A stretch of 64,000 nucleotides of DNA, from positions 1-64,000 of the forward strand of contig JARFXP010000002.1 in the NCBI GenBank assembly GCA_029194675.1. Direction: 5' to 3'. The translations under genes and the position numbers were made by a program. This document shows positions 1-64,000 of the stretch, one piece after another; the first letter of the stretch is position 1, and every line of letters begins with the position of its first letter. Origin of the DNA: Nitrospira sp. Lineage in GTDB: Bacteria; Nitrospirota; Nitrospiria; Nitrospirales; Nitrospiraceae. A model generated the notes under the pieces. It saw only the letters and a list, made by a program, of their open reading frames with translations. It had not been told where the DNA came from and made no database searches.

Positions 1-383
1 CGGAAATCAACGACATCACGTCAAGCAGTGGAGTCTGGTGCGATCACTCACAGTTTGTGACGAGTTCGGCCGTGCTGACCTATCGCCTCTTGGAGCGGAC
101 CATCATCACCGGACAAATGCTCTACGGTTATGGATTGCGAACCGCGGAGGAAGGTGCAAAGACCAATTCCTCGCACGAGCCCTCGTATACGGTCTATAAT
201 TTGTCCCTTGCGCATACGATCCCGCTGCCCTGGCATGGACAGAAACTGCTGTTTGGGTTTGATATTATCAACCTGTTTGATCAACAATATTTCTACAACA
301 GTGGTGAGGGCAGCATCGGGCTCGGTGTGGCCCATGCGGGAATGCCACGCTCATTTTTCTTCCGTGGGCAATGGTTCTTCTGA
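1..383 (+). CDS. TonB-dependent receptor, C-terminal fragment
   Basis: The reading frame is open from the window edge (codons in phase with base 3) to the stop at 383, so the gene starts outside the window. The visible ~126 residues alternate polar and hydrophobic positions as in outer-membrane beta strands. They include the FDIINLFDQQYF-type strand usual near the end of TonB-dependent receptors and finish with an aromatic Phe (GQWFF), the signature for BAM-mediated insertion. By family, it is an outer-membrane importer of siderophores, metals or cofactors energised by TonB. The following gene carries a TonB C-terminal-like domain, which fits this role. The substrate cannot be told from this fragment. 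Confidence 0.8.
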   Translation, partial: EINDITSSSGVWCDHSQFVTSSAVLTYRLLERTIITGQMLYGYGLRTAEEGAKTNSSHEPSYTVYNLSLAHTIPLPWHGQKLLFGFDIINLFDQQYFYNSGEGSIGLGVAHAGMPRSFFFRGQWFF

Positions 384-390
384 GGAGGAG

Positions 391-418
391 AAGGTTGAGG
401 TCAAGGTCGAGGTTAAGG
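391..418. repeat. Short degenerate hexamer repeat
   Basis: Purine-rich tandem units of the form AAGGTTGAGGTCAAGGTCGA lie directly after the receptor stop codon. They are typical low-complexity intergenic sequence, and no function is evident. Confidence 0.4.
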
Positions 419-473
419 CAGAATATGTTTTTTCCTCAGTCTAAAACCTAAGGCAATGGGGGAGAGTGACACG

Positions 474-911
474 GTGTTGAAGCTATGGCCGGCTATTCCA
501 GCGTGCGCGTTCGTCATGTATCTAGTTCCCGTTCCAGCGTGCGCGGCGGCGGGCGGTGAAGATACGCACGAGAGCGACCATCAGGAGGATGTTCTCGAGT
601 TGCCGGAAGTGCATGTCCATGGGGCTCCCCTCAACAAAGACCAACAATTGGGCCCTGTCGCGAAGTCCACTCCCTGGCCGGGCATTCCCGCCTCGCTCGA
701 AGGCCAAGAACTCGATGATTGGATGAAGGCCCGCCTGTTAGTCTCCAAACATGCGAAGGTCACCGTCGTGGTACTCGAACCCTGCAGACATCGAGAGCTC
801 ACGACTGCCGGAATCAATGCGCTCGGCAAATGGACCTTCGAGCCGCAAATGAAAGGGGACGAGCCAGTCGACGGCGAGGTGACCGTTCGCATTCATTTCA
901 GAACCAGATAG
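474..911 (+). CDS. Periplasmic protein with TonB C-terminal-like domain
   Basis: I start this gene at GTG 474 because a GGGGGAGAG ribosome site precedes it by about 8 nt; the upstream ATG at 456 lies on that site. The ~145-aa product has a hydrophobic N-terminal segment ending in Ala residues (likely signal peptide) and an acidic/His-rich linker. Residues ~90-145 resemble the TonB C-terminal fold: a helix-strand unit with VVVLEPCRHRELTTAGINAL, then KWTFEPQ and EVTVRIHF (compare the W.F.PA..G.PV....V.F.F pattern). It lacks an obvious TonB proline-rich box. It sits 90 nt after the receptor and may assist it, or be a TonB-like accessory protein. The exact role is inferred. Confidence 0.6.
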   Translation: MLKLWPAIPACAFVMYLVPVPACAAAGGEDTHESDHQEDVLELPEVHVHGAPLNKDQQLGPVAKSTPWPGIPASLEGQELDDWMKARLLVSKHAKVTVVVLEPCRHRELTTAGINALGKWTFEPQMKGDEPVDGEVTVRIHFRTR

Positions 912-935
912 GAAGGTCACTGGTCATTAGTCAAC

Positions 936-986
936 GGTCATTGGACAGAGACAAGGAAAATTCTGATAATGTGTTTTCCAATGACC
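936..986. repeat. Intergenic inverted repeat
   Basis: GGTCATTGG (936-944) is mirrored by CCAATGACC (978-986). It is embedded in a run of related GGTCA/GACCAATGA words and could form a hairpin between the TonB-like gene and the PAP2 gene. There is no T-tract, so it is not a clear terminator. Confidence 0.45.
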
Positions 987-1004
987 AATGACTCGTGACT
1001 GATC

Positions 1005-1589
1005 ATGACCTGGGACGAATCTCTATTCCTGGCCATCAACGGGCTGGCAGGCCGGTCAGCGGTTGCCGATCAGTTCTTTCTGCAACTGGGACACCGCAGC
1101 CTGCTCTATGTTCCCGGAGCTTGCGCCGGTGTCTATTGGATCTGGGCCAACAGGCGCGAGGCGTTGTTTGGAGGTCCAGTTCTAGGAGCAGCGGTCGGGT
1201 TTTCAGATTTCGCAGGCGGCCAGCTCAAATGGGTTTTTGAACGAGTCCGGCCATGCCGAGCGCTCAGCGAATCTGTCAAGATCGAGCCGAATGGGTGTGG
1301 AGGATTATTCAGCTTTCCGTCGAATCACGCGGCCAACACAGCGGCTGTCGCCGCGTTCTTGCAAGTTCTCTATCCCAAGTCCGGCTGGGTCAGTTGGCCG
1401 ATTGTCGCGCTGGTTGGATTTGCAAGGGTATATGTCGGCGCACATTACGTGACCGATGTGCTCGGTGGATGGATGCTCGGAGGGGCACTGGGTGGAGGGG
1501 CCGCCTGGGCGCTACTGCGATGGCCTAGGTTCAGGAAGAAATTGGAAGGGGTTGTGAGGCCGATCAAGGAAGTGGATGTGCGGTCCTAA
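1005..1589 (+). CDS. PAP2-family phosphatase (membrane)
   Basis: This 194-aa integral membrane protein has the three PAP2/acid-phosphatase signatures in order: K-x6-RP-like (KWVFERVRP, ~75-83), PSNH (~105-108, the family's PSGH position) and R-x5-H-x3-D (RVYVGAHYVTDVLGG, ~140-154). These residues form the vanadate-type phosphatase site. The family dephosphorylates phosphatidate, undecaprenyl-pyrophosphate or phosphatidylglycerophosphate, and the substrate here is not decided by sequence. Four to five hydrophobic segments are visible. No strong Shine-Dalgarno precedes ATG 1005. The gene converges on the CobW-type gene with 3 nt between stop codons. Confidence 0.85.
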   Translation: MTWDESLFLAINGLAGRSAVADQFFLQLGHRSLLYVPGACAGVYWIWANRREALFGGPVLGAAVGFSDFAGGQLKWVFERVRPCRALSESVKIEPNGCGGLFSFPSNHAANTAAVAAFLQVLYPKSGWVSWPIVALVGFARVYVGAHYVTDVLGGWMLGGALGGGAAWALLRWPRFRKKLEGVVRPIKEVDVRS

Positions 1590-1592
1590 AGC

Positions 1593-2567
1593 TTACGAAG
1601 TCCTCTGGTGGTGTTCCACCGTGGCTAAGAGCTCAGCCCCCAGACGGTCCACATCGTATCCCCTCCCGATCAGCACCAGCGTCGGCTCCGGTTCATCCAA
1701 GAGAGTGAGCGGTGTGATTGTGGCCTGCCCCGGCGGCGCATACTGGAATTCCTGCAGCTCCGGTTCCTGCGCGAATCGGAAATAGCCTTTCGCCCGTTCA
1801 AGTTCTTTTGGGAAGGTTTTGATCCAGGCCAGAAACCTCCGACGATTGAGCGGGCCGGGCAACGGGATCGTGGTCGCGATGGGATGGTAGGGCGCTCGCT
1901 GATGTGAGGCAACTCGCGACTTACTGAATTGCACATTGGTAGGAGTTGCTGGTTTCGGTGAGGGATGCGGAGCCAACAGGTCGGCGGCATCGAGGCGCGC
2001 GTGCGACGTTTCCCATAGGCGAGCATAGGGGTTTTGTTCGAGGATGGCGGCACGGAACCGCTCCCAATGGCCTGGGACATAGAGGTCCCGCTTGTTCAAG
2101 ATCAGTTCATCGGCACAACGGATGGCTTGTGTCGTCACATAGGCGGCGGAGTGACTTTCCTCCGCCGATACCGGATGCAGAAGGGCCATGACTCGTTCAA
2201 GAGAAGCCAACCGGGCCGTATAGGCATCAGTCACCGCATCGATCACTTCAGCCGGATCGGCGAGGCCTGAGCATTCCAGAATCAGCACATCCGATCCATG
2301 ATCGCGCACCAGCTGCGCAATCCCCCAAGAGAGATCCTCCTTCGTATCGCAACAGACACAGCCGCCGGCGAGGTTCATGACTTGTTCGGCGAGCGTTCCG
2401 GCCCGAGGACCATCGATGCTGATCGATCCGGCTTCGTTCATCAGTACGCCGGTTCGTTGGCCCTGTGCTTTCCAATACTCCAGCAGCCGCATCAGCAGCG
2501 TGGTCTTCCCGGCGCCGAGCGAGCCGCAGAGAATGTAGAAGGGGGCTGGAGTGAAGGTCATACTCAT
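1593..2567 (-). CDS. CobW/G3E-family GTPase (metallochaperone)
   Basis: This 324-aa protein opens with a Walker A loop (GSLGAGKTT, ~15-23), followed by the switch I Asn/Glu segment (LMNEAG) and the metal-binding GGCVCC (CxCC, ~68-73). ECSGLADP (Walker B/G3 region) and the guanine-specificity motif NKRD (~158) come next, and the C-terminal half fits a CobW_C domain. G3E GTPases deliver Zn, Co or other metals to client proteins, and the CxCC binds the cargo metal. Two in-frame ATGs (2567 and 2561) are possible; AAGG lies just upstream. It is transcribed away from asnB. No partner enzyme adjoins it, so the metal and client are unknown. Confidence 0.88.
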   Translation of the reverse strand: MSMTFTPAPFYILCGSLGAGKTTLLMRLLEYWKAQGQRTGVLMNEAGSISIDGPRAGTLAEQVMNLAGGCVCCDTKEDLSWGIAQLVRDHGSDVLILECSGLADPAEVIDAVTDAYTARLASLERVMALLHPVSAEESHSAAYVTTQAIRCADELILNKRDLYVPGHWERFRAAILEQNPYARLWETSHARLDAADLLAPHPSPKPATPTNVQFSKSRVASHQRAPYHPIATTIPLPGPLNRRRFLAWIKTFPKELERAKGYFRFAQEPELQEFQYAPPGQATITPLTLLDEPEPTLVLIGRGYDVDRLGAELLATVEHHQRTS

Positions 2568-2826
2568 CCTTGATCAAGCACGTACTATTGTACCGGGATA
2601 GGTCCAGAACATGAAGGGCGGGGAGGTGGAAGATTCTGCTGCGCCGGTTGTCCGGCAATGGCCCCGTCAATAGCCGGCGGCGTGAGGCTGTAACAAATGG
2701 CGTCCATTATTGACGACCCAGCTCACCCTGTGCTTAATAGAGCTGGGGATATGGCTTATTTATACCTACGTTTATCCACCAGGTCTCTTGCCTCTCCGCT
2801 CACTTCGCACCGAAAGGCCTGAATCC

Positions 2827-4767
2827 ATGTGCGGCATTCTCGGGCGGTTCTATCGACAACCGGCTCACCGATCGTCTTTTACGAAGAATGACTTAATCAC
2901 ATTGGCCCACCGTGGCCCTGATGGATCCGGTGTGTACACCGATTCTCATATCCAGTTCGGACACACTCGGCTCGCCATCATTGATTTGACCGAAGGCGGG
3001 CATCAGCCAATGACCTACGAGCATGGCCGCTATGTCATGACGTACAACGGCGAGGTCTATAACTATCTCGAAGTTCGCGCGGAACTCCAAACCAAGGGCG
3101 AACGGTTTGTCACTAATTCCGATACCGAAGTTCTCCTGTCGGCGTACAAGGTCTGGGGACGCGAGTGTGTGTCGCATTTTCGTGGGATGTTTGCGTTCGC
3201 ATTGTGGGATCGAAGAGAGAAAAGCCTTTTCCTGGCGCGCGATCGCTGCGGAGAAAAACCTCTTTTCTATCACAGAGATAATCAGTGTCTCATGTTTGCT
3301 TCGGAACTAAAGGGACTCCTGCCGATGCTGGCATCACGCCCCGCGCTTGATCCGTCGGTAGTGGATATGTACCTGCACTATCAGTATGTTCCTGAGCCGC
3401 TGAGCCTGCTTCAAGGTGTGCAGAAAATTCCGGCAGGTCATACGCTCATGTTGTCGCTCGACAACTGGTTTGCCGAACCGATGCGCTATTGGAGTGTAGA
3501 GGAGCCGCCGAAAATCAGCGGCTTGCCGATGGATAGTCCCGGTATGCTGCGTTGCATTCGTGAAGCCCTGGAAGAGGCGGTAAAGTTGACTCTGCGTTCC
3601 GATGTGCCTGTAGGAGTAGCGCTGTCCGGTGGGATCGATTCCGCGGCCATTGCCGCTCTGGCGCAACAACACTCCTCCGAACCGTTACACGCATTTTCCG
3701 TCGGGTATCCTGGCCGTCCTCCTTATGATGAGCGCGAGCAAGCGCGCCGTTTGGCTGAGCAGTTGGGCATGATCGTCCACGAGGTGGAGTTACCTGTCGA
3801 GAACTTCGTGGATTTTTTCCCACAGCTTGTGCGTGCCATGGATGAACCGATAGCGGACTCTGCGGCCTTCGGACATTACTCTGTGCCCAAGGCGGCAGCC
3901 GATCTGGGTATTAAGGTGCTGCTCAACGGTCTGGGTGCTGACGAGCTTTTCTGGGGGTATGGTTGGGTCACGCAGGCCTTGACCACTAGCCAGATCCTGG
4001 CAACTTCGCCGATGTTGAATGCAATCATCCCTCTGACGGCTTCACCAGGCCTGCAGCGATTTCTCGGTACAATGATGTGCTATCCTCGTGCTCCTTCCCT
4101 GTGTCAGCGCTGGGCCTCGTTGTTGTATGGAGTGGGAACCTTGCCGAAGCCGGTTCAGCAGCTGCACTTTTATGCGGCCGATCTCATTTTCAGAGAGACT
4201 TTTGATATTAAGCACGGTGCCTATGGTCCAGCCATGCGCACGATCAGCGAGCAGAATCCGTTCAGACCGACTGATATCGGCCCACGCAACGTGGAGCAAA
4301 TGCCGGCCGCGGTCATCCGGATGCTGTTCGACACGTGGCTTGTGTCCAATTGTCTCTCACTGGGAGATCGTGTGAGCATGAGTGTAGGTGTGGAAACACG
4401 CTTTCCATTCCTTGATGTGGGACTCATTGAACTTGTCATGGCGTTGCGCAGCAAGCAGCATGATCATACGTTATGGCACAAAGCTTGGTTGCGCGGGGCT
4501 TTGAAGGGTCTTCTCCCCGAGGAAGTGCTGAGGCGGAGAAAAACCGGCTTCCAACCTCCGACATGGAAATGGTTATCGGGCGTCGTCGCGCGTTATGGTA
4601 ACAATCTGTACGAAAACAGCCTAACGAGAGCCGGTATCCTGAATAGCGCGAAAATTGATCATGTTCTGGAGATGTCTAAACGGCGCTTGTCGGACCTCTA
4701 TTTCGCCTATAAGCTGGTTCTGCTTGAAGAATGGCACAAGAGCGTGGTAGAGGCCGATAGTTCGTAA
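2827..4767 (+). CDS. asnB: Asparagine synthetase (glutamine-hydrolysing)
   Basis: The start at 2827 is fixed by biology: class II amidotransferases need Cys at position 2, and this ORF reads MCGILGRFY from there even though the frame is open upstream. The 646-aa protein has the N-terminal glutaminase domain (RLAIIDLTEGGHQPM, YNGEVYNY, SDTEVLL) and a C-terminal synthetase domain with the PP-loop LSGGIDSAA (~266) and later GLGADELFWGY. It makes Asn, or amidates a related carboxylate, from Asp, Gln and ATP. Length fits the long AsnB group often found in polysaccharide/exosortase loci. It is a single gene with >250 nt of upstream sequence. The intact Cys2 argues against a lasso cyclase. Confidence 0.9.
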   Translation: MCGILGRFYRQPAHRSSFTKNDLITLAHRGPDGSGVYTDSHIQFGHTRLAIIDLTEGGHQPMTYEHGRYVMTYNGEVYNYLEVRAELQTKGERFVTNSDTEVLLSAYKVWGRECVSHFRGMFAFALWDRREKSLFLARDRCGEKPLFYHRDNQCLMFASELKGLLPMLASRPALDPSVVDMYLHYQYVPEPLSLLQGVQKIPAGHTLMLSLDNWFAEPMRYWSVEEPPKISGLPMDSPGMLRCIREALEEAVKLTLRSDVPVGVALSGGIDSAAIAALAQQHSSEPLHAFSVGYPGRPPYDEREQARRLAEQLGMIVHEVELPVENFVDFFPQLVRAMDEPIADSAAFGHYSVPKAAADLGIKVLLNGLGADELFWGYGWVTQALTTSQILATSPMLNAIIPLTASPGLQRFLGTMMCYPRAPSLCQRWASLLYGVGTLPKPVQQLHFYAADLIFRETFDIKHGAYGPAMRTISEQNPFRPTDIGPRNVEQMPAAVIRMLFDTWLVSNCLSLGDRVSMSVGVETRFPFLDVGLIELVMALRSKQHDHTLWHKAWLRGALKGLLPEEVLRRRKTGFQPPTWKWLSGVVARYGNNLYENSLTRAGILNSAKIDHVLEMSKRRLSDLYFAYKLVLLEEWHKSVVEADSS

Positions 4768-5156
4768 CATTTCAATGCGTGACCACTGTATTTTTACCGC
4801 TGTACGGAACGCCGTCCGCAGCATCGGGGTTACGATCTGACAGTTCACTACCGGCCGGCTAGGCATGACGAGAGAATCCGAATAGTGCAGACTTGGGGAT
4901 AGTTCCGACATCAGGATCGTAGTCACGAATGTCTGGAGAATGACCGCATACATCCTACCTGGGTTGGATCATCCGAAGTTCGCGTGACCAGTCTGCTGCC
5001 TGCTGACTCCGCAGGTGTTGAAGACACGAGGCTTCAACCCATTGTGGAACATCTCATCCATCATCCGCCCATTGGGTTCAAGGCATTCATCGAACCTCGG
5101 TACCGGACTGATGGAGCGAAGTAAGAAATATCGGGCCTCTTCACGAAGGAAGAGGA

Positions 5157-5246
5157 TTGACAATTCTTCCTGCCTAGGGTACTGCTCCGGTCCGAAATGT
5201 AGTAGAGCGTCTTCCAAACAAATTTGAGGAAGTGCTATGCCTCAAA
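5157..5246 (+). promoter_or_regulatory. Candidate parAB promoter/operator
   Basis: A TTGACA hexamer (5157-5162) is followed 17 nt later by a weak TACTGC. Further down, TTTGAGG (5223-5229) and CCTCAAA (5240-5246) form a perfect inverted repeat with a 10-nt spacer, ~60 nt before parA. The repeat has operator-like geometry, and plasmid parAB operons are usually autoregulated. The rest of the 4768-5308 gap shows no convincing gene. Confidence 0.35.
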
Positions 5247-5308
5247 CAGAGTTCAGCTGGGTAGGTTTCATGTAGCATTCACCGGCCCATGAAAAAGGAG
5301 AACTGTCG

Positions 5309-6091
5309 ATGAAAACGTTGGTCCTAGCCAATCAGAAGGGCGGCGTGGGGAAAACGGCGATTGCCTGCCAACTTGGGTACTTTCTCGTCGAATACCTCAA
5401 GAAACGAGTGTTGATCATTGACTTGGACCATCAGGGGAACACGTCGAAAAACATCATTATGTCGAACCTGGCCACCACCTCGACGACCACAGCCAATCAA
5501 CTGCTGACCGAACATGTCACCACTATTGAGGAGGGAAACTTCGTGGTGATCCCGTCGCACGGTGATCTCTTGAGACTCGAAAGACGGGAAGAAGATCACA
5601 ACCAATTCGCGACGAACCTCAAACTCTTCCTGAACGAAATAGATGACCGGTTTGATGTGGCTATTATTGACACGAATCCGAACCCCGATATTCGTGTACT
5701 TGCCTCGCTCGTGGTGGGTGATTTTGTGCTGTCGCCCATTCAATTGAATCAAGAGGCCGTCGATGGCATTGCCGCGCTACGGGCGCAGGTCTTAAAGATA
5801 CAAAGTACATTGAATAAAGATCTTCGATTCATTGGTCTCCTTCCGAACCTTGTGGAGCCCACTCCCTTTCAACGCGCCAATTTCGAACAGCTCTGTACGG
5901 CTTTTGCCTCGCTGTTCATTCGACTGGATGATGGACGTATGGCCGCCATTCCCTCGCGCACGGCTGTGGCTGAAGCCCAGGCGATGGGGGCGCCCATCTG
6001 GACATTGCAAAAAACGAGTTCACGCGATGCGTGGATGCATCTCAAACCGATCTTTCATAAAGTTGCTCATACGATGGGGGTTACAGAATGA
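5309..6091 (+). CDS. parA: ParA-family partition ATPase
   Basis: The start ATG has a good AAAAAGGAG site 7 nt upstream. The 260-aa protein has the deviant Walker A box KGGVGKT (10-16), the Walker A' region LIIDLDHQGNTSK (~36-48) and a Walker B-like VAIIDTNPNPD. Length and layout match ParA/Soj ATPases without an N-terminal HTH (type Ib-like size). ParA forms a nucleotide-dependent pattern on the nucleoid that moves ParB-bound centromeres. Stop and start overlap the next gene (ATGA), so the pair is translationally coupled. Its place in an IS-rich region and its ParB partner suggest a plasmid or integrative element origin rather than the host chromosomal parAB. Confidence 0.9.
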   Translation: MKTLVLANQKGGVGKTAIACQLGYFLVEYLKKRVLIIDLDHQGNTSKNIIMSNLATTSTTTANQLLTEHVTTIEEGNFVVIPSHGDLLRLERREEDHNQFATNLKLFLNEIDDRFDVAIIDTNPNPDIRVLASLVVGDFVLSPIQLNQEAVDGIAALRAQVLKIQSTLNKDLRFIGLLPNLVEPTPFQRANFEQLCTAFASLFIRLDDGRMAAIPSRTAVAEAQAMGAPIWTLQKTSSRDAWMHLKPIFHKVAHTMGVTE

Positions 6092-7023
6092 AAAAGCCAA
6101 TCACAGCAACACTGGATCTCACGGCTCTTGATCGTACCGCTCCTGCTCCCACTTCCGATCCGATCGCCAAAGAACGGACCGTGACGGCTGAAGTTTTAGG
6201 GCGCCCGCTTCAAATTCCGGTCAAGGACATTGATGAAGATCCAGCCCAGCCACGCCAAGAATTCGATGCGGTGAGTATGGAGGAATTGGAGAATAGTATC
6301 AGGCTGCACGGAGTCAAAACGCCCGTGTCGATCCGTCCTCACCCCACCGAGCAGAAACGATGGGTCTTGAATTTTGGAGCACGCCGACTCAGGGCCTCCA
6401 AATCTGCCGGGAAACCCACGATTCCCGCGTTCGTCGATCGGTCGCATACCGATTACCAGCAAGTCATCGAGAATTTGCAGCGGGAAGATCTGAAACCTCG
6501 TGAACTGGCGATGTTTATCAAAAGAAAGATGGACGAAGGGGAGAAGCAGGCGCAAATTGCAGAACTCCTTGGGGTGAATCGGTCCATGGTCACGAATCAT
6601 TTAGCGCTCATCGACCCTCCGGGTTGCATTGAGGAGATTTATACGTCTGGAAAATGTCTCTCAGCGAAGACGCTCTACGATTTGCGAAATCTGCACAAGG
6701 AGTTTCCCAAGGACGTCGAGCGATGGTGTGCCACTGCTCAGGAGATTACACGTGCGACGGTGTCGGCGTTATCTGCTAAACTCAGAGGCCCACGAAGATC
6801 AAGCATCGCCTCACCGAAAGGTGAGCAAGGGAGCGAGGAGCGGATGCTCAGTCCGGCGACAACAATGCCTTCGTTGATCGTCATCTTTCAGGATCGATCA
6901 GGAACGGTGGACCTGCATCACGCACCGCAGCAACCAAACCACCTCATCGTCCATTTTGCGGATGGGAAGCAGGAGGAAGTGCCTGCGCGGCAATGTCAGA
7001 TTGACCAGATCATTTTCCAGTAA
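6088..7023 (+). CDS. parB: ParB/KorB-like centromere-binding protein
   Basis: This 311-aa protein overlaps parA by 4 nt. Residues ~45-125 form the ParB/Srx CTPase-type domain: DEDPAQPRQEF, SIRLHGVKTPVSIRP, then NFGARRLRAS (GxRR box) and VIENLQREDL. The HTH follows (QAQIAELLGVNRSMVTNHLALI, ~150-171). The last ~55 residues (FQDRSGTVDLHHAP onward) look like a small beta-rich domain of the KorB C-terminal kind, which is inferred from pattern only. ParB nucleates at palindromic sites and loads as a clamp. Four identical 20-bp palindromes lie downstream, the first 153 nt past the stop, and are the obvious candidate sites. Confidence 0.88.
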   Translation: MKKPITATLDLTALDRTAPAPTSDPIAKERTVTAEVLGRPLQIPVKDIDEDPAQPRQEFDAVSMEELENSIRLHGVKTPVSIRPHPTEQKRWVLNFGARRLRASKSAGKPTIPAFVDRSHTDYQQVIENLQREDLKPRELAMFIKRKMDEGEKQAQIAELLGVNRSMVTNHLALIDPPGCIEEIYTSGKCLSAKTLYDLRNLHKEFPKDVERWCATAQEITRATVSALSAKLRGPRRSSIASPKGEQGSEERMLSPATTMPSLIVIFQDRSGTVDLHHAPQQPNHLIVHFADGKQEEVPARQCQIDQIIFQ

Positions 7024-7039
7024 CCCCCTGCTATAGGTT

Positions 7040-7068
7040 CCCCTCTCCAATCCCATGATGGGGAGGGG
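7040..7068 (+). terminator. GC-rich hairpin after parB
   Basis: CCCCTCTCCA (7040-7049) pairs with TGGGGAGGGG (7059-7068) with one mismatch, 17 nt after the parB stop. There is no T-run, so intrinsic termination is uncertain. Confidence 0.35.
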
Positions 7069-7176
7069 GGCGACCACTCATTACACAATAATCGTTTTGC
7101 CATCCATTAGTTTTTCAGATTGACATCCTGCCGTTTCAGCTGAACCCAGTCAAAAAAACATGAGTTGGCGAACATG

Positions 7177-7196
7177 TTGTTGGACATGTCCAACAA
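7177..7196. promoter_or_regulatory. 20-bp palindrome, copy 1 (candidate ParB site)
   Basis: The sequence TTGTTGGACATGTCCAACAA is a perfect palindrome. Identical copies occur at 11342, 13692 and 15442 and nowhere else that I could see. It is 153 nt downstream of parB. The flank GAGTTGGCGAACATG resembles that of copy 2. The remaining 7070-7575 stretch shows no gene. Confidence 0.6.
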
Positions 7197-7574
7197 AACA
7201 CCTCGCCATTCTTTGCCACCCTTCACGACTTAGCCTGCCTTTTCAACTGGGATGGCTAATCGGTTCTGAAGGCGTGTGAATGTGAAGTGGACAACGATGA
7301 AATGAGGTCAGCGCACTGGTTGTCCAGCGATGTCCATTCGCGGTCGTGGTTGCAGAGGAAAGGAGGATGGAATCGGTCCAGGAGCAGTTGAGGTTATAGC
7401 TTGGGCTCTATGTAACGGCTCAAGATAAAAGTGCGGCTATCGATGGTTGAGAATGGACATCAAGTATCTGGATGCCCGCGAGCTTATTGGGCACGACACG
7501 CGAGGTGAGACTTGGCACCAAGGACTTGTGTTGTGTCCTTAAGGTGATGGGCAGACAAGAGGCCACAAAGACGA

Positions 7575-8815
7575 CTAAGATGTGCGCGTCGATGCGGCGT
7601 TCGAGTTGGTGGTAGATGGGACGCAGTGGCAGATCGTCCTTGAGGGTTTGAACGTCTTCTCAATCGCAGTTAGCTGGATAGCGAACTGCCAGAGATCTTC
7701 GTGGTCTCGCCCGCAGAGATTGGTGCGCAATAGTGAGCGGCCTTCGCGCCGACACAGCGCTCGCAGCTTCTTCCGATTGAGGCGGAAAGAGAAGCTAGGA
7801 TGGCCAAGAGAGGGTTCACCGCAAGCCGTCCCGTCCGCAGGACGGGTGGCCTTGGCTTGGGGCAAGACGACGTCGATCATCCGTCAGGTGGCTCACTCAC
7901 GTCTCTTAACCGCACCGAGCTTGAGCAGCAACGGTCACCTGTCGTTGAGCCACATCAGCTCGAGTGGCTGCAGTCGTTTGACGACCATCTTGATCTGCCG
8001 CCGGCGCATGGCGCGTTCCGTGTGGATACGATCGCGACTTTCGGCGAACAGGGACCGCTTGCCCTCCTGCGGCAATCGCTCCTCATTAACGCCCTGGAGC
8101 ACCGAGGCTCAGGACAAATACAAAATACAAATAGAGGAGATCGTGCTCCAGTTTGGGGAGTCTGCCATCGGGTATGCCAACCAGGTAATAGGCGGGGGGA
8201 TCGGCTGCCCGCATGTCCTCAAGCACCTCGCCAAGGGGAATGCCGCGGTCCATCACCCAGGTCCGTTTCGCTTTGCCGCATTGCGCCTTAATCTGCTGCA
8301 AGAATCCCTTGAGTGTGGTCTTGTCAGCGATGTTCCGCGTCAGCACTTCGTGAGTGAGAGAGAAACCCTCCGGGGTGACGACCAAAGCGATGGAGACTTG
8401 CGAACAGTCGGAGTGTTTATTGCGATTGGAACCGTAGCGGAGCTCGTCACTCTCGTCTTTCGGTGGTGAGGATTCGAAGCCGGTGCTGGTCAGGTCGTAG
8501 AGCAGGATATCGAACTGGGCGCTGAAGAGTTCTTGCCAGGGCTCGGTCAGATGATGGAACAGCGCCATTTTGTGGGGCAGCACTTTGTCGAGGTAACGAT
8601 ACAGCGCATTGTTCTCCACGAGCCGAACGTCCGTGCCTGGCAGATCGTCCGCGGCGCTTTGCTCAAGCCACAGCCGGTGTCATTCGCTGCCAGGATCGAG
8701 CAGGCGGTACACCGTCAGCGTCTGCAGGGTGTGCTTCCAACCGGTGCCGTCGCGACTGTCGGGCAGGCGTACATGCCAAAAAGCGATAGCGCCTAACCTG
8801 CTCGTACAGGTGACG
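7575..8815 (-). pseudogene. IS1634-family transposase remnant
   Basis: Read on the minus strand, fragments of one DDE transposase appear in order but in different frames. First comes WKHTLQTLTVYRLLDPGSE with an in-frame stop (~8700-8800). Then a 177-codon block contains YDLTSTGFE (first catalytic Asp), VMDRGIPLGEVLEDM (second Asp region) and YLVGIPDGRLPKLE (8086-8619). Next is MRRRQIKMVVKRL (~8000), and last REGRSLLRTNL with LWQFAIQLTAIEKTFK (~7620-7780, catalytic Glu region). This order is that of IS1634-type transposases. Stops, frameshifts and internal deletions make it non-functional. Terminal repeats were not resolved. Confidence 0.75.
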
Positions 8816-8835
8816 GGGGCCTAATATGCACCCCC

Positions 8836-9356
8836 TTGTCGCGGCCGATGTCACTCCGTCGCATCAAGCCGTACCTGGACGCCATGCTCCTTGGCATGTT
8901 AGGGCACCTTACGGTGGGTGAGAAATATGGTCCGTTGCGTGTGCCGTTGAACATCGTCCTTGAGCGCCTCGCTCATCCCTCTTGTCATCATCTGGTCACG
9001 TGGCGAACAGCGGTGGCTCTTGTGGGCCACGTTACGAACGAACCATATTGGTACAGTCAACCGCGTGCAGGAATTCCTGGCCCAAGCAGTCACGCCGCTG
9101 TCCGCTGGCACCGGACCGGTCTGGTGCTCGCCCATGCTGGATAACCTTGTGACGGCCTTCTTGCTCTATGTTGAAGGCCTGCGATCCCTCGCTACCATTG
9201 TGATGCGCAGCGTATCCAAGAGGATGACTTATGGTCTGTCGTCTTCAGTATCTCGGTCGTGATGACCTCGCTGCCGATCTGACGAGGACAGTGGCCCCGA
9301 TTTGTGTATTTGTCAGCCACTCATGGAGTGATCCGCGGCTAATGAGCGGTGGCTGA
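8836..9356. other. Degenerate sequence, no recognisable gene
   Basis: Only short ORFs with no family resemblance are seen. A minus-strand stretch reading GSEVITTEIL near 9260 faintly recalls IS982 transposase N-termini, but the rest does not follow. Confidence 0.4.
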
Positions 9357-9480
9357 TTAAGCGCCACGGATCTTCGGACTGTGTCTTTCGTCGCCAGTGC
9401 TCCTCATGCCGTTGAACGAGTCGCGCAGATACACGAGAGGCTGGCGAACGATGAGCATCTGATCAAGGAGCCGAAAGAGG

Positions 9481-10878
9481 CACTCTTGTCCAAAATAAGT
9501 TCTCAGCAGGCCTCCGGCTTGTGAGTAGGATAGGTTGTTCAACGCACATCCATCCACGGCGTTCCCGCGCCGTGGCACCCACAAGCCGGAGGTGCAGTAT
9601 GGTAACCGTCGCCAGTTGCTTTGCGCAAATGCTCGCCCTGATCGATCGCGCGGACTTCGCTCGGGCCGTTCGACAGCACGCCGCTGAGCGAGCAGCCAAG
9701 GGGTTCAGCTGCTGGGATCACTTGATAGCGATGCTGTTTTGTCAGATGGGTAGTGCGCACTCACTTCGAGAAATCTGTGGCGGCTTGGCCACCGCCCTTG
9801 GCAAACTCGTCCACCTTGGCATCCGTCGGACACCGACTCGGTCCACGCTGGCCTATGCCAATGCGCATCGGCCCTGGCAGCTGTACGAGACGCTCTTCTA
9901 TCAAGTCCTCACCCGTTGCCAAGCCGTCGCGGCCTTGAAGCGCCGCCGGTTCCGGTTCAAGCACCCCTTGCGCACCCTCGACGCAACGATCATTGAACTC
10001 TGTGCCACGGTGTTCGATTGGGCCAGATTCCAGCGGACGAAGGGGGCGATCAAGCTCCATCTGCAGCTGGATCACCAGGGGTGTTTGCCCTGCTGGGCCC
10101 TCGTGACCGACGGCGACACCAACGACGTGCGGATCGCCCAACAGCTCACCTTTGCGCCAGGCACCATCGTGGTGATCGATCGCGGGTATCTCGACTATGC
10201 CCGCTATCATCGTTGGACGGTCGACGAGGTGGGATTTGTCACCCGTCCCCGCACCAACATGCTCTACGAAGTGCTGGAGCAACGCTCCGTGCCGACACGC
10301 GGACCGGTGCTGGTCGATGAGGTGATCCGTCTCACCAGTTCCCATGCGGCTGACCGGTGCTCGGTCCCCTGCGACAGGTGACGATCTGGGATGAGAGACA
10401 GCAGCGGCCGCTACGGTTCCTGACCACTCTCATGCAGCTTGCGGCCAGCACGATTGCCGCCATCTATCGGGAGCGCTGGCAGATCGAACTCCTCTTCAAG
10501 GCCTTGAAACAGCATCTCCGGATCAAGACGTTTGTGGGCACGAGTGAGAACGCCGTACAGGTCCAAATCTGGATCGCCCTGCTCGCGATGCTGCTGTTGA
10601 AATTTCTGCAGCTGAAGTCCACGTGGCCCTGGAGTCTCTCGAATCTGGCCGCGTTGCTCCGCTTCAATCTGTTGACCTATCGGGATCTGTGGGACTGGCT
10701 CAATGCGCCCTTTGAACGGCCGCTGCTCATACCAGCGCCGCCCCAACAGAGGCTATTCGCTACCTGATCTTGGACAGCAGACCGGACAACCTGAACTGGA
10801 TGGGTGACCAGAGACCGTCTCATATGCCGCATTCACGGGGGAAGAACTCGAAACAGCCGACTATTTTGGACAGCAGTG
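9481..10878 (+). mobile_element. IS4-family insertion sequence with target duplication
   Basis: The left end CACTCTTGTCCAAAATA (9481-9497) matches the complement of the right end, CACTGCTGTCCAAAATA (10862-10878), at 15 of 17 positions. The same 9-bp word CGAAAGAGG flanks both sides (9472-9480 and 10879-10887). That defines a 1398-bp element with its target-site duplication intact, so the insertion is relatively young even though the transposase is frameshifted. The duplication length is within the range known for IS4-family elements. Confidence 0.85.
9599..10767 (+). pseudogene. IS4-family transposase, frameshifted
   Basis: The start ATG 9599 follows GGAGG by 7 nt. The first frame (to ~10360) has an N-terminal domain with GFSCWDHLIAMLFCQM and SLREICGGL. 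It then carries LDATIIELC (first Asp), KGAIKLHLQLDH, and VIDRGYLDYARYH (second Asp). The second frame (10357-10767) carries the YREK-type signature of IS4 as YRERWQIELLFKALKQ, followed by the conserved tail. A single shift near 10355-10381, around ADRCSVPCDR, separates them. Otherwise the gene is full length (~388 codons). It is probably inactive unless the shift is programmed, for which I see no slippery site. Confidence 0.82.
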
Positions 10879-11335
10879 CGAAAGAGGTCTTGAATCTGGA
10901 CAGGCTCTACCTCTAATCGTTCGACGAGACCGATGCGACCAATCGAACCGACTCTGTCCTCTGCCGTCTGGTGATAGATTTCGTGAGACAACCATCGTAA
11001 TGGTTTGAGTGGCGGCTGCGAGCCTGGTTCGATCTAGTCTTCCCGGCTGAATTGGATCGGTCACGACCAGGCTAGACGGCTCCGCTGTCAGTTCACGATA
11101 TTCACTCATGAACGAGGGAAGTGCCATCAACGATTGATGGTCGCCTCGGTGGGGCTTCCGATTGCGACACAATTGAAGTGGGAACCTTACTGACTCTCGC
11201 GATACGGCTAGGCCATTCCCTGCAGGCAGATCCTGCTGCGCCGACTGTTCCGTCTCGGTCAAGCACGCCAGATACTTCTCTTGTTCGCCATTCAACTGTC
11301 AAATCCTGCTCAGTCACGAATAGCACGAGTTGGGG

Positions 11336-11367
11336 GAGATGTTGTTGGACATGTCCAACAACATCTC
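11336..11367. promoter_or_regulatory. Extended palindrome, copy 2 (candidate ParB site)
   Basis: The 20-bp core at 11342-11361 is identical to copy 1. Here the symmetry extends to a perfect 32-bp palindrome whose arms begin GAGATGTTG. The surrounding 10917-11726 stretch holds no convincing gene. Confidence 0.6.
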
Positions 11368-11726
11368 GTCAGGTCCTCATTGCTTTTCACAGCTTGGTTG
11401 GGACTGCAGCTTGTGCGGGTGTGCCGCGCTCCACAGGGTAGGGCTTGCGGTCTGCGACACGGTGGTGGATCAGCTGGCCGTCATCATTCACGTCACGCGA
11501 TCTAAGAAGGGCTCCTCTCCGTTGGCAGGTGGGTATACGAAGCGTCTAGCCAGACATCTTTGTGGGAAGAGGGGCTGAATGTTGTGTGTGATGGGATCGG
11601 GAAAACTGACAGGATGGTCGGATGCCTACACCGACGCCTCTTAGGCACCTACCCCTTGTCCAGCTGCCTGTCGATTCAAAGAGTTCCGAGCATCTTCGGT
11701 GACACGAAGGCCCGCGTCACCCAGCT

Positions 11727-12890
11727 GTGCAGGCTGAGGAAACCAGTATGTTGCACGTGATGGTAGGTCGTTCTGTTCTGATACGACCGTGTGATACGGC
11801 ACGTACGCGACCTGCCTCGCTGGGACAGGCAGGAGGCTACCTGGAGGTGGAGATTCGTCTTATCGAGTGCAAGACGTGCGGCAAGGTGAAGCAGGAAACA
11901 TTGGATCGGTTGGTTGACCATCCGTTCGACACCCAACGCTTTGCCTCTTTCGTGGGGCGGCGATGTCGGGTCATGATGATCAAGGAGGTCACCGGGGAGT
12001 CAAGCTGAACTGCAACATGATCAAGGTCTCAGTCAAGCCGCACATGCTGAAGCCGTGGCGTCAATTGATCACTCCGGCTCAGCTCATAGCCGAGATCGGC
12101 GAGGTCTCGATTCGCAAGGGACACACCTCCTGCTTCGTGGTCAGCGACTTGGACCGGCTATGAGCAGTCTGGTTCAGGGGCAAGGACCGCTCCAAATCGA
12201 GTATGGACAAGTGCTGCCAGTGACTGGTGTGGCGAGGACCAAGAAGAGACTGCTGGCAGTGATGGACATGTGGAACGTGCTCGCCGGCTCGACGCGCAAG
12301 CTGAAGCACGCGCCACAAGCCGCTATCGTGTTCGACGAGTTCTAGATGTTGAGGCCTCTCGGCGAGACGTTTGGCACAGTGGGCAAGGCCGAGTATCGCA
12401 TGGTGACGGACAGGATCGGCGGTTCATCAAGGGGTAGACGTCTACGCGACGCTCGCGGCGGGAGAACCGCCAGTCAGATGGTCGGCGAAGCCTGCGGGTG
12501 TCCCTGAAGGCCAGCAGGCGGTTGAATCAAGGCCATCTCCTCAAGGAGGAGTTTGGGCAGCTTCGGACCTGCGAGCGGGAAGGCTTGGCGCGTCGCTTTT
12601 TCGAGAACTGGTTCGCTGTACTGAAGCGACAAGGTCTGAAGCCCTACAGGAAGATTGCCGACATGATCGACCGGCATTGGGATGGTATTGTGGTCTACCG
12701 CAAGTCAGGGAGCAACATCGCTTTAGGATTCGTCGAAGGAATGAACAACAAGATCCGCGTCCAGAAGCGGCTGGGTGACGGCTTATGCGATGAGGAGGAC
12801 CGGTGCCTGAACGTCCTCACCTGTCTGCTCGATCCCATACAACAGCTGGCTGAAATCGTCCGCTCGGGAAAGAGAAGACCATGGAAATGA
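11727..12890 (+). pseudogene. ISL3-family transposase remnant
   Basis: Three frames together give a recognisable ISL3 transposase. The first has RLIECKTCGKVKQETL and FDTQRFASFVGRRCR (11727-12008, zinc-ribbon side). The middle has EVSIRKGHTSCFVVSDLDR (~12100), then KKRLLAVMDMWN and KHAPQAAIVFDEF (12180-12345). The last has LLKEEFGQLRTCEREGLARR, HWDGIVVYRKSGSNIALGF and VEGMNNKIRVQKR (12498-12890). The order and the D...D...E regions fit ISL3. At least three frameshifts or stops break it. No terminal inverted repeats were identified. Confidence 0.78.
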
Positions 12891-13350
12891 CGCAGAAGTT
12901 GTAAGAGTGGGACATAGTTATCGATGGGTAGCTGAAGCAGAAGCCAAGCTTCGCTCTAGCTCTCATGGTGGATGTAGTGAGAAGTCTGGATTGCCTGAAG
13001 GACTAGAAACGATGCGTGCACGATGCGGATTGAGTCAGGGAAAGGTCGGCGAAACTCGACAGGGACAGCAAGCTTAGATCGCTTGCTCGTGAAATAGTGC
13101 CAATTCTACCGCCTCTCAGGCCACAGGGGGTTCTGAGTGTATTCAGTGGCGAATTAGAACTCAGCGCCGATATCTGTCGTCTCACATCAACATGAGTCGA
13201 GGTCGTCAGCGCTTGGAGATAGACCGTCCCCAAGAATTTAGAATTTCTGAAGTCTCCAATATCTAGAGTCATAGCCCTGCCTCCGAGCTGTAGAAATCAT
13301 GAATCGCTCAGATTGTTCATCCGTCCGCGCAGGAGGCCACTGTTGCCCGT

Positions 13351-13603
13351 CTCTCCGCAATAATCTGCTACGGAGGATGGATGAAGCTGTGGAGGAATTT
13401 GGAGCGGCTGTCCTCCGACCCGTCGGTCATAGACTATTGGAGGCATGCCGAAGTCTTGGTGTAGGAGGACGCGCTTCCAGCCTTCGTAGTCATCGACTAC
13501 TACGGCGGAGTAGGCTCGACGAGGTTTCGTGAAGAAGCACCAGGGACCACAGATGTCCGTCCTCTCCGCAGTAGTCTGTTACGGAGGATAGATCAAGCCG
13601 TGG
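13351..13603. repeat. Direct repeat pair with internal stem
   Basis: A ~43-nt unit (CTCTCCGCARTARTCTGYTA, then CGGAGGATRGAT.AAGC.GTGG) occurs at 13351-13394 and again at 13562-13603. Each copy contains CTCCG...CGGAG arms that could form a small hairpin. Between them is non-coding-looking sequence. The role is unknown; these may be the ends of a lost element. Confidence 0.5.
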
Positions 13604-13639
13604 GGATCCACCTCAGTAATCGCTGATCGGTCTCAAGCA

Positions 13640-14620
13640 CACCATGCAATTCAGGTTGGGCTAGATCCAGGTCCTATGAGGAGATGAAATCTTGTTGGAC
13701 ATGTCCAACAAATCACTTTGGTTCTCTCCAATCACGTCACGTCGCACGGATTTGGCCATGGATCTTCTGAACCGAACAGACTAAGCGGCTTCAGCTACTC
13801 AGCCCTCCAATCAGGCGGACTCCAGCTGGTCATCGCAAAGGCTCCTTGTGGGAAGAATCGAGTGTTCATCGCGCACGGTGCGGTAACAGGTCTCCACCTA
13901 TGCCAAGGAGGGTGAGATAGTGAGATAGGATGTTATGTAGAAAACGATCTCCACGCCGACAACCGCGTGGTCGTGATCGATGAAGCTGATCTGGTGCTGC
14001 CTCAGAAACGGTTGCACAATGACTTCACGCTGATCATCAAGGCGATCAAAATCTACCGGGCTGCCGTGCAAAGGACCTCCGTGGAATCCGTCCATGATTG
14101 GTATTGGTTGGTTGACGAGATGGTAGAGGAGGGCTACTGTCCACCTTATCCATGCACCAGTCCTATTGCAGTACCGCGAACTGAATCACGACTACGATCA
14201 CCACGACACGCAGTGATTGGCACATCTCCTCTGTCTGGCCTGCTCCCCACGGGATACATTTATCCGAAAGCCGAACGGTCGATCCGTCTCAACCTTGAGC
14301 CATGAAGGGAGTGGCACCACCTGGCAGTGAGACATCCTGGCGTGCATCGTGTGGATATGACCGAGGACTGACGATTGCCTGGGACAGTGCCAGGGGACGG
14401 AGGACACGTGTTAACTGGTCCTCTTCGCCTTGATCCTGATGAGGACTGCTGCAGCTCAGATCAGAATCGACACCGCCGACGAGGACAACCGGGATGCGAC
14501 GAAGTCAGATCCTCGGCAGGGCAAAAAGAGACAACGTCTTCTGGGACCTCCGCTTGACGCATACAGAGGGCACGATGGGCCATGCTCTCTTCAGGGAACC
14601 TTCGAGATGGGCGACCCCTT
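13640..14620 (+). pseudogene. IS110-type remnant, unit A
   Basis: The unit carries the palindrome at 13692, then an eroded N-terminal half of an IS110-family (DEDD) transposase. Recognisable pieces are NRVVVIDEADLVLPQKRLHN, then VESVHDWYWLVDEMVEEGY (~13960-14140), and a separate GLLPTGYIYPKAERSIR (~14240-14300) that recalls the IS110 ARLL..GYIYPK segment. The catalytic C-terminal Ser domain is not found. The unit is homologous in order and sequence to unit B at 15387-16360. Confidence 0.6.
13692..13711. promoter_or_regulatory. 20-bp palindrome, copy 3 (candidate ParB site)
   Basis: This is identical to copies 1, 2 and 4. It is preceded by GAGGAGATGAAATC exactly as in copy 4, because both lie in the duplicated IS110-remnant unit. 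Confidence 0.6.
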
Positions 14621-14881
14621 TAGACATGAGAAGGGGGCAGGCTACTTCTTGATGGATTTGCGGGGACGCCCATGCGGGCGCAGTGTGGACGCGAGGCCGA
14701 GCCTGGCGGGTATTCTTGCTTGCCAGTCTGCTGAACTGAACGGCTGCTGACGATTCATGCAGGTACGAAGGGCGATTAGGTCAGTCTGCGAGAGTGGCGG
14801 GTCGAGTGAGAACGGCTCTTCCGTCTGGACTGAGATGGGGAGGGGATTGGTGAGCGCTGGGACGTGCAGATGTGACCAGCG

Positions 14882-15292
14882 TCACTCTCGAGCGTGATCG
14901 ACTAACTTGGCACGCGCAGGATTAAGTAGGATATCGCGCAGGACGGGGAGCAGATGGTTCTCTTGTTGAATGGGAAAACTCTTGAAGCGACCTTGCCAGA
15001 CATGGCCATGACTGCGGTAGTGCCGATGGTAGTGCCGGACATGACTGGTCATCCACCGCTGCGCGAACGGGCTGAGGGTTGTCTTGGTGGCTGGCTGCAC
15101 GACCGGATGAAAATGATTGGGCATCAGACACAAGGCGAAAATCTTGGCGGGATGTCGGGCGTTTGCTGCGTTGAGCAGATCGAGAAAGGCGGCATGGTCG
15201 GCGTCCTTCTGAAGGACGGCGGCTCCGCCGTTGCCACGGTTCAACAGGTGAAAGGCGTGGCCAGCGCTGGATCCGCGAGGAATGTAAGGCAT
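14882..15292 (-). pseudogene. REP-associated tyrosine transposase (Y1_Tnp), C-terminally truncated
   Basis: From ATG 15292 the frame encodes ~136 residues of a RAYT/IS200-like HUH transposase. RGNGGAAVLQKDADHAAFLD is followed by the metal-binding HUH-type motif in CLMPNHFHPVVQ and by the WMTSHVRHYHRHYRSHGHVW block that precedes the catalytic Tyr region. LPVLRDILLNPARAKLVDHA then occurs just before the stop. The usual tail (Y.WSS.. and about 40 more residues) is missing, so the gene is probably inactive. It lies between the two IS110-type remnants, in the opposite orientation. RAYTs mobilise REP palindromes; I found no REP array beside it. Confidence 0.75.
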
Positions 15293-15386
15293 GAGGCGTT
15301 CACCATGGAAGGCGGTGAGCCAGAAAGGCAGGAGAAAAGTAGCCCCTCTTTTTTTGTTCAATTCAGCGATCGTTGATTGGAATCAA

Positions 15387-16360
15387 TCGCACTATGGCAT
15401 TCCGGTTGGGCTAGACCACGACATCGTGAGGAGATGAAATCTTGTTGGACATGTCCAACAAATCGCTTGGTCCTCTCCCATCGTACCACGCATCATGAAC
15501 TTGGCGATGGCTGCTTTGAACCGAACAGACTAAGCGGCTTCGGCTACTGAGTCCTTCAATCGGATGAAATCCTGATGATCGTCTCGAAGGCTCTTCATAT
15601 TGAGGATAGGGTCTGGGTCCTGCGAGACGCGGCGACGCATCTCCGCCGACAGCGAGGAAGTTGTGATGAGATATTATGGGGAATCGATTTTCATGACGCC
15701 AACAGCGTGGTCGTTGATGGGGTGGACTGGGTTCTGTATCAGAAGCGCCTGAGTAATGACCGCTCACTGCCTCATGGTCCTCAATCTCTACCTGGCCGCC
15801 GTGCAGATCATCGCCGTCGAATACACCTTTAACTGATATTGGGTGGTTCATGGGCTGTTGCGTGATCAGGTGCCGTTCGAGTTGTCCCGTGACTTTTGTT
15901 CGTTTCAATGGATGAAGGGCGGAGCTTGGAGCTTGCCAAGGGATGAGGGGTCGATGCTGTACTCCCCATGAGTCTCTACTTCAGTATCTCTCTTATCACA
16001 GATATGGGGAGTGAGACGCCTCGACTATGAGCCATCAAGTAGGAGGCGCTCTATGGCAGCTAAAATCCTGTTCCGTTCTCACATAGAGGTTGTCGAAGAT
16101 CGACGGTTGTTTGGGGCAGTGAATGACAGTGGCGGGAGGACGTGCGAAGCCTGCTCATCAATGGTTTTGATCTGGTTGGTAACGGGTGCGACTCAGCTGA
16201 GAGCCGACACTACCGACGACGACAACCAGGGTGCGACGAAGTCACGCGCTCGAAAGGCAAGGGGAGGCGACGTCGTTTGAGACCTTGTCCTGTTTGCAGA
16301 ATGTGGGGGCACAATGGATTGCACCCTCTTGACCGGAGCCTTCGAGATGGGCGACCCCGT
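15387..16360 (+). pseudogene. IS110-type remnant, unit B
   Basis: This is a diverged direct copy of unit A. It has the same GGTTGGGCTAGA lead-in, the same palindrome (15442), the shared block GAACCGAACAGACTAAGCGG, and WGIDFHDANSVVVDGVDWVL (~15680-15750), which is the IS110 N-terminal DEDD region. The tail shares CAACC.GG.TGCGACGAAGTC and CTTCGAGATGGGCGACCCC. Stops in every frame make it non-coding now. Confidence 0.6.
15442..15461. promoter_or_regulatory. 20-bp palindrome, copy 4 (candidate ParB site)
   Basis: This is identical to the other three copies. It is the last of the cluster, ~8.4 kb after parB. The region 16361-16754 beyond it shows no gene. Confidence 0.6.
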
Positions 16361-16754
16361 TCCCCCTCCATTACCTAACGTTGGCGGTGAGCGTCGGGCC
16401 ATAGGCCCGCCCTCATAATCGGCGGTTGCGTCATACAGCTGTGTTCCCGCTTTCTGAGATGAAGCGATGCCTGCTGAATGTTGTGCTTGTTGGCCTGCAG
16501 CGCGGGTTTCTGTGGTACTCCAATCGGAGAGACTGCTTGGTCCTAAATAGGGATCGCAAACGCACACCTCCCTACAATTTTCATGATGACTCCTCCTGCT
16601 GTTGGATGAACGGCTTGTTAAGTATCAGGGCTTAAAAAGCAAACGAAATCCCCCTCCATCTTCGCTAGAATCCTGCCACACCACAGATCTTTGTATTTTC
16701 CTCCTCATACTCCATTCGCTGTCATTGTGACGGCTGTGGTGTCAGGTAGGGCTG

Positions 16755-17873
16755 TTACTTACATCCCACGGTTCGGATGGAAGCCGATCCCTTGATTGTT
16801 TGCCCACTAAAAGTTATTCCCGTAAGGGAGACGGAAGTGATCCCACATACAATGCCGGTGTCTTGCGTGCGGAAGTGTACGACTAAGTCTGCCTTGCCGT
16901 CTCTGTTGACATCCTCCTTATGAGCCCGTCCATGCGTCTCTCCAGCTCCAGCGGGCCCGAATTTCACTGAAGCAGGGTCAACGGTGGTGGCATCGAAGGT
17001 GTTCGTCGAAAGGATGGCCACCGGGATCACCCCCTTGCTCTTGGGATTGATGCTGCTTGCATTTGGGAAGCTCCCGGGATGAATGGCAATCTGGACCGTA
17101 GTCATAGCCTTACACTTGCCGGCGCTGCCTGCGTTGTAGATGGCCAGGATTTCCGAATCATCGAGGGCTCTCCCGACGAACAGCTCTACTTCGTCGATGC
17201 GGCCATTGAGAAAGAACCCACGATCATCGAATGAGCCAGGGGTGTCATTAGGACTCCCCCGATGACCGAACTTGAGCGAGGAGGTTGAGTCCACATTGCC
17301 CGAACCAGCCGCAGAAGCAACTGCAACTCCGTTGACGAAAGCAGTAAAGATGTCAGCTTGACGACGTAATGCATAATGAATCCATGTATTGGTATTCGAG
17401 ACGGCGCCGAAGTCGATATCTGGAACGTCCCGCCCGAAGAACCGTACAATGTTTTCAGAAAGCTTGGAGATGCACCAACCTGTGCGGGTCGATGGGTCAA
17501 AGGTTTCAACATACTTCTCCACGAGTATTTGTTCATCGGCTAAACTGTTGAAGTTGACCCAGAGGTCTAGCGTGAAGTCCCCGGTGCCTAAGTTCAGCGC
17601 AGGATCCTGTGGTACCTCGATGAAATCTCCGGCTCCGTCAAGGACAAATGCACCATCAACGAAGCCCGGCCCGGTGGTCGCATTGTCGCGCAGCAAGGCG
17701 TTCCTGCCGCCGACGATGTCGTTGGTATTCCCATCCCCCGGCCACCAGCCGGTCATGCCCGGGGGTGGTTGAATGCAGACTTGTGCCCCTACGGGGCTGA
17801 TTGCGACGAGGAAGTAGAGAAGGACGAGTCCTCCACCAAGTAACGTTTCGAACCGCTTGCTCATGGTTTTCAT
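16755..17873 (-). CDS. Secreted LamG-domain protein
   Basis: I start at ATG 17873, which has AAGGAGGAAGTG directly upstream. The 372-aa product begins with a signal peptide (LLGGGLVLLYFLVAISPVGAQ). It then has a LamG/concanavalin-like fold (~25-235: GWWPGDGNTNDIVGG, FVLDGAGDFIEVP, FTLDLWVNF, GRIDEVELFVGRAL). The C-terminal ~115-residue beta domain has IHPGSFPNASSINPKSKGVI, a calcium-loop-like DVNRDGKADLVVHF and a final SIRTVGCK. Such proteins bind carbohydrate or matrix outside the cell. The next minus-strand gene upstream also encodes a secreted lectin, so the two may be co-used at the surface. The ligand is unknown. Confidence 0.75.
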   Translation of the reverse strand: MKTMSKRFETLLGGGLVLLYFLVAISPVGAQVCIQPPPGMTGWWPGDGNTNDIVGGRNALLRDNATTGPGFVDGAFVLDGAGDFIEVPQDPALNLGTGDFTLDLWVNFNSLADEQILVEKYVETFDPSTRTGWCISKLSENIVRFFGRDVPDIDFGAVSNTNTWIHYALRRQADIFTAFVNGVAVASAAGSGNVDSTSSLKFGHRGSPNDTPGSFDDRGFFLNGRIDEVELFVGRALDDSEILAIYNAGSAGKCKAMTTVQIAIHPGSFPNASSINPKSKGVIPVAILSTNTFDATTVDPASVKFGPAGAGETHGRAHKEDVNRDGKADLVVHFRTQDTGIVCGITSVSLTGITFSGQTIKGSASIRTVGCK

Positions 17874-18084
17874 CACTTCCTCCTTTTTGTCCCCCATCGA
17901 TCTTGGAAAAAGCAACGAACGCTAGGCGCCAGGCAGCTCAAAGCCGAAACGAAGCGGACCCTGGAAGCCGTCGCCTAAACACCGTTGTTCGGTCCAGCTC
18001 CTGATTCACCATTCAAGATTGCTTCATAGCCTTTGCCATCGTGGCATAGACGTGAAGCATCGATCTGGCCGCGACTTCCGCGTT

Positions 18085-19257
18085 CTACTTGAAGGTAAAG
18101 GCGGCGGTACGCCCTGCTCCACCATCATTAAGGTTGAGGCTCATCGTTCGACACTGACCTGCGTAGCTCTTGAGTGTCTTCCAATTGAACTGCCAGTAGC
18201 CGTTACCCAGGTAGTGTACTCCTGATGAAGCCGTAGATGTCTCAATCGCACCATCCCTGCCGGGAGTGGCTCGCCCCTTTGTGACCCCACCGCAACTACC
18301 GGGTGTAGCATAGGAGCTGACGCTGACGAAGCTATTTGGATCTTCGATTGGCGTCCCGTTCCCGTCGGTGAGCCGCCATTTGATCGGAATGGTTTGACCA
18401 GCCTTCGCGGAGTTTGTCGAATTGTTCTCAATCGGCGGGAAGAAACCACTGAAAGTATAGTAAATGTTGTAGCTACAGGTTTTTGTCGCTTGAAGACCGT
18501 TGTTATTCACCGCAACAAAGGTGACCAGCTTCGTGCCCAAGGAGCTGGTATCTACTGAGCCGCTCAGCGTACTGGCGTCTGTGTTAATGCCCGATTCCTG
18601 GTCCTCAGCCGTAATGGGTCCGACTGATTGCACTCCCCTGTTGAGTAAGAAAGGACCACCCGCTGGGCAGTCGCCGAAGGTCGGCGGTGTGGTGTCGGGC
18701 ATCGACGAACCAACGTCCCATTCGACGACGAAACGGGGGGTAACGATTCCAGAATAGGAAGGGAGGTCATTCCAGTGTGTTCCGTTGTGATGGTACTGCA
18801 GAACCTCTTCAGTCGTATCATCGGAGGTGCCCCACCCACCACTGTAGGTGTTGTTGGGTTCTCCACCATCCCATTTCGTGTACGCCCACGGCTCACCGGT
18901 GATCCACTGCCAGCCTCCCTCGGGCTCTGAGCTGCCGGGAAGCTGTTGCCCGCCCAGCCAGGCCCCTGCTGTGCCGCCAAGCTCTGTCGTGGCAAACGTA
19001 TTCTCTGCCTCAGATGTGATCGTGGCCAGGTGGCCATGGACACCCATGAACTCCATTCCCTCGGCCAAGACTTTCGCCTGCTGCCAGCTCGTGACTTGGT
19101 TGACAACCGCATAGTAGTGTCCGTTTCCTGACCACTGGGTCTGTGCAGCGACCGAACCCGCTCCGAAGCTCGCGGCGAGGCAGGCGGCGAGCAGGCAAGT
19201 GAAGATGGTTCCTCCTCTGGAACACATCGTGGTCATTGGTTTTTGGGCTGGTTTCAT
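18085..19257 (-). CDS. Secreted C-type lectin / HYR / PxKF protein
   Basis: Start ATG 19257 has AGGAGAAAGGC upstream. The 390-aa protein has a signal peptide (TIFTCLLAACLAASFGAGSVAAQ). A C-type lectin domain follows (~40-185) with GHLATITSEAENTF, AWLGG, a GGEPNN calcium/sugar loop (EPN, mannose-type by family rule) and HWNDLPS (WND). Then come a HYR-like Ig domain (TTPPTFGDCP to TKTCSYNI) and a PxKF-type domain (GQTIPIKWRLTDGNGTPI, ending RTAAFTFK). All parts act outside the cell. Bacterial CTLD proteins of this layout are surface or matrix adhesins by inference; the ligand is not known. Confidence 0.75.
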   Translation of the reverse strand: MKPAQKPMTTMCSRGGTIFTCLLAACLAASFGAGSVAAQTQWSGNGHYYAVVNQVTSWQQAKVLAEGMEFMGVHGHLATITSEAENTFATTELGGTAGAWLGGQQLPGSSEPEGGWQWITGEPWAYTKWDGGEPNNTYSGGWGTSDDTTEEVLQYHHNGTHWNDLPSYSGIVTPRFVVEWDVGSSMPDTTPPTFGDCPAGGPFLLNRGVQSVGPITAEDQESGINTDASTLSGSVDTSSLGTKLVTFVAVNNNGLQATKTCSYNIYYTFSGFFPPIENNSTNSAKAGQTIPIKWRLTDGNGTPIEDPNSFVSVSSYATPGSCGGVTKGRATPGRDGAIETSTASSGVHYLGNGYWQFNWKTLKSYAGQCRTMSLNLNDGGAGRTAAFTFK

Positions 19258-19386
19258 TGCCTTTCTCCTCCGTGCCGAACAATGTTTAGGCCGACCCGCA
19301 TAAGCGCGGCATCTGAATGGAGTGGGGATCATCTCTTTCTGCCTGACTGCGTTAAGTTGCATTGACTGCCTTCTCACGTATCCCGT

Positions 19387-20025
19387 TCACTGCTCGCCAC
19401 TTACCTCTTCCCGTTCCGGCTCGATTGCCGACTGTTGCTCGATGATGGCCATCGCTTTGGCCCGCACCACCTCGTCTTCGTCGTCCAATGCGACGACCAG
19501 AGGATCAAGCGACGCTTTTGGTCCCTGCTGCGCCCAGTGGTCCAATGCACGCAGCCGCACAGAGGCGTCCGGCGATTCCAGCTCCTTGAGGATCGACTCT
19601 GGCAGGACCAGATGCTCCGGCAGCGTAGTCGGCTGGTCGCGCGTATCCGGGAGCGACTGCATGGTGGACGCACGAGGTGTCGAGCTGGCCGCCGAGGACA
19701 GCGGAACTGGCTCTGCGCCAAGCCGGGTAACAGTTCCAGCGGACGACAGTCCTGGCGCTATGCCTGTCCCACTCTCCTTGCGGGATACTTCTTCCGACGG
19801 TGCCGGCCCACAGCCGATCAGAGCCGCGAGCAACGTCATAGCCAGGAGTAGGCTCAGACTGTTGGAGCCTGAGACCGGATCTGTCTCGGCCATCGGGGAG
19901 TTCAGATCAGGACGACCTGCCGCCCTGACTCGGTGCGATCGGATGGGCCTGCTTATGCGGAAGGACGTGAGTGCAACGAGAAGGTTGCGGGAGAGGGTGA
20001 TTCGTCTACTGGTGTCAGGCTGCAT
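19387..20025 (-). CDS. HEAT-repeat lipoprotein
   Basis: The product ends with a HEAT-like repeat (LESPDASVRLRALDHWAQQG, then DPLVVALDDEDEVVRAKAM) that usually mediates protein contacts. A lipobox (LLAALIGCG) sits ~70 residues after the chosen start and ~25 after a later Met (19893). I chose 20025 because GGTGGAGGG precedes it; 19893 would give a more normal lipoprotein signal but has no ribosome site. So either the lipoprotein starts at 19893, or an unusual N-terminal extension exists. It is probably periplasmic and membrane-anchored. The function is unknown. Confidence 0.55.
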   Translation of the reverse strand: MQPDTSRRITLSRNLLVALTSFRISRPIRSHRVRAAGRPDLNSPMAETDPVSGSNSLSLLLAMTLLAALIGCGPAPSEEVSRKESGTGIAPGLSSAGTVTRLGAEPVPLSSAASSTPRASTMQSLPDTRDQPTTLPEHLVLPESILKELESPDASVRLRALDHWAQQGPKASLDPLVVALDDEDEVVRAKAMAIIEQQSAIEPEREEVSGEQ

Positions 20026-20198
20026 GGCGCCCTCCACCTGACTAATCGCCGGTGCGGCTTTGCCGACATCGAGAGGAGGACTCTGATCGCACGTAGTACA
20101 CCTGATTGTCAAGATGGCTACGAAGTACTACGTAAATGTATGGAGAAGTGAAAGTAACCGGGAGTCTTCTCGGGCGGGCATACGCCGGACATGATCTG

Positions 20199-20338
20199 TT
20201 AGTTTCGGTAGCAATTCCTCGTCGGGTCATCCGGCGGGGAGTTGGCCGCGCAGTTGGGGCCATGGGCCGTGGAAGCCGTGATCACGCCGGTGCCGTTCGC
20301 CACACCGGTGAGGACACCGATGGATGACACTAATGCTG
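20199..20338 (-). pseudogene. Duplicated C-terminal tail of the 31.5-kb heme lipoprotein
   Basis: The minus strand reads HGPNCAANSPPDDPTRNCYRN then stop. This nearly repeats the tail GPNCAADSPPDDPTRNCYQH of the lipoprotein at 31546-32475, and the nucleotide identity continues past the stop (GCAATTCCTCGT). Upstream the frame is short and lacks heme motifs. It is best read as a fragment left by duplication. Confidence 0.5.
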
Positions 20339-20517
20339 AATTTTGAATGTTGAATTGAAGAGAGAGAAGGTCAGATACGACGAGGACAGGGCCACGTTCT
20401 GTTCGTCAGTGAAGTTGCTGATGAGTTCGAGCGTCGAGCCTCGGATTGCCATCGGACAACCGTTCAAAGGCTTGCGTCTATGTCGATGGTACGATAGAAG
20501 TCAACCGAGAGGAGCTG

Positions 20518-20703
20518 ATGAAAACGCTGCAAGAAATTGAAAAGGCGATTGAATCCTTGCCGCTACCCGATCGGCTTCGGCTCTACAAGGACATGCCGCT
20601 GTTGATCGGTAGGGATGTTGAGGATCTGGACTGGCAGCGATTGGCTCTCGATCGTTTCTTCCAAGACGACTCTCCAGACGATCATGTCTATGATCGCGTT
20701 TAG
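20518..20703 (+). CDS. Antitoxin-like small protein (partner of PemK/MazF)
   Basis: ATG 20518 follows AGAGGAG by 4 nt; the open frame upstream lacks a ribosome site. The 61-aa acidic protein (KTLQEIEKAIESLPLPDRLR, then LYKDMPLLIG, ending DDSPDDHVYDRV) has the size and charge of an antitoxin. Its 3' end overlaps the toxin gene by 14 nt, the normal arrangement for a toxin-antitoxin operon. It does not clearly match MazE or PemI, so the antitoxin class is open; the role is inferred mainly from position. Confidence 0.6.
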   Translation: MKTLQEIEKAIESLPLPDRLRLYKDMPLLIGRDVEDLDWQRLALDRFFQDDSPDDHVYDRV

Positions 20704-21034
20704 GGTCGGCGACATCGTCTCGGTGGAGTTTCCTTTCTCTGATTTCCAAACCCATAAGCGTCGGCCAGGGCTGGTGCTCTTCAGCGGCGACGTGGATCTG
20801 ATGGTTGCCCGTGTGACCACACACCCGCCGCGCGATCCAGCTGATGTCGCGCTCCTCCCCTGGGCCGAGATCGGCTTACCACGGGCGTCTACTGTACGCC
20901 GCACTAAGCGTGCCGCCATTGACCAGCGTCTCGTGCACCATCACATCGGGCATCTGCATGCGGAAGACGGTCGAGCAGTGGCAGATGCGTGGCATCAGAT
21001 GGCGGTTAACATCGGGGCTGCACTGCGCGCTTAA
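20690..21034 (+). CDS. PemK/MazF-family toxin
   Basis: The 114-aa product starts MIAFRVGDIVSVEFPFSD, the conserved opening of MazF/PemK endoribonucleases. It continues with RRPGLVLFSGDVDLMVARVT and ends in a helix (GRAVADAWHQMAVNIGAAL). The family cleaves mRNA at short motifs and is neutralised by the upstream antitoxin. ATG 20684 is an alternative start two codons earlier, and both lie inside the antitoxin gene. The frame is intact, so the module may be active. Confidence 0.78.
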   Translation: MIAFRVGDIVSVEFPFSDFQTHKRRPGLVLFSGDVDLMVARVTTHPPRDPADVALLPWAEIGLPRASTVRRTKRAAIDQRLVHHHIGHLHAEDGRAVADAWHQMAVNIGAALRA

Positions 21035-21229
21035 CGAGGGATCCAACACCGAGATTGGAAGTTGGGATTGGACCTTGAACCGTGCATGGCGCAGGTGAGC
21101 TGGTTCCATCTTGCCACTCAATGAGCCCAAGAGGCTCGATACAATTCTGCCGGACAATACGGATACGGCCTGGATGTGGGGGGCATCCGCATGGGTTCCT
21201 GCTTCTCCTGATCGTTTACAAAATCAGCG

Positions 21230-21685
21230 TCAGTCAAAGAGGTCGGCGTGTGTTCCTGTCCGTTCGAGAATGAGGAACGTGGCCTCAATTCTGTAGATGA
21301 TGAGCCAGTCTGGTTGGACATGACATTCACGATGATGGTTCCGCTCGCCAGTGAGCGTATGGTCCCTGTTCTTGGGAGGCAATGGTTTTTTAGCCTGAAG
21401 ATGATCAACGATGGCTTCGAGTTTGTCGATATCCTGGGAGCCTGTCCGATATTGACCTTTCTACTGCGTCGAAGGATGCACCAGCATCTGCTTCGTTCTC
21501 GACCTCGAAAAATCCTCAACGTATTCCAGCGAATACGCCTCCGGTTTTTCGTGGCCTGTGGCCTTGCATCTACCAGCGCCTACTTCGCCTCGTCACGAAC
21601 GGCAATGTCGGACAGGCTCCTAACCGCGCTTTTTGGCAAGCTTGAGGTTTTTGAGAAAACGGCTGGTGGTTTTGATAAGAAGCAA
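21230..21685 (-). pseudogene. YafQ/RelE-type toxin split by a MITE
   Basis: The N-terminal part begins at TTG 21685: LLIKTTSRFLKNLKLAKKRG, a typical YafQ opening, right after the RelB stop. It is broken by the element at 21437-21620. The same frame resumes with QDIDKLEAIVDHLQAKKPLP, RDHTLTG, CHVQPDWLIIYRIEATF and ERTGTHADLFD, then a stop at 21230. Removing 186 bp (184-bp element plus 2-bp target) restores one uninterrupted frame of ~88 codons. The RelE-fold residues in the HVQPDWLIIY and RTGTHADLF blocks are present. As it stands the toxin is truncated (in-frame TAG at the junction). Confidence 0.75.
21437..21620. mobile_element. MITE, 184 bp, 18-bp terminal inverted repeats
   Basis: The left end GGAGCCTGTCCGATATTG (21437-21454) matches the complement of the right end (21603-21620) at 17 of 18 positions. 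Inside, CGTATTC-cagc-GAATACG forms a hairpin flanked by further symmetric A/T-rich arms. It has no coding capacity. The frame of the host toxin gene implies a 2-bp target duplication (TA/CA), as made by IS630/Tc1-mariner transposases. It is a non-autonomous element; its helper transposase is not in this window. Confidence 0.78.
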
Positions 21686-21688
21686 GAC

Positions 21689-21943
21689 TTAGGTGCCCGT
21701 ACGGCCTCTGAGTGCGCGAAAGTTCTTGAATGACGGCAGTTTCTCGGGATGTTTCGCTTCTTCAAAGGCGTCCAGCGTATGAGCGTTTGGGATCATGAGA
21801 GGGAAGGGGATGCCCTGGTGGAGTTCAACTTGGGCATAGAACAACCGTATGGCTTCAGCTTCGGTAAGGCCGAGGCGGTCGAAGACTTTCATGGCTCGCT
21901 TTTTCAGGTCGGTGTCGATACAAGTGTTGATGCGGTCGGACAT
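21689..21943 (-). CDS. RelB/DinJ-family antitoxin
   Basis: The protein reads MSDRINTCIDTDLKKRAMKV, then FDRLGLTEAEAIRLFYAQVE, the ribbon-helix-helix opening typical of RelB/DinJ. It continues GIPFPLMIPNAHTLDAFEEA. That gives 84 residues from ATG 21943; an upstream ATG at 21967 would add eight residues. Neither has a strong ribosome site. By family it binds the operon promoter and the YafQ toxin. The toxin gene follows after a few nucleotides but carries the MITE, so this antitoxin may now be an orphan. A 31-codon ORF upstream (MPPTDDDEVISLAHRVG...) ends just before it. Confidence 0.8.
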   Translation of the reverse strand: MSDRINTCIDTDLKKRAMKVFDRLGLTEAEAIRLFYAQVELHQGIPFPLMIPNAHTLDAFEEAKHPEKLPSFKNFRALRGRTGT

Positions 21944-22549
21944 AGATAGATGTACAGTTTTTCTCATATTTCAGTTGTACGCAATTTGTCGTGCAAAGAG
22001 AAGATGTTTTATGCGACCGACGCGATGGGCGAGGGAGATGACTTCGTCGTCATCGGTCGGCGGCATCAACGGAGCTACAGCAACGTTTGGAGCTTACTCA
22101 ACGTTTCCATGATCGCGTTGAGCGATGCGGTCCCTTTCTTCACGGCTTGGCGAGTCTTCCTATCAGGGTCCGACAATCTTCCTTGACCTTGTGCTCAACA
22201 GAGGTTTAGGCTAACAAGCAGCGAAGAGGTGCGTGATGAGACTTGTGGTTGCTAGTCTCCTCATCCCTTTCACCGTTTGCGCCAAGTATCGTGGTAGTCT
22301 CAGCGCCAACCAACCTGACCTCAATTCCATCGCGAATCCATTCGAGCCTGGCAGTTTCTTCTCATTGAAGAGCCTTGGGAACGAGCAAGGTCGTTACAGA
22401 AGCTCGGCCCATAATCAGTCTCCCGCCATCACTCTCTGTGCCACGGATGATCCCTTATTCTGCAATCGGCAAGGTCGTTCAAGGACCACCCTGAGAAGAC
22501 ATCACCGTGATCCCAAGTCGGTGAACAATCCAATGAAGGAGGGAATGTT

Positions 22550-23134
22550 ATGTCTCGAAAACATTTCATATCCTACGCGCCCATCTGCTTAGCGTTCCTG
22601 CTACTAGGGTCACCGGCTATCGCCCACGATGCGGATCTCGGCGGGCCAAATACCCATAGGAATGTACCAGCTACGATTACGAAGATTGAATCGGGGCTGA
22701 TGTACCTTGATATACAAGGGACTTCAGGCAAGAAAGTGGCACCGCGCTGGGTCAGCGTAAAGAAGGCGGAACGTATGGGACTCCACGAAGCCAAGGTGGG
22801 TGATGAAGTGATCGTGACGGTGGATGAATCGAATGTTCTGCTGGACATTCACGATCCAAGCCGTCCTATCCATCGTCATCGCGTTGTGGTTGGGAAGCTC
22901 GCCTATGCGGATCCGTTCTGGGAGGTCGTCGAGATCTATACTGGTGAAGGGTTGGAGTCGTATTCGGTTGACTCTTTAGCGGGCACCAAACTTGGTGCGC
23001 TTAAAGAAGGAGCCTTAGTAAGAGCAGAGTTAGACGAAGCGAATGTGATGATTGACATCCATCCCTACCACCGGCAACGCGAGCAGTCAGGTATTTCGCG
23101 CAACACGCAACCGAGGGCGCACGCGTCCAGATGA
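22550..23134 (+). CDS. Secreted protein with two related OB/SH3-like repeats
   Basis: ATG 22550 is preceded by GAAGGAGGG. The 194-aa product has a clean signal peptide ending AIAHDADL. Two similar units follow: one around ATITKIESGLMYLDIQG with VDESNVLLDIHDPSRPIHRH, and one around VGKLAYADPFWEVVEIYTGE with LDEANVMIDIHPYHRQ. The repeated V(D/E)E.NV..DIH...R.. element is striking, and its His residues could bind a metal. No known family is recognised with confidence. It precedes a membrane cytochrome c and a small DUF5666-like protein on the same strand, so a periplasmic redox or metal role is plausible. Confidence 0.6.
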   Translation: MSRKHFISYAPICLAFLLLGSPAIAHDADLGGPNTHRNVPATITKIESGLMYLDIQGTSGKKVAPRWVSVKKAERMGLHEAKVGDEVIVTVDESNVLLDIHDPSRPIHRHRVVVGKLAYADPFWEVVEIYTGEGLESYSVDSLAGTKLGALKEGALVRAELDEANVMIDIHPYHRQREQSGISRNTQPRAHASR

Positions 23135-23323
23135 TTGCAGCACGATCACGAGATCAACAATTGATAGAAAAGATGGCATCCCGTGTGTGTGTCTTTGTCC
23201 GCATCTTCTGCATGAGATAACATGTGGTGAGGCTTGGGTGTCGATTCTCAAGTCCCCTCCGAACGTGAGGGGTCATGAGGCTCCTAGGGTCCGTTCGCAA
23301 GGACCGACAAGGGAACGCCGATA

Positions 23324-23935
23324 ATGACCAAGGGTGTCTGGGTGTTGCTCGCGATGACAATGCTTGTCGTGACAGGAAATATTGCCATGCTGTGGTACGT
23401 CCTGCAATCAGGTTTTAGTGCGACGGAACAGCCAGTGAAGCTCGAAGTCCTGTTCGCGCGTCAGCTCAGGCACCTGGCCATGCCCGAAGCCCAGAAGCAG
23501 ATGAGAAACCCCGTTCCCGCCACAGACCAGGTTCTTGCAGAAGCCCGGGTTCACTTTGCGGACCACTGTGCGAACTGCCACGGGAATGATGGAAGTGGCT
23601 CTACCGTGATCGGACAGAACTTCTATCCCAGAACACCCGACCTGACTAAAGTAGAGACACAGTCCTTCTCGGATGGAGAACTGTTCTATATCATCCATAA
23701 TGGCGTTCGATTTACCGGAATGCCCGCATGGGGGAAAGGCCGTCCCGAACCGGATCTCGATAGTTGGAAGCTGGTGCATTTTATTCGCCATCTCCCAAAC
23801 ATGACGAGCGAGGAACTGACAGAAATGGCGAAGTATAACCCCGTGAGCCAAATGGCCCGGGAAGAGCAGGAACGCATCGACCGTTTTTTGCAAGGTGAGG
23901 AGCTTGATCCACAGTCTCCTGCACACCACCACTAA
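23324..23935 (+). CDS. Membrane-anchored mono-heme cytochrome c
   Basis: The 203-aa protein has an N-terminal anchor (VWVLLAMTMLVVTGNIAMLW) and one heme c site, CANCH (~82-86). GMPAWG supplies the likely Met axial ligand (~125), and a C-terminal helix contains WKLVHFIRHLP. This is the class I cytochrome c layout with the heme domain in the periplasm. The His-rich C-terminus (PAHHH) is unusual but short. It lies between two small exported proteins on the same strand, suggesting a three-gene periplasmic unit. The electron partner is unknown. Confidence 0.85.
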   Translation: MTKGVWVLLAMTMLVVTGNIAMLWYVLQSGFSATEQPVKLEVLFARQLRHLAMPEAQKQMRNPVPATDQVLAEARVHFADHCANCHGNDGSGSTVIGQNFYPRTPDLTKVETQSFSDGELFYIIHNGVRFTGMPAWGKGRPEPDLDSWKLVHFIRHLPNMTSEELTEMAKYNPVSQMAREEQERIDRFLQGEELDPQSPAHHH

Positions 23936-23957
23936 TTGAGACAGAAGGTTGACCAAC

Positions 23958-24278
23958 ATGGTGAAACGAATAGGTAGACTGGTCCTGATGATGACTACAA
24001 TCTTACCTGGGATCGCCGCCGCGCACGGGGAAGGACTGCACGTCTTTGGCACAATCACCGCCCTCGACACTGCTGAGATTCAAGTTCTGACGACAGAGGG
24101 GAAGACAGTCTCAATCCCCACAGTCGCCGAGACAAAGTATCGGAATAAAGGAAGAGGGGGTGGAGGGAACGTTCCTCGGGTAGGCGATCGAGTTGCTATA
24201 GATGTCACAAAGAAAGACGGCAAATTGATGGCCACGGAAGTCCAATTCTCCTCCTTTGCGAAGCAACAGAAGCCGTGA
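23958..24278 (+). CDS. Small exported DUF5666-like protein
   Basis: From ATG 23958 (AGAAGG 10 nt upstream; TTG 23949 is an alternative) the 106-aa product has a signal peptide (RLVLMMTTILPGIAAAHG). A small beta-barrel-like domain follows: VFGTITALDTAEIQVLTTEG, NVPRVGDRVAIDVTKKDG and MATEVQFS. This matches the GxVxxVdxxxxxltV...GDxVxV...g.l.A..V pattern of DUF5666/OB-like domains. Its gene begins 22 nt after the cytochrome stop. Related small proteins often accompany metal or redox genes. No catalytic residues are visible. Confidence 0.6.
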   Translation: MVKRIGRLVLMMTTILPGIAAAHGEGLHVFGTITALDTAEIQVLTTEGKTVSIPTVAETKYRNKGRGGGGNVPRVGDRVAIDVTKKDGKLMATEVQFSSFAKQQKP

Positions 24279-24543
24279 ACGAATGATGTTCGCTGGCAGG
24301 TGAGGACCTCATCCTCCTTCAACAGGTCCAGATCCTCTGTGAGGGCCGGTGGAGGACGGTGGTCACAGATGTCGAGTACCCGCACCCCGCCGATCGCCAT
24401 TTTTATCTCCGGAGGACACTCCTCAATTAGGACCCATTGCTCACCACGTGGGGGGTGTGTCGATTGAGGGGTGGGGGAAGGCAGAAAGGGTCTCATCACG
24501 TAATCACGCATCTCTGAAGCGAACAGCCTGTCCAGTTGAGGGA
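24279..24543. other. Intergenic, nothing recognised
   Basis: No gene, terminator or repeat could be supported here, upstream of the IS3 remnant. Confidence 0.5.
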
Positions 24544-25335
24544 GAGGGGGCTCCGGAAATTCGGACAGGATGATAAGATGATAAGTGGTAGCCTGGCTTC
24601 ACCGACGCCACCGAGTGGTGGCGAACCAAAAGAGCGAGGCGATGAAACGAACGAGACGGAATCACGGAGCAACCTTTAAGGCACAGGTGGTGCTGGCCGC
24701 GCTCAAAGACGACAAGACCCTGGCGGAATTGGCTGAACAGTTCAGTGTGCATCCCGCCCAGATCACCGAGTGGAAGCAGCAACTGCTGGGCCGGGCTGCG
24801 GACGTATTTGGATGATCAAAATCACCATTGGATACCCCGGATCTCGAGACGCTGCATGCTACGATCGGGCAGCTGGCGCTCGAGAAGGATTTTTTAGACG
24901 GCGCGCTCATCAAGGCGGGCGTGCTGAGCGCAAAGCGATGATCGAGCGCACGCATCAATTGTCCGTCGGGCGACAATGCCAACTGCTGAAGCTGCTCGGT
25001 CCACCGCCTACTATCAGCCGAGGCCGGTTTCTGATACGACGCTGACGGTCATGCGCCGGATTGACGAGCTGCATCTGCAGTATCCGTTCGCCGGAGCCCG
25101 CATGCTGCGCGCTCTGTTAGGGCAAGAAGGCCACACCATTGGGCGGCGGCAGGTGGCCACCTTGATGCGACGGATGGGCCTCACCGCGATCTATCGCATG
25201 CCCCGCACCAGCCAGCGGCAGCCCGCCCACCGGATCTATCCCTCCTTGCTGCGCCAGCTGACGCTCATGCGGCCGAATCACGCGTGGGCGGCCGATAGCA
25301 GCTATATTCCGATGCAGCGCGGCGCGTTTCACGCG
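24544..25335 (+). mobile_element. IS3-family element, copy 1, 3'-truncated
   Basis: The left end (AGAGGGGGCTCCGGAAATTC, then GGACAGGATGATAAG) and the following sequence match copy 2 at 29431. orfA starts at ATG 24642 (MKRTRRNHGATFKAQVVLAA, HTH with ELAEQFSVHPAQITEW) but runs into a shifted stop at 24813. orfB survives as YQPRPVSDTTLTVMRRIDEL to RPNHAWAADSSYIPMQRG (24976-25335), including the first catalytic Asp region. Beyond ~25335 it no longer matches copy 2. No DDE-complete transposase remains, so this copy is dead. Confidence 0.8.
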
Positions 25336-25962
25336 ATCACGCTGTCCCGCACCTTCATGGATGCCGAGGGGCATCCAAAGAGCTCCGGCTCGTTCGGCAA
25401 GAACGACCTCTCCGCTGTCGCGACTGTGGTCGCTCAAGCGGAGCGATGGGTTCGTGAGCACACGGTCTAGCCGCCTCACGGCTGCCTCTGGTCTTCGGGC
25501 CAGGGGCAGCCCAACTTGCTGACTGAAGGGAACGATGCGACGGGCACTGGGACGTAACGCTGCGATGAGTCGCTCAGCGCTTCTCATGCTCGGGAAGCAA
25601 TCCCTAAACTATTCCCCATCACTCGATTCATGCTCGGTTCCACATCATCGTATCTTCTCTTTCGGATCCTCTTCGCGCTGCTGATTGCGGCACTCCGTCA
25701 ATGTCCTATCGCTCTGAAACAGATGCGTTCATCGGTCATCGTCGGTCGATCGGAATTGTTCTGCCATGGAAGGCCGGTGGCCTGCTGCGCACGGAGCGCC
25801 TGACGCAGCGTCCGCGCCAGCAGAGATCTGTCACGTTCGCCGCTGAGTGGTCATCCGCCCGTGCTGCTTCGGCAGTCCTCGCCCTGTCACCTCCGTTGTC
25901 CTGCCCTGGCGCTTCGGTTTCTGCGAAAGCGCCAGTTCGTTCAACATGCAGGAGGTGCCACC
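25336..25962. other. Degenerate stretch with one hairpin
   Basis: No gene is recognised. CTGGCGCTT (25906-25914) and AAGCGCCAG (25927-25935) form a perfect 9-bp stem shortly before the RadC-like ORF. Confidence 0.4.
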
Positions 25963-26136
25963 ATGGCCAAACAATCCGTCAACCGACTTCCCGTTCCACA
26001 GTTCATTCCGCGCTACCGGGTCACGCTCGTCCCTGAGGGTGGTCACATACAGCGGAGTCAGTTCAGCTCGTTGCCATTAGTCGTCCCGGCCAAATTACTC
26101 AGCTGTCAGCAATTAAGACAACGCCGATGCCAATGA
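25963..26136 (+). pseudogene. Short ORF resembling a RadC-like N-terminus
   Basis: ATG 25963 has GGAGGTGCCACC upstream. The 57-residue product opens MAKQSVNRLPVPQFIPRYRV and TLVPEGGHI. This recalls the start of RadC/JAB-domain proteins found on mobile elements, but the JAB motif is missing and the frame soon ends. It is likely a truncated gene; the family assignment is weak. Confidence 0.3.
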
Positions 26137-26211
26137 AACCCGCATGGAACAAAGGTAATAAGAATCTTGTGTGGTCCAAATATCCATCTTCTGAGTAAAG
26201 CGAAAGTCTTT

Positions 26212-26624
26212 TTAGGGTTTCATGACAATGCGATATACTTTAGTGCCCTGGCAGATGGGGAGTACATTGAACGTATCGCAATCAAGTAGGCTCACAGGCA
26301 GCAAGTGTGAAACGTTACATTCACGGCTACTGTACTGACACCTTCGAAAGTAGGGCCATACTGGCTCGCCGCTGTTCGTCACGACAATAGAATTTGCTCC
26401 ACTCGCTTTTGTGATGGCGCGCAATCACCGCTAGCCGACACGACCGATATCGTCTCAACGGCGGTGTCGGTCACCGTCCATCTTTCCTCTTGAAAATCTC
26501 TTTTCAAAGAGCAGGCATATAGGAAAGGTGCGGCAGCAGCTGTTACTAGGCTGCCAGTGTGGGAAAGTCTCCGCATAAGGCCTTTACAGTATAGATTCAT
26601 CCTCCACTTCTCCACCATGACCAC
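26212..26624 (-). pseudogene. Possible frameshifted lipoprotein gene
   Basis: Two overlapping minus frames look like one gene broken near 26410. The first (from 26624) has a membrane-entry segment with a lipobox-like FLYACS and then DFQEERWTVTDTAVETISVV. The second (to 26212) continues KASGANSIVVTNSGEPVWPY and ends ICQGTKVYRIVMKP. A single shift near GDC(A)RAITK would join them. No family is recognised. The two halves could instead be unrelated. Confidence 0.3.
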
Positions 26625-26707
26625 ACCGCATGTGCCAAGTACGAAGAGCTCTATTGTGGCGGAGGGCCTGGCGAGGAGGTGAGCCAGCTCGCGGCGCCAG
26701 CCAGAGT

Positions 26708-28108
26708 ATGCTAATGTCCATCATGCCGGATCCGATGCCGTCCTTCACGCTGGTCGATGTTCCCGGCGCGATGCCTCTCCTGGGCCACCTGCGTGCGTAT
26801 AAAGCACGTCCTCTCGATCAGCTCTGGACCTGGTGGCGCCAACACGGCGATGCGCTGCGCTTTCGGCTGGGCCTGAAGACGCGCTATCTGTTCAGCCATC
26901 CCGATCTCGCCGAAACCGTACTCGTCAAAGACGCCGACCGGTTTACCAAAGTGTACGATCGGAGACGACCGTCTGGCCTGGCGTTGGTCTTGGGCAATGG
27001 GTTGATCACCGCGTCGGGCGACGTGTGGAAGCGACATCGCCGGATCATCCAGCCGATTTTCCACCGCGCTCGCATCGCAACCATGGTCGATCAGATGGCC
27101 CAGGTGGGTGAACAATGGATGGCCGGGTGGCCAGCCGAGGAAGGACCGTCCGTCGATATTGCGGCCGAAATGCGGCAATTGACCCTCGACGTGATCTCCC
27201 ACACGATGTTCAGCACCAGCATGGGTCACCACATCAACCGGATTATCCATGCGTTACAAGTGAGCAGCCAGTACGCCATCGACTCGGACAGTAATCCCCT
27301 CTTTCTCCCCCTGTGGATGCCCACCTCGCGCAACCGTGAATTTCGTTCCGCGATGTGGTCCATGGACGAGTTGATCTATGGGCTGCTAGCCAGACGGCGG
27401 CAGAGCGGCGAGAGGCCTGGCGACCTCCTTGATGTGCTTCTCCACGCACGGGATGACGAAACCGGTGAGGGACTGACCGACCAGGAGCTGCGGGATGAAA
27501 TATTGACCATCTTTGCCGCTGGCCACTCCACCACCGCCAATGCCCTCTCCTGGACCTGGTATCTCCTCGCGACTCACCCTGACGCGAAGGCACGGTTTCA
27601 TGAGGAAGTGGACCGGGTGCTCCAAGGAAGGACGCCGAGCGCCGACGACCTTGAGCACCTTCCGTATACGCGCGCCGTCTTCGAGGAATCGCTCCGTCTC
27701 TATCCAACGGCACCGCTGGTCCAGCGCAAAGTGGCGACTCCCACCACCGTCGGCGGCCTGTCCCTGCCACAAGACGCGCGCGTGGTGGTCAGTCTCTACA
27801 ATCTGCACCGACATCCAGACTTTTGGCCACACCCCGAACAGTTTCTGCCGGAACGGTGGCTGGGCAGCGAGCGACCACGTTCCCGGTACGCCTATCTGCC
27901 ATTTGGCGCCGGGCCGCGTGCCTGCGTGGGCCTCCATTTCGCGTCGGTCGAAGGACTGCTGCTCTTGGCGCTCATCGGTCGCCGCTATGATCTGCTGCTG
28001 GCCCAGGAACGGGTCGAGCCTCAGTTCATGGTGACCTTGCGGCCGAAAGGTGGCCTTCGCATGACGCGTCAGCCACGGAGCACACCGGCGGTCTACGCGG
28101 CGAGATAA
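26708..28108 (+). CDS. Cytochrome P450
   Basis: This 466-aa protein has all P450 landmarks: the I-helix oxygen-activation motif AGHSTT (~269-274), ExxR as EESLR (~325), PERW (~380) and the heme loop FGAGPRACVGL with the Cys thiolate at ~406. P450s insert one oxygen atom into lipids, terpenes or other substrates using an external redox partner, and no ferredoxin or reductase gene is adjacent. No N-terminal anchor is evident, so it is probably soluble. The start is uncertain (ATG 26708, 26714 or 26723; none has a strong ribosome site). It is followed by a phosphotransferase and a glycosyltransferase remnant, suggesting a small tailoring cluster. Confidence 0.92.
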   Translation: MLMSIMPDPMPSFTLVDVPGAMPLLGHLRAYKARPLDQLWTWWRQHGDALRFRLGLKTRYLFSHPDLAETVLVKDADRFTKVYDRRRPSGLALVLGNGLITASGDVWKRHRRIIQPIFHRARIATMVDQMAQVGEQWMAGWPAEEGPSVDIAAEMRQLTLDVISHTMFSTSMGHHINRIIHALQVSSQYAIDSDSNPLFLPLWMPTSRNREFRSAMWSMDELIYGLLARRRQSGERPGDLLDVLLHARDDETGEGLTDQELRDEILTIFAAGHSTTANALSWTWYLLATHPDAKARFHEEVDRVLQGRTPSADDLEHLPYTRAVFEESLRLYPTAPLVQRKVATPTTVGGLSLPQDARVVVSLYNLHRHPDFWPHPEQFLPERWLGSERPRSRYAYLPFGAGPRACVGLHFASVEGLLLLALIGRRYDLLLAQERVEPQFMVTLRPKGGLRMTRQPRSTPAVYAAR

Positions 28109-28223
28109 GGACGCTGGACTCGACGTGAGTCTCCGGACTCCGAACCCGCAACACGCGTGTAGATGCAGACCGTCGTGGAGTGAGGGGTCGCGTCTTCTAG
28201 CGCATATCTATTAAGGAGAGAAT

Positions 28224-29372
28224 ATGACATCTTCCACAGACATGATGACTCAGGAACCTGATGACACGGAATTCATTCCTGCAACCCTGAATGCCATCAC
28301 CGCCGACTGGCTCACGCAGGCGTTGCGTCGTGCTGGAATCCTCAAGCTCGCCAAGGTGGTGGCCATTGAGGTCCAGCCGATCGTGGCCGGCAGCGGCTTC
28401 GTGGGACAAACCGCTCGTCTCATCATTGAATACGATGAGCGGGAAGCCAGTGCTCTCACCTCGCTCTTTGTCAAGCTTTCCTCGGCCGATCCCACCGTGA
28501 GGCAACAACTCCGGAAGGTGGGTCTCTATGAGACCGAGGCCGGGTTTTACCGCGACGTTGCGCCACTGCCGGACCTCCCTATGCCGGTCCCTCGTCCCTA
28601 TCTCAGTCTCTATAACGAACGAACGGGTGAATGTCTCCTGTTGCTCGAGGATCTTGGTCAGGCGGAGTTCGGGGACAATCTCACCGGTTGCTCTTCTCCA
28701 GATGCCATGATCGCAGTTCGGCAACTCGGGCTCTTGCATGCTCACTTTTGGGGCGCCCCCTTTCTCAAGCAGTGGTCGTGGCTGCGTTCCCTCACCGACG
28801 AAGCCGAGGTCAGGATTGCTCTGTATCGGGGGATGTTCCCGCGCTTCGAACAACGGTGCGGCCACTTTCTCTCGCCAAGTGTAGTGGAGACCGCGAGACG
28901 GTTTGCGCAGGTCCTGCCGACCTATATTGATCGGATGGTGGACAGGCCGCAGACGCTTACCCATGGCGATTTCAGGGCCGACAATTTGGCCTTTGCAACG
29001 ATACGCGGGGAACGCAGTGTGACCGTCTTTGATTGGCAGGTGGCGCGGCGTGCGCCCGGCCCCCGCGATCTGGCCTATTTCCTCGCCCTCTCCCTGGGGG
29101 TCGAGCAGCGTCGCGCGATGGAGGCGTCGCTGCTGAATTTGTATCACGAGACACTGGGGGCCCATGGTGTCGTAGGGTATTTGGCCGAAGACCTTCGAGC
29201 GGATGTTGCAGTTGGCCTGGGGTCTCCACTGACCATGTGGGTCATCGCCAGTGGCATGCTGGACTTTTCCAGTGAACGCGGGGCGGCCTTGCTCACGCAG
29301 TTCTGGGAACGTTTGGGCGCGGCGCTGGACGATCATCGCTTCAGCGCCTATCTGGATACCCTTGTTTCGTAA
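28224..29372 (+). CDS. APH/ecdysteroid-kinase-like phosphotransferase
   Basis: ATG 28224 follows AAGGAGAGAAT. The 382-aa protein has an N-lobe with GSGFVGQTARLIIEYDER and LFVKL (the Lys of the ATP site). The C-lobe carries the Brenner motif HGDFRADN (~249-256) and FDWQVARRAPGPRDLAYFL (DFG-equivalent Asp plus the conserved GPR/DLAYFL segment). This pattern fits the choline/aminoglycoside/ecdysteroid kinase-like fold, which phosphorylates hydroxyls of small molecules. With the P450 upstream and glycosyltransferase downstream, a terpenoid-, steroid- or antibiotic-like substrate is plausible but not shown. The product is full length and intact. Confidence 0.8.
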   Translation: MTSSTDMMTQEPDDTEFIPATLNAITADWLTQALRRAGILKLAKVVAIEVQPIVAGSGFVGQTARLIIEYDEREASALTSLFVKLSSADPTVRQQLRKVGLYETEAGFYRDVAPLPDLPMPVPRPYLSLYNERTGECLLLLEDLGQAEFGDNLTGCSSPDAMIAVRQLGLLHAHFWGAPFLKQWSWLRSLTDEAEVRIALYRGMFPRFEQRCGHFLSPSVVETARRFAQVLPTYIDRMVDRPQTLTHGDFRADNLAFATIRGERSVTVFDWQVARRAPGPRDLAYFLALSLGVEQRRAMEASLLNLYHETLGAHGVVGYLAEDLRADVAVGLGSPLTMWVIASGMLDFSSERGAALLTQFWERLGAALDDHRFSAYLDTLVS

Positions 29373-29378
29373 ATCGTA

Positions 29379-29410
29379 GGTGGCTGGTTCGAGGTCAGTC
29401 GCCGGCTCCA
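29379..29410 (+). other. tRNA 3'-end-like fragment (possible att scar)
   Basis: GCTGG-TTCGAGG-TCAGT (29383-29399) has exact T-arm geometry (5-bp stem with two G-U pairs, 7-nt TTCGA loop). It is followed at once by seven acceptor-like bases CGCCGGC, a discriminator T and CCA (29408-29410). The 5' two-thirds of a tRNA is absent, since the preceding sequence is the kinase gene. tRNA 3' ends are common attachment sites of integrating elements. Confidence 0.45.
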
Positions 29411-29430
29411 TAACGTTCTACGGCGCGCGA

Positions 29431-30724
29431 CAGAGGGGGCTCCGGAAATTCGGACAGGATGATAAGTGGTAGCCTGGCTTCACCAACGTCACTCACTGGT
29501 GGCAAACCAAAGGAGCGAGGCGATGAAACGAACGAGACGGAATCACGGAGGGACCTTTAAGGCACATAAGGCACAGGTGGCGTTGGCTGCGGTCAAGGGC
29601 GACAAGACTCTAGCCGAATTGGCTGAGCAATTCAGCGTCCATCCCACCCAGATCACCGAATGGAAGCAGCAATTGTTGGCGCGCGCCGCGGACGTGTTTG
29701 GCGGGACGAAGGCGCCGTCGGAGGCGCCGGATCTCAAGATGTTGCACGCCAAGATTGGCCAACTGGCGCTGGAGAATGATTTTTTAGAAGGCGCGCTCAT
29801 CAAGGCGGGCTTGCTGAGCGTAAAGCGATGATCGACCGAACGCATCCCTTGCCCATCTAGCGACAATGCCAGCTGCTGAAGCTTACCCGGTCGACGGCCT
29901 ACTACCAGCCGACTCCGGTCTCGGCGGCGGTACTGGCCCTGATGCGGCGAATTGACGAACTCCATCTGCAGTATCCGTTTGCCGGCGCCCGGATGTTGCG
30001 CGACCTCCTCCGGTGCGAAGGTCAGCGGGTCGGTCGGCGCCACGTGGCCACCCTGATGCGCCGCATGGAAATCATGGCCGTCTACCGCAAGCCCCGCACC
30101 AGCCTGCGGCATCCAGCCCACCTCGTCTATCCGTATCTGCTACGTTCCTAGACATCACGCGTCCGAACCACGTGTGGGCGGCCGATATCACCGACATTCC
30201 GATGCAGCGTGGCTTCTCGTCTATCTGTGTACCATTCTGGACTGGGCCAGTCGCCGGGTGTTGGCGTGGCGGCTGTCCAACACGTTACCCACGGACTTCT
30301 GTGTGGAAGCCGTACAGGAGGCGCTCATCCGCTATGGCAAACACGAGATCTTCAACGCGGATCAAGGCTGCCAGTTCACGAGCCAGGAATTCCCCGGACT
30401 CCTGAACGACCAGGGGAATCAGATCAGTATGGATGGGACTGGGCACTGGGGGGACAATGTCTTCATCGAGCGGCTGTGGCGGAACCTCAAATATGAAGAG
30501 GTCTATCTCCACGCCTATGAAACCGTCAGCGCTGCGCGCGAGGGTGTGGCACGCTACCTGACCTTCTACAATCAAATCAGGCCGCATCGCGCGCTTGACG
30601 GACGCACGCCCGATCGCCTGTACTGGAAGAACTAGCCTGCACGGCCCACCGCCGCGTAGGCTCAAAGCGCCAGACGCCACTTATGAACTCGTAGAAACTG
30701 TCCAAACAAGCGGAGCCACCTCTG
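29431..30724 (+). mobile_element. IS3-family element, copy 2
   Basis: The left end CAGAGGGGGCTCCGGAAATT (29431) is mirrored, imperfectly, by the complement of the right end (CAGAGGTGGCTCCG, ending 30724). About 1.29 kb lies between them, a normal IS3 length. The IS abuts the kinase/tRNA scar on the left and cuts into a glycosyltransferase gene on the right. No flanking target duplication could be called. It shares its left part with copy 1 at 24544. Confidence 0.75.
29523..30635 (+). pseudogene. IS3 orfA/orfB transposase, broken
   Basis: orfA (29523-29831, 102 aa) is open: an HTH with ELAEQFSVHPTQITEW, then the leucine-zipper-like LGQLALENDFLEGALIKAGL region. It contains a 6-9 nt duplication (AAGGCACAT AAGGCACAG) absent from copy 1. 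orfB has an early TAG (near 29861), then MRRIDELHLQYPFAGARMLR, and a frameshift near 30150. It resumes with the rve core: ADQGCQFTSQEF (D) and GHWGDNVFIERLWRNLKYEE (E), finishing YNQIRPHRALDGRTPDRLY. The element cannot transpose by itself. Confidence 0.8.
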
Positions 30725-31509
30725 TGGGTGCGGATCCGCAACCGGATCGCGTGGGCGGGGCTAAACCGGCTGTATGCCCCCTCCTGACACGAATACAGAC
30801 TCGCCGCCGCCCCCTCGGCCTGCCGGTCCAGGCAGGGATTGCTGCCACTTGGTCCGACCGGCTTCAGATCAGCCAGCAACCTGAGATATTCGAGTTTCCT
30901 CGGCATGAGTTGCCGAAGCATGGCCGGTTCGTCGGCTCTCTACGGCTACCGGGCGGGTACCAACCGGTTCCGTTCCCGTGGGAACAGCTCGACGGCCGGC
31001 CGCTGATTTACGCTTCGCTGGGCACACTGCAGAACCGTATTGCAGGCATGTTCCGAGTGATTGCGGAGGCATGCAATGGGCTGGGTGCCCAATTGGTCAT
31101 CTCGACGGGGGGTGGGGTGACTCCTGAGGAACTCGGTGAACTCCCGGGCCGTCCGATCATCGTCTCCTATACTCCTCAGCTGGAGTTGCTCCGACGATCC
31201 GCCGTCGCTGTGACCCATGCAGGGCTCAACACCGTTCTCGACGCGATGGCAACCGGGATTCCTCTGGTGGCTCTCCCGATTACAAATGAACAGCCGGGGA
31301 TCGCCGCCCGTGTCGTGTGGCTTGGGGCCGGTGAGGCCATTGCCCGCAAGCATGTGACTTCCCAGGCGCTGCGTGCTGCAGTGGTCCGTGTACAATCGGA
31401 CCCGTCCTACCGCGCGGCTGCTGAGCGGGTTCGGAACTCCATTCAGGCAGGCGGTGGAGCTCCGCGCGCTGCGGAGCTGATTGAACAGAGTTTGGGACTT
31501 AGGGTCTAA
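30725..31509 (+). pseudogene. Glycosyltransferase (UGT/MGT type), 5'-truncated and frameshifted
   Basis: Immediately after the IS3 end the frame reads WVRIRNRIAWAGLNRLYAP, then shifts in a C-run near 30776-30781. From there PLLTRIQTRRRPLGLPV leads into an intact GT-B C-terminal half: LIYASLGTLQNR, YTPQLELLRRSAVAVTHAGL and NTVLDAMATGIPLVALPITN with EQPGIAARV. This is the UDP-sugar-binding signature (H..G..S..EA...P.V..P...DQ type) of macrolide/UDP-glucosyl transferases. The N-terminal acceptor domain is lost to the IS. The intact ancestor probably glycosylated a lipophilic product made with the neighbouring P450. Confidence 0.8.
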
Positions 31510-31545
31510 CAATGTTGCACCCTTCCCACATCGGACCTTGATCGT

Positions 31546-32475
31546 TCAATGTTGATAGCAATTCCTCGTTGGATCATCCGGCGGGGAGTCGGCCGCGCAG
31601 TTGGGACCCATGGGCCGCGGTATCCGCACGTATCCTTCAACCGTATGATTCTTTTCGAGGATCTCGAAATGAGACTCGTGGCAGGATCCTGAACAGCCGG
31701 GCGTGGTCGGCAGCGGATTGTTCAAGGCCATGGATTTTCCTCCGACTGGTATAAAGCGCGGATAGGTGACGGTTGTGGCGCCGAACGTAAGTTGTCCATG
31801 GTCTAACGACTGCTCGACTCGAGTGGTAAACGTCGGGCGCGTATGTTCCGGTCTCAACACTGTGGCCCATGTGGGATCGTCAGGCGCATAGAGGAAGGCA
31901 TTATTCCCGCGATGGCATTCGGTACAGAGCACGGTGCCAGGAGCAAATCCTTGGATGGGATCACGGAGTGAAGCGATGGGAACTTCGTCTGTCTCAGGGT
32001 TCCAGCTTGTGCTTGGTGAGCGTAGATCGTTTCCCCAGAAACAGGCATACCCGGTCGTGGCGCTCTGACAGATAATTTGGAATGATCCGCCGCTCCTTCC
32101 GAGGGCAATGCAAGCCCCTCTCACATCGGGTGAGGCATAGGACCAGACGCTCGCGAACGTTGTTTCATCAACTGTCACCTTTTCCAGCGTATTCGGCGTC
32201 AGCAATATGGTTTTGAGGTTGCCGTGACTTTCCCATTCGGATGAAGACTGCTTCCAATCAGGTGGAACCGGAACACCTTTTGCGCGACACGATTCCAAGT
32301 AATTGCCTTCGCTCACGACGCTCAGAGTTGCCGCTGGAGTGGGACCAGACGAGTGGGACTGCACCGCTTCCTTCGGTGACCCGACGAGCGAGCAGCTGAC
32401 GAGAAGCATACAAGCCAAAGCCACGATAGATGATCTAAGCAAGCTCATTACTGTTCCAAAATCCCAAGTACCCAT
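31546..32475 (-). CDS. Heme-binding lipoprotein
   Basis: The 309-aa protein has a lipoprotein signal (ALACMLLVSCS; Cys ~28) and is probably anchored in the periplasm or outer membrane. It contains one canonical heme c motif, CTECH (~184-188), and a second, unusual CSGSCH (CX3CH, ~265-270). Several Cys (ESCRAKG, GACIALG, IICQS, YACFWG) could form disulfides. The length and lone CXXCH fit no standard family I know. ATG 32448 is an alternative start with a tighter signal. A fragment of the same C-terminus lies at 20.2 kb. It may be a redox protein, but the partner is unknown. Confidence 0.65.
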   Translation of the reverse strand: MGTWDFGTVMSLLRSSIVALACMLLVSCSLVGSPKEAVQSHSSGPTPAATLSVVSEGNYLESCRAKGVPVPPDWKQSSSEWESHGNLKTILLTPNTLEKVTVDETTFASVWSYASPDVRGACIALGRSGGSFQIICQSATTGYACFWGNDLRSPSTSWNPETDEVPIASLRDPIQGFAPGTVLCTECHRGNNAFLYAPDDPTWATVLRPEHTRPTFTTRVEQSLDHGQLTFGATTVTYPRFIPVGGKSMALNNPLPTTPGCSGSCHESHFEILEKNHTVEGYVRIPRPMGPNCAADSPPDDPTRNCYQH

Positions 32476-32652
32476 CTCCGCACTTCCTGTATGCCACTAC
32501 GCGATCAGTGTGTCTGCTTATACATTGCAAGGGAGGATGTCAAGATCTCCTTACCGGACCATAGATTTAGCCAGGTCGGGGAAAATGTACTGAGCCTGTT
32601 CTCAAATGAGAATCATCATCTACATGGAAAGTCATTGCGACCATATACAGTC

Positions 32653-34017
32653 CTATAGAGTCAAATCACGAACTGAGCCAGGGACCAACTGAGGACGGTC
32701 AGCCTCTAGCGCGCTGAGGGCATCAGCTCCCTCTGCCAGCAGGCCCTCTAGGTCGGCCGGCTGGGTGGCCTCGCGCGTGGCGTCTTCCAGCACCAAGCGA
32801 ATGTTTTTGGCGGCGGCGGCGCGCCGATCCTTGCTGGTTGTGCTGCTGCCAACGTTCTTGAGGAGCCGGACCAGACCCCGCGCGACAGCCGGCTCTTTAG
32901 CCCCGAACCGCCGGATCTGCTCTGTGCCGAGTCGCAAGTAGTCGCCGAACGTAGGGAACGGTATAGTCACGCGCACCGTGTCATGTTCATCATGGTACAG
33001 CCGGTCGCCCAGCCGTCGGCGAGACAGGACGCAGAGGACCACCGCCAAGTGATGCAATGCTTGGGTTGCTGTGTAGGGATCGTTGATCGCTGGAGACAGT
33101 GCCCTGTTGCCGATATCGACTAAGCGGCGGATGCCGAAAGGAACATCCTGCAGCATAGTCCGCTCGAAACCGACTTGGATGGAGTTGCGGAGTGTCTCTT
33201 GCAGGACTGCCTCGGCCGGTGCATGATCGGCCGATCTGTGCCAAGCCCAGGCGATCGGCGTCCCGGCGATGACATGGTCTCCCACCATCCTAATAAGCCG
33301 GAGTACCACGTCCTGCCTCGCCGCTGCTTGGACGAGCGCTTCAGGTTCGACATCTTGGATATAGCCGGACTGGTCGGATGGAAGGGTGACGGCCCATGCC
33401 GGAGGGTCCGGGCAGCGCTCCTCGGGTTCCTCGTAGCCGAGCCGATCAGGATAAAGGTTGTCGATGACTTCCAGAGTTTCCTGCACAATCATGCTCATGA
33501 TCGTGTCGATCTGAATCGAGGAGGAAAGGTGATGAATAAAGTAGATGAGCACGCCCAAACTCGCCAGCGCGAGCCCAAGCGATCCGGAGACAGCCAGACG
33601 GGGCATGAACGCAGCCTGCTCGGGGTTCTGGACACCGACGGTATGTAAGCCCGCTGTGCTGTAAGCGAAGGCACCTACGAAGACACTCAGGACGAACTGT
33701 GTACCGCGGTCACGCATGAAGTTGCGCAGCAGACGGGGTGAATACTGGCCCGAGGCGATCTGCAAGGCGATGATCGTCAGCGCAAACACCAGCCCGGTCA
33801 CCGTGATCATGGTGGACGACACGACAATCAGCATTTGGCGGGCGTCTTCGGGTGTACCCTGGAATACCAGCCATCGTATGGGCGAATCGTCGCCGATTGA
33901 CACATGGGACAAGACCATTCCCGCCACCAGGAAAAACACAACAGACGCCGTCGGCATGACCCACAATGCGCTGCGAAGGTGATCCCACAACACCCGACGC
34001 CGAATAAGAATGTTCAT
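32653..34017 (-). CDS. DUF2254 membrane protein
   Basis: The 454-aa protein has four N-terminal membrane segments: LWVMPTASVVFFLVAGMVL, MITVTGLVFALTIIALQIAS, FVLSVFVGAFAYSTAGL and LALASLGVLIYFIHHLSSSI. These flank the family hallmark ASGQYSPRLLRNFMRDRGTQ. A cytosolic C-terminal half follows with DIGNRALSPAINDPYTATQA. This is the DUF2254 layout; the family is uncharacterised. The gene stands alone, with ~640 nt between it and TadA upstream on the same strand. Start ATG 34017 was taken because the first helix follows it closely. Confidence 0.85.
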   Translation of the reverse strand: MNILIRRRVLWDHLRSALWVMPTASVVFFLVAGMVLSHVSIGDDSPIRWLVFQGTPEDARQMLIVVSSTMITVTGLVFALTIIALQIASGQYSPRLLRNFMRDRGTQFVLSVFVGAFAYSTAGLHTVGVQNPEQAAFMPRLAVSGSLGLALASLGVLIYFIHHLSSSIQIDTIMSMIVQETLEVIDNLYPDRLGYEEPEERCPDPPAWAVTLPSDQSGYIQDVEPEALVQAAARQDVVLRLIRMVGDHVIAGTPIAWAWHRSADHAPAEAVLQETLRNSIQVGFERTMLQDVPFGIRRLVDIGNRALSPAINDPYTATQALHHLAVVLCVLSRRRLGDRLYHDEHDTVRVTIPFPTFGDYLRLGTEQIRRFGAKEPAVARGLVRLLKNVGSSTTSKDRRAAAAKNIRLVLEDATREATQPADLEGLLAEGADALSALEADRPQLVPGSVRDLTL

Positions 34018-34336
34018 ATCGCGACCTCCGATTTGAGTGCGCTCCTATGTAATGAAGATCTACACTTGCGAGGTTGGGAGAGAAGGCGTACTGGATTGGC
34101 CATGACGCCAACGCTCCAAAGACAGTCACGTTCGAAAATGGAGGGTATAACCGTTGAGCCAGAAATACAGTTGACGTCAGTATATCGAGAGTGATCTCCG
34201 CTAAGCAAAACTCATCATGACTCCACATACGGCAGGGAAAACTGTGGGTGGGAGAAAGAGTCGGCGGTAGATGCTATCTGAGGGGTTTTGTAGACACGGT
34301 GGTCCGCTGCTCACGATACCAGTGCCGAGAAGACAA
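34018..34336. other. Intergenic, nothing recognised
   Basis: There are no supported ORFs, hairpins or repeats; it probably holds the promoter of the DUF2254 gene. Confidence 0.5.
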
Positions 34337-34822
34337 CTATGGAACGCTAGTCCTCTCCGAGAGGTTGCCTCTCTTGGCCTGAAAAAACATCCGTAAGAGT
34401 GCCCGGCTTTCCTCTTCGAGCAAGCCGCCCGCCACGTGTACGCGGTGATTGAACCGACGCTCCGTCGGAATGTCGAGGATCGAACCGCAGGCGCCGGCTT
34501 TGGGATCCCACGCTCCGAAGACCAGCCGCGCAATGCGGGATTGCATGATTGCTCCGGCGCACATGGGGCAGGGTTCCAGCGTGACGTACAATGTTGTGTC
34601 GGTGAGGCGCCATGTCTGCAGCCGTTCAGCCGCTTTCCGGATCACGATCATTTCCGCATGCGCTGTCGGGTCCTGCGAAAATTCCCGGTAGTTGTGACCG
34701 GCCGCGATCACTTCCTGGTTGTGCACGAGGACTGCGCCGATCGGGACTTCCCCGATCAGCGGAGCAAGCTTCGCATGGTGAAGCGCCAGCTCCATGTAGC
34801 GGGAATCGTGTTCTTGTTGCAT
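34337..34822 (-). CDS. tadA: tRNA adenosine(34) deaminase TadA
   Basis: The 161-aa protein (start 34822; an upstream ATG at 34870 would add 16 residues without homology) has the zinc-deaminase motifs HAEMIVIRKAA (His and catalytic Glu) and PCPMCAGAIMQSRI (two zinc Cys). It also has MELALHHAKLAPLIGEVPIG, VLVHNQEVIAAGHN and FGAWDPKAGACGSI, all standard for TadA. It converts A34 to inosine in tRNA-Arg(ACG), an essential step for decoding CGC and CGA. It is separated by ~140 nt from the anti-sigma gene on the same strand. The C-terminus is intact. Confidence 0.93.
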   Translation of the reverse strand: MQQEHDSRYMELALHHAKLAPLIGEVPIGAVLVHNQEVIAAGHNYREFSQDPTAHAEMIVIRKAAERLQTWRLTDTTLYVTLEPCPMCAGAIMQSRIARLVFGAWDPKAGACGSILDIPTERRFNHRVHVAGGLLEEESRALLRMFFQAKRGNLSERTSVP

Positions 34823-34965
34823 CGAGTGAGCGGTCGTGGAGCCCTTGATGGCCACTGCACATACTAGCATGAGAGCTGGAGAGAGGGACAGGAGATGGGA
34901 AGCAGCGTGAGAGCGGATTGGTTTTTGAGGCGGGGAGTAGAAGGAAGAGGGGTCGATGGTTCAAC

Positions 34966-35619
34966 CTATGGAGTTTGCACTGATCGGCCTCTTCCCTGAG
35001 CCAGCTTTATTTTCAGTTCTTCCAACTCGGCTTCTCGCTGAATCAACTGGTCTTTCACCTCTGCTAGTTCGGCCATGCGACGCTGAAGTTCCTCCCGGAT
35101 CTGCGTGAGTATTTCTTCGCGTTCGCTGAGCTGCTGCTGCAGAGTCGCCAGCTTAGAGCCTGTTTCCACCGCTTGAGACTGCAGTTGGGTCAACTTCTTC
35201 AGGTCTTCGGTCACTTGAGTGGAGGAGTTCCATCCAAAATACATCAGGATCGTCATGATCACGAAGACGACCATTCCCAAGGCCCACCCGAATGATGTGG
35301 CAGGTGGGGATGACGGTGGGAAGAGGTGATTCATCCATTCGCCCGGCTCAAGACTTGGTTTGGAGCGTGATTGGGTTTCTGACTCAGTGGCGGGGGGCGA
35401 CACACGAGACGACAGAATCCTATTTTTTAGGGTTCGGGGAGGAGTCGTGATGATGAGCCCGAACGGCAACGTCACTGCTACCGACTGATACCCTTTCAGC
35501 CTCGTGCGGCAGGGGATACATCCTGCGAGCAGATGAGCCTCCAGGGCCTGTCGCTCAACCCGTTCAAGCGCTCCGACCGCGTAGAGAGGAACAGCGGCTT
35601 CTAACTCGTTATGTGTCAT
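34966..35619 (-). CDS. Anti-sigma factor-like membrane protein with coiled coil
   Basis: The gene overlaps the sigma gene by 4 nt (ATGA). The 217-aa product starts with an anti-sigma domain (ELEAAVPLYAVGALERVERQ, then LEAHLLAGCIPCRTRL). It has one transmembrane helix (GWALGMVVFVIMTILMYFGW, ~109-128) and a long C-terminal coiled coil (LQQQLSEREEILTQIREELQ ...). The H-x4-C-x2-C spacing differs from the classical zinc anti-sigma HxxxCxxC. By family it holds the ECF sigma factor at the membrane until a signal. The coiled coil would lie in the periplasm and may be the sensor part. Confidence 0.75.
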   Translation of the reverse strand: MTHNELEAAVPLYAVGALERVERQALEAHLLAGCIPCRTRLKGYQSVAVTLPFGLIITTPPRTLKNRILSSRVSPPATESETQSRSKPSLEPGEWMNHLFPPSSPPATSFGWALGMVVFVIMTILMYFGWNSSTQVTEDLKKLTQLQSQAVETGSKLATLQQQLSEREEILTQIREELQRRMAELAEVKDQLIQREAELEELKIKLAQGRGRSVQTP

Positions 35620-36221
35620 ACCGCTTCATCTTCTTCCCAAGATGATTGCAATGATTCGAGCAGTTGCGACATGCCGAGGGCGATGCAGGTCTTCACCGCC
35701 TCCACCGGCTGATTAAGCTGCGCCGCGATCTCCGCATCGGGAAAGCCCTCATAGTAAGCCAACTCAATCACCTGCTGCTGGACGTGCGGCAAGCTCACCC
35801 ACGCCTCTCGGACTAGATTTCGCAGTTCTTGGTCGGCCGGTGTATCAAAAGTATCGGAACTTCGGTCGGCAACTTGGCTTGTCTGGCCGTCATCAAGGGA
35901 CGAGGCCATCTGGCGGAGGGTACGAGGACCGCGTGCCCGCAATCGATCGATAGCCCGGTTGCGGGTCAGTGTAATGAGCCAGGCGATGGGGGTGCCTCGA
36001 CCGACATCGTAGCGAACGACCTTTCTCCAGACATTGAGGTAGATCTCTTGAAGCACGTCCGCTGCTTCTTCACGGTTGCCGAGGATGCGCAGTGCCAGGC
36101 TGAACAGCACGGTACTGGATTGATCGTAGAGCTGGTTAAAGGCGTGGACCTCGCCTTTGGCGACTCGGGCCACGAGTGTAGGGTCAATGGCCGAGGCGAC
36201 GAGTTGAGAAGATGTCTCCAT
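35616..36221 (-). CDS. ECF-family RNA polymerase sigma factor
   Basis: From ATG 36221 the 201-aa protein has region 2 (FNQLYDQSSTVLFSLALRIL, EAADVLQEIYLNVWRKVVRY) with the WLITLTRNRAIDRLRAR -10-binding part. Region 4 follows (LPHVQQQVIELAYYEGFPDA, EIAAQLNQPVEAVKTCIALG), where the HTH reads the -35. This is the SigK/ECF group with a membrane anti-sigma partner encoded directly downstream. Its promoter targets are unknown; the RiPP-like cluster begins 128 nt upstream on the same strand, so co-transcription or regulation is possible. The upstream ATG at 36290 has no better support. Confidence 0.88.
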   Translation of the reverse strand: METSSQLVASAIDPTLVARVAKGEVHAFNQLYDQSSTVLFSLALRILGNREEAADVLQEIYLNVWRKVVRYDVGRGTPIAWLITLTRNRAIDRLRARGPRTLRQMASSLDDGQTSQVADRSSDTFDTPADQELRNLVREAWVSLPHVQQQVIELAYYEGFPDAEIAAQLNQPVEAVKTCIALGMSQLLESLQSSWEEDEAV

Positions 36222-36349
36222 AGAACGTTGCTTGTGGTGATTGAGGTGATGATCCGTGAACCGGTCACCACTATAGCACTCGCAATGCACTCGACGAAGA
36301 ATTCGCGCAAAAGGATACGCGGGATTGTGGTCTGCTCAGAACATGAAAT

Positions 36350-37549
36350 CTATCGGCGGATGGATGAGCTCGGTCGTGTGGCAACGATGGTGCCGATCCA
36401 TGCGACGGCACAGCGAAGGCCCTCAGCCCCTATACGGAAGAATCTTGCGATATAGGAGCCGATGAGACTCGTACGAGTGGGCGCTCCATATCGCCGCGTC
36501 ATGTATTGGGCAGAGGGAAAGAGGAGTGCAGCGAGGTACCGGAATTGTTGGTGAAGGCTTCCAAGAGAACACAGAAGCACAAGCTCTTCTCGTCCGCTGA
36601 GAGACGACCGAGTCAGGATCTGATTGCAGACCATCAACGACGAAGGCGAAGAATCGTCGCGTACGTGCCCGGCGAACTGGCTGGCCACTACTTCAGGCAC
36701 GGGCGAATGAAAAGCTTCCGTCACGATCGTGAGAACGTCACAGACCGCCTGAGTTTGCCCCATGAGCCGCACCTGATTCATGAAGATGTTCCAGTTGAAC
36801 GTTGCGCCATGCCGCTGGATCACGGTATCCAACTCATAAAACCACAGGAGCGGAGCCTGCCGCCCTTTATGATGCAGGTGAAGGCAGAGATGGAGAAGAA
36901 GGTCTTCATTGCTAAGGACCCAGGTATTGACCCCTGCCCATTGCTGTCTCCTGACCCGTCCCCATACCGGTTCCATGGCGGCAGCGCCGATAAACGGCGG
37001 GTAAGCCAGAGTCCAATGAGGTTCAACAAGGAAACCATGATGCGGATGAACAAACTCCAGTGAATAGGAGAAGGTTTCGAGAAAACCAGGCCGATGCTCA
37101 TGGGGCGTATAGGCAAGGTGCTGAAAGATGCCCTTGATGGCAGAGAGATCCTCACGATGAACCAAGAAGTCCAGGTCATCCATCTGCCGGGTCGAGCAAT
37201 CATCGTACAGGTGCTTAGCCAACGCCGGCCCTCGAATCGGAACGCAGGCAATACCCTGCTGCTCACACGAGGCCAGAATATTTCGGAGTTCTTTTGCCAA
37301 CAGTGAATGCCAGGCTGCGTGCAGGGCCACCTGTTGCTTGAGAACATTTAGTAACTGGAGAGGGATCTTATGCCGGTTGGCAGGATGACTGAGCCAACAA
37401 AGGAGGAGAGGAGCTATGCGTTGCGTGATGGCTTCTTCAACGATGGTCTCCCAAGAATCGTGTGGGACTAGGGCAGGCTGGTTCTTTTCAGACGAGGTAT
37501 CCGTCAGAAGGGCCATCAGAAAAGGATGCACGAACGGCAGGGTCAACAT
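36350..37549 (-). CDS. Nucleotidyltransferase family protein (PF14907-like)
   Basis: The 399-aa protein carries RQMDDLDFLVHREDL (~121-135), the D-x-D-type site of the NTP_transf_5 family. It is preceded by VPIRGPALAKHLYDD, the family's (L)KG-like segment, and followed by a pattern (SLEFVHPHHGFLVEPHWTLA) typical of this group. Members often sit in lasso-peptide and other RiPP clusters, where a role in peptide or phosphate modification is suspected but mostly unproven. It overlaps the kinase-like gene by 7 nt, so it is translationally coupled and is the last gene of the cluster. Confidence 0.75.
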   Translation of the reverse strand: MLTLPFVHPFLMALLTDTSSEKNQPALVPHDSWETIVEEAITQRIAPLLLCWLSHPANRHKIPLQLLNVLKQQVALHAAWHSLLAKELRNILASCEQQGIACVPIRGPALAKHLYDDCSTRQMDDLDFLVHREDLSAIKGIFQHLAYTPHEHRPGFLETFSYSLEFVHPHHGFLVEPHWTLAYPPFIGAAAMEPVWGRVRRQQWAGVNTWVLSNEDLLLHLCLHLHHKGRQAPLLWFYELDTVIQRHGATFNWNIFMNQVRLMGQTQAVCDVLTIVTEAFHSPVPEVVASQFAGHVRDDSSPSSLMVCNQILTRSSLSGREELVLLCSLGSLHQQFRYLAALLFPSAQYMTRRYGAPTRTSLIGSYIARFFRIGAEGLRCAVAWIGTIVATRPSSSIRR

Positions 37550-38544
37550 GATTTTCTCAGATCGTGGAGAATGCCCGCCCGCACGTGGGGCAGAGTCTCG
37601 AATGAGTCCGGAATGGTCAATCGGCGAACGGGGACCTGAGTGACGAGATGATGAAGAAAGTCGAATTCTCGGGTCAACATGGATTGGTCTTCAATATCCA
37701 GTTTGAACGCCAGCGAGAGGAGCGTCATGAGGGCTTCCCGCTGAGCAAGAGTCGGCCGCTCAAGAGTGATGGCTGAGGCAGAATGTGGCGGGCTGCTTGG
37801 TTCGATCACGTAGATCCCGGCTAACGAAATGGCGGAAGGGCACATGGGTGTGGCGGAGACAGCGGCGGTGAAACGCTGTTTGGGAGAGTAGTGCGCCACC
37901 GGCGCAGAAGCTCCTGTTGTGCCGAAGAGAGCGGCGATTGCATCATCCCAAAGCCTGAGCCCAGGATAAGTGGGGATCGTGACGATGTCTTCGCCGCATC
38001 TATCGAGGACGACACAATCATCGGCTAATACGGAATATCCCGCGGAGAGAAAACTCGCCGCCAAGGTGGATTTCCCGCTTCCGGTCGGACCGAGGAACGC
38101 ACAGGCTCCATAGGGTGTGGCGACCGCGGCTCCATGCAACACCTCACTCCCTCGATAGTTCAGCACGAGGGGGAGTACTTGGTCCAAAAGCAAATGGTTC
38201 ACGGTGTGAGCAGGTATATGCCGATGCGGGATGCAGCGGATGGAACTGTCCGATGGAGAGAACACAAAACCGGCCAGATCGGGGAAGTGCAAGAGATAGT
38301 TTGAGGCGATCTTGGCGCAGCGCAACCAGGGTGTGCCGTCTGCCAGCGACACGGTCAAGTACCAGGATGTGGGCGTAGGAATGTGTTCCTCAGATGAGAC
38401 AAACTCAATGTGCAGGTCAGTGGGTTCTCCATCATTTGGAGCTGCGGACTGCTCCAATTCATGCAGCGGCGAGCTACAACTGAGAATACGGCCGTACGCG
38501 CGATACCGCACGCCGGAGTTCCGCAGAAGTGCCTCAACAGTCAT
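37543..38544 (-). CDS. HPr-kinase-like P-loop protein
   Basis: I start at ATG 38544, which overlaps the methyltransferase stop (ATGA); the open frame further upstream is a shadow. The 333-aa protein has GAAVATPYGACAFLGPTGSG-type sequence with Walker A GPTGSGKST (~152-160), then LADDCVVLD (Walker B-like) and IPTYPGLRLWDDAI, as in HprK-related kinases. It lacks the N-terminal domain and HPr-interaction loop of true HprK. Homologues in lasso clusters phosphorylate a Ser of the precursor. Here the core has internal Ser but does not end in Ser, so the target is uncertain. Confidence 0.75.
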   Translation of the reverse strand: MTVEALLRNSGVRYRAYGRILSCSSPLHELEQSAAPNDGEPTDLHIEFVSSEEHIPTPTSWYLTVSLADGTPWLRCAKIASNYLLHFPDLAGFVFSPSDSSIRCIPHRHIPAHTVNHLLLDQVLPLVLNYRGSEVLHGAAVATPYGACAFLGPTGSGKSTLAASFLSAGYSVLADDCVVLDRCGEDIVTIPTYPGLRLWDDAIAALFGTTGASAPVAHYSPKQRFTAAVSATPMCPSAISLAGIYVIEPSSPPHSASAITLERPTLAQREALMTLLSLAFKLDIEDQSMLTREFDFLHHLVTQVPVRRLTIPDSFETLPHVRAGILHDLRKSC

Positions 38545-39686
38545 GCGGAATACCTGGTGACCACTTCGGCAACAAACGTGGCTGCGCTGGAGAGCGAAGC
38601 AAAGAGGGTTGGGTGGCGACGAAGAACTTCCTGCTCGATTTGCGCTAACGGCCGCTCTCCATCGCAGAGCTTCAGCACGGTGAGGCGTGCGACGCCCCAT
38701 GGGGTGAGAGTCGGGACGAAGGCTGGGTGAGTGCGCTGCAAATCTTCCCGGGAGATGAGCATGCCTTTGAGCGTGCTATGAGTAAAGCGAATAGGTTCTG
38801 GTGCCGATGGTTTATTCTTTTGGATTTCAATTGTCCACGTGACGGCAGTTTGAACAGGAAGGATGTGCATGGTAACGGTCATGGAATCCCCCGTTTGGAC
38901 AGGAATCGGGCGGTCGATCGGAAAGAAGACGTTGCGCCGATCGATCCGGTGTTCGCTCAGTGGTGAATTGGTCATGGTGACTGAGGGAGACAGGTGAGCC
39001 ACGAACCAACAGCCCAGGCCATGCAGGGTCCCGGGTTTGCTAATCGACAACGTGCATTGGAAGTGAAGTGGCTGAGTACCTCCGACACTGGGGTCTATTG
39101 AGAGCGGTTCCATCGATGGTCCTAAGAGCTGCTCAGACATCAATTTGACCGGATAACCGGTGTTCGCCGCAATGGAGCGAGCCGGGCTGACGTCAAACCC
39201 CATGTGCGACTGGTTCCAGAATTCGACCTGCTGCCACAGGGGTTCCTGTTCTACGGGAGCGAGACAGAACGTGATGCGTTCAGGAATCGTCGCTCCGTTC
39301 GGTTTGAGAAACCGACGGCGGGCGTCACTGAAATAGTCAAAGAGGCCGGCTTCAAACCCGAAGTGTCCAATCTGGTCGGCGAGGATCACATCGGCCGGCT
39401 CAGGCAAATCGACATGTGTCGAAAGGTCTTTGATGAAACGAATATGGTCTGTCAATCCGTTGGCTTGACAGATCTCACGAGCTACTTCGATTAAGCCGGT
39501 CTCCTCGATTGAATAGACGCGCTTAGCCCCGGCTTCGCAGGCTAGAAGGCCAAGGATTCCGGTTCCGCTTCCGAGATCGACGACAACCGATCCCGGTACA
39601 ACCAATTCTCGAATGGCTTGACGAAATGCTGCGAGACGGATTTGGTCTTGAAGGTAATGGCGATGTTCGTCGACAACGAGTGACAA
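38541..39686 (-). CDS. SAM methyltransferase fused to a PqqD/RRE-like domain
   Basis: The start is TTG 39686 with GGGGA ~9 nt upstream. The N-terminal ~300 residues form a PRMT-like methyltransferase: motif I VVDLGSGTGILGLLACEAGA (~35-54), acidic loop YSIEETG, ILADQIGHFGFEAG and RRFLKPNGATIPERI. The double-Glu loop of arginine methyltransferases is replaced (DQIGHFGFEAG), so the acceptor may differ. Residues ~310-381 (FVPTLTPWGVARLTVLKLCD, GERPLAQIEQEVLRRHP, AATFVAEVVTRYSA) match the PqqD/RiPP-recognition pattern that binds leader peptides. It follows the precursor by 64 nt and overlaps the kinase gene. A leader-guided peptide methyltransferase is the natural inference. Confidence 0.75.
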   Translation of the reverse strand: MSLVVDEHRHYLQDQIRLAAFRQAIRELVVPGSVVVDLGSGTGILGLLACEAGAKRVYSIEETGLIEVAREICQANGLTDHIRFIKDLSTHVDLPEPADVILADQIGHFGFEAGLFDYFSDARRRFLKPNGATIPERITFCLAPVEQEPLWQQVEFWNQSHMGFDVSPARSIAANTGYPVKLMSEQLLGPSMEPLSIDPSVGGTQPLHFQCTLSISKPGTLHGLGCWFVAHLSPSVTMTNSPLSEHRIDRRNVFFPIDRPIPVQTGDSMTVTMHILPVQTAVTWTIEIQKNKPSAPEPIRFTHSTLKGMLISREDLQRTHPAFVPTLTPWGVARLTVLKLCDGERPLAQIEQEVLRRHPTLFASLSSAATFVAEVVTRYSA

Positions 39687-39750
39687 AGTGGAAGTCCCCG
39701 TATCAAAGATTGGATGTAGTTAACATAGAGTAAATTCTGTAACTGCTTGG

Positions 39751-39915
39751 CTAAAGGCACATCGCCATGAACATTCCCGGCATGCCATCCGGAAACCTTC
39801 CGCTCGGGCTGCCTTGAGTCAATTTAGTAACGTCGCCGTATTCTACAAGGGTCGGAGTGGTGTAGGGTTTTTTAGGAGAGGGCGTTTTTTGATCGAGGGT
39901 GGCTTTTTGTTCCAT
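39751..39915 (-). CDS. Lasso-peptide-like RiPP precursor, 54 aa
   Basis: ATG 39915 has GGGAGG 8 nt upstream; the longer open frame has no ribosome site. The leader carries Y18, P21, L23 and T33 before G35. That is exactly the Y(-17), P(-14), L(-12), T(-2), G(+1) spacing known for lasso leaders bound by RRE proteins. The core starts GSPSGRFPD, so Asp is residue 9, the right place for a nine-membered macrolactam. The rest (GMPGMFMAMCL) is rich in Met and ends Cys-Leu. Modification genes follow on the same strand, but no B2 protease or C cyclase is present nearby. The final structure is therefore uncertain. Confidence 0.7.
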   Translation of the reverse strand: MEQKATLDQKTPSPKKPYTTPTLVEYGDVTKLTQGSPSGRFPDGMPGMFMAMCL

Positions 39916-39941
39916 GGAGCGTCCCTCCCGTTGTTGCGGCG

Positions 39942-39975
39942 ATTGTACAGAACTCCTAGGGAGGGTCGCTAGGAG
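39942..39975 (-). promoter_or_regulatory. Candidate promoter/operator of the RiPP precursor
   Basis: On the minus strand a TACAAT -10-like hexamer (39942-39947) lies 27 nt before the start. It is preceded by a perfect inverted repeat CTCCTAG-N9-CTAGGAG (39953-39975) covering where the -35 would be. This is operator-like geometry, and no matching -35 consensus is seen, so an activator or an alternative sigma factor may be involved. The opposite side of this 250-nt gap serves the gene at 40168. Confidence 0.35.
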
Positions 39976-40167
39976 AAATATGCCCTGGTGGGACCATTGT
40001 TTGAGATTGACAGGAGGTTGTAATATTTCATATACATACTCGGTCTCCATCACGTCATGATCATGTCTCCGATAAGAGGATGTTCGAGAGTTCTTTGGTG
40101 TGATGCAAGAGAGAGAAACGGGTAAGTCAGGAACCAGGATGTTGGTCAATCACAAGGAGGCAGTCCA

Positions 40168-40962
40168 ATGAAGAGTGCGTTAACAATTATGTTTGGTGTA
40201 GCAGCCGTCGCGTTGGTCGCGGCGCCTCTCACCTCGTATGCGGGTGGAACGATCACTGGGAAGGTGACGTATGCTGGTAAGCCGGAGCAAAAAGAGTTCC
40301 TCTTTTCAAAGTTCCCGAATCCCAAGTTCTGCCCTAAGAACCCCAACAAGAGCTTGATGGATGGGGACAAGCGGTTTCTGAAACAGATCGAGGTTGGGAA
40401 AGACGGTGGTTTGAAGGGCGCGGTGGTTGCCGTGACCGATGTTGAAGACAAGGCGTTTGTGGACGGCTATGCCGGCACGGAAGTCACGGCCGCGTTCTGC
40501 GAATTTTTGCCGTTCAGCGGCATCGTCGTCAACACCCGTCCCTTCAAGGTGGAGAACACGGATGCTGACCCGGATGATCCTAAGTCTGTTCAGGGTGTGC
40601 TCCATAACCCCCATAGCTTTACCGTAAAGGGCTCGACTTCAGCAACCGGTTTCAACATCGGGCTTGCCAAGAAAGGCGACAAGCTTGATAAGCCGGTGAC
40701 CTTCCGTGGCGGCGCGGAAAAGGAAGGGTACTTCCGGTTACAGTGCGACCAGCATGAGTTCATGCAATCGTTCTTCCTGCCCGTGTCGAACCCGCATTTT
40801 GCCGTGGTGAAGGAGGATGGTTCCTTTGAGATCAAGGATGTCCCGGCCGGCAAACACAAAGTCATCGCCTGGCATCCTTTTGCCGGGAAGGCCAAGAAGG
40901 TAGAGTTTGAGGTCGATGTGGCCGATGGCGGCACCGCCAACCTCAAGGCTGAAATCAAGTAA
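40168..40962 (+). CDS. Exported carboxypeptidase-regulatory/cupredoxin-like protein
   Basis: ATG 40168 follows AAGGAGG. The 264-aa product has a signal peptide (FGVAAVALVAAPLTSYAG) and starts with TITGKVTYAGKPEQ, as in carboxypeptidase-regulatory-like (Ig-type) proteins. Later it has LQCDQHEFMQSFFLPVSNPH, which looks like a cupredoxin loop (C..H...M) able to bind copper, followed by SFEIKDVPAGKHKVIAWHP. Similar exported proteins accompany respiratory cytochromes in several lineages; the link here is by position ahead of the oxidase block. No catalytic function is assigned. A strong hairpin follows the gene. Confidence 0.65.
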   Translation: MKSALTIMFGVAAVALVAAPLTSYAGGTITGKVTYAGKPEQKEFLFSKFPNPKFCPKNPNKSLMDGDKRFLKQIEVGKDGGLKGAVVAVTDVEDKAFVDGYAGTEVTAAFCEFLPFSGIVVNTRPFKVENTDADPDDPKSVQGVLHNPHSFTVKGSTSATGFNIGLAKKGDKLDKPVTFRGGAEKEGYFRLQCDQHEFMQSFFLPVSNPHFAVVKEDGSFEIKDVPAGKHKVIAWHPFAGKAKKVEFEVDVADGGTANLKAEIK

Positions 40963-40990
40963 GCCAGGACCCGTTCTCGTACGCGCAGTT

Positions 40991-41022
40991 GAAGGGCAGC
41001 GGAGTACCCGCTGCCCTTCGTG
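40991..41022 (+). terminator. 12-bp stem hairpin, likely terminator
   Basis: GAAGGGCAGCGG (40991-41002) pairs perfectly with CCGCTGCCCTTC (41008-41019) around a 5-nt loop, 28 nt after the stop. Only a short T-rich tail (GTGTTT) follows, so termination may be partial. Confidence 0.65.
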
Positions 41023-41118
41023 TTTGAGCCAGTTTTCATCCTCAATTCATCACCTTGCCTTTTTCTTTCCGTAGTAGGTAAGATGCCAAATTTTAAAGCG
41101 CCAGCTTAAGGGATTGGT

Positions 41119-42099
41119 GTGTCACGAGAACTCTCACTCGCGGAAGTGTTCCAGCTTGGTTACTACTGGGAGACCAAGATTTTATTGACGGCCGTGAAGC
41201 TTGACCTGTTTTCCGCCATAGACGAAAAACCGAGAACAGCCAAGGATGTCGCGAGTCGACTTCAGGCTGATGAACCGACCCTCCGTCTCCTGTTGAACGC
41301 CCTCGTCGCGATGAAGTTATTGTCAAAGGAGGGCGACTTGTATGGCAACGCTTCGACGGCCCTGAAGCACCTCGTCCGGCATTCGGACCAGTACGTCGGC
41401 CATCTGCTCCTCTTGCACGATGCGGAGTGGAACAACTGGGGAAACTTGGAAGAGACGGTTCGAACCGGGCGACGGGCAGTCGATCGGCACGTCTTCGAGA
41501 CCGATCCGGAATTGGGAAGCAACGTGTTGGCGGTGCTCAATCGCATCGGACAGCAAAGCGGACCCGATCTTGCTAAACGGCTGAAGCTCGTGGGAAGCGA
41601 GCGGCTGTTGGATCTGGGCGGTGGCGCAGGAACCAACGCCATTGCCTTCTGCCAAGTGTACTCTGAATTGTGCGCGACGGTCTTTGATCTCCCGGCGACG
41701 TTAAAGCTGGCGGAAAAAATGGTCAAGGCCGCAGGGTTGGAATCACGAATTACACTGCATCCTGGTGATTTCAATAGAGATCAACTCGGGGGTCCGTACG
41801 ATGTGGTGCTGATGTCGGATATTCTTCACTATCAAACGTTCCAGCTGAATCAGGATCTGGTCAACAAGGCCTTCGTATCACTGGCGCCGGGGGGTCGGTT
41901 GATCATTAAGGATCGATTTCTGGACGAAACCGGCACCGGTCCGGCTTGGACGACGGCGTTCACGATCCATATTCTTGTGAATACGCAACACGGTAGTTGT
42001 TACAAATGCAGCGACGCGATGCGATGGTTGATTCAGTCGGGATTTGGCTCTGTCGTGGAATTGGAACAGACGGCTGTTGTTCAGGGTGTGAAGCCGTAA
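41119..42099 (+). CDS. O-methyltransferase-type SAM enzyme
   Basis: GTG 41119 is used, with AAGGG ~10 nt upstream. The 326-aa protein has an N-terminal winged-helix dimerisation domain (ELSLAEVFQLGYYWETKILL, DVASRLQADEPTLRLLLNAL). A Rossmann SAM domain follows: RLLDLGGGAGTNAIAF (motif I), CATVFDLPATLKLAEK, HPGDFNRDQLGGPYDVVLMS and LAPGGRLIIKDRFLDETGTG. This is the hydroxyindole/caffeate O-methyltransferase-like family, also used for quinone or carotenoid-type substrates. Its position at the head of a respiratory block makes a quinone or heme-related substrate conceivable, but nothing in the sequence fixes it. Confidence 0.8.
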   Translation: MSRELSLAEVFQLGYYWETKILLTAVKLDLFSAIDEKPRTAKDVASRLQADEPTLRLLLNALVAMKLLSKEGDLYGNASTALKHLVRHSDQYVGHLLLLHDAEWNNWGNLEETVRTGRRAVDRHVFETDPELGSNVLAVLNRIGQQSGPDLAKRLKLVGSERLLDLGGGAGTNAIAFCQVYSELCATVFDLPATLKLAEKMVKAAGLESRITLHPGDFNRDQLGGPYDVVLMSDILHYQTFQLNQDLVNKAFVSLAPGGRLIIKDRFLDETGTGPAWTTAFTIHILVNTQHGSCYKCSDAMRWLIQSGFGSVVELEQTAVVQGVKP

Positions 42100-42217
42100 C
42101 CCGCCAGTTGTCATACGCCAGTCGTGGGGGAAACCTAATCCGCACACGAGTTGGTCGGGTTTTTCGCTTAACGAATGGCCCTTGACGGATGCCGGGAGTG
42201 TCTTTGGAGGAGTAACG

Positions 42218-42931
42218 GTGGATTGGTTACGAGAGCCAGGGTTTTTGGGGACTCATGCCACGACCGGAGCGGACTTAAGCCAGTTGATGGCCACACTCTT
42301 TACCAGCCTCTTCATCCTGGGATGGGTCCAAGCCCGCAAGCGAAACGCCGATGCGCATCATTGGTTGATGTTTGGGGGAATGATTTCGATGCTCAGCTTC
42401 TTCATCGCGTACTATCTGTTTCGTCAGCTTGGCGTGTTGGCTGTTGAAGGAAAAGAGGGGTTTGGCGGCTCCCAATCGCTCTATGACTATGTCTTCATCC
42501 CGGTGCTGACGCTCCATATCATTCTTGTCATCATCGGCTTGATCATGGCGGTGTACATGATTGTGTTGGGCTTTCGCGCTCAACAGTTTGTTGACGGAGT
42601 GCGGTCCCTCCGGGAAGCTCGGTTGCTTACGACGTGGAAGAAGATCGGGCTCATCTTCAGTGGGATTGCCGTGGTGGTGCTCGGGCTATTTTTTTCGCGT
42701 GTGGCGACCGCCGGCTTTTCAATGCGAAAGCTGGAGGTCTACCTGGCGTTTCTCTTAGTCGTGGCGTTCGTGTTCGCGATCGAGATGACTATACAGCGAA
42801 TTTGGCCCAATGGGGCGCGGCGACACCGCGCGCTCGGTCGGTTCACGATGGTCATTTACTGTGTTTTGTTTGTCACGGGGAGTTTTACCTACACCATGCT
42901 CTATATTCTTTATCCAGGGAAGATTGGGTAG
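42218..42931 (+). CDS. DUF420-family membrane protein
   Basis: GTG 42218 has GGAGG 7 nt upstream; the TTG at 42182 lies before that site. The 237-aa protein has about six membrane helices (for example LMATLFTSLFILGWVQA, FGGMISMLSFFIAYYLFRQL, FIPVLTLHIILVIIGLIMAV, FTMVIYCVLFVTGSFTYTML). Conserved His appear near helix ends (H..W, LHIILV, RRHRALGR). This matches DUF420, a family linked to cytochrome oxidase assembly (CtaM-like). It stands upstream of two bd-like oxidase genes, so a maturation or quinol-related role is plausible. Confidence 0.75.
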   Translation: MDWLREPGFLGTHATTGADLSQLMATLFTSLFILGWVQARKRNADAHHWLMFGGMISMLSFFIAYYLFRQLGVLAVEGKEGFGGSQSLYDYVFIPVLTLHIILVIIGLIMAVYMIVLGFRAQQFVDGVRSLREARLLTTWKKIGLIFSGIAVVVLGLFFSRVATAGFSMRKLEVYLAFLLVVAFVFAIEMTIQRIWPNGARRHRALGRFTMVIYCVLFVTGSFTYTMLYILYPGKIG

Positions 42932-42940
42932 CCTAGTAGG

Positions 42941-43432
42941 ATGCTGACATGCGGCTGTGGTCGATGGATGCATGCAGAAGGGATTGAAGAATGTGCCGGA
43001 GAAAGCGGTGCTCCTCAATGGTTCATCCGGTTGGAATGCAAAGGCTGTGGTTTGAAAATCGGTATCGACGTGCCGGAGGGACAGACGCACGGACTGGTCG
43101 ATCGATTGATGTGGACTGATGAAGCATTACACCGGTTGGATCGTCTGCCGCCCTATGTGGCCACTCTCGTTCAGAAGGATGTGGAGCAGGATGTTTGTCG
43201 TCATGGCCGCCGGGTGGTCACGTACGATATGTTGCTGCACCCGCGAGCCGAGGATCGAATTGAGTGGGAGTCGGAAGCAGAACGGCGGTTGGAAAGAGTG
43301 CCGGCTCCGGTTCGCGCCATGGCTCGGATCGAACTTGAGCGGACCGCGGCGGATCGAGGAATGTCTCGGATTACCGTGGCTCTGATGGAAGAAGTGAAGG
43401 CGAAGTACTTTGGGATGGGTTCTTCGAAATAG
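42941..43432 (+). CDS. Tandem PCP_red-domain protein with zinc-ribbon N-terminus
   Basis: The 163-aa soluble protein starts with a Cys-rich segment (MLTCGCGRWMHAEGIEECAG, LECKGCGLKIGIDVP) that could bind zinc or iron. It then has two similar ~45-residue units. The first is WTDEALHRLDRLPPYVATLV with DVCRHGRRVVTYDML. The second is WESEAERRLERVPAPVRAMA with TAADRGMSRITVALMEEV. These match the PCP_red domain, first known at the C-terminus of the light-independent protochlorophyllide reductase B subunit. The organism shows no sign of phototrophy here, so the domain must serve another purpose, perhaps protein contact in cofactor biogenesis. The gene begins 9 nt after the DUF420 gene. Confidence 0.75.
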   Translation: MLTCGCGRWMHAEGIEECAGESGAPQWFIRLECKGCGLKIGIDVPEGQTHGLVDRLMWTDEALHRLDRLPPYVATLVQKDVEQDVCRHGRRVVTYDMLLHPRAEDRIEWESEAERRLERVPAPVRAMARIELERTAADRGMSRITVALMEEVKAKYFGMGSSK

Positions 43433-43439
43433 TAATGAA

Positions 43440-43522
43440 TGCTGAGGACTGAGTGCTGAGAAGGGACAAAGCATGAAACCGGCTATTCCCTCGGCTCAGT
43501 CCGCAGTCCTGCTGCCTCAGTC
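43440..43522. repeat. Intergenic inverted repeat of CTGAG/ACTGAG words
   Basis: TGCTGAGGACTGAGTGCTGA (43440-43459) is mirrored by CTCGGCTCAGTCCGCAGTCC and TGCTGCCTCAGTC (43490-43522). It is similar in style to the 936-986 repeat and fills the gap between two genes. Confidence 0.4.
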
Positions 43523-43531
43523 TTGAACATC

Positions 43532-44599
43532 ATGTTGCATCGGATGGCCTTGCGGGTTCTTCCGAGTTTAAGTTTGGCGGTCACGGAAGAAACCGTGCGC
43601 AAGCAGAAACGGATCGTGATGGTTGTCCCCGGACTGGTTGCGTTCGGGGTGTATCGTCTCGTCAAGCATCTCGTTCCGATCTCAGATCCCCTTGTCTTGT
43701 TGGCGGTCAGTAGTCTAGTGGCAGCGGTCACCTCAGTACTGGCCTATCGGGTTGGTCGGTCTGCCCGATGGTCCGTCATTGTCCGTCAAGACGGAGTGCG
43801 TCTCCTCAGCTGGCTTGCCGGATGGATTGGTGCCATGTATGGCATCCAGCTCTCCTTGTTGGTGCTGACTCTGTTATGGATCATGAATTACGATTATCTC
43901 CAACATCCCGATGGGCCGGCCATGATGGCGATTATCATCTCATGCACGGCCGTCGCGCGTGATGCGTTTGAAATCGGACATGTGCGTAAGCTCTCGCTGT
44001 TGGGACGGCCATTTCTCACGTTCCCTGATGGCCAGCAACTTCGTGCCTTGGTGCAGCGTAGGGCTTGGCAATTGGGACCTTGGGTTCTGGCGGGACTGGG
44101 TGTCGGCGCTATGGCATCGTTCCTCGGGCTGGCGATTGCCGATATTCAAGGAGCCGCGTTGGCTCAATTATTGACTGTGACGATCCTCGGCGGTGTTCTT
44201 GCCCTCTGTGCCTATTTTGGCGGGCTCTATCCTTCCACATCATGGGTTCACACGCTCCGTCAGACCGCACCGGTTGAATTGTTGAAATATTGGTGGTGGC
44301 CTGGGATGGCCTTTGCCTCAACCTATTATTTAGTGACGATGGGGCTGTTGCTGTTTGTGCTGAGGCAGCCGACGATCACGCCGGGCTCAGCCGCCGTGAT
44401 GGGCGCGCTGGTGACGGCGATGATGGGTGTGTACGGGTATTATCTGGGCAATCGCCGTCATGTGGAAGATGAACAGGCTCCGCAACTATCGAGTGGAATG
44501 TTGCGTTGCCCGTTTGTGATGGGGATTCTTGGGAAGACGGTCGGCACTGACGGTGCGGCTGAGGAGTTGCTGCTCGGGAAGACCGGAACGAAGGGGTAG
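43532..44599 (+). CDS. Polytopic membrane protein, unknown
   Basis: The 355-aa protein (ATG 43532; TTG 43523 and ATG 43544 are alternatives, none with a good ribosome site) has about eight hydrophobic segments, for example LLAVSSLVAAVTSVLAYRVG, GIQLSLLVLTLLWIMNYDYL, WVLAGLGVGAMASFLGLAIA and MAFASTYYLVTMGLLLFVLR. No family is recognised. Position between the PCP_red protein and the first bd-like oxidase, with only 4 nt to the latter, suggests it belongs to the oxidase operon. It may be an assembly factor or an extra subunit. Confidence 0.55.
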   Translation: MLHRMALRVLPSLSLAVTEETVRKQKRIVMVVPGLVAFGVYRLVKHLVPISDPLVLLAVSSLVAAVTSVLAYRVGRSARWSVIVRQDGVRLLSWLAGWIGAMYGIQLSLLVLTLLWIMNYDYLQHPDGPAMMAIIISCTAVARDAFEIGHVRKLSLLGRPFLTFPDGQQLRALVQRRAWQLGPWVLAGLGVGAMASFLGLAIADIQGAALAQLLTVTILGGVLALCAYFGGLYPSTSWVHTLRQTAPVELLKYWWWPGMAFASTYYLVTMGLLLFVLRQPTITPGSAAVMGALVTAMMGVYGYYLGNRRHVEDEQAPQLSSGMLRCPFVMGILGKTVGTDGAAEELLLGKTGTKG

Positions 44600-44603
44600 G
44601 TGT

Positions 44604-46478
44604 ATGGGTCAAGGATTCAGATTGAAGCGTTCTGCGATCAGGATTGCGACCTGCATCGCGACGGTCGCGATCGCCATTGGATGCGCGTGGAATGGACCAG
44701 ATCTCTCATTTGCAGAGTTATCGACCGATGTGTACTTCGGCACTGAGGGGACTCCACAGGGACCGGCGGTTCCTGCTCCGCATGAGACGGCTTATCCGCG
44801 AATCGGCTCCTTGGACAGTCGGTTGCTGGTGTGGTTCGTGACACAGCAACATACCTACTTCGGCGGTTTCGTGCTCGCCCTTCCTTTATTTTGCGCGCTG
44901 CTCGAGTTCCTGGGTTTGACAACGAAGAAGCCAGCCTTGGCCCTTCGTTACGACGGTCTCGCGAGAGATCTGGCGAAGGTGGCGGTTTTGTCACTGTCGG
45001 TGACGGCGCTCATCGGCAGTACGATGTTGACGATGTTCATCACGCTGTACCCCAGTTTCATGACATATATGGGCGGGACGTTTAAAGGCTTCATGCCGGC
45101 CTACGCTGCCGTGTTCCTCGGTGAGACGCTGCTGCTGATCGTCTATTACTACGGTTGGAATCGGATGACGGATCGTGGCATGAAGTGGATCCACGCGGCG
45201 ATCGGTATCCTGACGAATATTGTGGGGACAGCGTTGCTGACGCTGGTAAATTCTTGGTCTGCCTTCATGATGTCGCCGGCAGGGGTGGATGCGCAGGGGC
45301 GGTTCTTGGGGAATACCTGGCATCTGCTGCATTCCGCCCTCTGGAACCCGCTCAATGTTCATCGCTTCCTCGCGGACATCATGTCAGGCGGGGCGGTGGT
45401 GCTGGCCTATGCCTGTTATCGGTTTTTTACGAGCAAGACCGACGAGGAGCGAGCCTATTTCGATTGGGTCGGATATGTCTTTCTGTTTGTCACGGTCTGC
45501 GCGCTCATGCCCATGCCCATTGCCGGCTACTGGCTGATGAAGTCGGTGTTCATGTTTCGCCAGACTATGGGTGTGACGATGATGGGTGGGTTGCTCACAT
45601 GGCTGTTTGTGGTCCAGGCACTCTTGATCGGTGTCTTGTTCCTGGGGATCAACTACTACCTCTGGCAGAGTATGGCTCGAATCAAAGGGGGCGAGCGCTA
45701 TCAGCCTTACTATCAGCTCTTGTTGGGCGTGTTGATGCTGGCGCTCTTTATTTGGCTGACACCGCACACCCTGTTGATGTCTGCGAGTGAAGTGAAGGCG
45801 ATGGGAGGAGCTCAGCATCCCGTGATCGGCAACTACGGAGTCATGTCGGCCAAAAATGGCGCCGTCAACATCTTGATTCTCGTCACTGCGCTCAGCTTTT
45901 TGTACTATCGCCGTGCGAATCGTACGATGACGATCTCGTGGGTCAGGACCGGAAACGCCCTCATCGCGATACTGTACGTGGTGGGTGCGTTGAACGTCAT
46001 CTGGCTGTCTGTCTATGGGTTCTATTTGCCGGCAAAGGTTCGGGTCGGCCTTTCAGCTCCCCAAGCCCTCACGACGCTGACTGTGATCGTGGTTGGTGTG
46101 GTGATCAATCGTCTCATGCTTAGAGGAGCGGTGGTGCATGGCCCCATTCAGTGGGGGAAAATTCCGCTGCGCGGCATGGTCGGATTGTTCGGGTTAGCGG
46201 CATCCTTCAGTTGGGTCATGGGGTTGATGGGGTACATTCGCTCATCGGGACGCTTGTCTTGGCATGTCAGTGAGCTGATGGCCGATGTTTCGCCATGGGC
46301 CTTCACCCCGGACCTCCAATTCGCTACGAAAATGGTGACGCTGAATATGGTGGTGTTTTGGGTGGCGGTCCTCGCGCTGTTTTGGATGTGCGAGAGAGCA
46401 CAGCAGCCGGTGATGGGTGAGGAATTCCGCGACAAACAAACTCCCCTACTCACGCCGGTTCCATCGCAAGAAACGTAG
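44604..46478 (+). CDS. Cytochrome bd-like oxidase subunit I, paralogue 1
   Basis: From ATG 44604 (AAGGGG upstream) the 624-aa protein has a signal-like N-terminus and about 14 membrane helices in a CydA-like order. Candidate heme ligands are His83 in TQQHTYFGGF (CydA H19-like position) and the His of LLHSALWNPLNVHRF. The Met-rich loops FMMSPAGVDAQGRFLGNTWH and MGGAQHPVIGNYGVMSAKNG are also conserved in paralogue 2 at 50034. Canonical CydAB proteins reduce O2 with quinol. These long forms are known from Nitrospira-type genomes; whether this copy uses quinol or cytochrome c is not decided. No CydB is encoded nearby. Confidence 0.78.
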   Translation: MGQGFRLKRSAIRIATCIATVAIAIGCAWNGPDLSFAELSTDVYFGTEGTPQGPAVPAPHETAYPRIGSLDSRLLVWFVTQQHTYFGGFVLALPLFCALLEFLGLTTKKPALALRYDGLARDLAKVAVLSLSVTALIGSTMLTMFITLYPSFMTYMGGTFKGFMPAYAAVFLGETLLLIVYYYGWNRMTDRGMKWIHAAIGILTNIVGTALLTLVNSWSAFMMSPAGVDAQGRFLGNTWHLLHSALWNPLNVHRFLADIMSGGAVVLAYACYRFFTSKTDEERAYFDWVGYVFLFVTVCALMPMPIAGYWLMKSVFMFRQTMGVTMMGGLLTWLFVVQALLIGVLFLGINYYLWQSMARIKGGERYQPYYQLLLGVLMLALFIWLTPHTLLMSASEVKAMGGAQHPVIGNYGVMSAKNGAVNILILVTALSFLYYRRANRTMTISWVRTGNALIAILYVVGALNVIWLSVYGFYLPAKVRVGLSAPQALTTLTVIVVGVVINRLMLRGAVVHGPIQWGKIPLRGMVGLFGLAASFSWVMGLMGYIRSSGRLSWHVSELMADVSPWAFTPDLQFATKMVTLNMVVFWVAVLALFWMCERAQQPVMGEEFRDKQTPLLTPVPSQET

Positions 46479-46494
46479 AAAGGGAATGAAGGAT

Positions 46495-47148
46495 ATGAAG
46501 CGTCGGGTTCTGCGTTGTGCAGCAATCGTTCTCAGCGTGCCGATGAGCCTTGTTATGTGGCAGCCATCCGTGTTTGCGCAAGGGCAACCATTAGTCCTGG
46601 AAGACTTTCAGGCGAAGGAAGCGGATGGATTTCCTTCGCAATGGGATCACGAAAATCAGCGAAGTCAATCGAAAGGCCGGGAAGCCTACAAGGTGCGGTC
46701 GGAGAACGGCACGAACTTTCTGTCGGCAAAAGATGCCGGTCAGCGAATCAAGAAGAAAAAAATCGACTGGGATCCCAAGGCCTATCCCATTTTGACCTGG
46801 CGCTGGCGTCTCAACAAAGCAACGACTGGAACAGAACCGCTGGCTGCAGTCTATGCTTCCCTCGATACCGATCTCCTCTTCATCCCGGTCTTCACAAAAT
46901 ATGTGTGGAGCGAGTCGAAACCGGATGGCACTTTAACGGAAGGCGGCATGTTTAGTGGCTCCGAGATTGTCGTCCAGACTGGAACGAAGGAGATCGGGCA
47001 ATGGTTTGAGGAGCGTGTGAACGTGTACGAGGACTTCAAGCGGATTCACAAGCATGAGCCGGCGGAGAAGGCTTGGGGCATATCCATTATCGCGACACCT
47101 GGTGTTGAAATCGATTTTGGTCCGCTGATTGCCGTTTCGGCCAAGTAG
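46495..47148 (+). CDS. Exported DUF3047 protein
   Basis: ATG 46495 is chosen because AAAGGGA lies ~9 nt upstream; ATG 46486 is too close to it. The 217-aa product has a signal peptide (LRCAAIVLSVPMSLVMWQPS VFA) and the DUF3047 core. That core includes LVLEDFQ, YPILTWRWRLNKATTGTEPL, VYASLDTDLLFIPVFTKYVW, GTKEIGQWFEERVNVYEDFK and ending GVEIDFGPLIAV. The family is of unknown function, exported, with a beta-sandwich look. It lies 16 nt after the oxidase gene and is probably in the same operon. Confidence 0.75.
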   Translation: MKRRVLRCAAIVLSVPMSLVMWQPSVFAQGQPLVLEDFQAKEADGFPSQWDHENQRSQSKGREAYKVRSENGTNFLSAKDAGQRIKKKKIDWDPKAYPILTWRWRLNKATTGTEPLAAVYASLDTDLLFIPVFTKYVWSESKPDGTLTEGGMFSGSEIVVQTGTKEIGQWFEERVNVYEDFKRIHKHEPAEKAWGISIIATPGVEIDFGPLIAVSAK

Positions 47149-47183
47149 CAATCCGTCTTTTCGATCCATGAAAGATCGATGTG

Positions 47184-47546
47184 ATGACGAGGCGCAAAGC
47201 GTTTGATATCGCCCTAGGAATGACCGTGATGGGTACGGTCGGTACTCTGATCGGGCTGACCTTGGGCGGTGGGCTGATGCCCGTTGCCATAGCCGTTGGA
47301 CTTGTTCTCGGGGTGGTGATCGGCTTTCTCGGCGGGCGTCGATTCCTCATCAGTATTCTGATCGGGACGGTGCTGGGTGGCGCGTTAGCCTGGATGCTGG
47401 TCGGAGTGGAGCGGGTGTGGGTTGGTGCCGGAGCAGGAGCTGCAATGGGTGGCTTCCTTGGCGTCCAGATTTCCATGCTGCTCGATGTGCGTGCTGCCAA
47501 GAAGGCGGCATTGGAACAGGGTGTGAAATCGGCGTCTTATCGGTAA
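47184..47546 (+). CDS. Small glycine-rich membrane protein
   Basis: The 120-aa protein contains about four glycine-zipper helices ([80 protein letters not shown]). GTG 47181 is an overlapping alternative start. No family is recognised. It is in line with the respiratory block and may help oligomerise or insert its neighbours. Confidence 0.5.
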
Positions 47547-47570
47547 TTCCTACAAGTTGTAGAGGTGTCC

Positions 47571-48488
47571 GTGGAAAACAAGGGCGTCTTAGTCGGTTCC
47601 ATCGTTTTCGTGTTTGCGTCGTTCTTTCTCATGATCGGCATGCTGGTCTACGAGTCCTATAAGGCAAATCAAATGAAACAGCTTGTCATGTCGGTAAAAT
47701 CGGAAGCCCGACCGATGGCGAACAGCTTACCGGCTCAGGATTTCTCGATGTACAAGACGAAGACGGGGGATGAAGGTCGGGAGATGGTGCAGATCCCCGA
47801 AGGCCCTTTTACGATGGGAAGCAATGAAGGGGATCCGGATGAGGCTCCCGAGCATCAAGTATACCTTAAGGTGTTTTACCTCGATAAAAATGAAGTCACC
47901 CAAGAGGAATACATGCGCTTCGCGAAAATGACCAAGCGCCCTCTGCCCAGGATCGAGGTGTTCGAAGACGATCAGTCGAAGGTTTTGAAGCCGGGATTGG
48001 CTGCCATGAGTGTTTCCTGGGACGAGGCGGCCGCCTACTGCAAGTGGGCCGGCAAGAGACTTCCAACGGAAGCTGAGTGGGAGAAGGCCGGCCGTGGCGA
48101 GAGCAAGAAAAGATATCCATGGGGAGATAAGTTTGTCACGAATGCCGCCAACCTCGACGGCAGTGAAGACGGGTATAAGTATCTTTCCCCTCCTGGGTCC
48201 TTCGACGCGGGACGGAGTTCCTACGGCCTCTATGACATGACTGGTAACGTCGCGGAGTGGGTCGAAGATTCCTACGATGAGCACTACTACAAGAAATCTC
48301 CGTTTCGTGATCCAAAAGGACCAGAAAACGCAGATCTCAAAGTCGTGCGCGGTGGCTCATGGCGGGAAACCGAGCATAATGCGAGACTGTCAAAGCGATT
48401 TGCGGCCAAACATTGGCGAACAGATGTGACGATCGGTATTCGTTGCGCAAGTGATCTGGATCAAGCCGGGGGTGGTCCTGAGTCTTAG
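47571..48488 (+). CDS. FGE-sulfatase-fold protein, membrane-anchored (1)
   Basis: GTG 47571 follows AGAGG by 5 nt. The 305-aa product has an N-terminal anchor (GVLVGSIVFVFASFFLMIGM) and a SUMF1/FGE domain: EMVQIPEGPFTMGSNEGDPD, FYLDKNEVTQEEYMRF, RLPTEAEWEKAGRG, YGLYDMTGNVAEWVED and VVRGGSWRETEHNARLSKRF. In true formylglycine-generating enzymes the segment after RGGS holds two copper-binding Cys; here it has none. So it is a non-catalytic or differently active member, exported to the periplasm. It is paired with a second copy directly downstream. Confidence 0.82.
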   Translation: MENKGVLVGSIVFVFASFFLMIGMLVYESYKANQMKQLVMSVKSEARPMANSLPAQDFSMYKTKTGDEGREMVQIPEGPFTMGSNEGDPDEAPEHQVYLKVFYLDKNEVTQEEYMRFAKMTKRPLPRIEVFEDDQSKVLKPGLAAMSVSWDEAAAYCKWAGKRLPTEAEWEKAGRGESKKRYPWGDKFVTNAANLDGSEDGYKYLSPPGSFDAGRSSYGLYDMTGNVAEWVEDSYDEHYYKKSPFRDPKGPENADLKVVRGGSWRETEHNARLSKRFAAKHWRTDVTIGIRCASDLDQAGGGPES

Positions 48489-48489
48489 T

Positions 48490-49437
48490 ATGCTGGAAAC
48501 CAAGTTCAAGGTTGTCTTCTTGCTCGTCGTATTGGCCTGTGCCGCCATGCCCATCGTTGCGATTTTGCGAGGGACCACCGTAACGCCGTATGAAAAGCCG
48601 GTGCCTGGAACCAGCGCCGAAATTGAGTCGGTGGCAGATAGCGCTCCTGAAGAGGAACCTATTCCGGATGAGATGGTGACGATTCCGGCGGGGCCGTTCG
48701 TTCGCGGAACTGAGAGCGAGGGGTTCGATGAGCGACCGCAACGAACCATCTACTTGGATATGTTTGCTATCGATCGGTACGAAGTGACGAATCATCACTA
48801 TCAGCAGTTCGTCCTGGCGACCGACCATCGGAAGCCCGGGCTACCCGCGCGTTACGCCAAGAGCGGTGGAAGGATGAAAGGAGCAAATCAGCCGGTCGTC
48901 TATGTATCGTGGGATGATGCGATGGAGTACTGCCGATGGAAAGGGAAGCGACTTCCGACGGAAGCCGAGTGGGAGAAAGCTATGCGTGGTACGGACGGAA
49001 GGCTCTGGCCATGGGGGAACAAAGAGCAGGCCAATGGCGCCAACTGGGCCCGAGTGCCGGATGGGTATGAGGTATCCGCGTCGGTGGGAATTTTTCAGAC
49101 TGACAAGAGCCCCTATGGAGTGATGGATGGAGCGGGCAACGTCATCGAGTGGGTGGCAGATTGGTACGATGAAGCGTACTACAAGAGCTCGCCGGAAGAG
49201 AATCCACCGAGCCCTGAATATGGCACCTACCGGGTGCTTCGCGGCGGAGGCTATACGACGACCGGAGGAGATGTTCGAATCACTAGTCGAAGCAAGATGA
49301 TGCCGGACTTTCGAGATGAGACGATCGGATTTCGTTGCGCAATTTCAAAGACAGAAATGAAAGAAGAGGGGGAGAAAAAGCCAGATGAATTTACAGAAAA
49401 TCGAAGTAGTAGAGAATCAAAAACACGGCCAAAATGA
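48490..49437 (+). CDS. FGE-sulfatase-fold protein, membrane-anchored (2)
   Basis: ATG 48490 lies 1 nt after the previous stop. The 315-aa product has an anchor (KVVFLLVVLACAAMPIVAIL) and the same FGE-type domain: EMVTIPAGPFVRGTESEGFD, FAIDRYEVTNHHYQQF, RLPTEAEWEKAMRG, YGVMDGAGNVIEWVAD and VLRGGGYTTTGGDVRITSRS. Again no Cys pair replaces the FGE copper site. The Lys/Glu-rich C-terminal tail overlaps a convergent tiny ORF at 49391-49495. The pair probably arose by tandem duplication; a structural role near the oxidase is inferred from position alone. Confidence 0.82.
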   Translation: MLETKFKVVFLLVVLACAAMPIVAILRGTTVTPYEKPVPGTSAEIESVADSAPEEEPIPDEMVTIPAGPFVRGTESEGFDERPQRTIYLDMFAIDRYEVTNHHYQQFVLATDHRKPGLPARYAKSGGRMKGANQPVVYVSWDDAMEYCRWKGKRLPTEAEWEKAMRGTDGRLWPWGNKEQANGANWARVPDGYEVSASVGIFQTDKSPYGVMDGAGNVIEWVADWYDEAYYKSSPEENPPSPEYGTYRVLRGGGYTTTGGDVRITSRSKMMPDFRDETIGFRCAISKTEMKEEGEKKPDEFTENRSSRESKTRPK

Positions 49438-49495
49438 GGTTGACAACCATGCCGGCCAAAACTATAATGTCAAACACTTTTGAGTTTTTCGTCAC
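49391..49495 (-). CDS. Tiny one-helix membrane protein (34 aa), minus strand
   Basis: GTG 49495 is preceded by CAGGAGCACCC. The product is VTKNSKVFDIIVLAGMVVNL followed by ILAVFLILYYFDFL: a short basic N-terminus, one ~22-residue helix and an aromatic C-terminus. It overlaps the 3' end of the FGE-like gene by 47 nt in the convergent sense. Size and layout recall accessory subunits of oxidases. It could be a chance ORF; the ribosome site and the clear helix favour a real gene. Confidence 0.42.
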   Translation of the reverse strand: MTKNSKVFDIIVLAGMVVNLILAVFLILYYFDFL

Positions 49496-49623
49496 GGGTG
49501 CTCCTGTTTGATGCGTCCAGATGCGACAAAATCTGATAACACAGGGTTGGATGTCTGTCAAGAAACTGTAGTGTTTTTGGATATCTTGTAAATTCTATTT
49601 CTTGAGCAGGAGTAAAGAGAACA

Positions 49624-49746
49624 ATGGCAACAGCTACACCTGACAGCGAAATAAAGATAAAAATCGGCAAGATGATTTTCTACATCACCTGCGCCGTCGG
49701 GATATGGTTTTTCTACTGGCTTGCTGGAATCCAATGTCCCTGCTGA
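49624..49746 (+). CDS. Tiny one-helix membrane protein (40 aa)
   Basis: ATG 49624 has AGGAG ~10 nt upstream. The peptide MATATPDSEIKIKIGKMIFY continues ITCAVGIWFFYWLAGIQCPC. It has a polar head, one helix and a C-terminal CPC-type end. It lies between the FGE-like genes and the second bd-like oxidase on the same strand. Single-helix subunits (CydX-type) accompany bd oxidases, which makes this a candidate, but no sequence match is claimed. Confidence 0.5.
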   Translation: MATATPDSEIKIKIGKMIFYITCAVGIWFFYWLAGIQCPC

Positions 49747-49830
49747 GATCGTGAATCTCGCCTAAACCACAGGGCTCTGGTTCGCAGTTCAATCAAGATA
49801 TGGCCAGGTAAAAATAGAGGAGAAGAGGGA

Positions 49831-49962
49831 ATGAGCGCGTTGAATAATCCAGTCATTGCCGTGATTGTCTCTCTTGTTATCGCGGTCGGCTATTTTACGT
49901 TTGTTGACCATTACCTAATGGATATGCAGGGGCTGGACTTCTGGTACCTGTTCCGAAAATAG
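49831..49962 (+). CDS. Tiny one-helix membrane protein (43 aa)
   Basis: ATG 49831 follows a strong GAGGAGAAGAGGGA. The peptide MSALNNPVIAVIVSLVIAVG continues YFTFVDHYLMDMQGLDFWYL-FRK, so one helix is followed by a short amphipathic tail with His, Met and aromatics. It is 71 nt before the next oxidase gene. It is likely an extra small subunit or assembly peptide of the oxidase encoded downstream; this is inferred from position and shape. Confidence 0.6.
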   Translation: MSALNNPVIAVIVSLVIAVGYFTFVDHYLMDMQGLDFWYLFRK

Positions 49963-50033
49963 GCCGTGAGAGGTAGTCAAGCCTTCTGCTGAACATCCTC
50001 AATTTAACATAAGTGTATTTAAGGAGGTATTCC

Positions 50034-51950
50034 ATGGGCCTTTTAACCGGCAAGCGCGTATTTTCGATCATGGCGCTCTGCATGATGGTCGGCCTCCTTC
50101 TACTCCCAATCGTCATAGCTCTGCCTTCGCCGGCTATCGGTGAAGAGGCTCCTGCTGGCGATGCGGCGAAGAAGGATGGAGATAAAGTTGAGAAGGGTCG
50201 GGATGTCTATTACAAGACAGAGGGTATCGTAGTCGGCGCTCCCGCTCCTAAGACCACGGATGGTCCCAAGGACTATCCGCGATACAACTTCGAAAGTCGT
50301 GTCTTGATCTGGTTCGCCAACCAACAGCATCTTTATTATGGGAGCTTCGTGTTGGCTGTGCCGATTTTCTGTATGATCATCGAGTTCATGGGCGTCGTGA
50401 CCAAGGACAAGGCGCTTGCGAAGCGTTACGATCAACTGGCCTATGATTTTATCAAGATCAGTCTCACGGCTTACTCACTCACGGCCATTCTTGGTGGCAT
50501 TCTGATCTTTACATTTCTGACTCTGTATCCGGCGTTCTTCGGGTATCTGTCCAGTATCTTCCGCCCAGTCATGCATATCTATGCATTGATGTTCGTGGCT
50601 GAGAGCGGGACCCTCTATATCTATTATTATGGGTGGGACAAGATGAAGGAGGGTTTCCTCAAGTGGATTCATCTGAGCATGTCGGTGGTTTTGAACGTTA
50701 TCGGCACGCTGCTCATGTTCCTGGCGAATTCTTGGATCGGGTTCATGATGTCGCCCGCCGGTGTCGACGAGCAGGGTCGGTACTTGGGGAATATCTGGCA
50801 TGTTATTCATACTGCCTTGTGGAATCCTCTCAACCTCCACCGCATTCTGGGCAACATGGCGTTCGGTGGAGGAGTCGTGGCCGCCTACGCCGCGTATAAG
50901 TTCCTGTCGGCGAAGACCGAAGAGGACCGTGCCCACTACGATTGGATGGGCTACATCGCAATGGCGCTTGGCGTGGCCTTCTTGATCCCATTGCCATTCG
51001 CCGGATATTGGCTCATGCGCGAGGTGTACGCGTATCGTCAGCAGATGGGCATCACTTTGATGGGCGGTTTGCTTGCCTGGTTGTTTATTATCCAGGCCAC
51101 GATGATCGGTATTCTTTTCTTGAGCACCAATTACTATCTCTGGCAGGCAATGGGCCGTATGCGCGGCGCTGAGAAGTATCAACGGTACATTAAATATCTT
51201 GTGTTTCTGCTCATCTGCGGATTCTTGGTGTTTATTACGCCGCACACCATGGTGATGTCGCCGGCTGAATTGAAGGCCATGGGAGGACAGCAGCATCCGG
51301 TGCTGGGTAACTTTGGGGTCATGTCGGCGAAGAATGGCGGCATCAACGTCATTATTACGACGACCGTCCTGAGTTTCATTTGGTATATGCGAGGTAATAA
51401 GGTCTCAACCGTCTCATGGGCGAAGTTCGGGAACATCTTTATGGGAGTATTCTTTGCCTGCGCGTACATCAACATTATCTGGCTTGCTATTTACGGGTAT
51501 TACATTCCTGCGAACGTGCGAGTCGGGTTATCCGTTCCGCAAGTGGCGACAACCTTGTCATGCCTCTTCTTTATGTTCGCGCTGAACACTGTGATGATGA
51601 AGGGGGCAAAGCAAATGGGGCCGATTGAGTGGGGTAAGATTTCCGTCCGCTCACAGTATGCCCTCATCATGTTGGCGACGGCTTTCACCTGGATGATGGC
51701 ATTAATGGGCTATATTCGCTCTTCCGTTCGCCTGTTCTGGCACGTCAATGAGATCATGCGGGATAACTCCCCTTGGGCCTATACGCATACGGTTGGATTC
51801 GCCGCTAACATGATTTCATTCAATGTACTGTTTTTCTGGATCAGTATCCTTTTCGTCTTCTGGATGGGCAGCTTGGCGGCAAAGAAGGCTCCGGTGGAGG
51901 CCAAAGCCGGCATCCCAGGCAGCGTCCCGCAGCCGGCTGCTAGTCACTAA
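50034..51950 (+). CDS. Cytochrome bd-like oxidase subunit I, paralogue 2
   Basis: ATG 50034 has TAAGGAGG upstream. The 638-aa protein has a signal-like N-terminus, a charged ~50-residue periplasmic stretch and ~14 membrane helices. It shares with paralogue 1 the candidate heme-ligand region NQQHLYYGSFVLAVP (His99), WHVIHTALWNPLNLHRILGN, FMMSPAGVDEQGRYLGN, MGGQQHPVLGNFGVMSAKNG and LMGYIRSSVRLFWHV. The next three genes encode c-type cytochromes on the same strand, so this oxidase may take electrons from cytochrome c rather than quinol, or pass them the other way. No CydB-like subunit is encoded. Confidence 0.8.
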   Translation: MGLLTGKRVFSIMALCMMVGLLLLPIVIALPSPAIGEEAPAGDAAKKDGDKVEKGRDVYYKTEGIVVGAPAPKTTDGPKDYPRYNFESRVLIWFANQQHLYYGSFVLAVPIFCMIIEFMGVVTKDKALAKRYDQLAYDFIKISLTAYSLTAILGGILIFTFLTLYPAFFGYLSSIFRPVMHIYALMFVAESGTLYIYYYGWDKMKEGFLKWIHLSMSVVLNVIGTLLMFLANSWIGFMMSPAGVDEQGRYLGNIWHVIHTALWNPLNLHRILGNMAFGGGVVAAYAAYKFLSAKTEEDRAHYDWMGYIAMALGVAFLIPLPFAGYWLMREVYAYRQQMGITLMGGLLAWLFIIQATMIGILFLSTNYYLWQAMGRMRGAEKYQRYIKYLVFLLICGFLVFITPHTMVMSPAELKAMGGQQHPVLGNFGVMSAKNGGINVIITTTVLSFIWYMRGNKVSTVSWAKFGNIFMGVFFACAYINIIWLAIYGYYIPANVRVGLSVPQVATTLSCLFFMFALNTVMMKGAKQMGPIEWGKISVRSQYALIMLATAFTWMMALMGYIRSSVRLFWHVNEIMRDNSPWAYTHTVGFAANMISFNVLFFWISILFVFWMGSLAAKKAPVEAKAGIPGSVPQPAASH

Positions 51951-51970
51951 TCGGAGTCTTATAGTTGGCT

Positions 51971-51997
51971 CATCGGGGGAGATCTTTTCCCCCGGTG
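51971..51997 (+). terminator. Intercistronic hairpin
   Basis: CATCGGGGG (51971-51979) pairs with CCCCCGGTG (51989-51997) with one G-U pair, between the oxidase stop and the next ribosome site (AGGAGG). It could attenuate or protect mRNA within the operon rather than end it. Confidence 0.45.
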
Positions 51998-52019
51998 ATA
52001 GCTGTAGGAGGTCAAGACC

Positions 52020-53327
52020 TTGGGTAATCTGATTGCTCAAACGCTCTCGGCGAGTTGGATGGCTCTGGCTATCCTTGCAGGCCTGATGGTTTATTTTCAG
52101 ATGTCTATCAGCGACCCTGCTGCCAAAAAACGTGCGGTGTTCAAGACATTCATCGGAATTGTTTCCTGCTTCCTCCTGTTCATGGCAATCGTCAATTACA
52201 AAACTAATTTTTATGGCGAAAGTCGTTTGCTGCCGGTGTCTCTTGTGACGATTACCGTGACGACCTTCGTCATGGCGTTGTACTTTACCAATCTTAGTGC
52301 AATGTTGAGGGTCGGCGGGTTTATGTTTTTCGTGGCTGCGTTCCTTTCGGGATATGGGAACTGGCTTCCGCAAGTTGAGGGAGGGTTTCCTCCCAAAGAA
52401 GAAAAGTTGGATTTCAGCTCCATGACGTCTCAACAGTTGGCTGACGAAGGTGAAAAGATTATTTTTGGAGGGATTGGAAAGAATAAGGAGCAGGGGGCTA
52501 TCGGAAAAGGTCAATGTCCACTGTGTCACGCCTTTCACGCCGGTATGCTGGGTGAGCGAGCTCCAAATCTCTTAGGTCTTCCGGAGCGTTCCGAGAAAGA
52601 ACGGTTGGCAGATCCTAAGTATTCCAAGGGTAATCCGTCGAAGCGTGAATATGAAGTAAAGGAAGCGTTCCCAGGGTCTGGAACCGCTGAAAATGCTCTC
52701 GAGTATATTGCCGAATCCCATGCCTGTCCGAGCTGCTACGTTGTGGCTGGGTATGGAGTGAAGGGAACTAACGACAAGCAAAGTCCAATGCCGGCTATTC
52801 ACAAGCCGCCTATCTCTCTCAGTCTTCCTGAGCTGGCAGCAGTAGACACGTGGTTCTATGTCCGTGAAGGGCGCGATGCTCCCTCTTTTGAAGAGATCGT
52901 AAAGGCCTACGAGAAGTTTATTCCAGAAGCAGACCGTCCTAAAATGGCCGAAGACAAGCCTGCGGGAGCCACTTCGTTGATGGCTGATGGGTCAGAACCT
53001 GTCGACCAGATTTTTGCTAAAGCACAATGTGTATCATGTCATACGATTCCAGGGATCCCTGGGGCAATGGGGACGATCGGTCCCAAGCTTGAAGAAGGCA
53101 CTAGCGCTCCACAGCGCATAAAGGACCCCACGTATAAAGGTACTGCAAAATCTCCTGCTGAATACATCATGGAGTCTATCGTGGATCCCAGTGCCTATGT
53201 TGTAAAACCATTCCCGGATAACACAATGCCGAAAGTCTTCGGGCAGAAGCTGAGCGCTGGTGCTTTGAAGAAAATCGTCGACTATTTATCACAAGTCAAG
53301 ACTGGAGCGCCGCCACCGAAGATTTGA
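52020..53327 (+). CDS. Membrane-anchored di-heme cytochrome c
   Basis: TTG 52020 follows AGGAGG by 8 nt. The 435-aa protein has four N-terminal helices (MALAILAGLMVYFQMSI to GFMFFVAAFLSGYGNW) and a large periplasmic part. That part has heme motifs CPLCH (~166-170) and CVSCH (~337-341). A third, CPSCY (~236-240), keeps the two Cys but has Tyr in place of the axial His. PMPAIHKPP and NTMPKVFG may give Met ligands. It is probably an electron carrier attached to the bd-like complex encoded just upstream. The degenerate third site may be lost or bind heme differently. Confidence 0.82.
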   Translation: MGNLIAQTLSASWMALAILAGLMVYFQMSISDPAAKKRAVFKTFIGIVSCFLLFMAIVNYKTNFYGESRLLPVSLVTITVTTFVMALYFTNLSAMLRVGGFMFFVAAFLSGYGNWLPQVEGGFPPKEEKLDFSSMTSQQLADEGEKIIFGGIGKNKEQGAIGKGQCPLCHAFHAGMLGERAPNLLGLPERSEKERLADPKYSKGNPSKREYEVKEAFPGSGTAENALEYIAESHACPSCYVVAGYGVKGTNDKQSPMPAIHKPPISLSLPELAAVDTWFYVREGRDAPSFEEIVKAYEKFIPEADRPKMAEDKPAGATSLMADGSEPVDQIFAKAQCVSCHTIPGIPGAMGTIGPKLEEGTSAPQRIKDPTYKGTAKSPAEYIMESIVDPSAYVVKPFPDNTMPKVFGQKLSAGALKKIVDYLSQVKTGAPPPKI

Positions 53328-53371
53328 TAGCGTCCGGTTGTCTTTATCCGGAGACCAAAGGGAGTTTTCCA

Positions 53372-54409
53372 ATGAAAGCGTTAATGTCGCTTGGTGCTCT
53401 GATAGGAGTAGCGGGGCTTCTCCTGCTGGGAGGGATGATCTTCGATGTTATTCCCTCGAATACCGTACGTTTAGTCGAAGGCTATATGCCCATGCAAATG
53501 CTTTTTGAGTTTGCATGCTTCGTCGCCGGCTTTGCAGGGCTGAGCTATATGATGAGCGCTATGGGCATGGCGCTTCCTCGTTTTTGGCAGGGGATCGGTT
53601 TCTGGGCGTTCGTTCTACTGTATTTGAAATTCCGCGTCTATCCACCGATTCCATTCAGCGTCCGCGCCATGTATGGCACCGTGTCTCTCGTCGCGGTCTT
53701 CATGTGGGTCTCGGCTAGTGAGGAAGATTGGAAGAAATTCAAGCAACCCATCATGAACGTACTCGACGCGCAGACCGGGATGAACAGACTATTGCGCTAT
53801 GCCTATCTTGTGATTCTACCCATCCTTATCGGTGGGTTTTCCTACAACGTTATGATGCCTAAATCAGAAGAACCGATCGAGTTACGAACAGTTCACCCAG
53901 CGCCTCCGGCCAGCACAAAGGTTCATGGTAAGACCTATACATTGCAGACTTCACAGAATCCATACCGGGTGAATCAGGAAGGGAAATACGATCAGGAGTA
54001 CACGAACGCCAATATTGTCGAGCAAGGTATGGGTCGGTTGATGAAACCGAATGCCAACCCATGGGATGACAAAAATCAGGGGTACTTGAAGTATGTGCGT
54101 GAGGGTGGAGAGATATTCTTCCAAAACTGTCATTTCTGCCACGGAGATAATCTTAACGGCCGCGGCCTACATGCCTTCGCCTTCAACCCGATTCCTGCAA
54201 ACTTCACCGATCCCGGTACTATTGCTCAGCTTCAAGAAACATTCATCTTTTGGCGAGTTTCTAAAGGCGGCATCGGGTTGCCCAATGAAGGATTTCCTTG
54301 GGCCTCGGTTATGCCCCCATGGGAACAGCATTTAACGGTAGACGAAATCTGGAAGGTGATTTTGTTCGAATATTGGCACACAGGGTACTATCCACGAACC
54401 TGGGATTAG
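53372..54409 (+). CDS. Membrane-anchored mono-heme cytochrome c
   Basis: ATG 53372 has GGGAG 7 nt upstream. The 345-aa protein has four to five helices (LIGVAGLLLLGGMIFDV, LFEFACFVAGFAGLSYMMSA, GIGFWAFVLLYLKFRVYPPI, VSLVAVFMWVSASEEDW, YLVILPILIGGFSYNVM). A periplasmic heme domain follows with CHFCHGDNLNGRG (~253-257) and WASVMPPWEQHLT supplying the likely Met ligand. It shows some likeness to cytochrome subunits of molybdoenzyme or photosynthetic-type complexes, but no firm family is assigned. It sits between two other multi-domain cytochromes, so the three probably form one electron-transfer chain. Confidence 0.78.
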   Translation: MKALMSLGALIGVAGLLLLGGMIFDVIPSNTVRLVEGYMPMQMLFEFACFVAGFAGLSYMMSAMGMALPRFWQGIGFWAFVLLYLKFRVYPPIPFSVRAMYGTVSLVAVFMWVSASEEDWKKFKQPIMNVLDAQTGMNRLLRYAYLVILPILIGGFSYNVMMPKSEEPIELRTVHPAPPASTKVHGKTYTLQTSQNPYRVNQEGKYDQEYTNANIVEQGMGRLMKPNANPWDDKNQGYLKYVREGGEIFFQNCHFCHGDNLNGRGLHAFAFNPIPANFTDPGTIAQLQETFIFWRVSKGGIGLPNEGFPWASVMPPWEQHLTVDEIWKVILFEYWHTGYYPRTWD

Positions 54410-54461
54410 TCACCATAACCCTTTAGAATGCCAACCAGACATAACGAAGAAGAGGCTTAAC

Positions 54462-56234
54462 ATGATGGACAGCATAACTCAGAAGGCCGGAATTGCAGCG
54501 GTTGCTGCCTTCGGAGTGGTTCTAGTGTCTAGCGCGGGATATTCGTCCGTTTCAGCCCAAGGGCTTCCTGAGGGTTTTAAAAAGGGTGATCTCGCGCCAG
54601 AACCGTCGGCAGAAATGATTGAAGCAGGGAAGCGAGTCTATTTCACCAAGTGCGTCTGGTGTCACGGTGTCGATGGTGCCGGTGACGGACCTGGAGCTGA
54701 TCGACTCTGGCCTCGCCCGCGAAACTTCAATCAAGGGACATTCAAGATTCGCCATACAGCGAGCGGCGAGTTGCCGTTGTTCGATGCGAAAAAGCCGATC
54801 CCAGGTCAAAACGATCTCTTTGAGACGGTTACTCATGGGCTGCCTGGTTCCGCTATGCCATCCTGGGAAGGCATTCTGACCGAAGAACAGCGTCTTCAAG
54901 TCCTGGCTTTCGTCACAACACAACTGGTCAAGGATCGAAAATTTACGGATAAACAGTCGGAAACTCAAACGGTATTACAGTTGGCTGAAATCAAGGCAAA
55001 ACCCGCAACCGATGAAAGCAAGAAACGCGGTTCCGAACTCGTCGTCGAGAAGAAGTGCGTCGAATGCCACGGGATGGAAGGGCGTGGAGATGGGAACGCC
55101 TTTAATTTGAAGGACGACTGGGGTTTCTCGATTCAGCCGGCCGATTGGCACAAGTGCTGGAACTTCCGTGGGAGCCGTCAGGATCCATACAACGTGGGCA
55201 ACATTTTTCGAACTTTCTCGACGGGTGTCAATGGTACGCCGATGCCCTCGTTTGCCGACAACACTACGGTTGATGAACGATGGGATATAGCGAACTTTGT
55301 TAATTCGCTCTGTGAAAGGGACGCATTAGGCAATCCGCTGCCGATTGATCCGTTGACCGATAAGCCGAAAATCAACTTCGTGGTCCCATCCGATCTCGTT
55401 GAGGGAGAAATTCCGACCGACATGGAACATGAAGCTTGGAAAAAAGCTCCGAAGCGATATGTGGCTATGGGTGGACAGATCACTCATAAACCTAGGAATT
55501 TCGTCAACCGGATCGACGATATCTGGGTGCGGTCACTCTACAATGATAAATCGATCGTGTACCTTTTGGAGTGGGATGATAGAACCAAGAGTGTCGCAGA
55601 GGGCAAACTTCCATGGGCTCCGACTCAGGTCAATATCGATATTAAGGAACAGGAGCCAAAGACAGGTGAAGGAGAATCCATTGCTGCTCACCAAAACAAT
55701 TACACGGTATACAACGATGCGATTGCCATTGAGACAGCAGTAAAGTGGAAAGAGCTACCTGCGCCGATCAAGCCTCGCTACTTGTTTGGTACCAACGACC
55801 AATTCCCGGTTGATATCGTCAAGTGGGAAGCAGACGGATCCCTCCGCGCGTTCAAAGGCACGGGTTGGGATAAGGATTTTGAAGAACGTGATAACTACGA
55901 AGAAAGCATGAAGCTCTTGAAGGGCGAGTGGAAGGACGGTCGTTGGTATGTCATGATCCAACGGCCACTCGGCAATAAGAAGGATCAGGACTACGACGAG
56001 GATACATTCTTCGAGATGGGGCAATACATTCCGACGGTGTTCTTTGCCTGGGATGGCCACAATGGCGATGCGGGACGAAAGATGGCGGTTTCCGCATTTT
56101 TCTATACATTCATGAACCCGCCCATTCCGCGGGAAACGTACATCTATCCGGCAGTTATTGCGGTCGGTGTGGTGCTGCTCGAAGGGTGGGTCCTGACCCG
56201 TCGTGCGAACAAGAAAAAGGGTAAGACCCTGTAG
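54462..56234 (+). CDS. Di-heme cytochrome c fused to an EB_dh (NxrC-like) heme domain
   Basis: ATG 54462 has GAAGAGG upstream. The 590-aa protein has a signal sequence, two cytochrome c domains (CVWCHGVDGAGDGPG ~64-68; CVECHGMEGRGDGN ~199-203) and then an ethylbenzene-dehydrogenase gamma/NxrC-like domain (~310-560: DMEHEAWKKAPKRYVAMGGQ, DIWVRSLYNDKSIVYLLEWD, WYVMIQRPLG). It ends in one helix (YIYPAVIAVGVVLLEGWVLT). EB_dh domains hold a b-type heme in DMSO-reductase-family complexes. The fusion with two c-hemes makes a wire from a molybdoenzyme to the oxidase plausible. The alpha and beta subunits are not in this window. Confidence 0.85.
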   Translation: MMDSITQKAGIAAVAAFGVVLVSSAGYSSVSAQGLPEGFKKGDLAPEPSAEMIEAGKRVYFTKCVWCHGVDGAGDGPGADRLWPRPRNFNQGTFKIRHTASGELPLFDAKKPIPGQNDLFETVTHGLPGSAMPSWEGILTEEQRLQVLAFVTTQLVKDRKFTDKQSETQTVLQLAEIKAKPATDESKKRGSELVVEKKCVECHGMEGRGDGNAFNLKDDWGFSIQPADWHKCWNFRGSRQDPYNVGNIFRTFSTGVNGTPMPSFADNTTVDERWDIANFVNSLCERDALGNPLPIDPLTDKPKINFVVPSDLVEGEIPTDMEHEAWKKAPKRYVAMGGQITHKPRNFVNRIDDIWVRSLYNDKSIVYLLEWDDRTKSVAEGKLPWAPTQVNIDIKEQEPKTGEGESIAAHQNNYTVYNDAIAIETAVKWKELPAPIKPRYLFGTNDQFPVDIVKWEADGSLRAFKGTGWDKDFEERDNYEESMKLLKGEWKDGRWYVMIQRPLGNKKDQDYDEDTFFEMGQYIPTVFFAWDGHNGDAGRKMAVSAFFYTFMNPPIPRETYIYPAVIAVGVVLLEGWVLTRRANKKKGKTL

Positions 56235-56271
56235 CATTTCTTAGACACGCGCGTTAGCGTAGTAAGAAGAT

Positions 56272-56305
56272 AGAGGGGGTGGGGCGACCTACCCCCTCTT
56301 TTTTT
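56272..56305 (+). terminator. Rho-independent terminator
   Basis: AGAGGGGGT (56272-56280) pairs perfectly with ACCCCCTCT (56291-56299) and is followed by a run of T. It ends the oxidase/cytochrome operon, 38 nt after the last stop. Confidence 0.9.
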
Positions 56306-56323
56306 CAAACAGGTGACGTGCTC

Positions 56324-56941
56324 ATGATCAGCGATGTGACGGGCGTCCTACTGGCCGGGGGAAAGAGTAGGAGGATGGGAGAGGACAAGCGATTTGTCCT
56401 TGTCGGTCAGCGGACTCTCTTTGAGCGAAGCTGCGCCGTTCTCTGTGAATTGTTTGAGCAGGTTTACGTTGTCATCGCTCAAGACAGTCCTTCGCTGCGA
56501 GCAGAAGTACCAGTGGTCCGCGATCTTATTCCAGACTGCGGAAGCCTTGGAGGATTGTACACGGGCCTTCAACGGGCTCAGACTCAACATATTTTCCTTG
56601 CTGCCTGTGATATGCCGTTCCTAAACCCGGATGTCATTCGGCATATGGTTCGCCTGAAAGACCAGGCTGATATTGTTATCAGTCGGTGGGCGAGTCGTCT
56701 GCAGCCGACTCATGCCGTGTACGGCCGAGACTGCCTTCCGGTTCTTGAGGAGATGATGAATCTCCATAATCGGAAGATTCAAAGCATGATAGGTCATCCC
56801 GCTCTTCGCGTGCGCGTGATTGCTGAAATGGAGATCAGGCAAATCGATCACGATGGATGTTCCATGTTCAACATCAATACGCCGGCCGATTTAGAGCGCG
56901 CTCGATCAGTGCACAATCCTGGTATGGGTTCCGTGTCATAG
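56324..56941 (+). CDS. mobA: Molybdenum cofactor guanylyltransferase
   Basis: From ATG 56324 the 205-aa protein opens with VTGVLLAGGKSRRMGEDKRF, the nucleotide-binding signature of MobA. It continues with VRDLIPDCGSLGGLYTGLQR, FLAACDMPFLNPDVIRHMVR and a final FNINTPADLERA. MobA links GMP to molybdopterin to make the bis-MGD cofactor used by nitrite oxidoreductase and other DMSO-reductase-type enzymes. Its place after the NxrC-like cytochrome fits that need. The longer open frame (from 56279) runs through the terminator and is not used. Confidence 0.88.
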   Translation: MISDVTGVLLAGGKSRRMGEDKRFVLVGQRTLFERSCAVLCELFEQVYVVIAQDSPSLRAEVPVVRDLIPDCGSLGGLYTGLQRAQTQHIFLAACDMPFLNPDVIRHMVRLKDQADIVISRWASRLQPTHAVYGRDCLPVLEEMMNLHNRKIQSMIGHPALRVRVIAEMEIRQIDHDGCSMFNINTPADLERARSVHNPGMGSVS

Positions 56942-56957
56942 TGGTTCGGAAAGACAC

Positions 56958-57962
56958 GTGAAACGCATCATCCTTATCATTCATCCCGGTGCACTTGGGG
57001 ATGTCCTGCTGGCTGTCCCAGCGATAAGGAGTCTGAGTGTGAGGTTTCCCCAACATGAGACCATCCTCATCGCTTCTGCAGCCGTGAGCCGACTACTACT
57101 GGAGTGTGGGGTGATTGGCGATTGGGTTTCATTGGAAGGGCAATCATGTCTGGGGTTATTTTCAGAAACTTTATCCATCTCCGGCGAATTGCAATCAAGG
57201 GTGAACCGATGTGATCTGGCTGTGGCTTGGACGGAGGACAGGGATGGCGCCCTTCATTCACTATTTCGGGAAGCGGGCGTAAGGCTGGTTCAGATTCGGT
57301 CGCCATTTTCTCGAGAGTTACGCGCGAGGCATCAGAGCAACCGCTTTCTGGAGACGCTGGGTAAAACGGCTGGAGATATTTCGCCAGGGGGAACGGTACA
57401 AGTTTGCCCACAACTCTTGCAGTGGGGTAGAGACTTTCTTGAGACTTTGGGGATTTCCCACGATCAATCGTTGGTCCTCGTGCATCCGGGCAGCGGAAGC
57501 ATTCACAAGTGTCTTGAACCCAGAAGAATGTCCTTGCTGATCGAACAGCTATGGCGAAGAGGGACGTGTCCACTAGTTTTGGAGGGACCAGCGGATCGGG
57601 ATGTCGTGGGCCATGTGCTGCAGTTTGTGAGTAAGCCACCCCTTGTTCTTAGAGAGCTTGATCTTTCTCAGCTTGCCGGAGTGCTTGCGCAGGTGACGTT
57701 ATATATCGGCCATGATTCGGGTGTGACCCATTTGTCTGCTTTGCTGGGTGTACCGACTATTGCCTTATTCGGTCCTACAGATCCACAGCGGTGGGCCCCA
57801 CATGGTAGCCACGTGACAATCCTGCGTGGGTCGCCCTGTTACTGTGACTTGTGGGAAACGGTAAAAAAGTGCGCGGAGAAGCCCTGTCTTCAAGTACCGA
57901 TCGAAGAGATTCTCATAGCATCGAGGCCTGCGATGGAGTGTGAGCAGCGCAAACCCTCGTAA
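56958..57962 (+). CDS. Heptosyltransferase-like glycosyltransferase (GT9)
   Basis: GTG 56958 begins MKRIILIIHPGALGDVLLAV, the GALGD signature of ADP-heptose:LPS heptosyltransferases. The C-terminal half has VLVHPGSGSIHKCLEPRRMS, YIGHDSGVTHLSALLGVPTI and ALFGPTDPQRWAPHG (donor-binding GT9 pattern). The 334-aa length is normal. It acts in the cytoplasm on lipopolysaccharide core or a related glycan. The start overlaps no other gene, and it follows mobA by 16 nt, so the two may be co-transcribed. Acceptor and sugar are not fixed by sequence. Confidence 0.85.
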   Translation: MKRIILIIHPGALGDVLLAVPAIRSLSVRFPQHETILIASAAVSRLLLECGVIGDWVSLEGQSCLGLFSETLSISGELQSRVNRCDLAVAWTEDRDGALHSLFREAGVRLVQIRSPFSRELRARHQSNRFLETLGKTAGDISPGGTVQVCPQLLQWGRDFLETLGISHDQSLVLVHPGSGSIHKCLEPRRMSLLIEQLWRRGTCPLVLEGPADRDVVGHVLQFVSKPPLVLRELDLSQLAGVLAQVTLYIGHDSGVTHLSALLGVPTIALFGPTDPQRWAPHGSHVTILRGSPCYCDLWETVKKCAEKPCLQVPIEEILIASRPAMECEQRKPS

Positions 57963-58052
57963 TTCCATGTAAACCGCCTTGTCTCTGCCTACCTCATGTG
58001 ATAAAGTGGCGCGTTAATTTCCTTTCATTGGTAAGCACTTAGAGGAATTGTT

Positions 58053-59777
58053 GTGTCTCAAGGACTCGTGCAAGAGAAGGTTACAACGGCCCTGCTTGGC
58101 GCCCTCAATGGCGCGAAGCAAAAAGGGCAGTTGAAGACGACGGCTTGGCCCACACTTACTCTCGACGCGCCCAAACGACCGGAGTGGGGGGACCTCGCTT
58201 CCACGGTGGCTATGTCTCTGGCCTCCTCTGAGCACAAGGCACCTCATGATATCGCCCAAATCATCGTAGAAAACCTTCCTCAAAGAGAGCAGATGTTTGA
58301 TCGTGTCGAGATCGTTCGTCCCGGTTTCTTGAATCTTACGGTTAAACCGGCTCTCTGGCAGGAGGTTCTCCGCGAAATTGAGCTGCAAGGAGATCGCTAT
58401 GGCCGGGCCGCTGTCGGAACAGGCCATCGCGTGTTGGTTGAGTATGTGAGCGCAAATCCGACCGGTCCATTGCACGTTGGTCATGGCAGGGGTGCTGCGG
58501 TCGGGCAGGCAGTTGTCCGGTTACTACATGCGATCGGATACGATGCCGTGGGCGAGTATTATATCAATGACGCAGGACGACAGATGAAATTGTTGGGCGC
58601 GTCGGTGTACGCTCGTTACCAAGAATTGTCGGGGCGGACCGTCGAATTTCCTAGGGACGGCTACCATGGTTCGTACATCACAGCTGTGGCACAACAGCTC
58701 AAGGAGCCACTCGACCGCGTAGCTGGTGAACTGACCCCTGCCGACCTGGAGGCTCGATGCCTTTCGCTTGCCTATCAGAAACTGCTAGGGTTGATCCGTG
58801 ACGATCTTATGGCATTCGGCATCGAGATCCAATCCTGGTTCAGCGAAGCTTCGCTTCTGGAGTCCAAAGCCATCGAGCGTGCTCTGGATGAATTGAAAGC
58901 TCGTGAACTCCTGTTTCAACAGGAAGGGGCCTGGTGGTTTCGAGCGTCGATGTACGGGGATGAAAAGGACCGCGTCGTCATGAAGCAGGACGGAGAGTAC
59001 ACATATTTGGCTTCCGACATCGCTTATCACCACGACAAGCTCCGGCGCGGCTACGATCTGCTGATCGATGTCTTTGGTGCTGACCACCACGGATATATCC
59101 CCCGCATGCAAGCCGTCATGCAAGCCTATGGACATCCCAAAGATCGTCTCCATGTCGTGCTGGTCCAATTGGTGAAGCTGTTGCGCGATGGAGTCGAGGT
59201 GAAGATGTCCAAACGGACGGGGGAATTCATTACGATGCGGGAAGTCATCGATGAGGTCGGAGCCGACGCCGCAAAATTCTATTTCTTGATGCGGGATTCC
59301 AAGACTCATCTGGAGTTCGATTTGGAGTTGGCGAAGCAACGGTCAGCCGACAATCCGGTGTACTACGTCCAATATGCTCATGCCAGGATCTGCAGCCTCT
59401 GGCGTGTGGCCTCCGAAAGAGGAATGACCCGTCCGTCTGCATTGGAGACGGATCTGACTGTCTTAACTGACCCCGATGAATTGGGACTGATCAAAAAGCT
59501 TTCCGCCTATCCTGAAATTATCCAAGCCAGCGCGCTGGCCTTTGAGCCGCACCGTGTGACGTATTACCTTCAGCAATTGGCAGCGCTTCTTCATATGTTC
59601 TATAACAAACACCGTGTTTTGCCCTCTGCGACCGATCAGGAGCATTGTGAGTCAGCGTCCGCCGAAGTCCTCACGCCAAAACGAACTGCGGCGCGTCTAG
59701 TCTTGATGGGGGCGGTCCAGCAAGTCCTCAGAAACGGGCTTGACGTGCTCGGTATCTCCGCGCCTGAGCACATGTAA
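58053..59777 (+). CDS. argS: Arginyl-tRNA synthetase
   Basis: GTG 58053 has AGAGGAA upstream. The 574-aa protein has the N-terminal Add-1 domain (KRPEWGDLASTVAMSLASSE), the HIGH motif in EYVSANPTGPLHVGHGRGAA (~141-144) and YYINDAGRQ. It also has the Arg-pocket DVFGADHHGYIPRMQAVMQA, a KMSKRTGEFITMREV loop (~384-388), and the DALR anticodon-binding tail (LQQLAALLHMFYNKHRVL). It charges tRNA-Arg in translation. All motifs are intact. It is transcribed with the next gene, tgt, after a 19-nt gap. Confidence 0.96.
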   Translation: MSQGLVQEKVTTALLGALNGAKQKGQLKTTAWPTLTLDAPKRPEWGDLASTVAMSLASSEHKAPHDIAQIIVENLPQREQMFDRVEIVRPGFLNLTVKPALWQEVLREIELQGDRYGRAAVGTGHRVLVEYVSANPTGPLHVGHGRGAAVGQAVVRLLHAIGYDAVGEYYINDAGRQMKLLGASVYARYQELSGRTVEFPRDGYHGSYITAVAQQLKEPLDRVAGELTPADLEARCLSLAYQKLLGLIRDDLMAFGIEIQSWFSEASLLESKAIERALDELKARELLFQQEGAWWFRASMYGDEKDRVVMKQDGEYTYLASDIAYHHDKLRRGYDLLIDVFGADHHGYIPRMQAVMQAYGHPKDRLHVVLVQLVKLLRDGVEVKMSKRTGEFITMREVIDEVGADAAKFYFLMRDSKTHLEFDLELAKQRSADNPVYYVQYAHARICSLWRVASERGMTRPSALETDLTVLTDPDELGLIKKLSAYPEIIQASALAFEPHRVTYYLQQLAALLHMFYNKHRVLPSATDQEHCESASAEVLTPKRTAARLVLMGAVQQVLRNGLDVLGISAPEHM

Positions 59778-59796
59778 CGGCCCAGCCCCGTACAAG

Positions 59797-60972
59797 ATGA
59801 TGCAGTACCAAGTCCAACAATCCGACCGTCACTCAAAAGGCCGCATCGGCCTGCTTACGACCGGTCATGCACAGGTCAACACACCAGCCTTCATGCCGGT
59901 AGGCTCGTTGGGACCGGTCAAGGGGCTCGAACCGGAGGACCTCCAGAGTCTAGGGTTTCGACTCATCCTCAATAATGCCTATCACCTATACCTGCGCCCC
60001 GGTCATAAGATTGTGGCTGACCTGGGGGGGCTTCATGCCTTCACCGGATGGCCGGGAGCGATCCTCACCGACAGCGGTGGGTTTCAGATTTTCAGCCTAG
60101 CGAAGTTGTGTGAGATCACCGACGAGGGCGTCACGTTTCAATCGCACATCGATGGGGCGACGCACTTCATTACGCCGGAAAAAGCGATAGAGATCGAAGA
60201 GGCGTTGGGAGCCGATATCATCATGGTGTTGGATCAGTGTGTGGCGCTCCCTGCCGGTCGAGAGATCGTCCAGGAAAGTGTGCGTCGGACTCAGCTCTGG
60301 GCTGAGCGATGTCAGGTCAGCAGGCGACGAACGGATCAAGCCTTGTTCGGCATCGTACAGGGTGGACTGGAAGCGGACTTGCGAGTAGCTTCGGCGAGGG
60401 AGTTAGTCAGATTGGGGTTCGACGGCTATGCGATCGGCGGCTTGTCGGTCGGAGAAAGTAAGCCGGACATGCAGGCGATGCTCGATGTGACGGTGCCGGA
60501 GTTGCCGGAGAGAAAGCCCCGGTATCTCATGGGGGTTGGACATCCGGAAGATCTGCTTGAAGGGGTGGCTCGCGGGATCGATCTCTTCGATTGCGTTGCT
60601 CCCTCGCGTCATGGCAGAACAGGCTCGCTGTTTACAACGACAGGCCGGGTCGTCATCAAGCAAGCTCAATATGCTGAGGATGAACGACCGATCGATTCTG
60701 ATTGCATGTGCCCGGTATGCCGCCGATACTCACGAGCCTATTTGCACCACTTGTTTATGGTCAAAGAAATGCTGGGAGCACGGCTGAATACGATTCATAA
60801 CTTATGGTATTACTCCGACTTGATGCGCCGCATACGAGAAGCCTTGGAAGAGGGAACGTTCCAGGAGTTTCGGGAAGCATTTTATCGCCACCACAACCGA
60901 CAGACAATGATGGTCGGTTTAGCAGAGAGTCAAGAATCGTGCAGACAATCGCATGGAAACGGTCATACATAG
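59797..60972 (+). CDS. tgt: tRNA-guanine transglycosylase
   Basis: From ATG 59797 the 391-aa protein has NTPAFMPVGSLGPVKGLEPE, ILTDSGGFQIFSLAKL (substrate-pocket Asp), FGIVQGGLEADLR and YAIGGLSVGES. The nucleophile region is FDCVAPSRHGRTGSLF, and the zinc site is SDCMCPVCRRYSRAYLHHL. The enzyme swaps G34 for preQ1 in tRNAs read by Asp, Asn, His and Tyr codons (queuosine pathway). The open frame upstream of 59797 overlaps argS and is not used. It leads into yajC-secD-secF, a common bacterial order. Confidence 0.96.
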   Translation: MMQYQVQQSDRHSKGRIGLLTTGHAQVNTPAFMPVGSLGPVKGLEPEDLQSLGFRLILNNAYHLYLRPGHKIVADLGGLHAFTGWPGAILTDSGGFQIFSLAKLCEITDEGVTFQSHIDGATHFITPEKAIEIEEALGADIIMVLDQCVALPAGREIVQESVRRTQLWAERCQVSRRRTDQALFGIVQGGLEADLRVASARELVRLGFDGYAIGGLSVGESKPDMQAMLDVTVPELPERKPRYLMGVGHPEDLLEGVARGIDLFDCVAPSRHGRTGSLFTTTGRVVIKQAQYAEDERPIDSDCMCPVCRRYSRAYLHHLFMVKEMLGARLNTIHNLWYYSDLMRRIREALEEGTFQEFREAFYRHHNRQTMMVGLAESQESCRQSHGNGHT

Positions 60973-60990
60973 AAGAAGGGGATTGACTTG

Positions 60991-61341
60991 ATGTTGATGG
61001 AATCGATGGCATGGGCTGAGGGAACGGGCGGAGGCGGCTCACCCGCCAGCGGAGGGGCGGGCGGAATTCTATCTCTGATCCCGTTCCTCTTGATCTTTAT
61101 CATTTTTTATTTTCTTCTGATCCGGCCTCAACAGAAGAAGCAAAAGCAACAGAAGACGTTGTTGGACGCGTTGAAGAAGGGCGACAAGGTGGTCACGACG
61201 TCGGGGATCTGGGGCACCATCACCAACATGGGAAAAGAGACCGTGACGCTGCAGATTGCCGATAATACCAAGGTTAAAATGCAACGCGAGAATATTGCGC
61301 GAGTGCGTGCAGAGGATGACGACAAAGAAAAAGACTCGTAG
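60991..61341 (+). CDS. yajC: Preprotein translocase subunit YajC
   Basis: The 116-aa protein has one helix (LSLIPFLLIFIIFYFLLIRP) followed by QQKKQKQQKTLLDALKKGDK and VVTTSGIWGTITNMGKETVT, the standard YajC pattern. A Gly/Ser-rich segment precedes the helix. YajC associates with SecDF-YidC in the inner membrane. TTG 60988 is an alternative start. It is followed 28 nt later by secD. Confidence 0.93.
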   Translation: MLMESMAWAEGTGGGGSPASGGAGGILSLIPFLLIFIIFYFLLIRPQQKKQKQQKTLLDALKKGDKVVTTSGIWGTITNMGKETVTLQIADNTKVKMQRENIARVRAEDDDKEKDS

Positions 61342-61369
61342 TTCGATGGGGTAAGGGGTCGCGGACGAC

Positions 61370-63007
61370 ATGAAAAAAATAAGCGGGCGCTTATGGTTAT
61401 TAACGCTGGTTATCTTGGTCTCGGTAGTGGCCTTTCTCCCATCGTATCAGCCGACGTATCAGGCTTTGCCAAGCTGGATGAAGGGAGTCCTCCCGAACAA
61501 GGGTATTACCTTGGGGTTGGATCTGCAGGGCGGCATCCACATGGTCCTGGAGGTCGACGAGGACCGTGCGGTGGAGATCGCGGTGGACCGTTCCGTCACG
61601 GCGCTGCAAGATCTCGTTGCCGAAAAGAAAGTGGCGGCCGATTCCATCAAGCGAACCGAGCATGATCGAATCACGGTTCAGTTACAAAATTCAGACGCAA
61701 AGGCTGCGGCTCAAAAGCTAGCCGACAACTTCCCTATTTTTGTCGAGAAGGAGTCGGCGGGATCGACCAATACCGTCGTGTGGGAGCTTCGTGAGGCGGA
61801 AGCCAAGAGAATTAAGGATTCGGCGATCAATCAAGCCCTGGAAACCATCCGAAATCGGATCGATCAATTCGGAGTCGCGGAGCCGATCGTTCAGCGGCAG
61901 GGGTTGAAGCAAATCGTCGTTCAGCTGCCTGGTGTCAAGGATCCAAAACGAGCCAAGGATCTGATCAAGGAGACGGCGTTGCTCGAATTCAAAATGTTGG
62001 ATGAAGACATCCACCTGGATCTACCGGCGCGTGTTCCGAAAGACAAAGAAGCCGAGGTGATCCAGCAGTTTGCAGGAAAAATGCCGGAAGGTGACCAGAT
62101 CTTATTCGAACGAATGGTCGATAAGGACACCGGGCTTGAGTTTCGCATTCCCTATGTCGTCAAAAAACGGGTCATGCTGACCGGTGATGTGCTGAGCGAT
62201 GCGCGTGTGGCCATCGGTCAATTCAACGATTCGTATGTGTCCATCACATTTGACTCCAAAGGGGGGCAGGAATTCGAACGAATTACAGGCGAGAACGTCA
62301 AGAAGCGTATGGCCGTCGTCCTCGATAACACCATCTACTCGGCGCCTGTTATCCAAGAACGTATCTCAGGGGGACGTGCGCAGATTACCGGAACCTTCAC
62401 CACGCAGGAGGCCAATGATTTGGCGATTGTCCTACGCGCCGGCGCCTTACCCGCTCCATTGAAGATCGTCCAAGATCTCACGGTCGGACCATCGCTTGGA
62501 CAAGATTCCATCGACAAGGGCGTCAGGGCGACCCTCATCGCAGGGGCGATGGTGGTGATTTTCATGATCGTGTATTACCGCCTCTCCGGGCTTATCGCCG
62601 ATTTTGCGCTGGTGCTGAACCTTGTCTGCCTCATGGGCGCACTGTCCGCGTTGACCGCCACGTTAACGCTCCCCGGCATCGCCGGTATCGTGCTGACGAT
62701 CGGAATGGGAGTCGACTCGAACGTCCTGATTTTTGAGCGCATTCGTGAAGAACTCCGTGGCGGAAAGGCCGTACGATCGGCAATCGATGCGGGTTACGAC
62801 AAAGCGTTACTGACGATCGTCGACTCACACGTCACGACGTTGATCACAGGAGTTGCTTTGTTCCTCTTCGGGACCGGGCCCATCAAAGGGTTTGCCGTGA
62901 CGTTGTGTCTTGGTATCGCCATCAACCTCTTCACGGCGTTGGTCGGGACAAAAGTCATTTTTGATCTGTTGTATCATCGACAAAAAGTCGAAGCGCTGAG
63001 CATCTAG
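61370..63007 (+). CDS. secD: Protein translocase subunit SecD
   Basis: The 545-aa protein has an N-terminal helix, the periplasmic P1 region with KGITLGLDLQGGIHMVLEVD (D1 motif) and RIDQFGVAEPIVQRQG. The head/base segment is QEFERITGENVKKRMAVVLD, and six C-terminal helices begin at GVRATLIAGAMVVIFMIVYY and include GMGVDSNVLIFERIREELR (D4). SecD with SecF uses the proton gradient to pull exported proteins across the membrane. Length and motifs are normal. Stop and secF are close together, so the two are cotranscribed. Confidence 0.95.
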   Translation: MKKISGRLWLLTLVILVSVVAFLPSYQPTYQALPSWMKGVLPNKGITLGLDLQGGIHMVLEVDEDRAVEIAVDRSVTALQDLVAEKKVAADSIKRTEHDRITVQLQNSDAKAAAQKLADNFPIFVEKESAGSTNTVVWELREAEAKRIKDSAINQALETIRNRIDQFGVAEPIVQRQGLKQIVVQLPGVKDPKRAKDLIKETALLEFKMLDEDIHLDLPARVPKDKEAEVIQQFAGKMPEGDQILFERMVDKDTGLEFRIPYVVKKRVMLTGDVLSDARVAIGQFNDSYVSITFDSKGGQEFERITGENVKKRMAVVLDNTIYSAPVIQERISGGRAQITGTFTTQEANDLAIVLRAGALPAPLKIVQDLTVGPSLGQDSIDKGVRATLIAGAMVVIFMIVYYRLSGLIADFALVLNLVCLMGALSALTATLTLPGIAGIVLTIGMGVDSNVLIFERIREELRGGKAVRSAIDAGYDKALLTIVDSHVTTLITGVALFLFGTGPIKGFAVTLCLGIAINLFTALVGTKVIFDLLYHRQKVEALSI

Positions 63008-63069
63008 CCATGAAACCGACGATGATCAGTCTTCAGGGGAAGGCCCAAAGCGATCAAAAGGGAGCGCGC

Positions 63070-63987
63070 ATGTTAGAGATTCTCGGGAAGACCAACATTG
63101 ACTTCATGGGCAAGCGCAAGTTCTCGTTTCTCCTTTCAGGGATTATGGTCTTGCTCGGTCTCATCGCTCTCGTGCAGATTGCCCGAGGCGCGGCTAATTT
63201 GGGCATCGACTTCGCGGGAGGGACGGCTGTTCAACTCAAGTTCGAACAGCAGGTCCGGATCGATGAAGCCCGCAAGGCCCTGGAAACCAACGGCTTGAGT
63301 GATGCGGAGTTGCAGGAATTTGGACTAGACAACAAGCTCCTCATTCGGGTGAAGGCTTCCACGACGATCGAAGAGAAGACCGCGGATCGTGTGGTGGGAA
63401 TCTTCGCCAAAGAGTTCCCTGCCAATAAATTCGTGGTCGACTCCACCACTGAGATCGGACCGACCATCGGGAAGAAGCTTCAGGAAGATGCGCTCGTCGC
63501 AATCGTCATCTCATTTGCGGGCATTATCCTGTACATTGCGGCGCGATTCGAGCTCCGGTTCGGCGTCGCCGCCGCGTTGTCGACGTTTCATGACGTCTTG
63601 GCCGTGGTCGGGGCTTTCTACCTCTTGGACAAAGAAATTACCCTCCTGATCGTGACCGCGCTCTTGACGCTGGCGGGATATTCCTTGACCGACACCGTCG
63701 TGGTGTTTGATCGGATCAGAGAAAATCTGATGTTGCGGCGTCGAGAAAGCGAAGAAGCGACGATCAACGCCGCCATCAATCAGGTGTTGAGCCGTACCAT
63801 TGTGACCAGCTCAACCGTGGTGCTCGTTCTTATCCCGTTGACCGTGGCAGGCGGGGAAGTTCTGCACGATTTCTCACTTGCCCTGCTCTGGGGTGTGATT
63901 GTCGGCACCTATTCCTCGGTATTCGTTGCCAGCCCACTACTGCTCTTGTGGCCGGGAGCGCCAGGTCGACTCTTGAAACGCAGCTGA
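63070..63987 (+). CDS. secF: Protein translocase subunit SecF
   Basis: I take ATG 63070, which has AAAGGGAG 5 nt upstream and begins MLEILGKTNIDFMGKRKFSF, the usual SecF opening; ATG 63010 would add 20 residues with no ribosome site. The protein (305 aa) shows NLGIDFAGGTAVQLKFEQQV (F1), AARFELRFGVAAALSTFHDV, TLAGYSLTDTVVVFDRIREN (F4) and NQVLSRTIVTSSTVVLVLIP. It completes the SecDF pump. The stop at 63987 is 13 nt before the window end. Confidence 0.94.
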   Translation: MLEILGKTNIDFMGKRKFSFLLSGIMVLLGLIALVQIARGAANLGIDFAGGTAVQLKFEQQVRIDEARKALETNGLSDAELQEFGLDNKLLIRVKASTTIEEKTADRVVGIFAKEFPANKFVVDSTTEIGPTIGKKLQEDALVAIVISFAGIILYIAARFELRFGVAAALSTFHDVLAVVGAFYLLDKEITLLIVTALLTLAGYSLTDTVVVFDRIRENLMLRRRESEEATINAAINQVLSRTIVTSSTVVLVLIPLTVAGGEVLHDFSLALLWGVIVGTYSSVFVASPLLLLWPGAPGRLLKRS

Positions 63988-64000
63988 GCGAATGGTGGAA

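Follow-up and report, generated by a model that had tools for sequence, protein, structure and literature searches.

The locus studied here raises the question of how a lasso-type precursor peptide is matured when the enzymes that define lasso biosynthesis are not encoded beside it. In the established pathway, B1 binds the leader, B2 removes it, and C closes residue 1 to an acidic residue (PMC8498205, PMC9266682, PMC7280977). The reading that we favor, with a probability of about 0.86, is that an ancestral chromosome rearrangement separated the halves of a lasso pathway, leaving the precursor and its tailoring genes here and the B1-B2-C genes at a remote site, from which their products would work in trans. 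The window, which is the whole 64,000-nucleotide stretch of Nitrospira sp. DNA that was analysed, contains the following features around the precursor.

34966–35619: anti-sigma-like gene following the ECF sigma factor, a resident neighbor of the cassette site
35616–36290, minus strand: ECF sigma factor, a resident neighbor of the cassette site
36350–37549, minus strand: PF14907 nucleotidyltransferase-like protein (Pfam match)
37543–38544, minus strand: HprK-like kinase with a probable ATG at 38544 (TIGR04352, conserved catalytic residues)
38541–39686, minus strand: PRMT-fold methyltransferase (residues 2–310) with a C-terminal domain of ~85 aa and a TTG start (PRMT homology, structural model)
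39754–39915, minus strand: lasso-type precursor peptide of 54 aa (NF033521 match, residue positions, conservation in relatives)
39916–39982, minus strand: promoter-like block upstream of the precursor, a pattern-level assignment (alignment of 11 genomes, junction sequences)
39983–40167: junction with DN1 (gene at 40168), made of DNA that lies between the desaturase gene and DN1 in unsplit species
40168–40962, plus strand: exported-protein gene DN1, a junction marker

The sigma and anti-sigma genes are also found at this site where the cassette is missing.

The precursor (MEQKATLDQKTPSPKKPYTTPTLVEYGDVTKLTQGSPSGRFPDGMPGMFMAMCL) divides into a leader of residues 1–34 and a predicted core, GSPSGRFPDGMPGMFMAMCL, with Gly1 and Asp9. 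Numbered from Gly35 as +1, it has Tyr at −17, Pro at −14, Leu at −12, Gly at −8, Thr at −2, and Asp at +9; every position of the lasso leader rule cited in the preliminary description of this 54-residue peptide (Tyr −17, Pro −14, Leu −12, Thr −2, and Gly +1) is right, and the residue positions confirm the Asp that it placed at core residue 9. The features by which a lasso precursor is recognized, i.e., a YxxPxL leader, Thr at −2, Gly or a similar residue at +1, and Asp or Glu within positions 7–9, are all present, with Gly1 and Asp9 in this species. The NCBIfam lasso leader model NF033521 scores the peptide at 27.6 bits against a cut-off of 19 bits, and the precursor is the sole match above the cut-off genome-wide, the runner-up reaching 11.9 bits. 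Eighteen other genomes of the family keep this gene at the corresponding site; the leaders of these orthologues have the block KKPYxxPTLxEYGxxAKLT, and their cores carry an Asp at position 8 or 9 or close to it. The core ends in Met-Cys-Leu, and the Cys-Leu ending is common to the close orthologues. Absence of the precursor from relatives that keep the other genes would have spoken against its role, as had been pointed out earlier; we found it present there.

Neither B2 nor C was found in the neighborhood of the precursor within the window, as the preliminary description had claimed, and both are present elsewhere in the genome. The only Asn-synthetase seen in the window (2710–4767) was rejected as the missing cyclase; it begins MCG and has Cys2, which makes it an ordinary AsnB. 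The genome from which the window comes (G000) comprises 5.2 Mb in 16 contigs and is 99% complete, and the genome-wide search for B2 and C that had been proposed yielded one B1-B2-C operon, which lacks an adjacent precursor. This single lasso maturase trio, consisting of the leader-binding B1, the protease B2, and the cyclase C, is located at ~734–737 kb of contig C3, with B2 at ~736 kb. The three genes overlap and encode a PqqD-type B1 of 94 aa, a B2 of 148 aa, and an Asn-synthetase-type C. B1 matches PF05402 (PqqD) with 67.7 bits and B2 matches PF13471 with 63.6 bits (locus L010, 10130–10832), so that both the RRE and the transglutaminase-like Cys protease of a lasso pathway are encoded in this genome. 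The genome-wide PF13471 search returned exactly one transglutaminase-like B2, in which Cys86 and His120 are invariant. C starts with MSGLAG, having Met-Ser-Gly and no glutaminase Cys2, and keeps the ATP motif SGGLDSSS, which is the combination that defines an Asn-synthetase-like lasso C protein. No lasso-type leader was found near the trio. The genome holds one precursor without B and C, and one B and C set without a precursor; searches of the whole genome with PF13471, PF00733, and NF033521 led us to reject the idea that the pathway is missing.

The relatives connect the two sites. In at least 10 related Nitrospiraceae species (genomes G140, G135, G110, G145, G152, G066, G014, G172, G169, and G157), the genes stand in the uninterrupted order B1-B2-C-precursor-methyltransferase-kinase-PF14907, usually with a glycosyltransferase-like gene before and sigma and anti-sigma genes after. 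Judged by identity and gene order, the remote trio is orthologous to the B1-B2-C genes that immediately precede this precursor in sister species. We rejected the trio as an unrelated second lasso cluster, its B1, B2, and C being 51–81% identical to those of the nearest unsplit clusters; B1/B2 identity to the second cluster in G107 is 36–37%. Upstream of the trio are LIPO-TPR-GT genes, which are common to the unsplit clusters. Of 175 genomes in the family, 20 have both a close C and a close methyltransferase, two have C only, one has the methyltransferase only, and 152 have neither (p = 5e-23, a statistic that ignores shared ancestry). In the methyltransferase-only genome, the gene is a fragment located at the end of a contig. 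As a point against the favored reading, the conserved cluster genes include none recognized as encoding a transporter or an isopeptidase. The precursor (A), B, and C genes are clustered in relatives and lie on two contigs in four split genomes; such clustering is usual but not chemically required, and in all other respects the pathway has the genetic features of a lasso peptide pathway.

In the split genomes (G000, G073, G107, and G108), the interruption falls precisely between C and the precursor, all genes are intact, and there is a single copy of each half. The B1-B2-C half is still accompanied by its old lipoprotein, TPR, and GT neighbors, and the precursor half by its old sigma, anti-sigma, and deaminase neighbors. 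The desaturase gene and DN1, which in unsplit genomes are adjacent, back to back, and ~340–360 bp apart, now form two new junctions, C with the desaturase gene and DN1 with the precursor, in 4/4 split genomes; these genomes represent one shared event. In a synteny comparison with the nearly complete genome G116, its block at 3378–3604 kb lies on contig C2 of G000 with its ends joined at the precursor and DN1, and the DNA flanking the block is fused on contig C3. A simple inversion was considered first and rejected: on the G116 map, orientation is preserved at both the joined ends and the fused flanks, which points to a ~225-kb block that was excised and moved. The 13-bp sequence GCATATTTCTCCT from the old spacer between C and the precursor occurs at each of the two junctions in G073 and G107, in a near-identical form at each in G108, and on the precursor side only in G000; its presence at both junctions is what a staggered break would leave. 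An inverted-repeat unit lies at the C stop codon in G000, but since it occurs only once in the genome, insertion-sequence involvement was set aside and no cause is assigned.

The promoter-like block of the precursor (CATATT..CTAGC-N19/20-TACAAT) is found in 11 genomes, both split and unsplit, and its upstream border coincides with the rearrangement breakpoint. A TTGACA-17-TATCGT match, likewise a pattern-level assignment, is located 37 bp upstream of B1, such matches being no commoner in the region than chance. Given this position of the breakpoint, it is plausible that each half kept a promoter and that both transcription units stayed whole. Because the new junctions are common to all four split species, comparisons of dN/dS among these species postdate the split. 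The values are 0.16–0.36 for B1, B2, and C, versus 0.13–0.51 in unsplit relatives, and 0.10–0.44 for the methyltransferase, kinase, and PF14907 genes, near those of the unsplit relatives. From these ratios, we infer purifying selection on both halves, which is taken as evidence that both still work. As the comparison draws mostly on draft genomes or MAGs, and the four genomes with the split count as a single event, it is on this conservation that function in trans is argued.

Of the rival explanations, the one that survives best is a relic, in which the halves no longer cooperate since the split and both are decaying. Degenerate sets do exist: C lacks the ATP-motif segment in G125, B1/B2 and part of C are missing from G162, and G069 has lost the cassette but for a PF14907 remnant. 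However, the four split genomes, with synonymous differences of ~0.06–0.4, have open reading frames for all seven genes, dN/dS is well below 1 for the six genes other than the precursor, and the leader, the core Asp, and the C-terminal Cys-Leu are kept, all of which makes decay improbable. A lasso-independent route, in which the methyltransferase, the kinase, and the PF14907 protein alone mature the precursor, was the second of two options offered in the preliminary description, the first being enzymes that act in trans from elsewhere. It would fit the arrangement in this species, where the precursor adjoins only these three genes, and the more distant orthologous cores, which begin not with Gly but with Lys, Glu, His, Thr, or Ser, residues unusual at +1 for lasso cyclases, which in this respect count against the favored reading. 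Nevertheless, B1, B2, and C directly precede the same precursor in the unsplit relatives and are still under selection in the split clade; the new route is thus without support and very unlikely, and the option of enzymes in trans is the one that is supported. An assembly artefact or chimeric contig is scarcely credible even for draft assemblies, as the two junctions are internal to long contigs (C2, 1.28 Mb; C3, 0.76 Mb), four species whose genomes were assembled separately show the same pair of junctions, and the halves in G107 are on separate contigs of 0.41 and 0.38 Mb.

If the separated halves do work in trans, the genes beside the precursor would supply the tailoring. The methyltransferase, HPr-kinase-like, and PF14907-like genes named in the preliminary description were all confirmed by Pfam, NCBIfam, and alignments. 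Its translationally coupled set holds for these three genes, which have stop/start codon overlaps (the kinase ATG at 38544 overlaps the methyltransferase stop), but does not extend to the precursor, which is separated from the methyltransferase by ~65 bp. The methyltransferase matches PRMT in hmmsearch with an E of 1.2e-38, and its model superposes on PRMTs with a Z of ~32 and an rmsd of ~2.5 Å over ~300 residues, residues 2–310 containing both the Rossmann domain and the β-barrel of the PRMT fold. When aligned to PRMT2, the Arg-binding motifs are not kept: SEWMG is replaced by ADQIG, and the THW region by IDRR, a verdict on the double-E and THW motifs that comes from sequence alignment and allows for a shifted second Glu. 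Asp104-Gln105 is invariant in 20 orthologues, and Arg is absent from most orthologous cores. Given the loss of the Arg-binding motifs and the scarcity of Arg in the cores, arginine methylation is judged unlikely, and the methyltransferase likely has another target.

The remaining ~85 residues of the methyltransferase had been described as an RRE fused to the enzyme. The methyltransferase part of that description is well founded, and the RRE part is weakly backed: the top Foldseek match of the tail is PqqD 3g2b (E 0.016, 25% identity), lasso B1 6jx3 is a weak structural match (E 1.1), and searches gave no sequence-profile match to RRE and an empty profile comparison with B1. Three helices are predicted in the tail and its strands are weak, the RRE winged helix having three strands and three helices. 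The PqqD match is compatible with an RRE, and the tail is classed as a probable RRE/PqqD-like domain. The kinase matches TIGR04352 with an E of 1.7e-6, below the cut-off, and its His, P-loop Lys, and Asp-Asp are conserved in 20/20 orthologues; these are the His-Lys-Asp-Asp catalytic residues of PadeK-like HprK-type lasso kinases, whose C-terminal Ser substrate is not found in this core. The PF14907 protein, encoded by a single-copy gene, scores 157.6 bits against a Pfam cut-off of 31.2.

In the mechanism that we propose, B1, and perhaps also the RRE-like tail of the methyltransferase, would bind the YxxPxL leader, while the core would be modified by the methyltransferase and the kinase, possibly together with the PF14907 protein. 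B2, diffusing from its remote site of synthesis, would cut after Gln(−1), and C would link the amine of Gly1 with the side chain of Asp9, closing the ring around the threaded tail. That the split was tolerated would be explained by the position of the break between two promoter-driven units. A fuller version, in which remote maturation in trans is combined with an undescribed, non-Arg core modification by a PRMT-derived leader-binding methyltransferase and with a kinase whose target is not a C-terminal Ser, is put forward tentatively, at slightly under even odds.

These results bear on genome mining, in which lasso precursors are usually sought beside B and C genes. In the split clade, such a search would see half a pathway at either locus, and a precursor standing alone would be passed over or mistaken for new chemistry. 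Comparing the four split species with their unsplit sisters amounts to a natural experiment on the need for RiPP gene clustering. What makes the locus interesting is that the split could be resolved and that one of the tailoring enzymes is of the PRMT type. Our searches of open-licence papers for lasso peptides from Nitrospira, for lasso clusters that are split, and for orphan precursors turned up no direct precedent; nor did we find in them a lasso product from Nitrospira or a PRMT-fold lasso tailoring methyltransferase.

Compared with known systems, the pathway resembles the paeninodin and pseudomycoidin clusters, which likewise encode a lasso precursor, the B and C proteins, and a kinase of the HprK type (PadeK/PsmK) with the His-Lys-Asp-Asp residues (PMC9266682, PMC8498205). 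The pseudomycoidin cluster also encodes the nucleotidyltransferase-like PsmN (PMC9266682, PMC8498205), to which the PF14907 protein may correspond. Lasso kinases with this catalytic motif (PMC9266682) act on the linear precursor at a C-terminal Ser. In paeninodin and pseudomycoidin, the genes are contiguous and the kinase acts on that Ser, whereas here the cluster is split, the core ends in Cys-Leu, and a PRMT-fold methyltransferase is added. SAM-dependent methyltransferases are also known from other lasso pathways, such as StspM, which acts on the C-terminal carboxyl, and TceM/LihM, which are linked to aspartimide (PMC9266682). However, the model of StspM was based on an O-methyltransferase, and TceM/LihM are homologous to PIMT, in contrast to the PRMT fold with an extra C-terminal domain seen here. 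As for separation, lanthipeptides with unclustered proteases are a case of RiPP maturation finished by enzymes encoded elsewhere (PMC8960859), although these belong to another RiPP class and only the protease is remote. Citrulassin also depends on a far-encoded enzyme, a peptidyl arginine deiminase (PMC9266682); there a single tailoring enzyme is remote, whereas here the whole B1-B2-C machinery is remote from its precursor.

In G131, one of the compared genomes, the precursor, B1 (leader-binding protein), C (cyclase) and the tailoring genes lie in one cluster (L093, L094) from which B2, the protease, is absent; B1 and C are spaced by 158 bp, with no B2 between them. The sole PF13471 protein of this genome is encoded by a solitary gene ~500 kb from the cluster, beside purL/purF-like genes. 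G131 may offer a second example of remote maturation, independent of the first. The precursor orthologues in other genera (L089, L090, L092, L106, and L108) carry Lys, Glu or His at the position of Gly1, or are ambiguous in register, and they retain the Asp. These precursors are either cut at a different cleavage site or rely on an unusual residue at the N-terminus.

One further gene lies near the precursor half in the window:

41119-42099, strand opposite to the precursor half: O-methyltransferase gene (PF00891)

This gene is kept near DN1, the exported-protein gene marking the junction, in the split genomes (G000, G073, G107, and G108), and is probably unrelated. On contig C3 of G000, a single inverted-repeat unit of ~124 bp starts from the stop codon of C (L010 8076-8199, equal to C3 734076-734199); this unit may be what remains of an insertion sequence at the junction of the rearrangement.

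The site between the glycosyltransferase-like (GT) and sigma factor genes holds a different cassette in G116 (L110 4934-11040), consisting of an HprK-like kinase, a PF14907 protein and three radical-SAM-like genes, with the lasso genes absent. Relatives of the kinase and the PF14907 protein also occupy this site in G053 and G092 (L111, L112), and RiPP-like cassettes seem to be swapped there. In G069, the lasso cassette is absent and a C-terminal PF14907 remnant lies between the two flanking genes (L113 7412-7651), probably reflecting cassette loss. Two other copies are decaying: the C protein of G125 lacks the ATP-motif segment (L082 8732-10195), and in G162 (L108) C is truncated and B1/B2 are missing.

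A relative of the cassette is also carried by a Candidatus Binataceae MAG from another phylum (L019 6933-13398), comprising two B1-like genes, C, a methyltransferase (49% identical), a precursor-like ORF, the kinase and PF14907.
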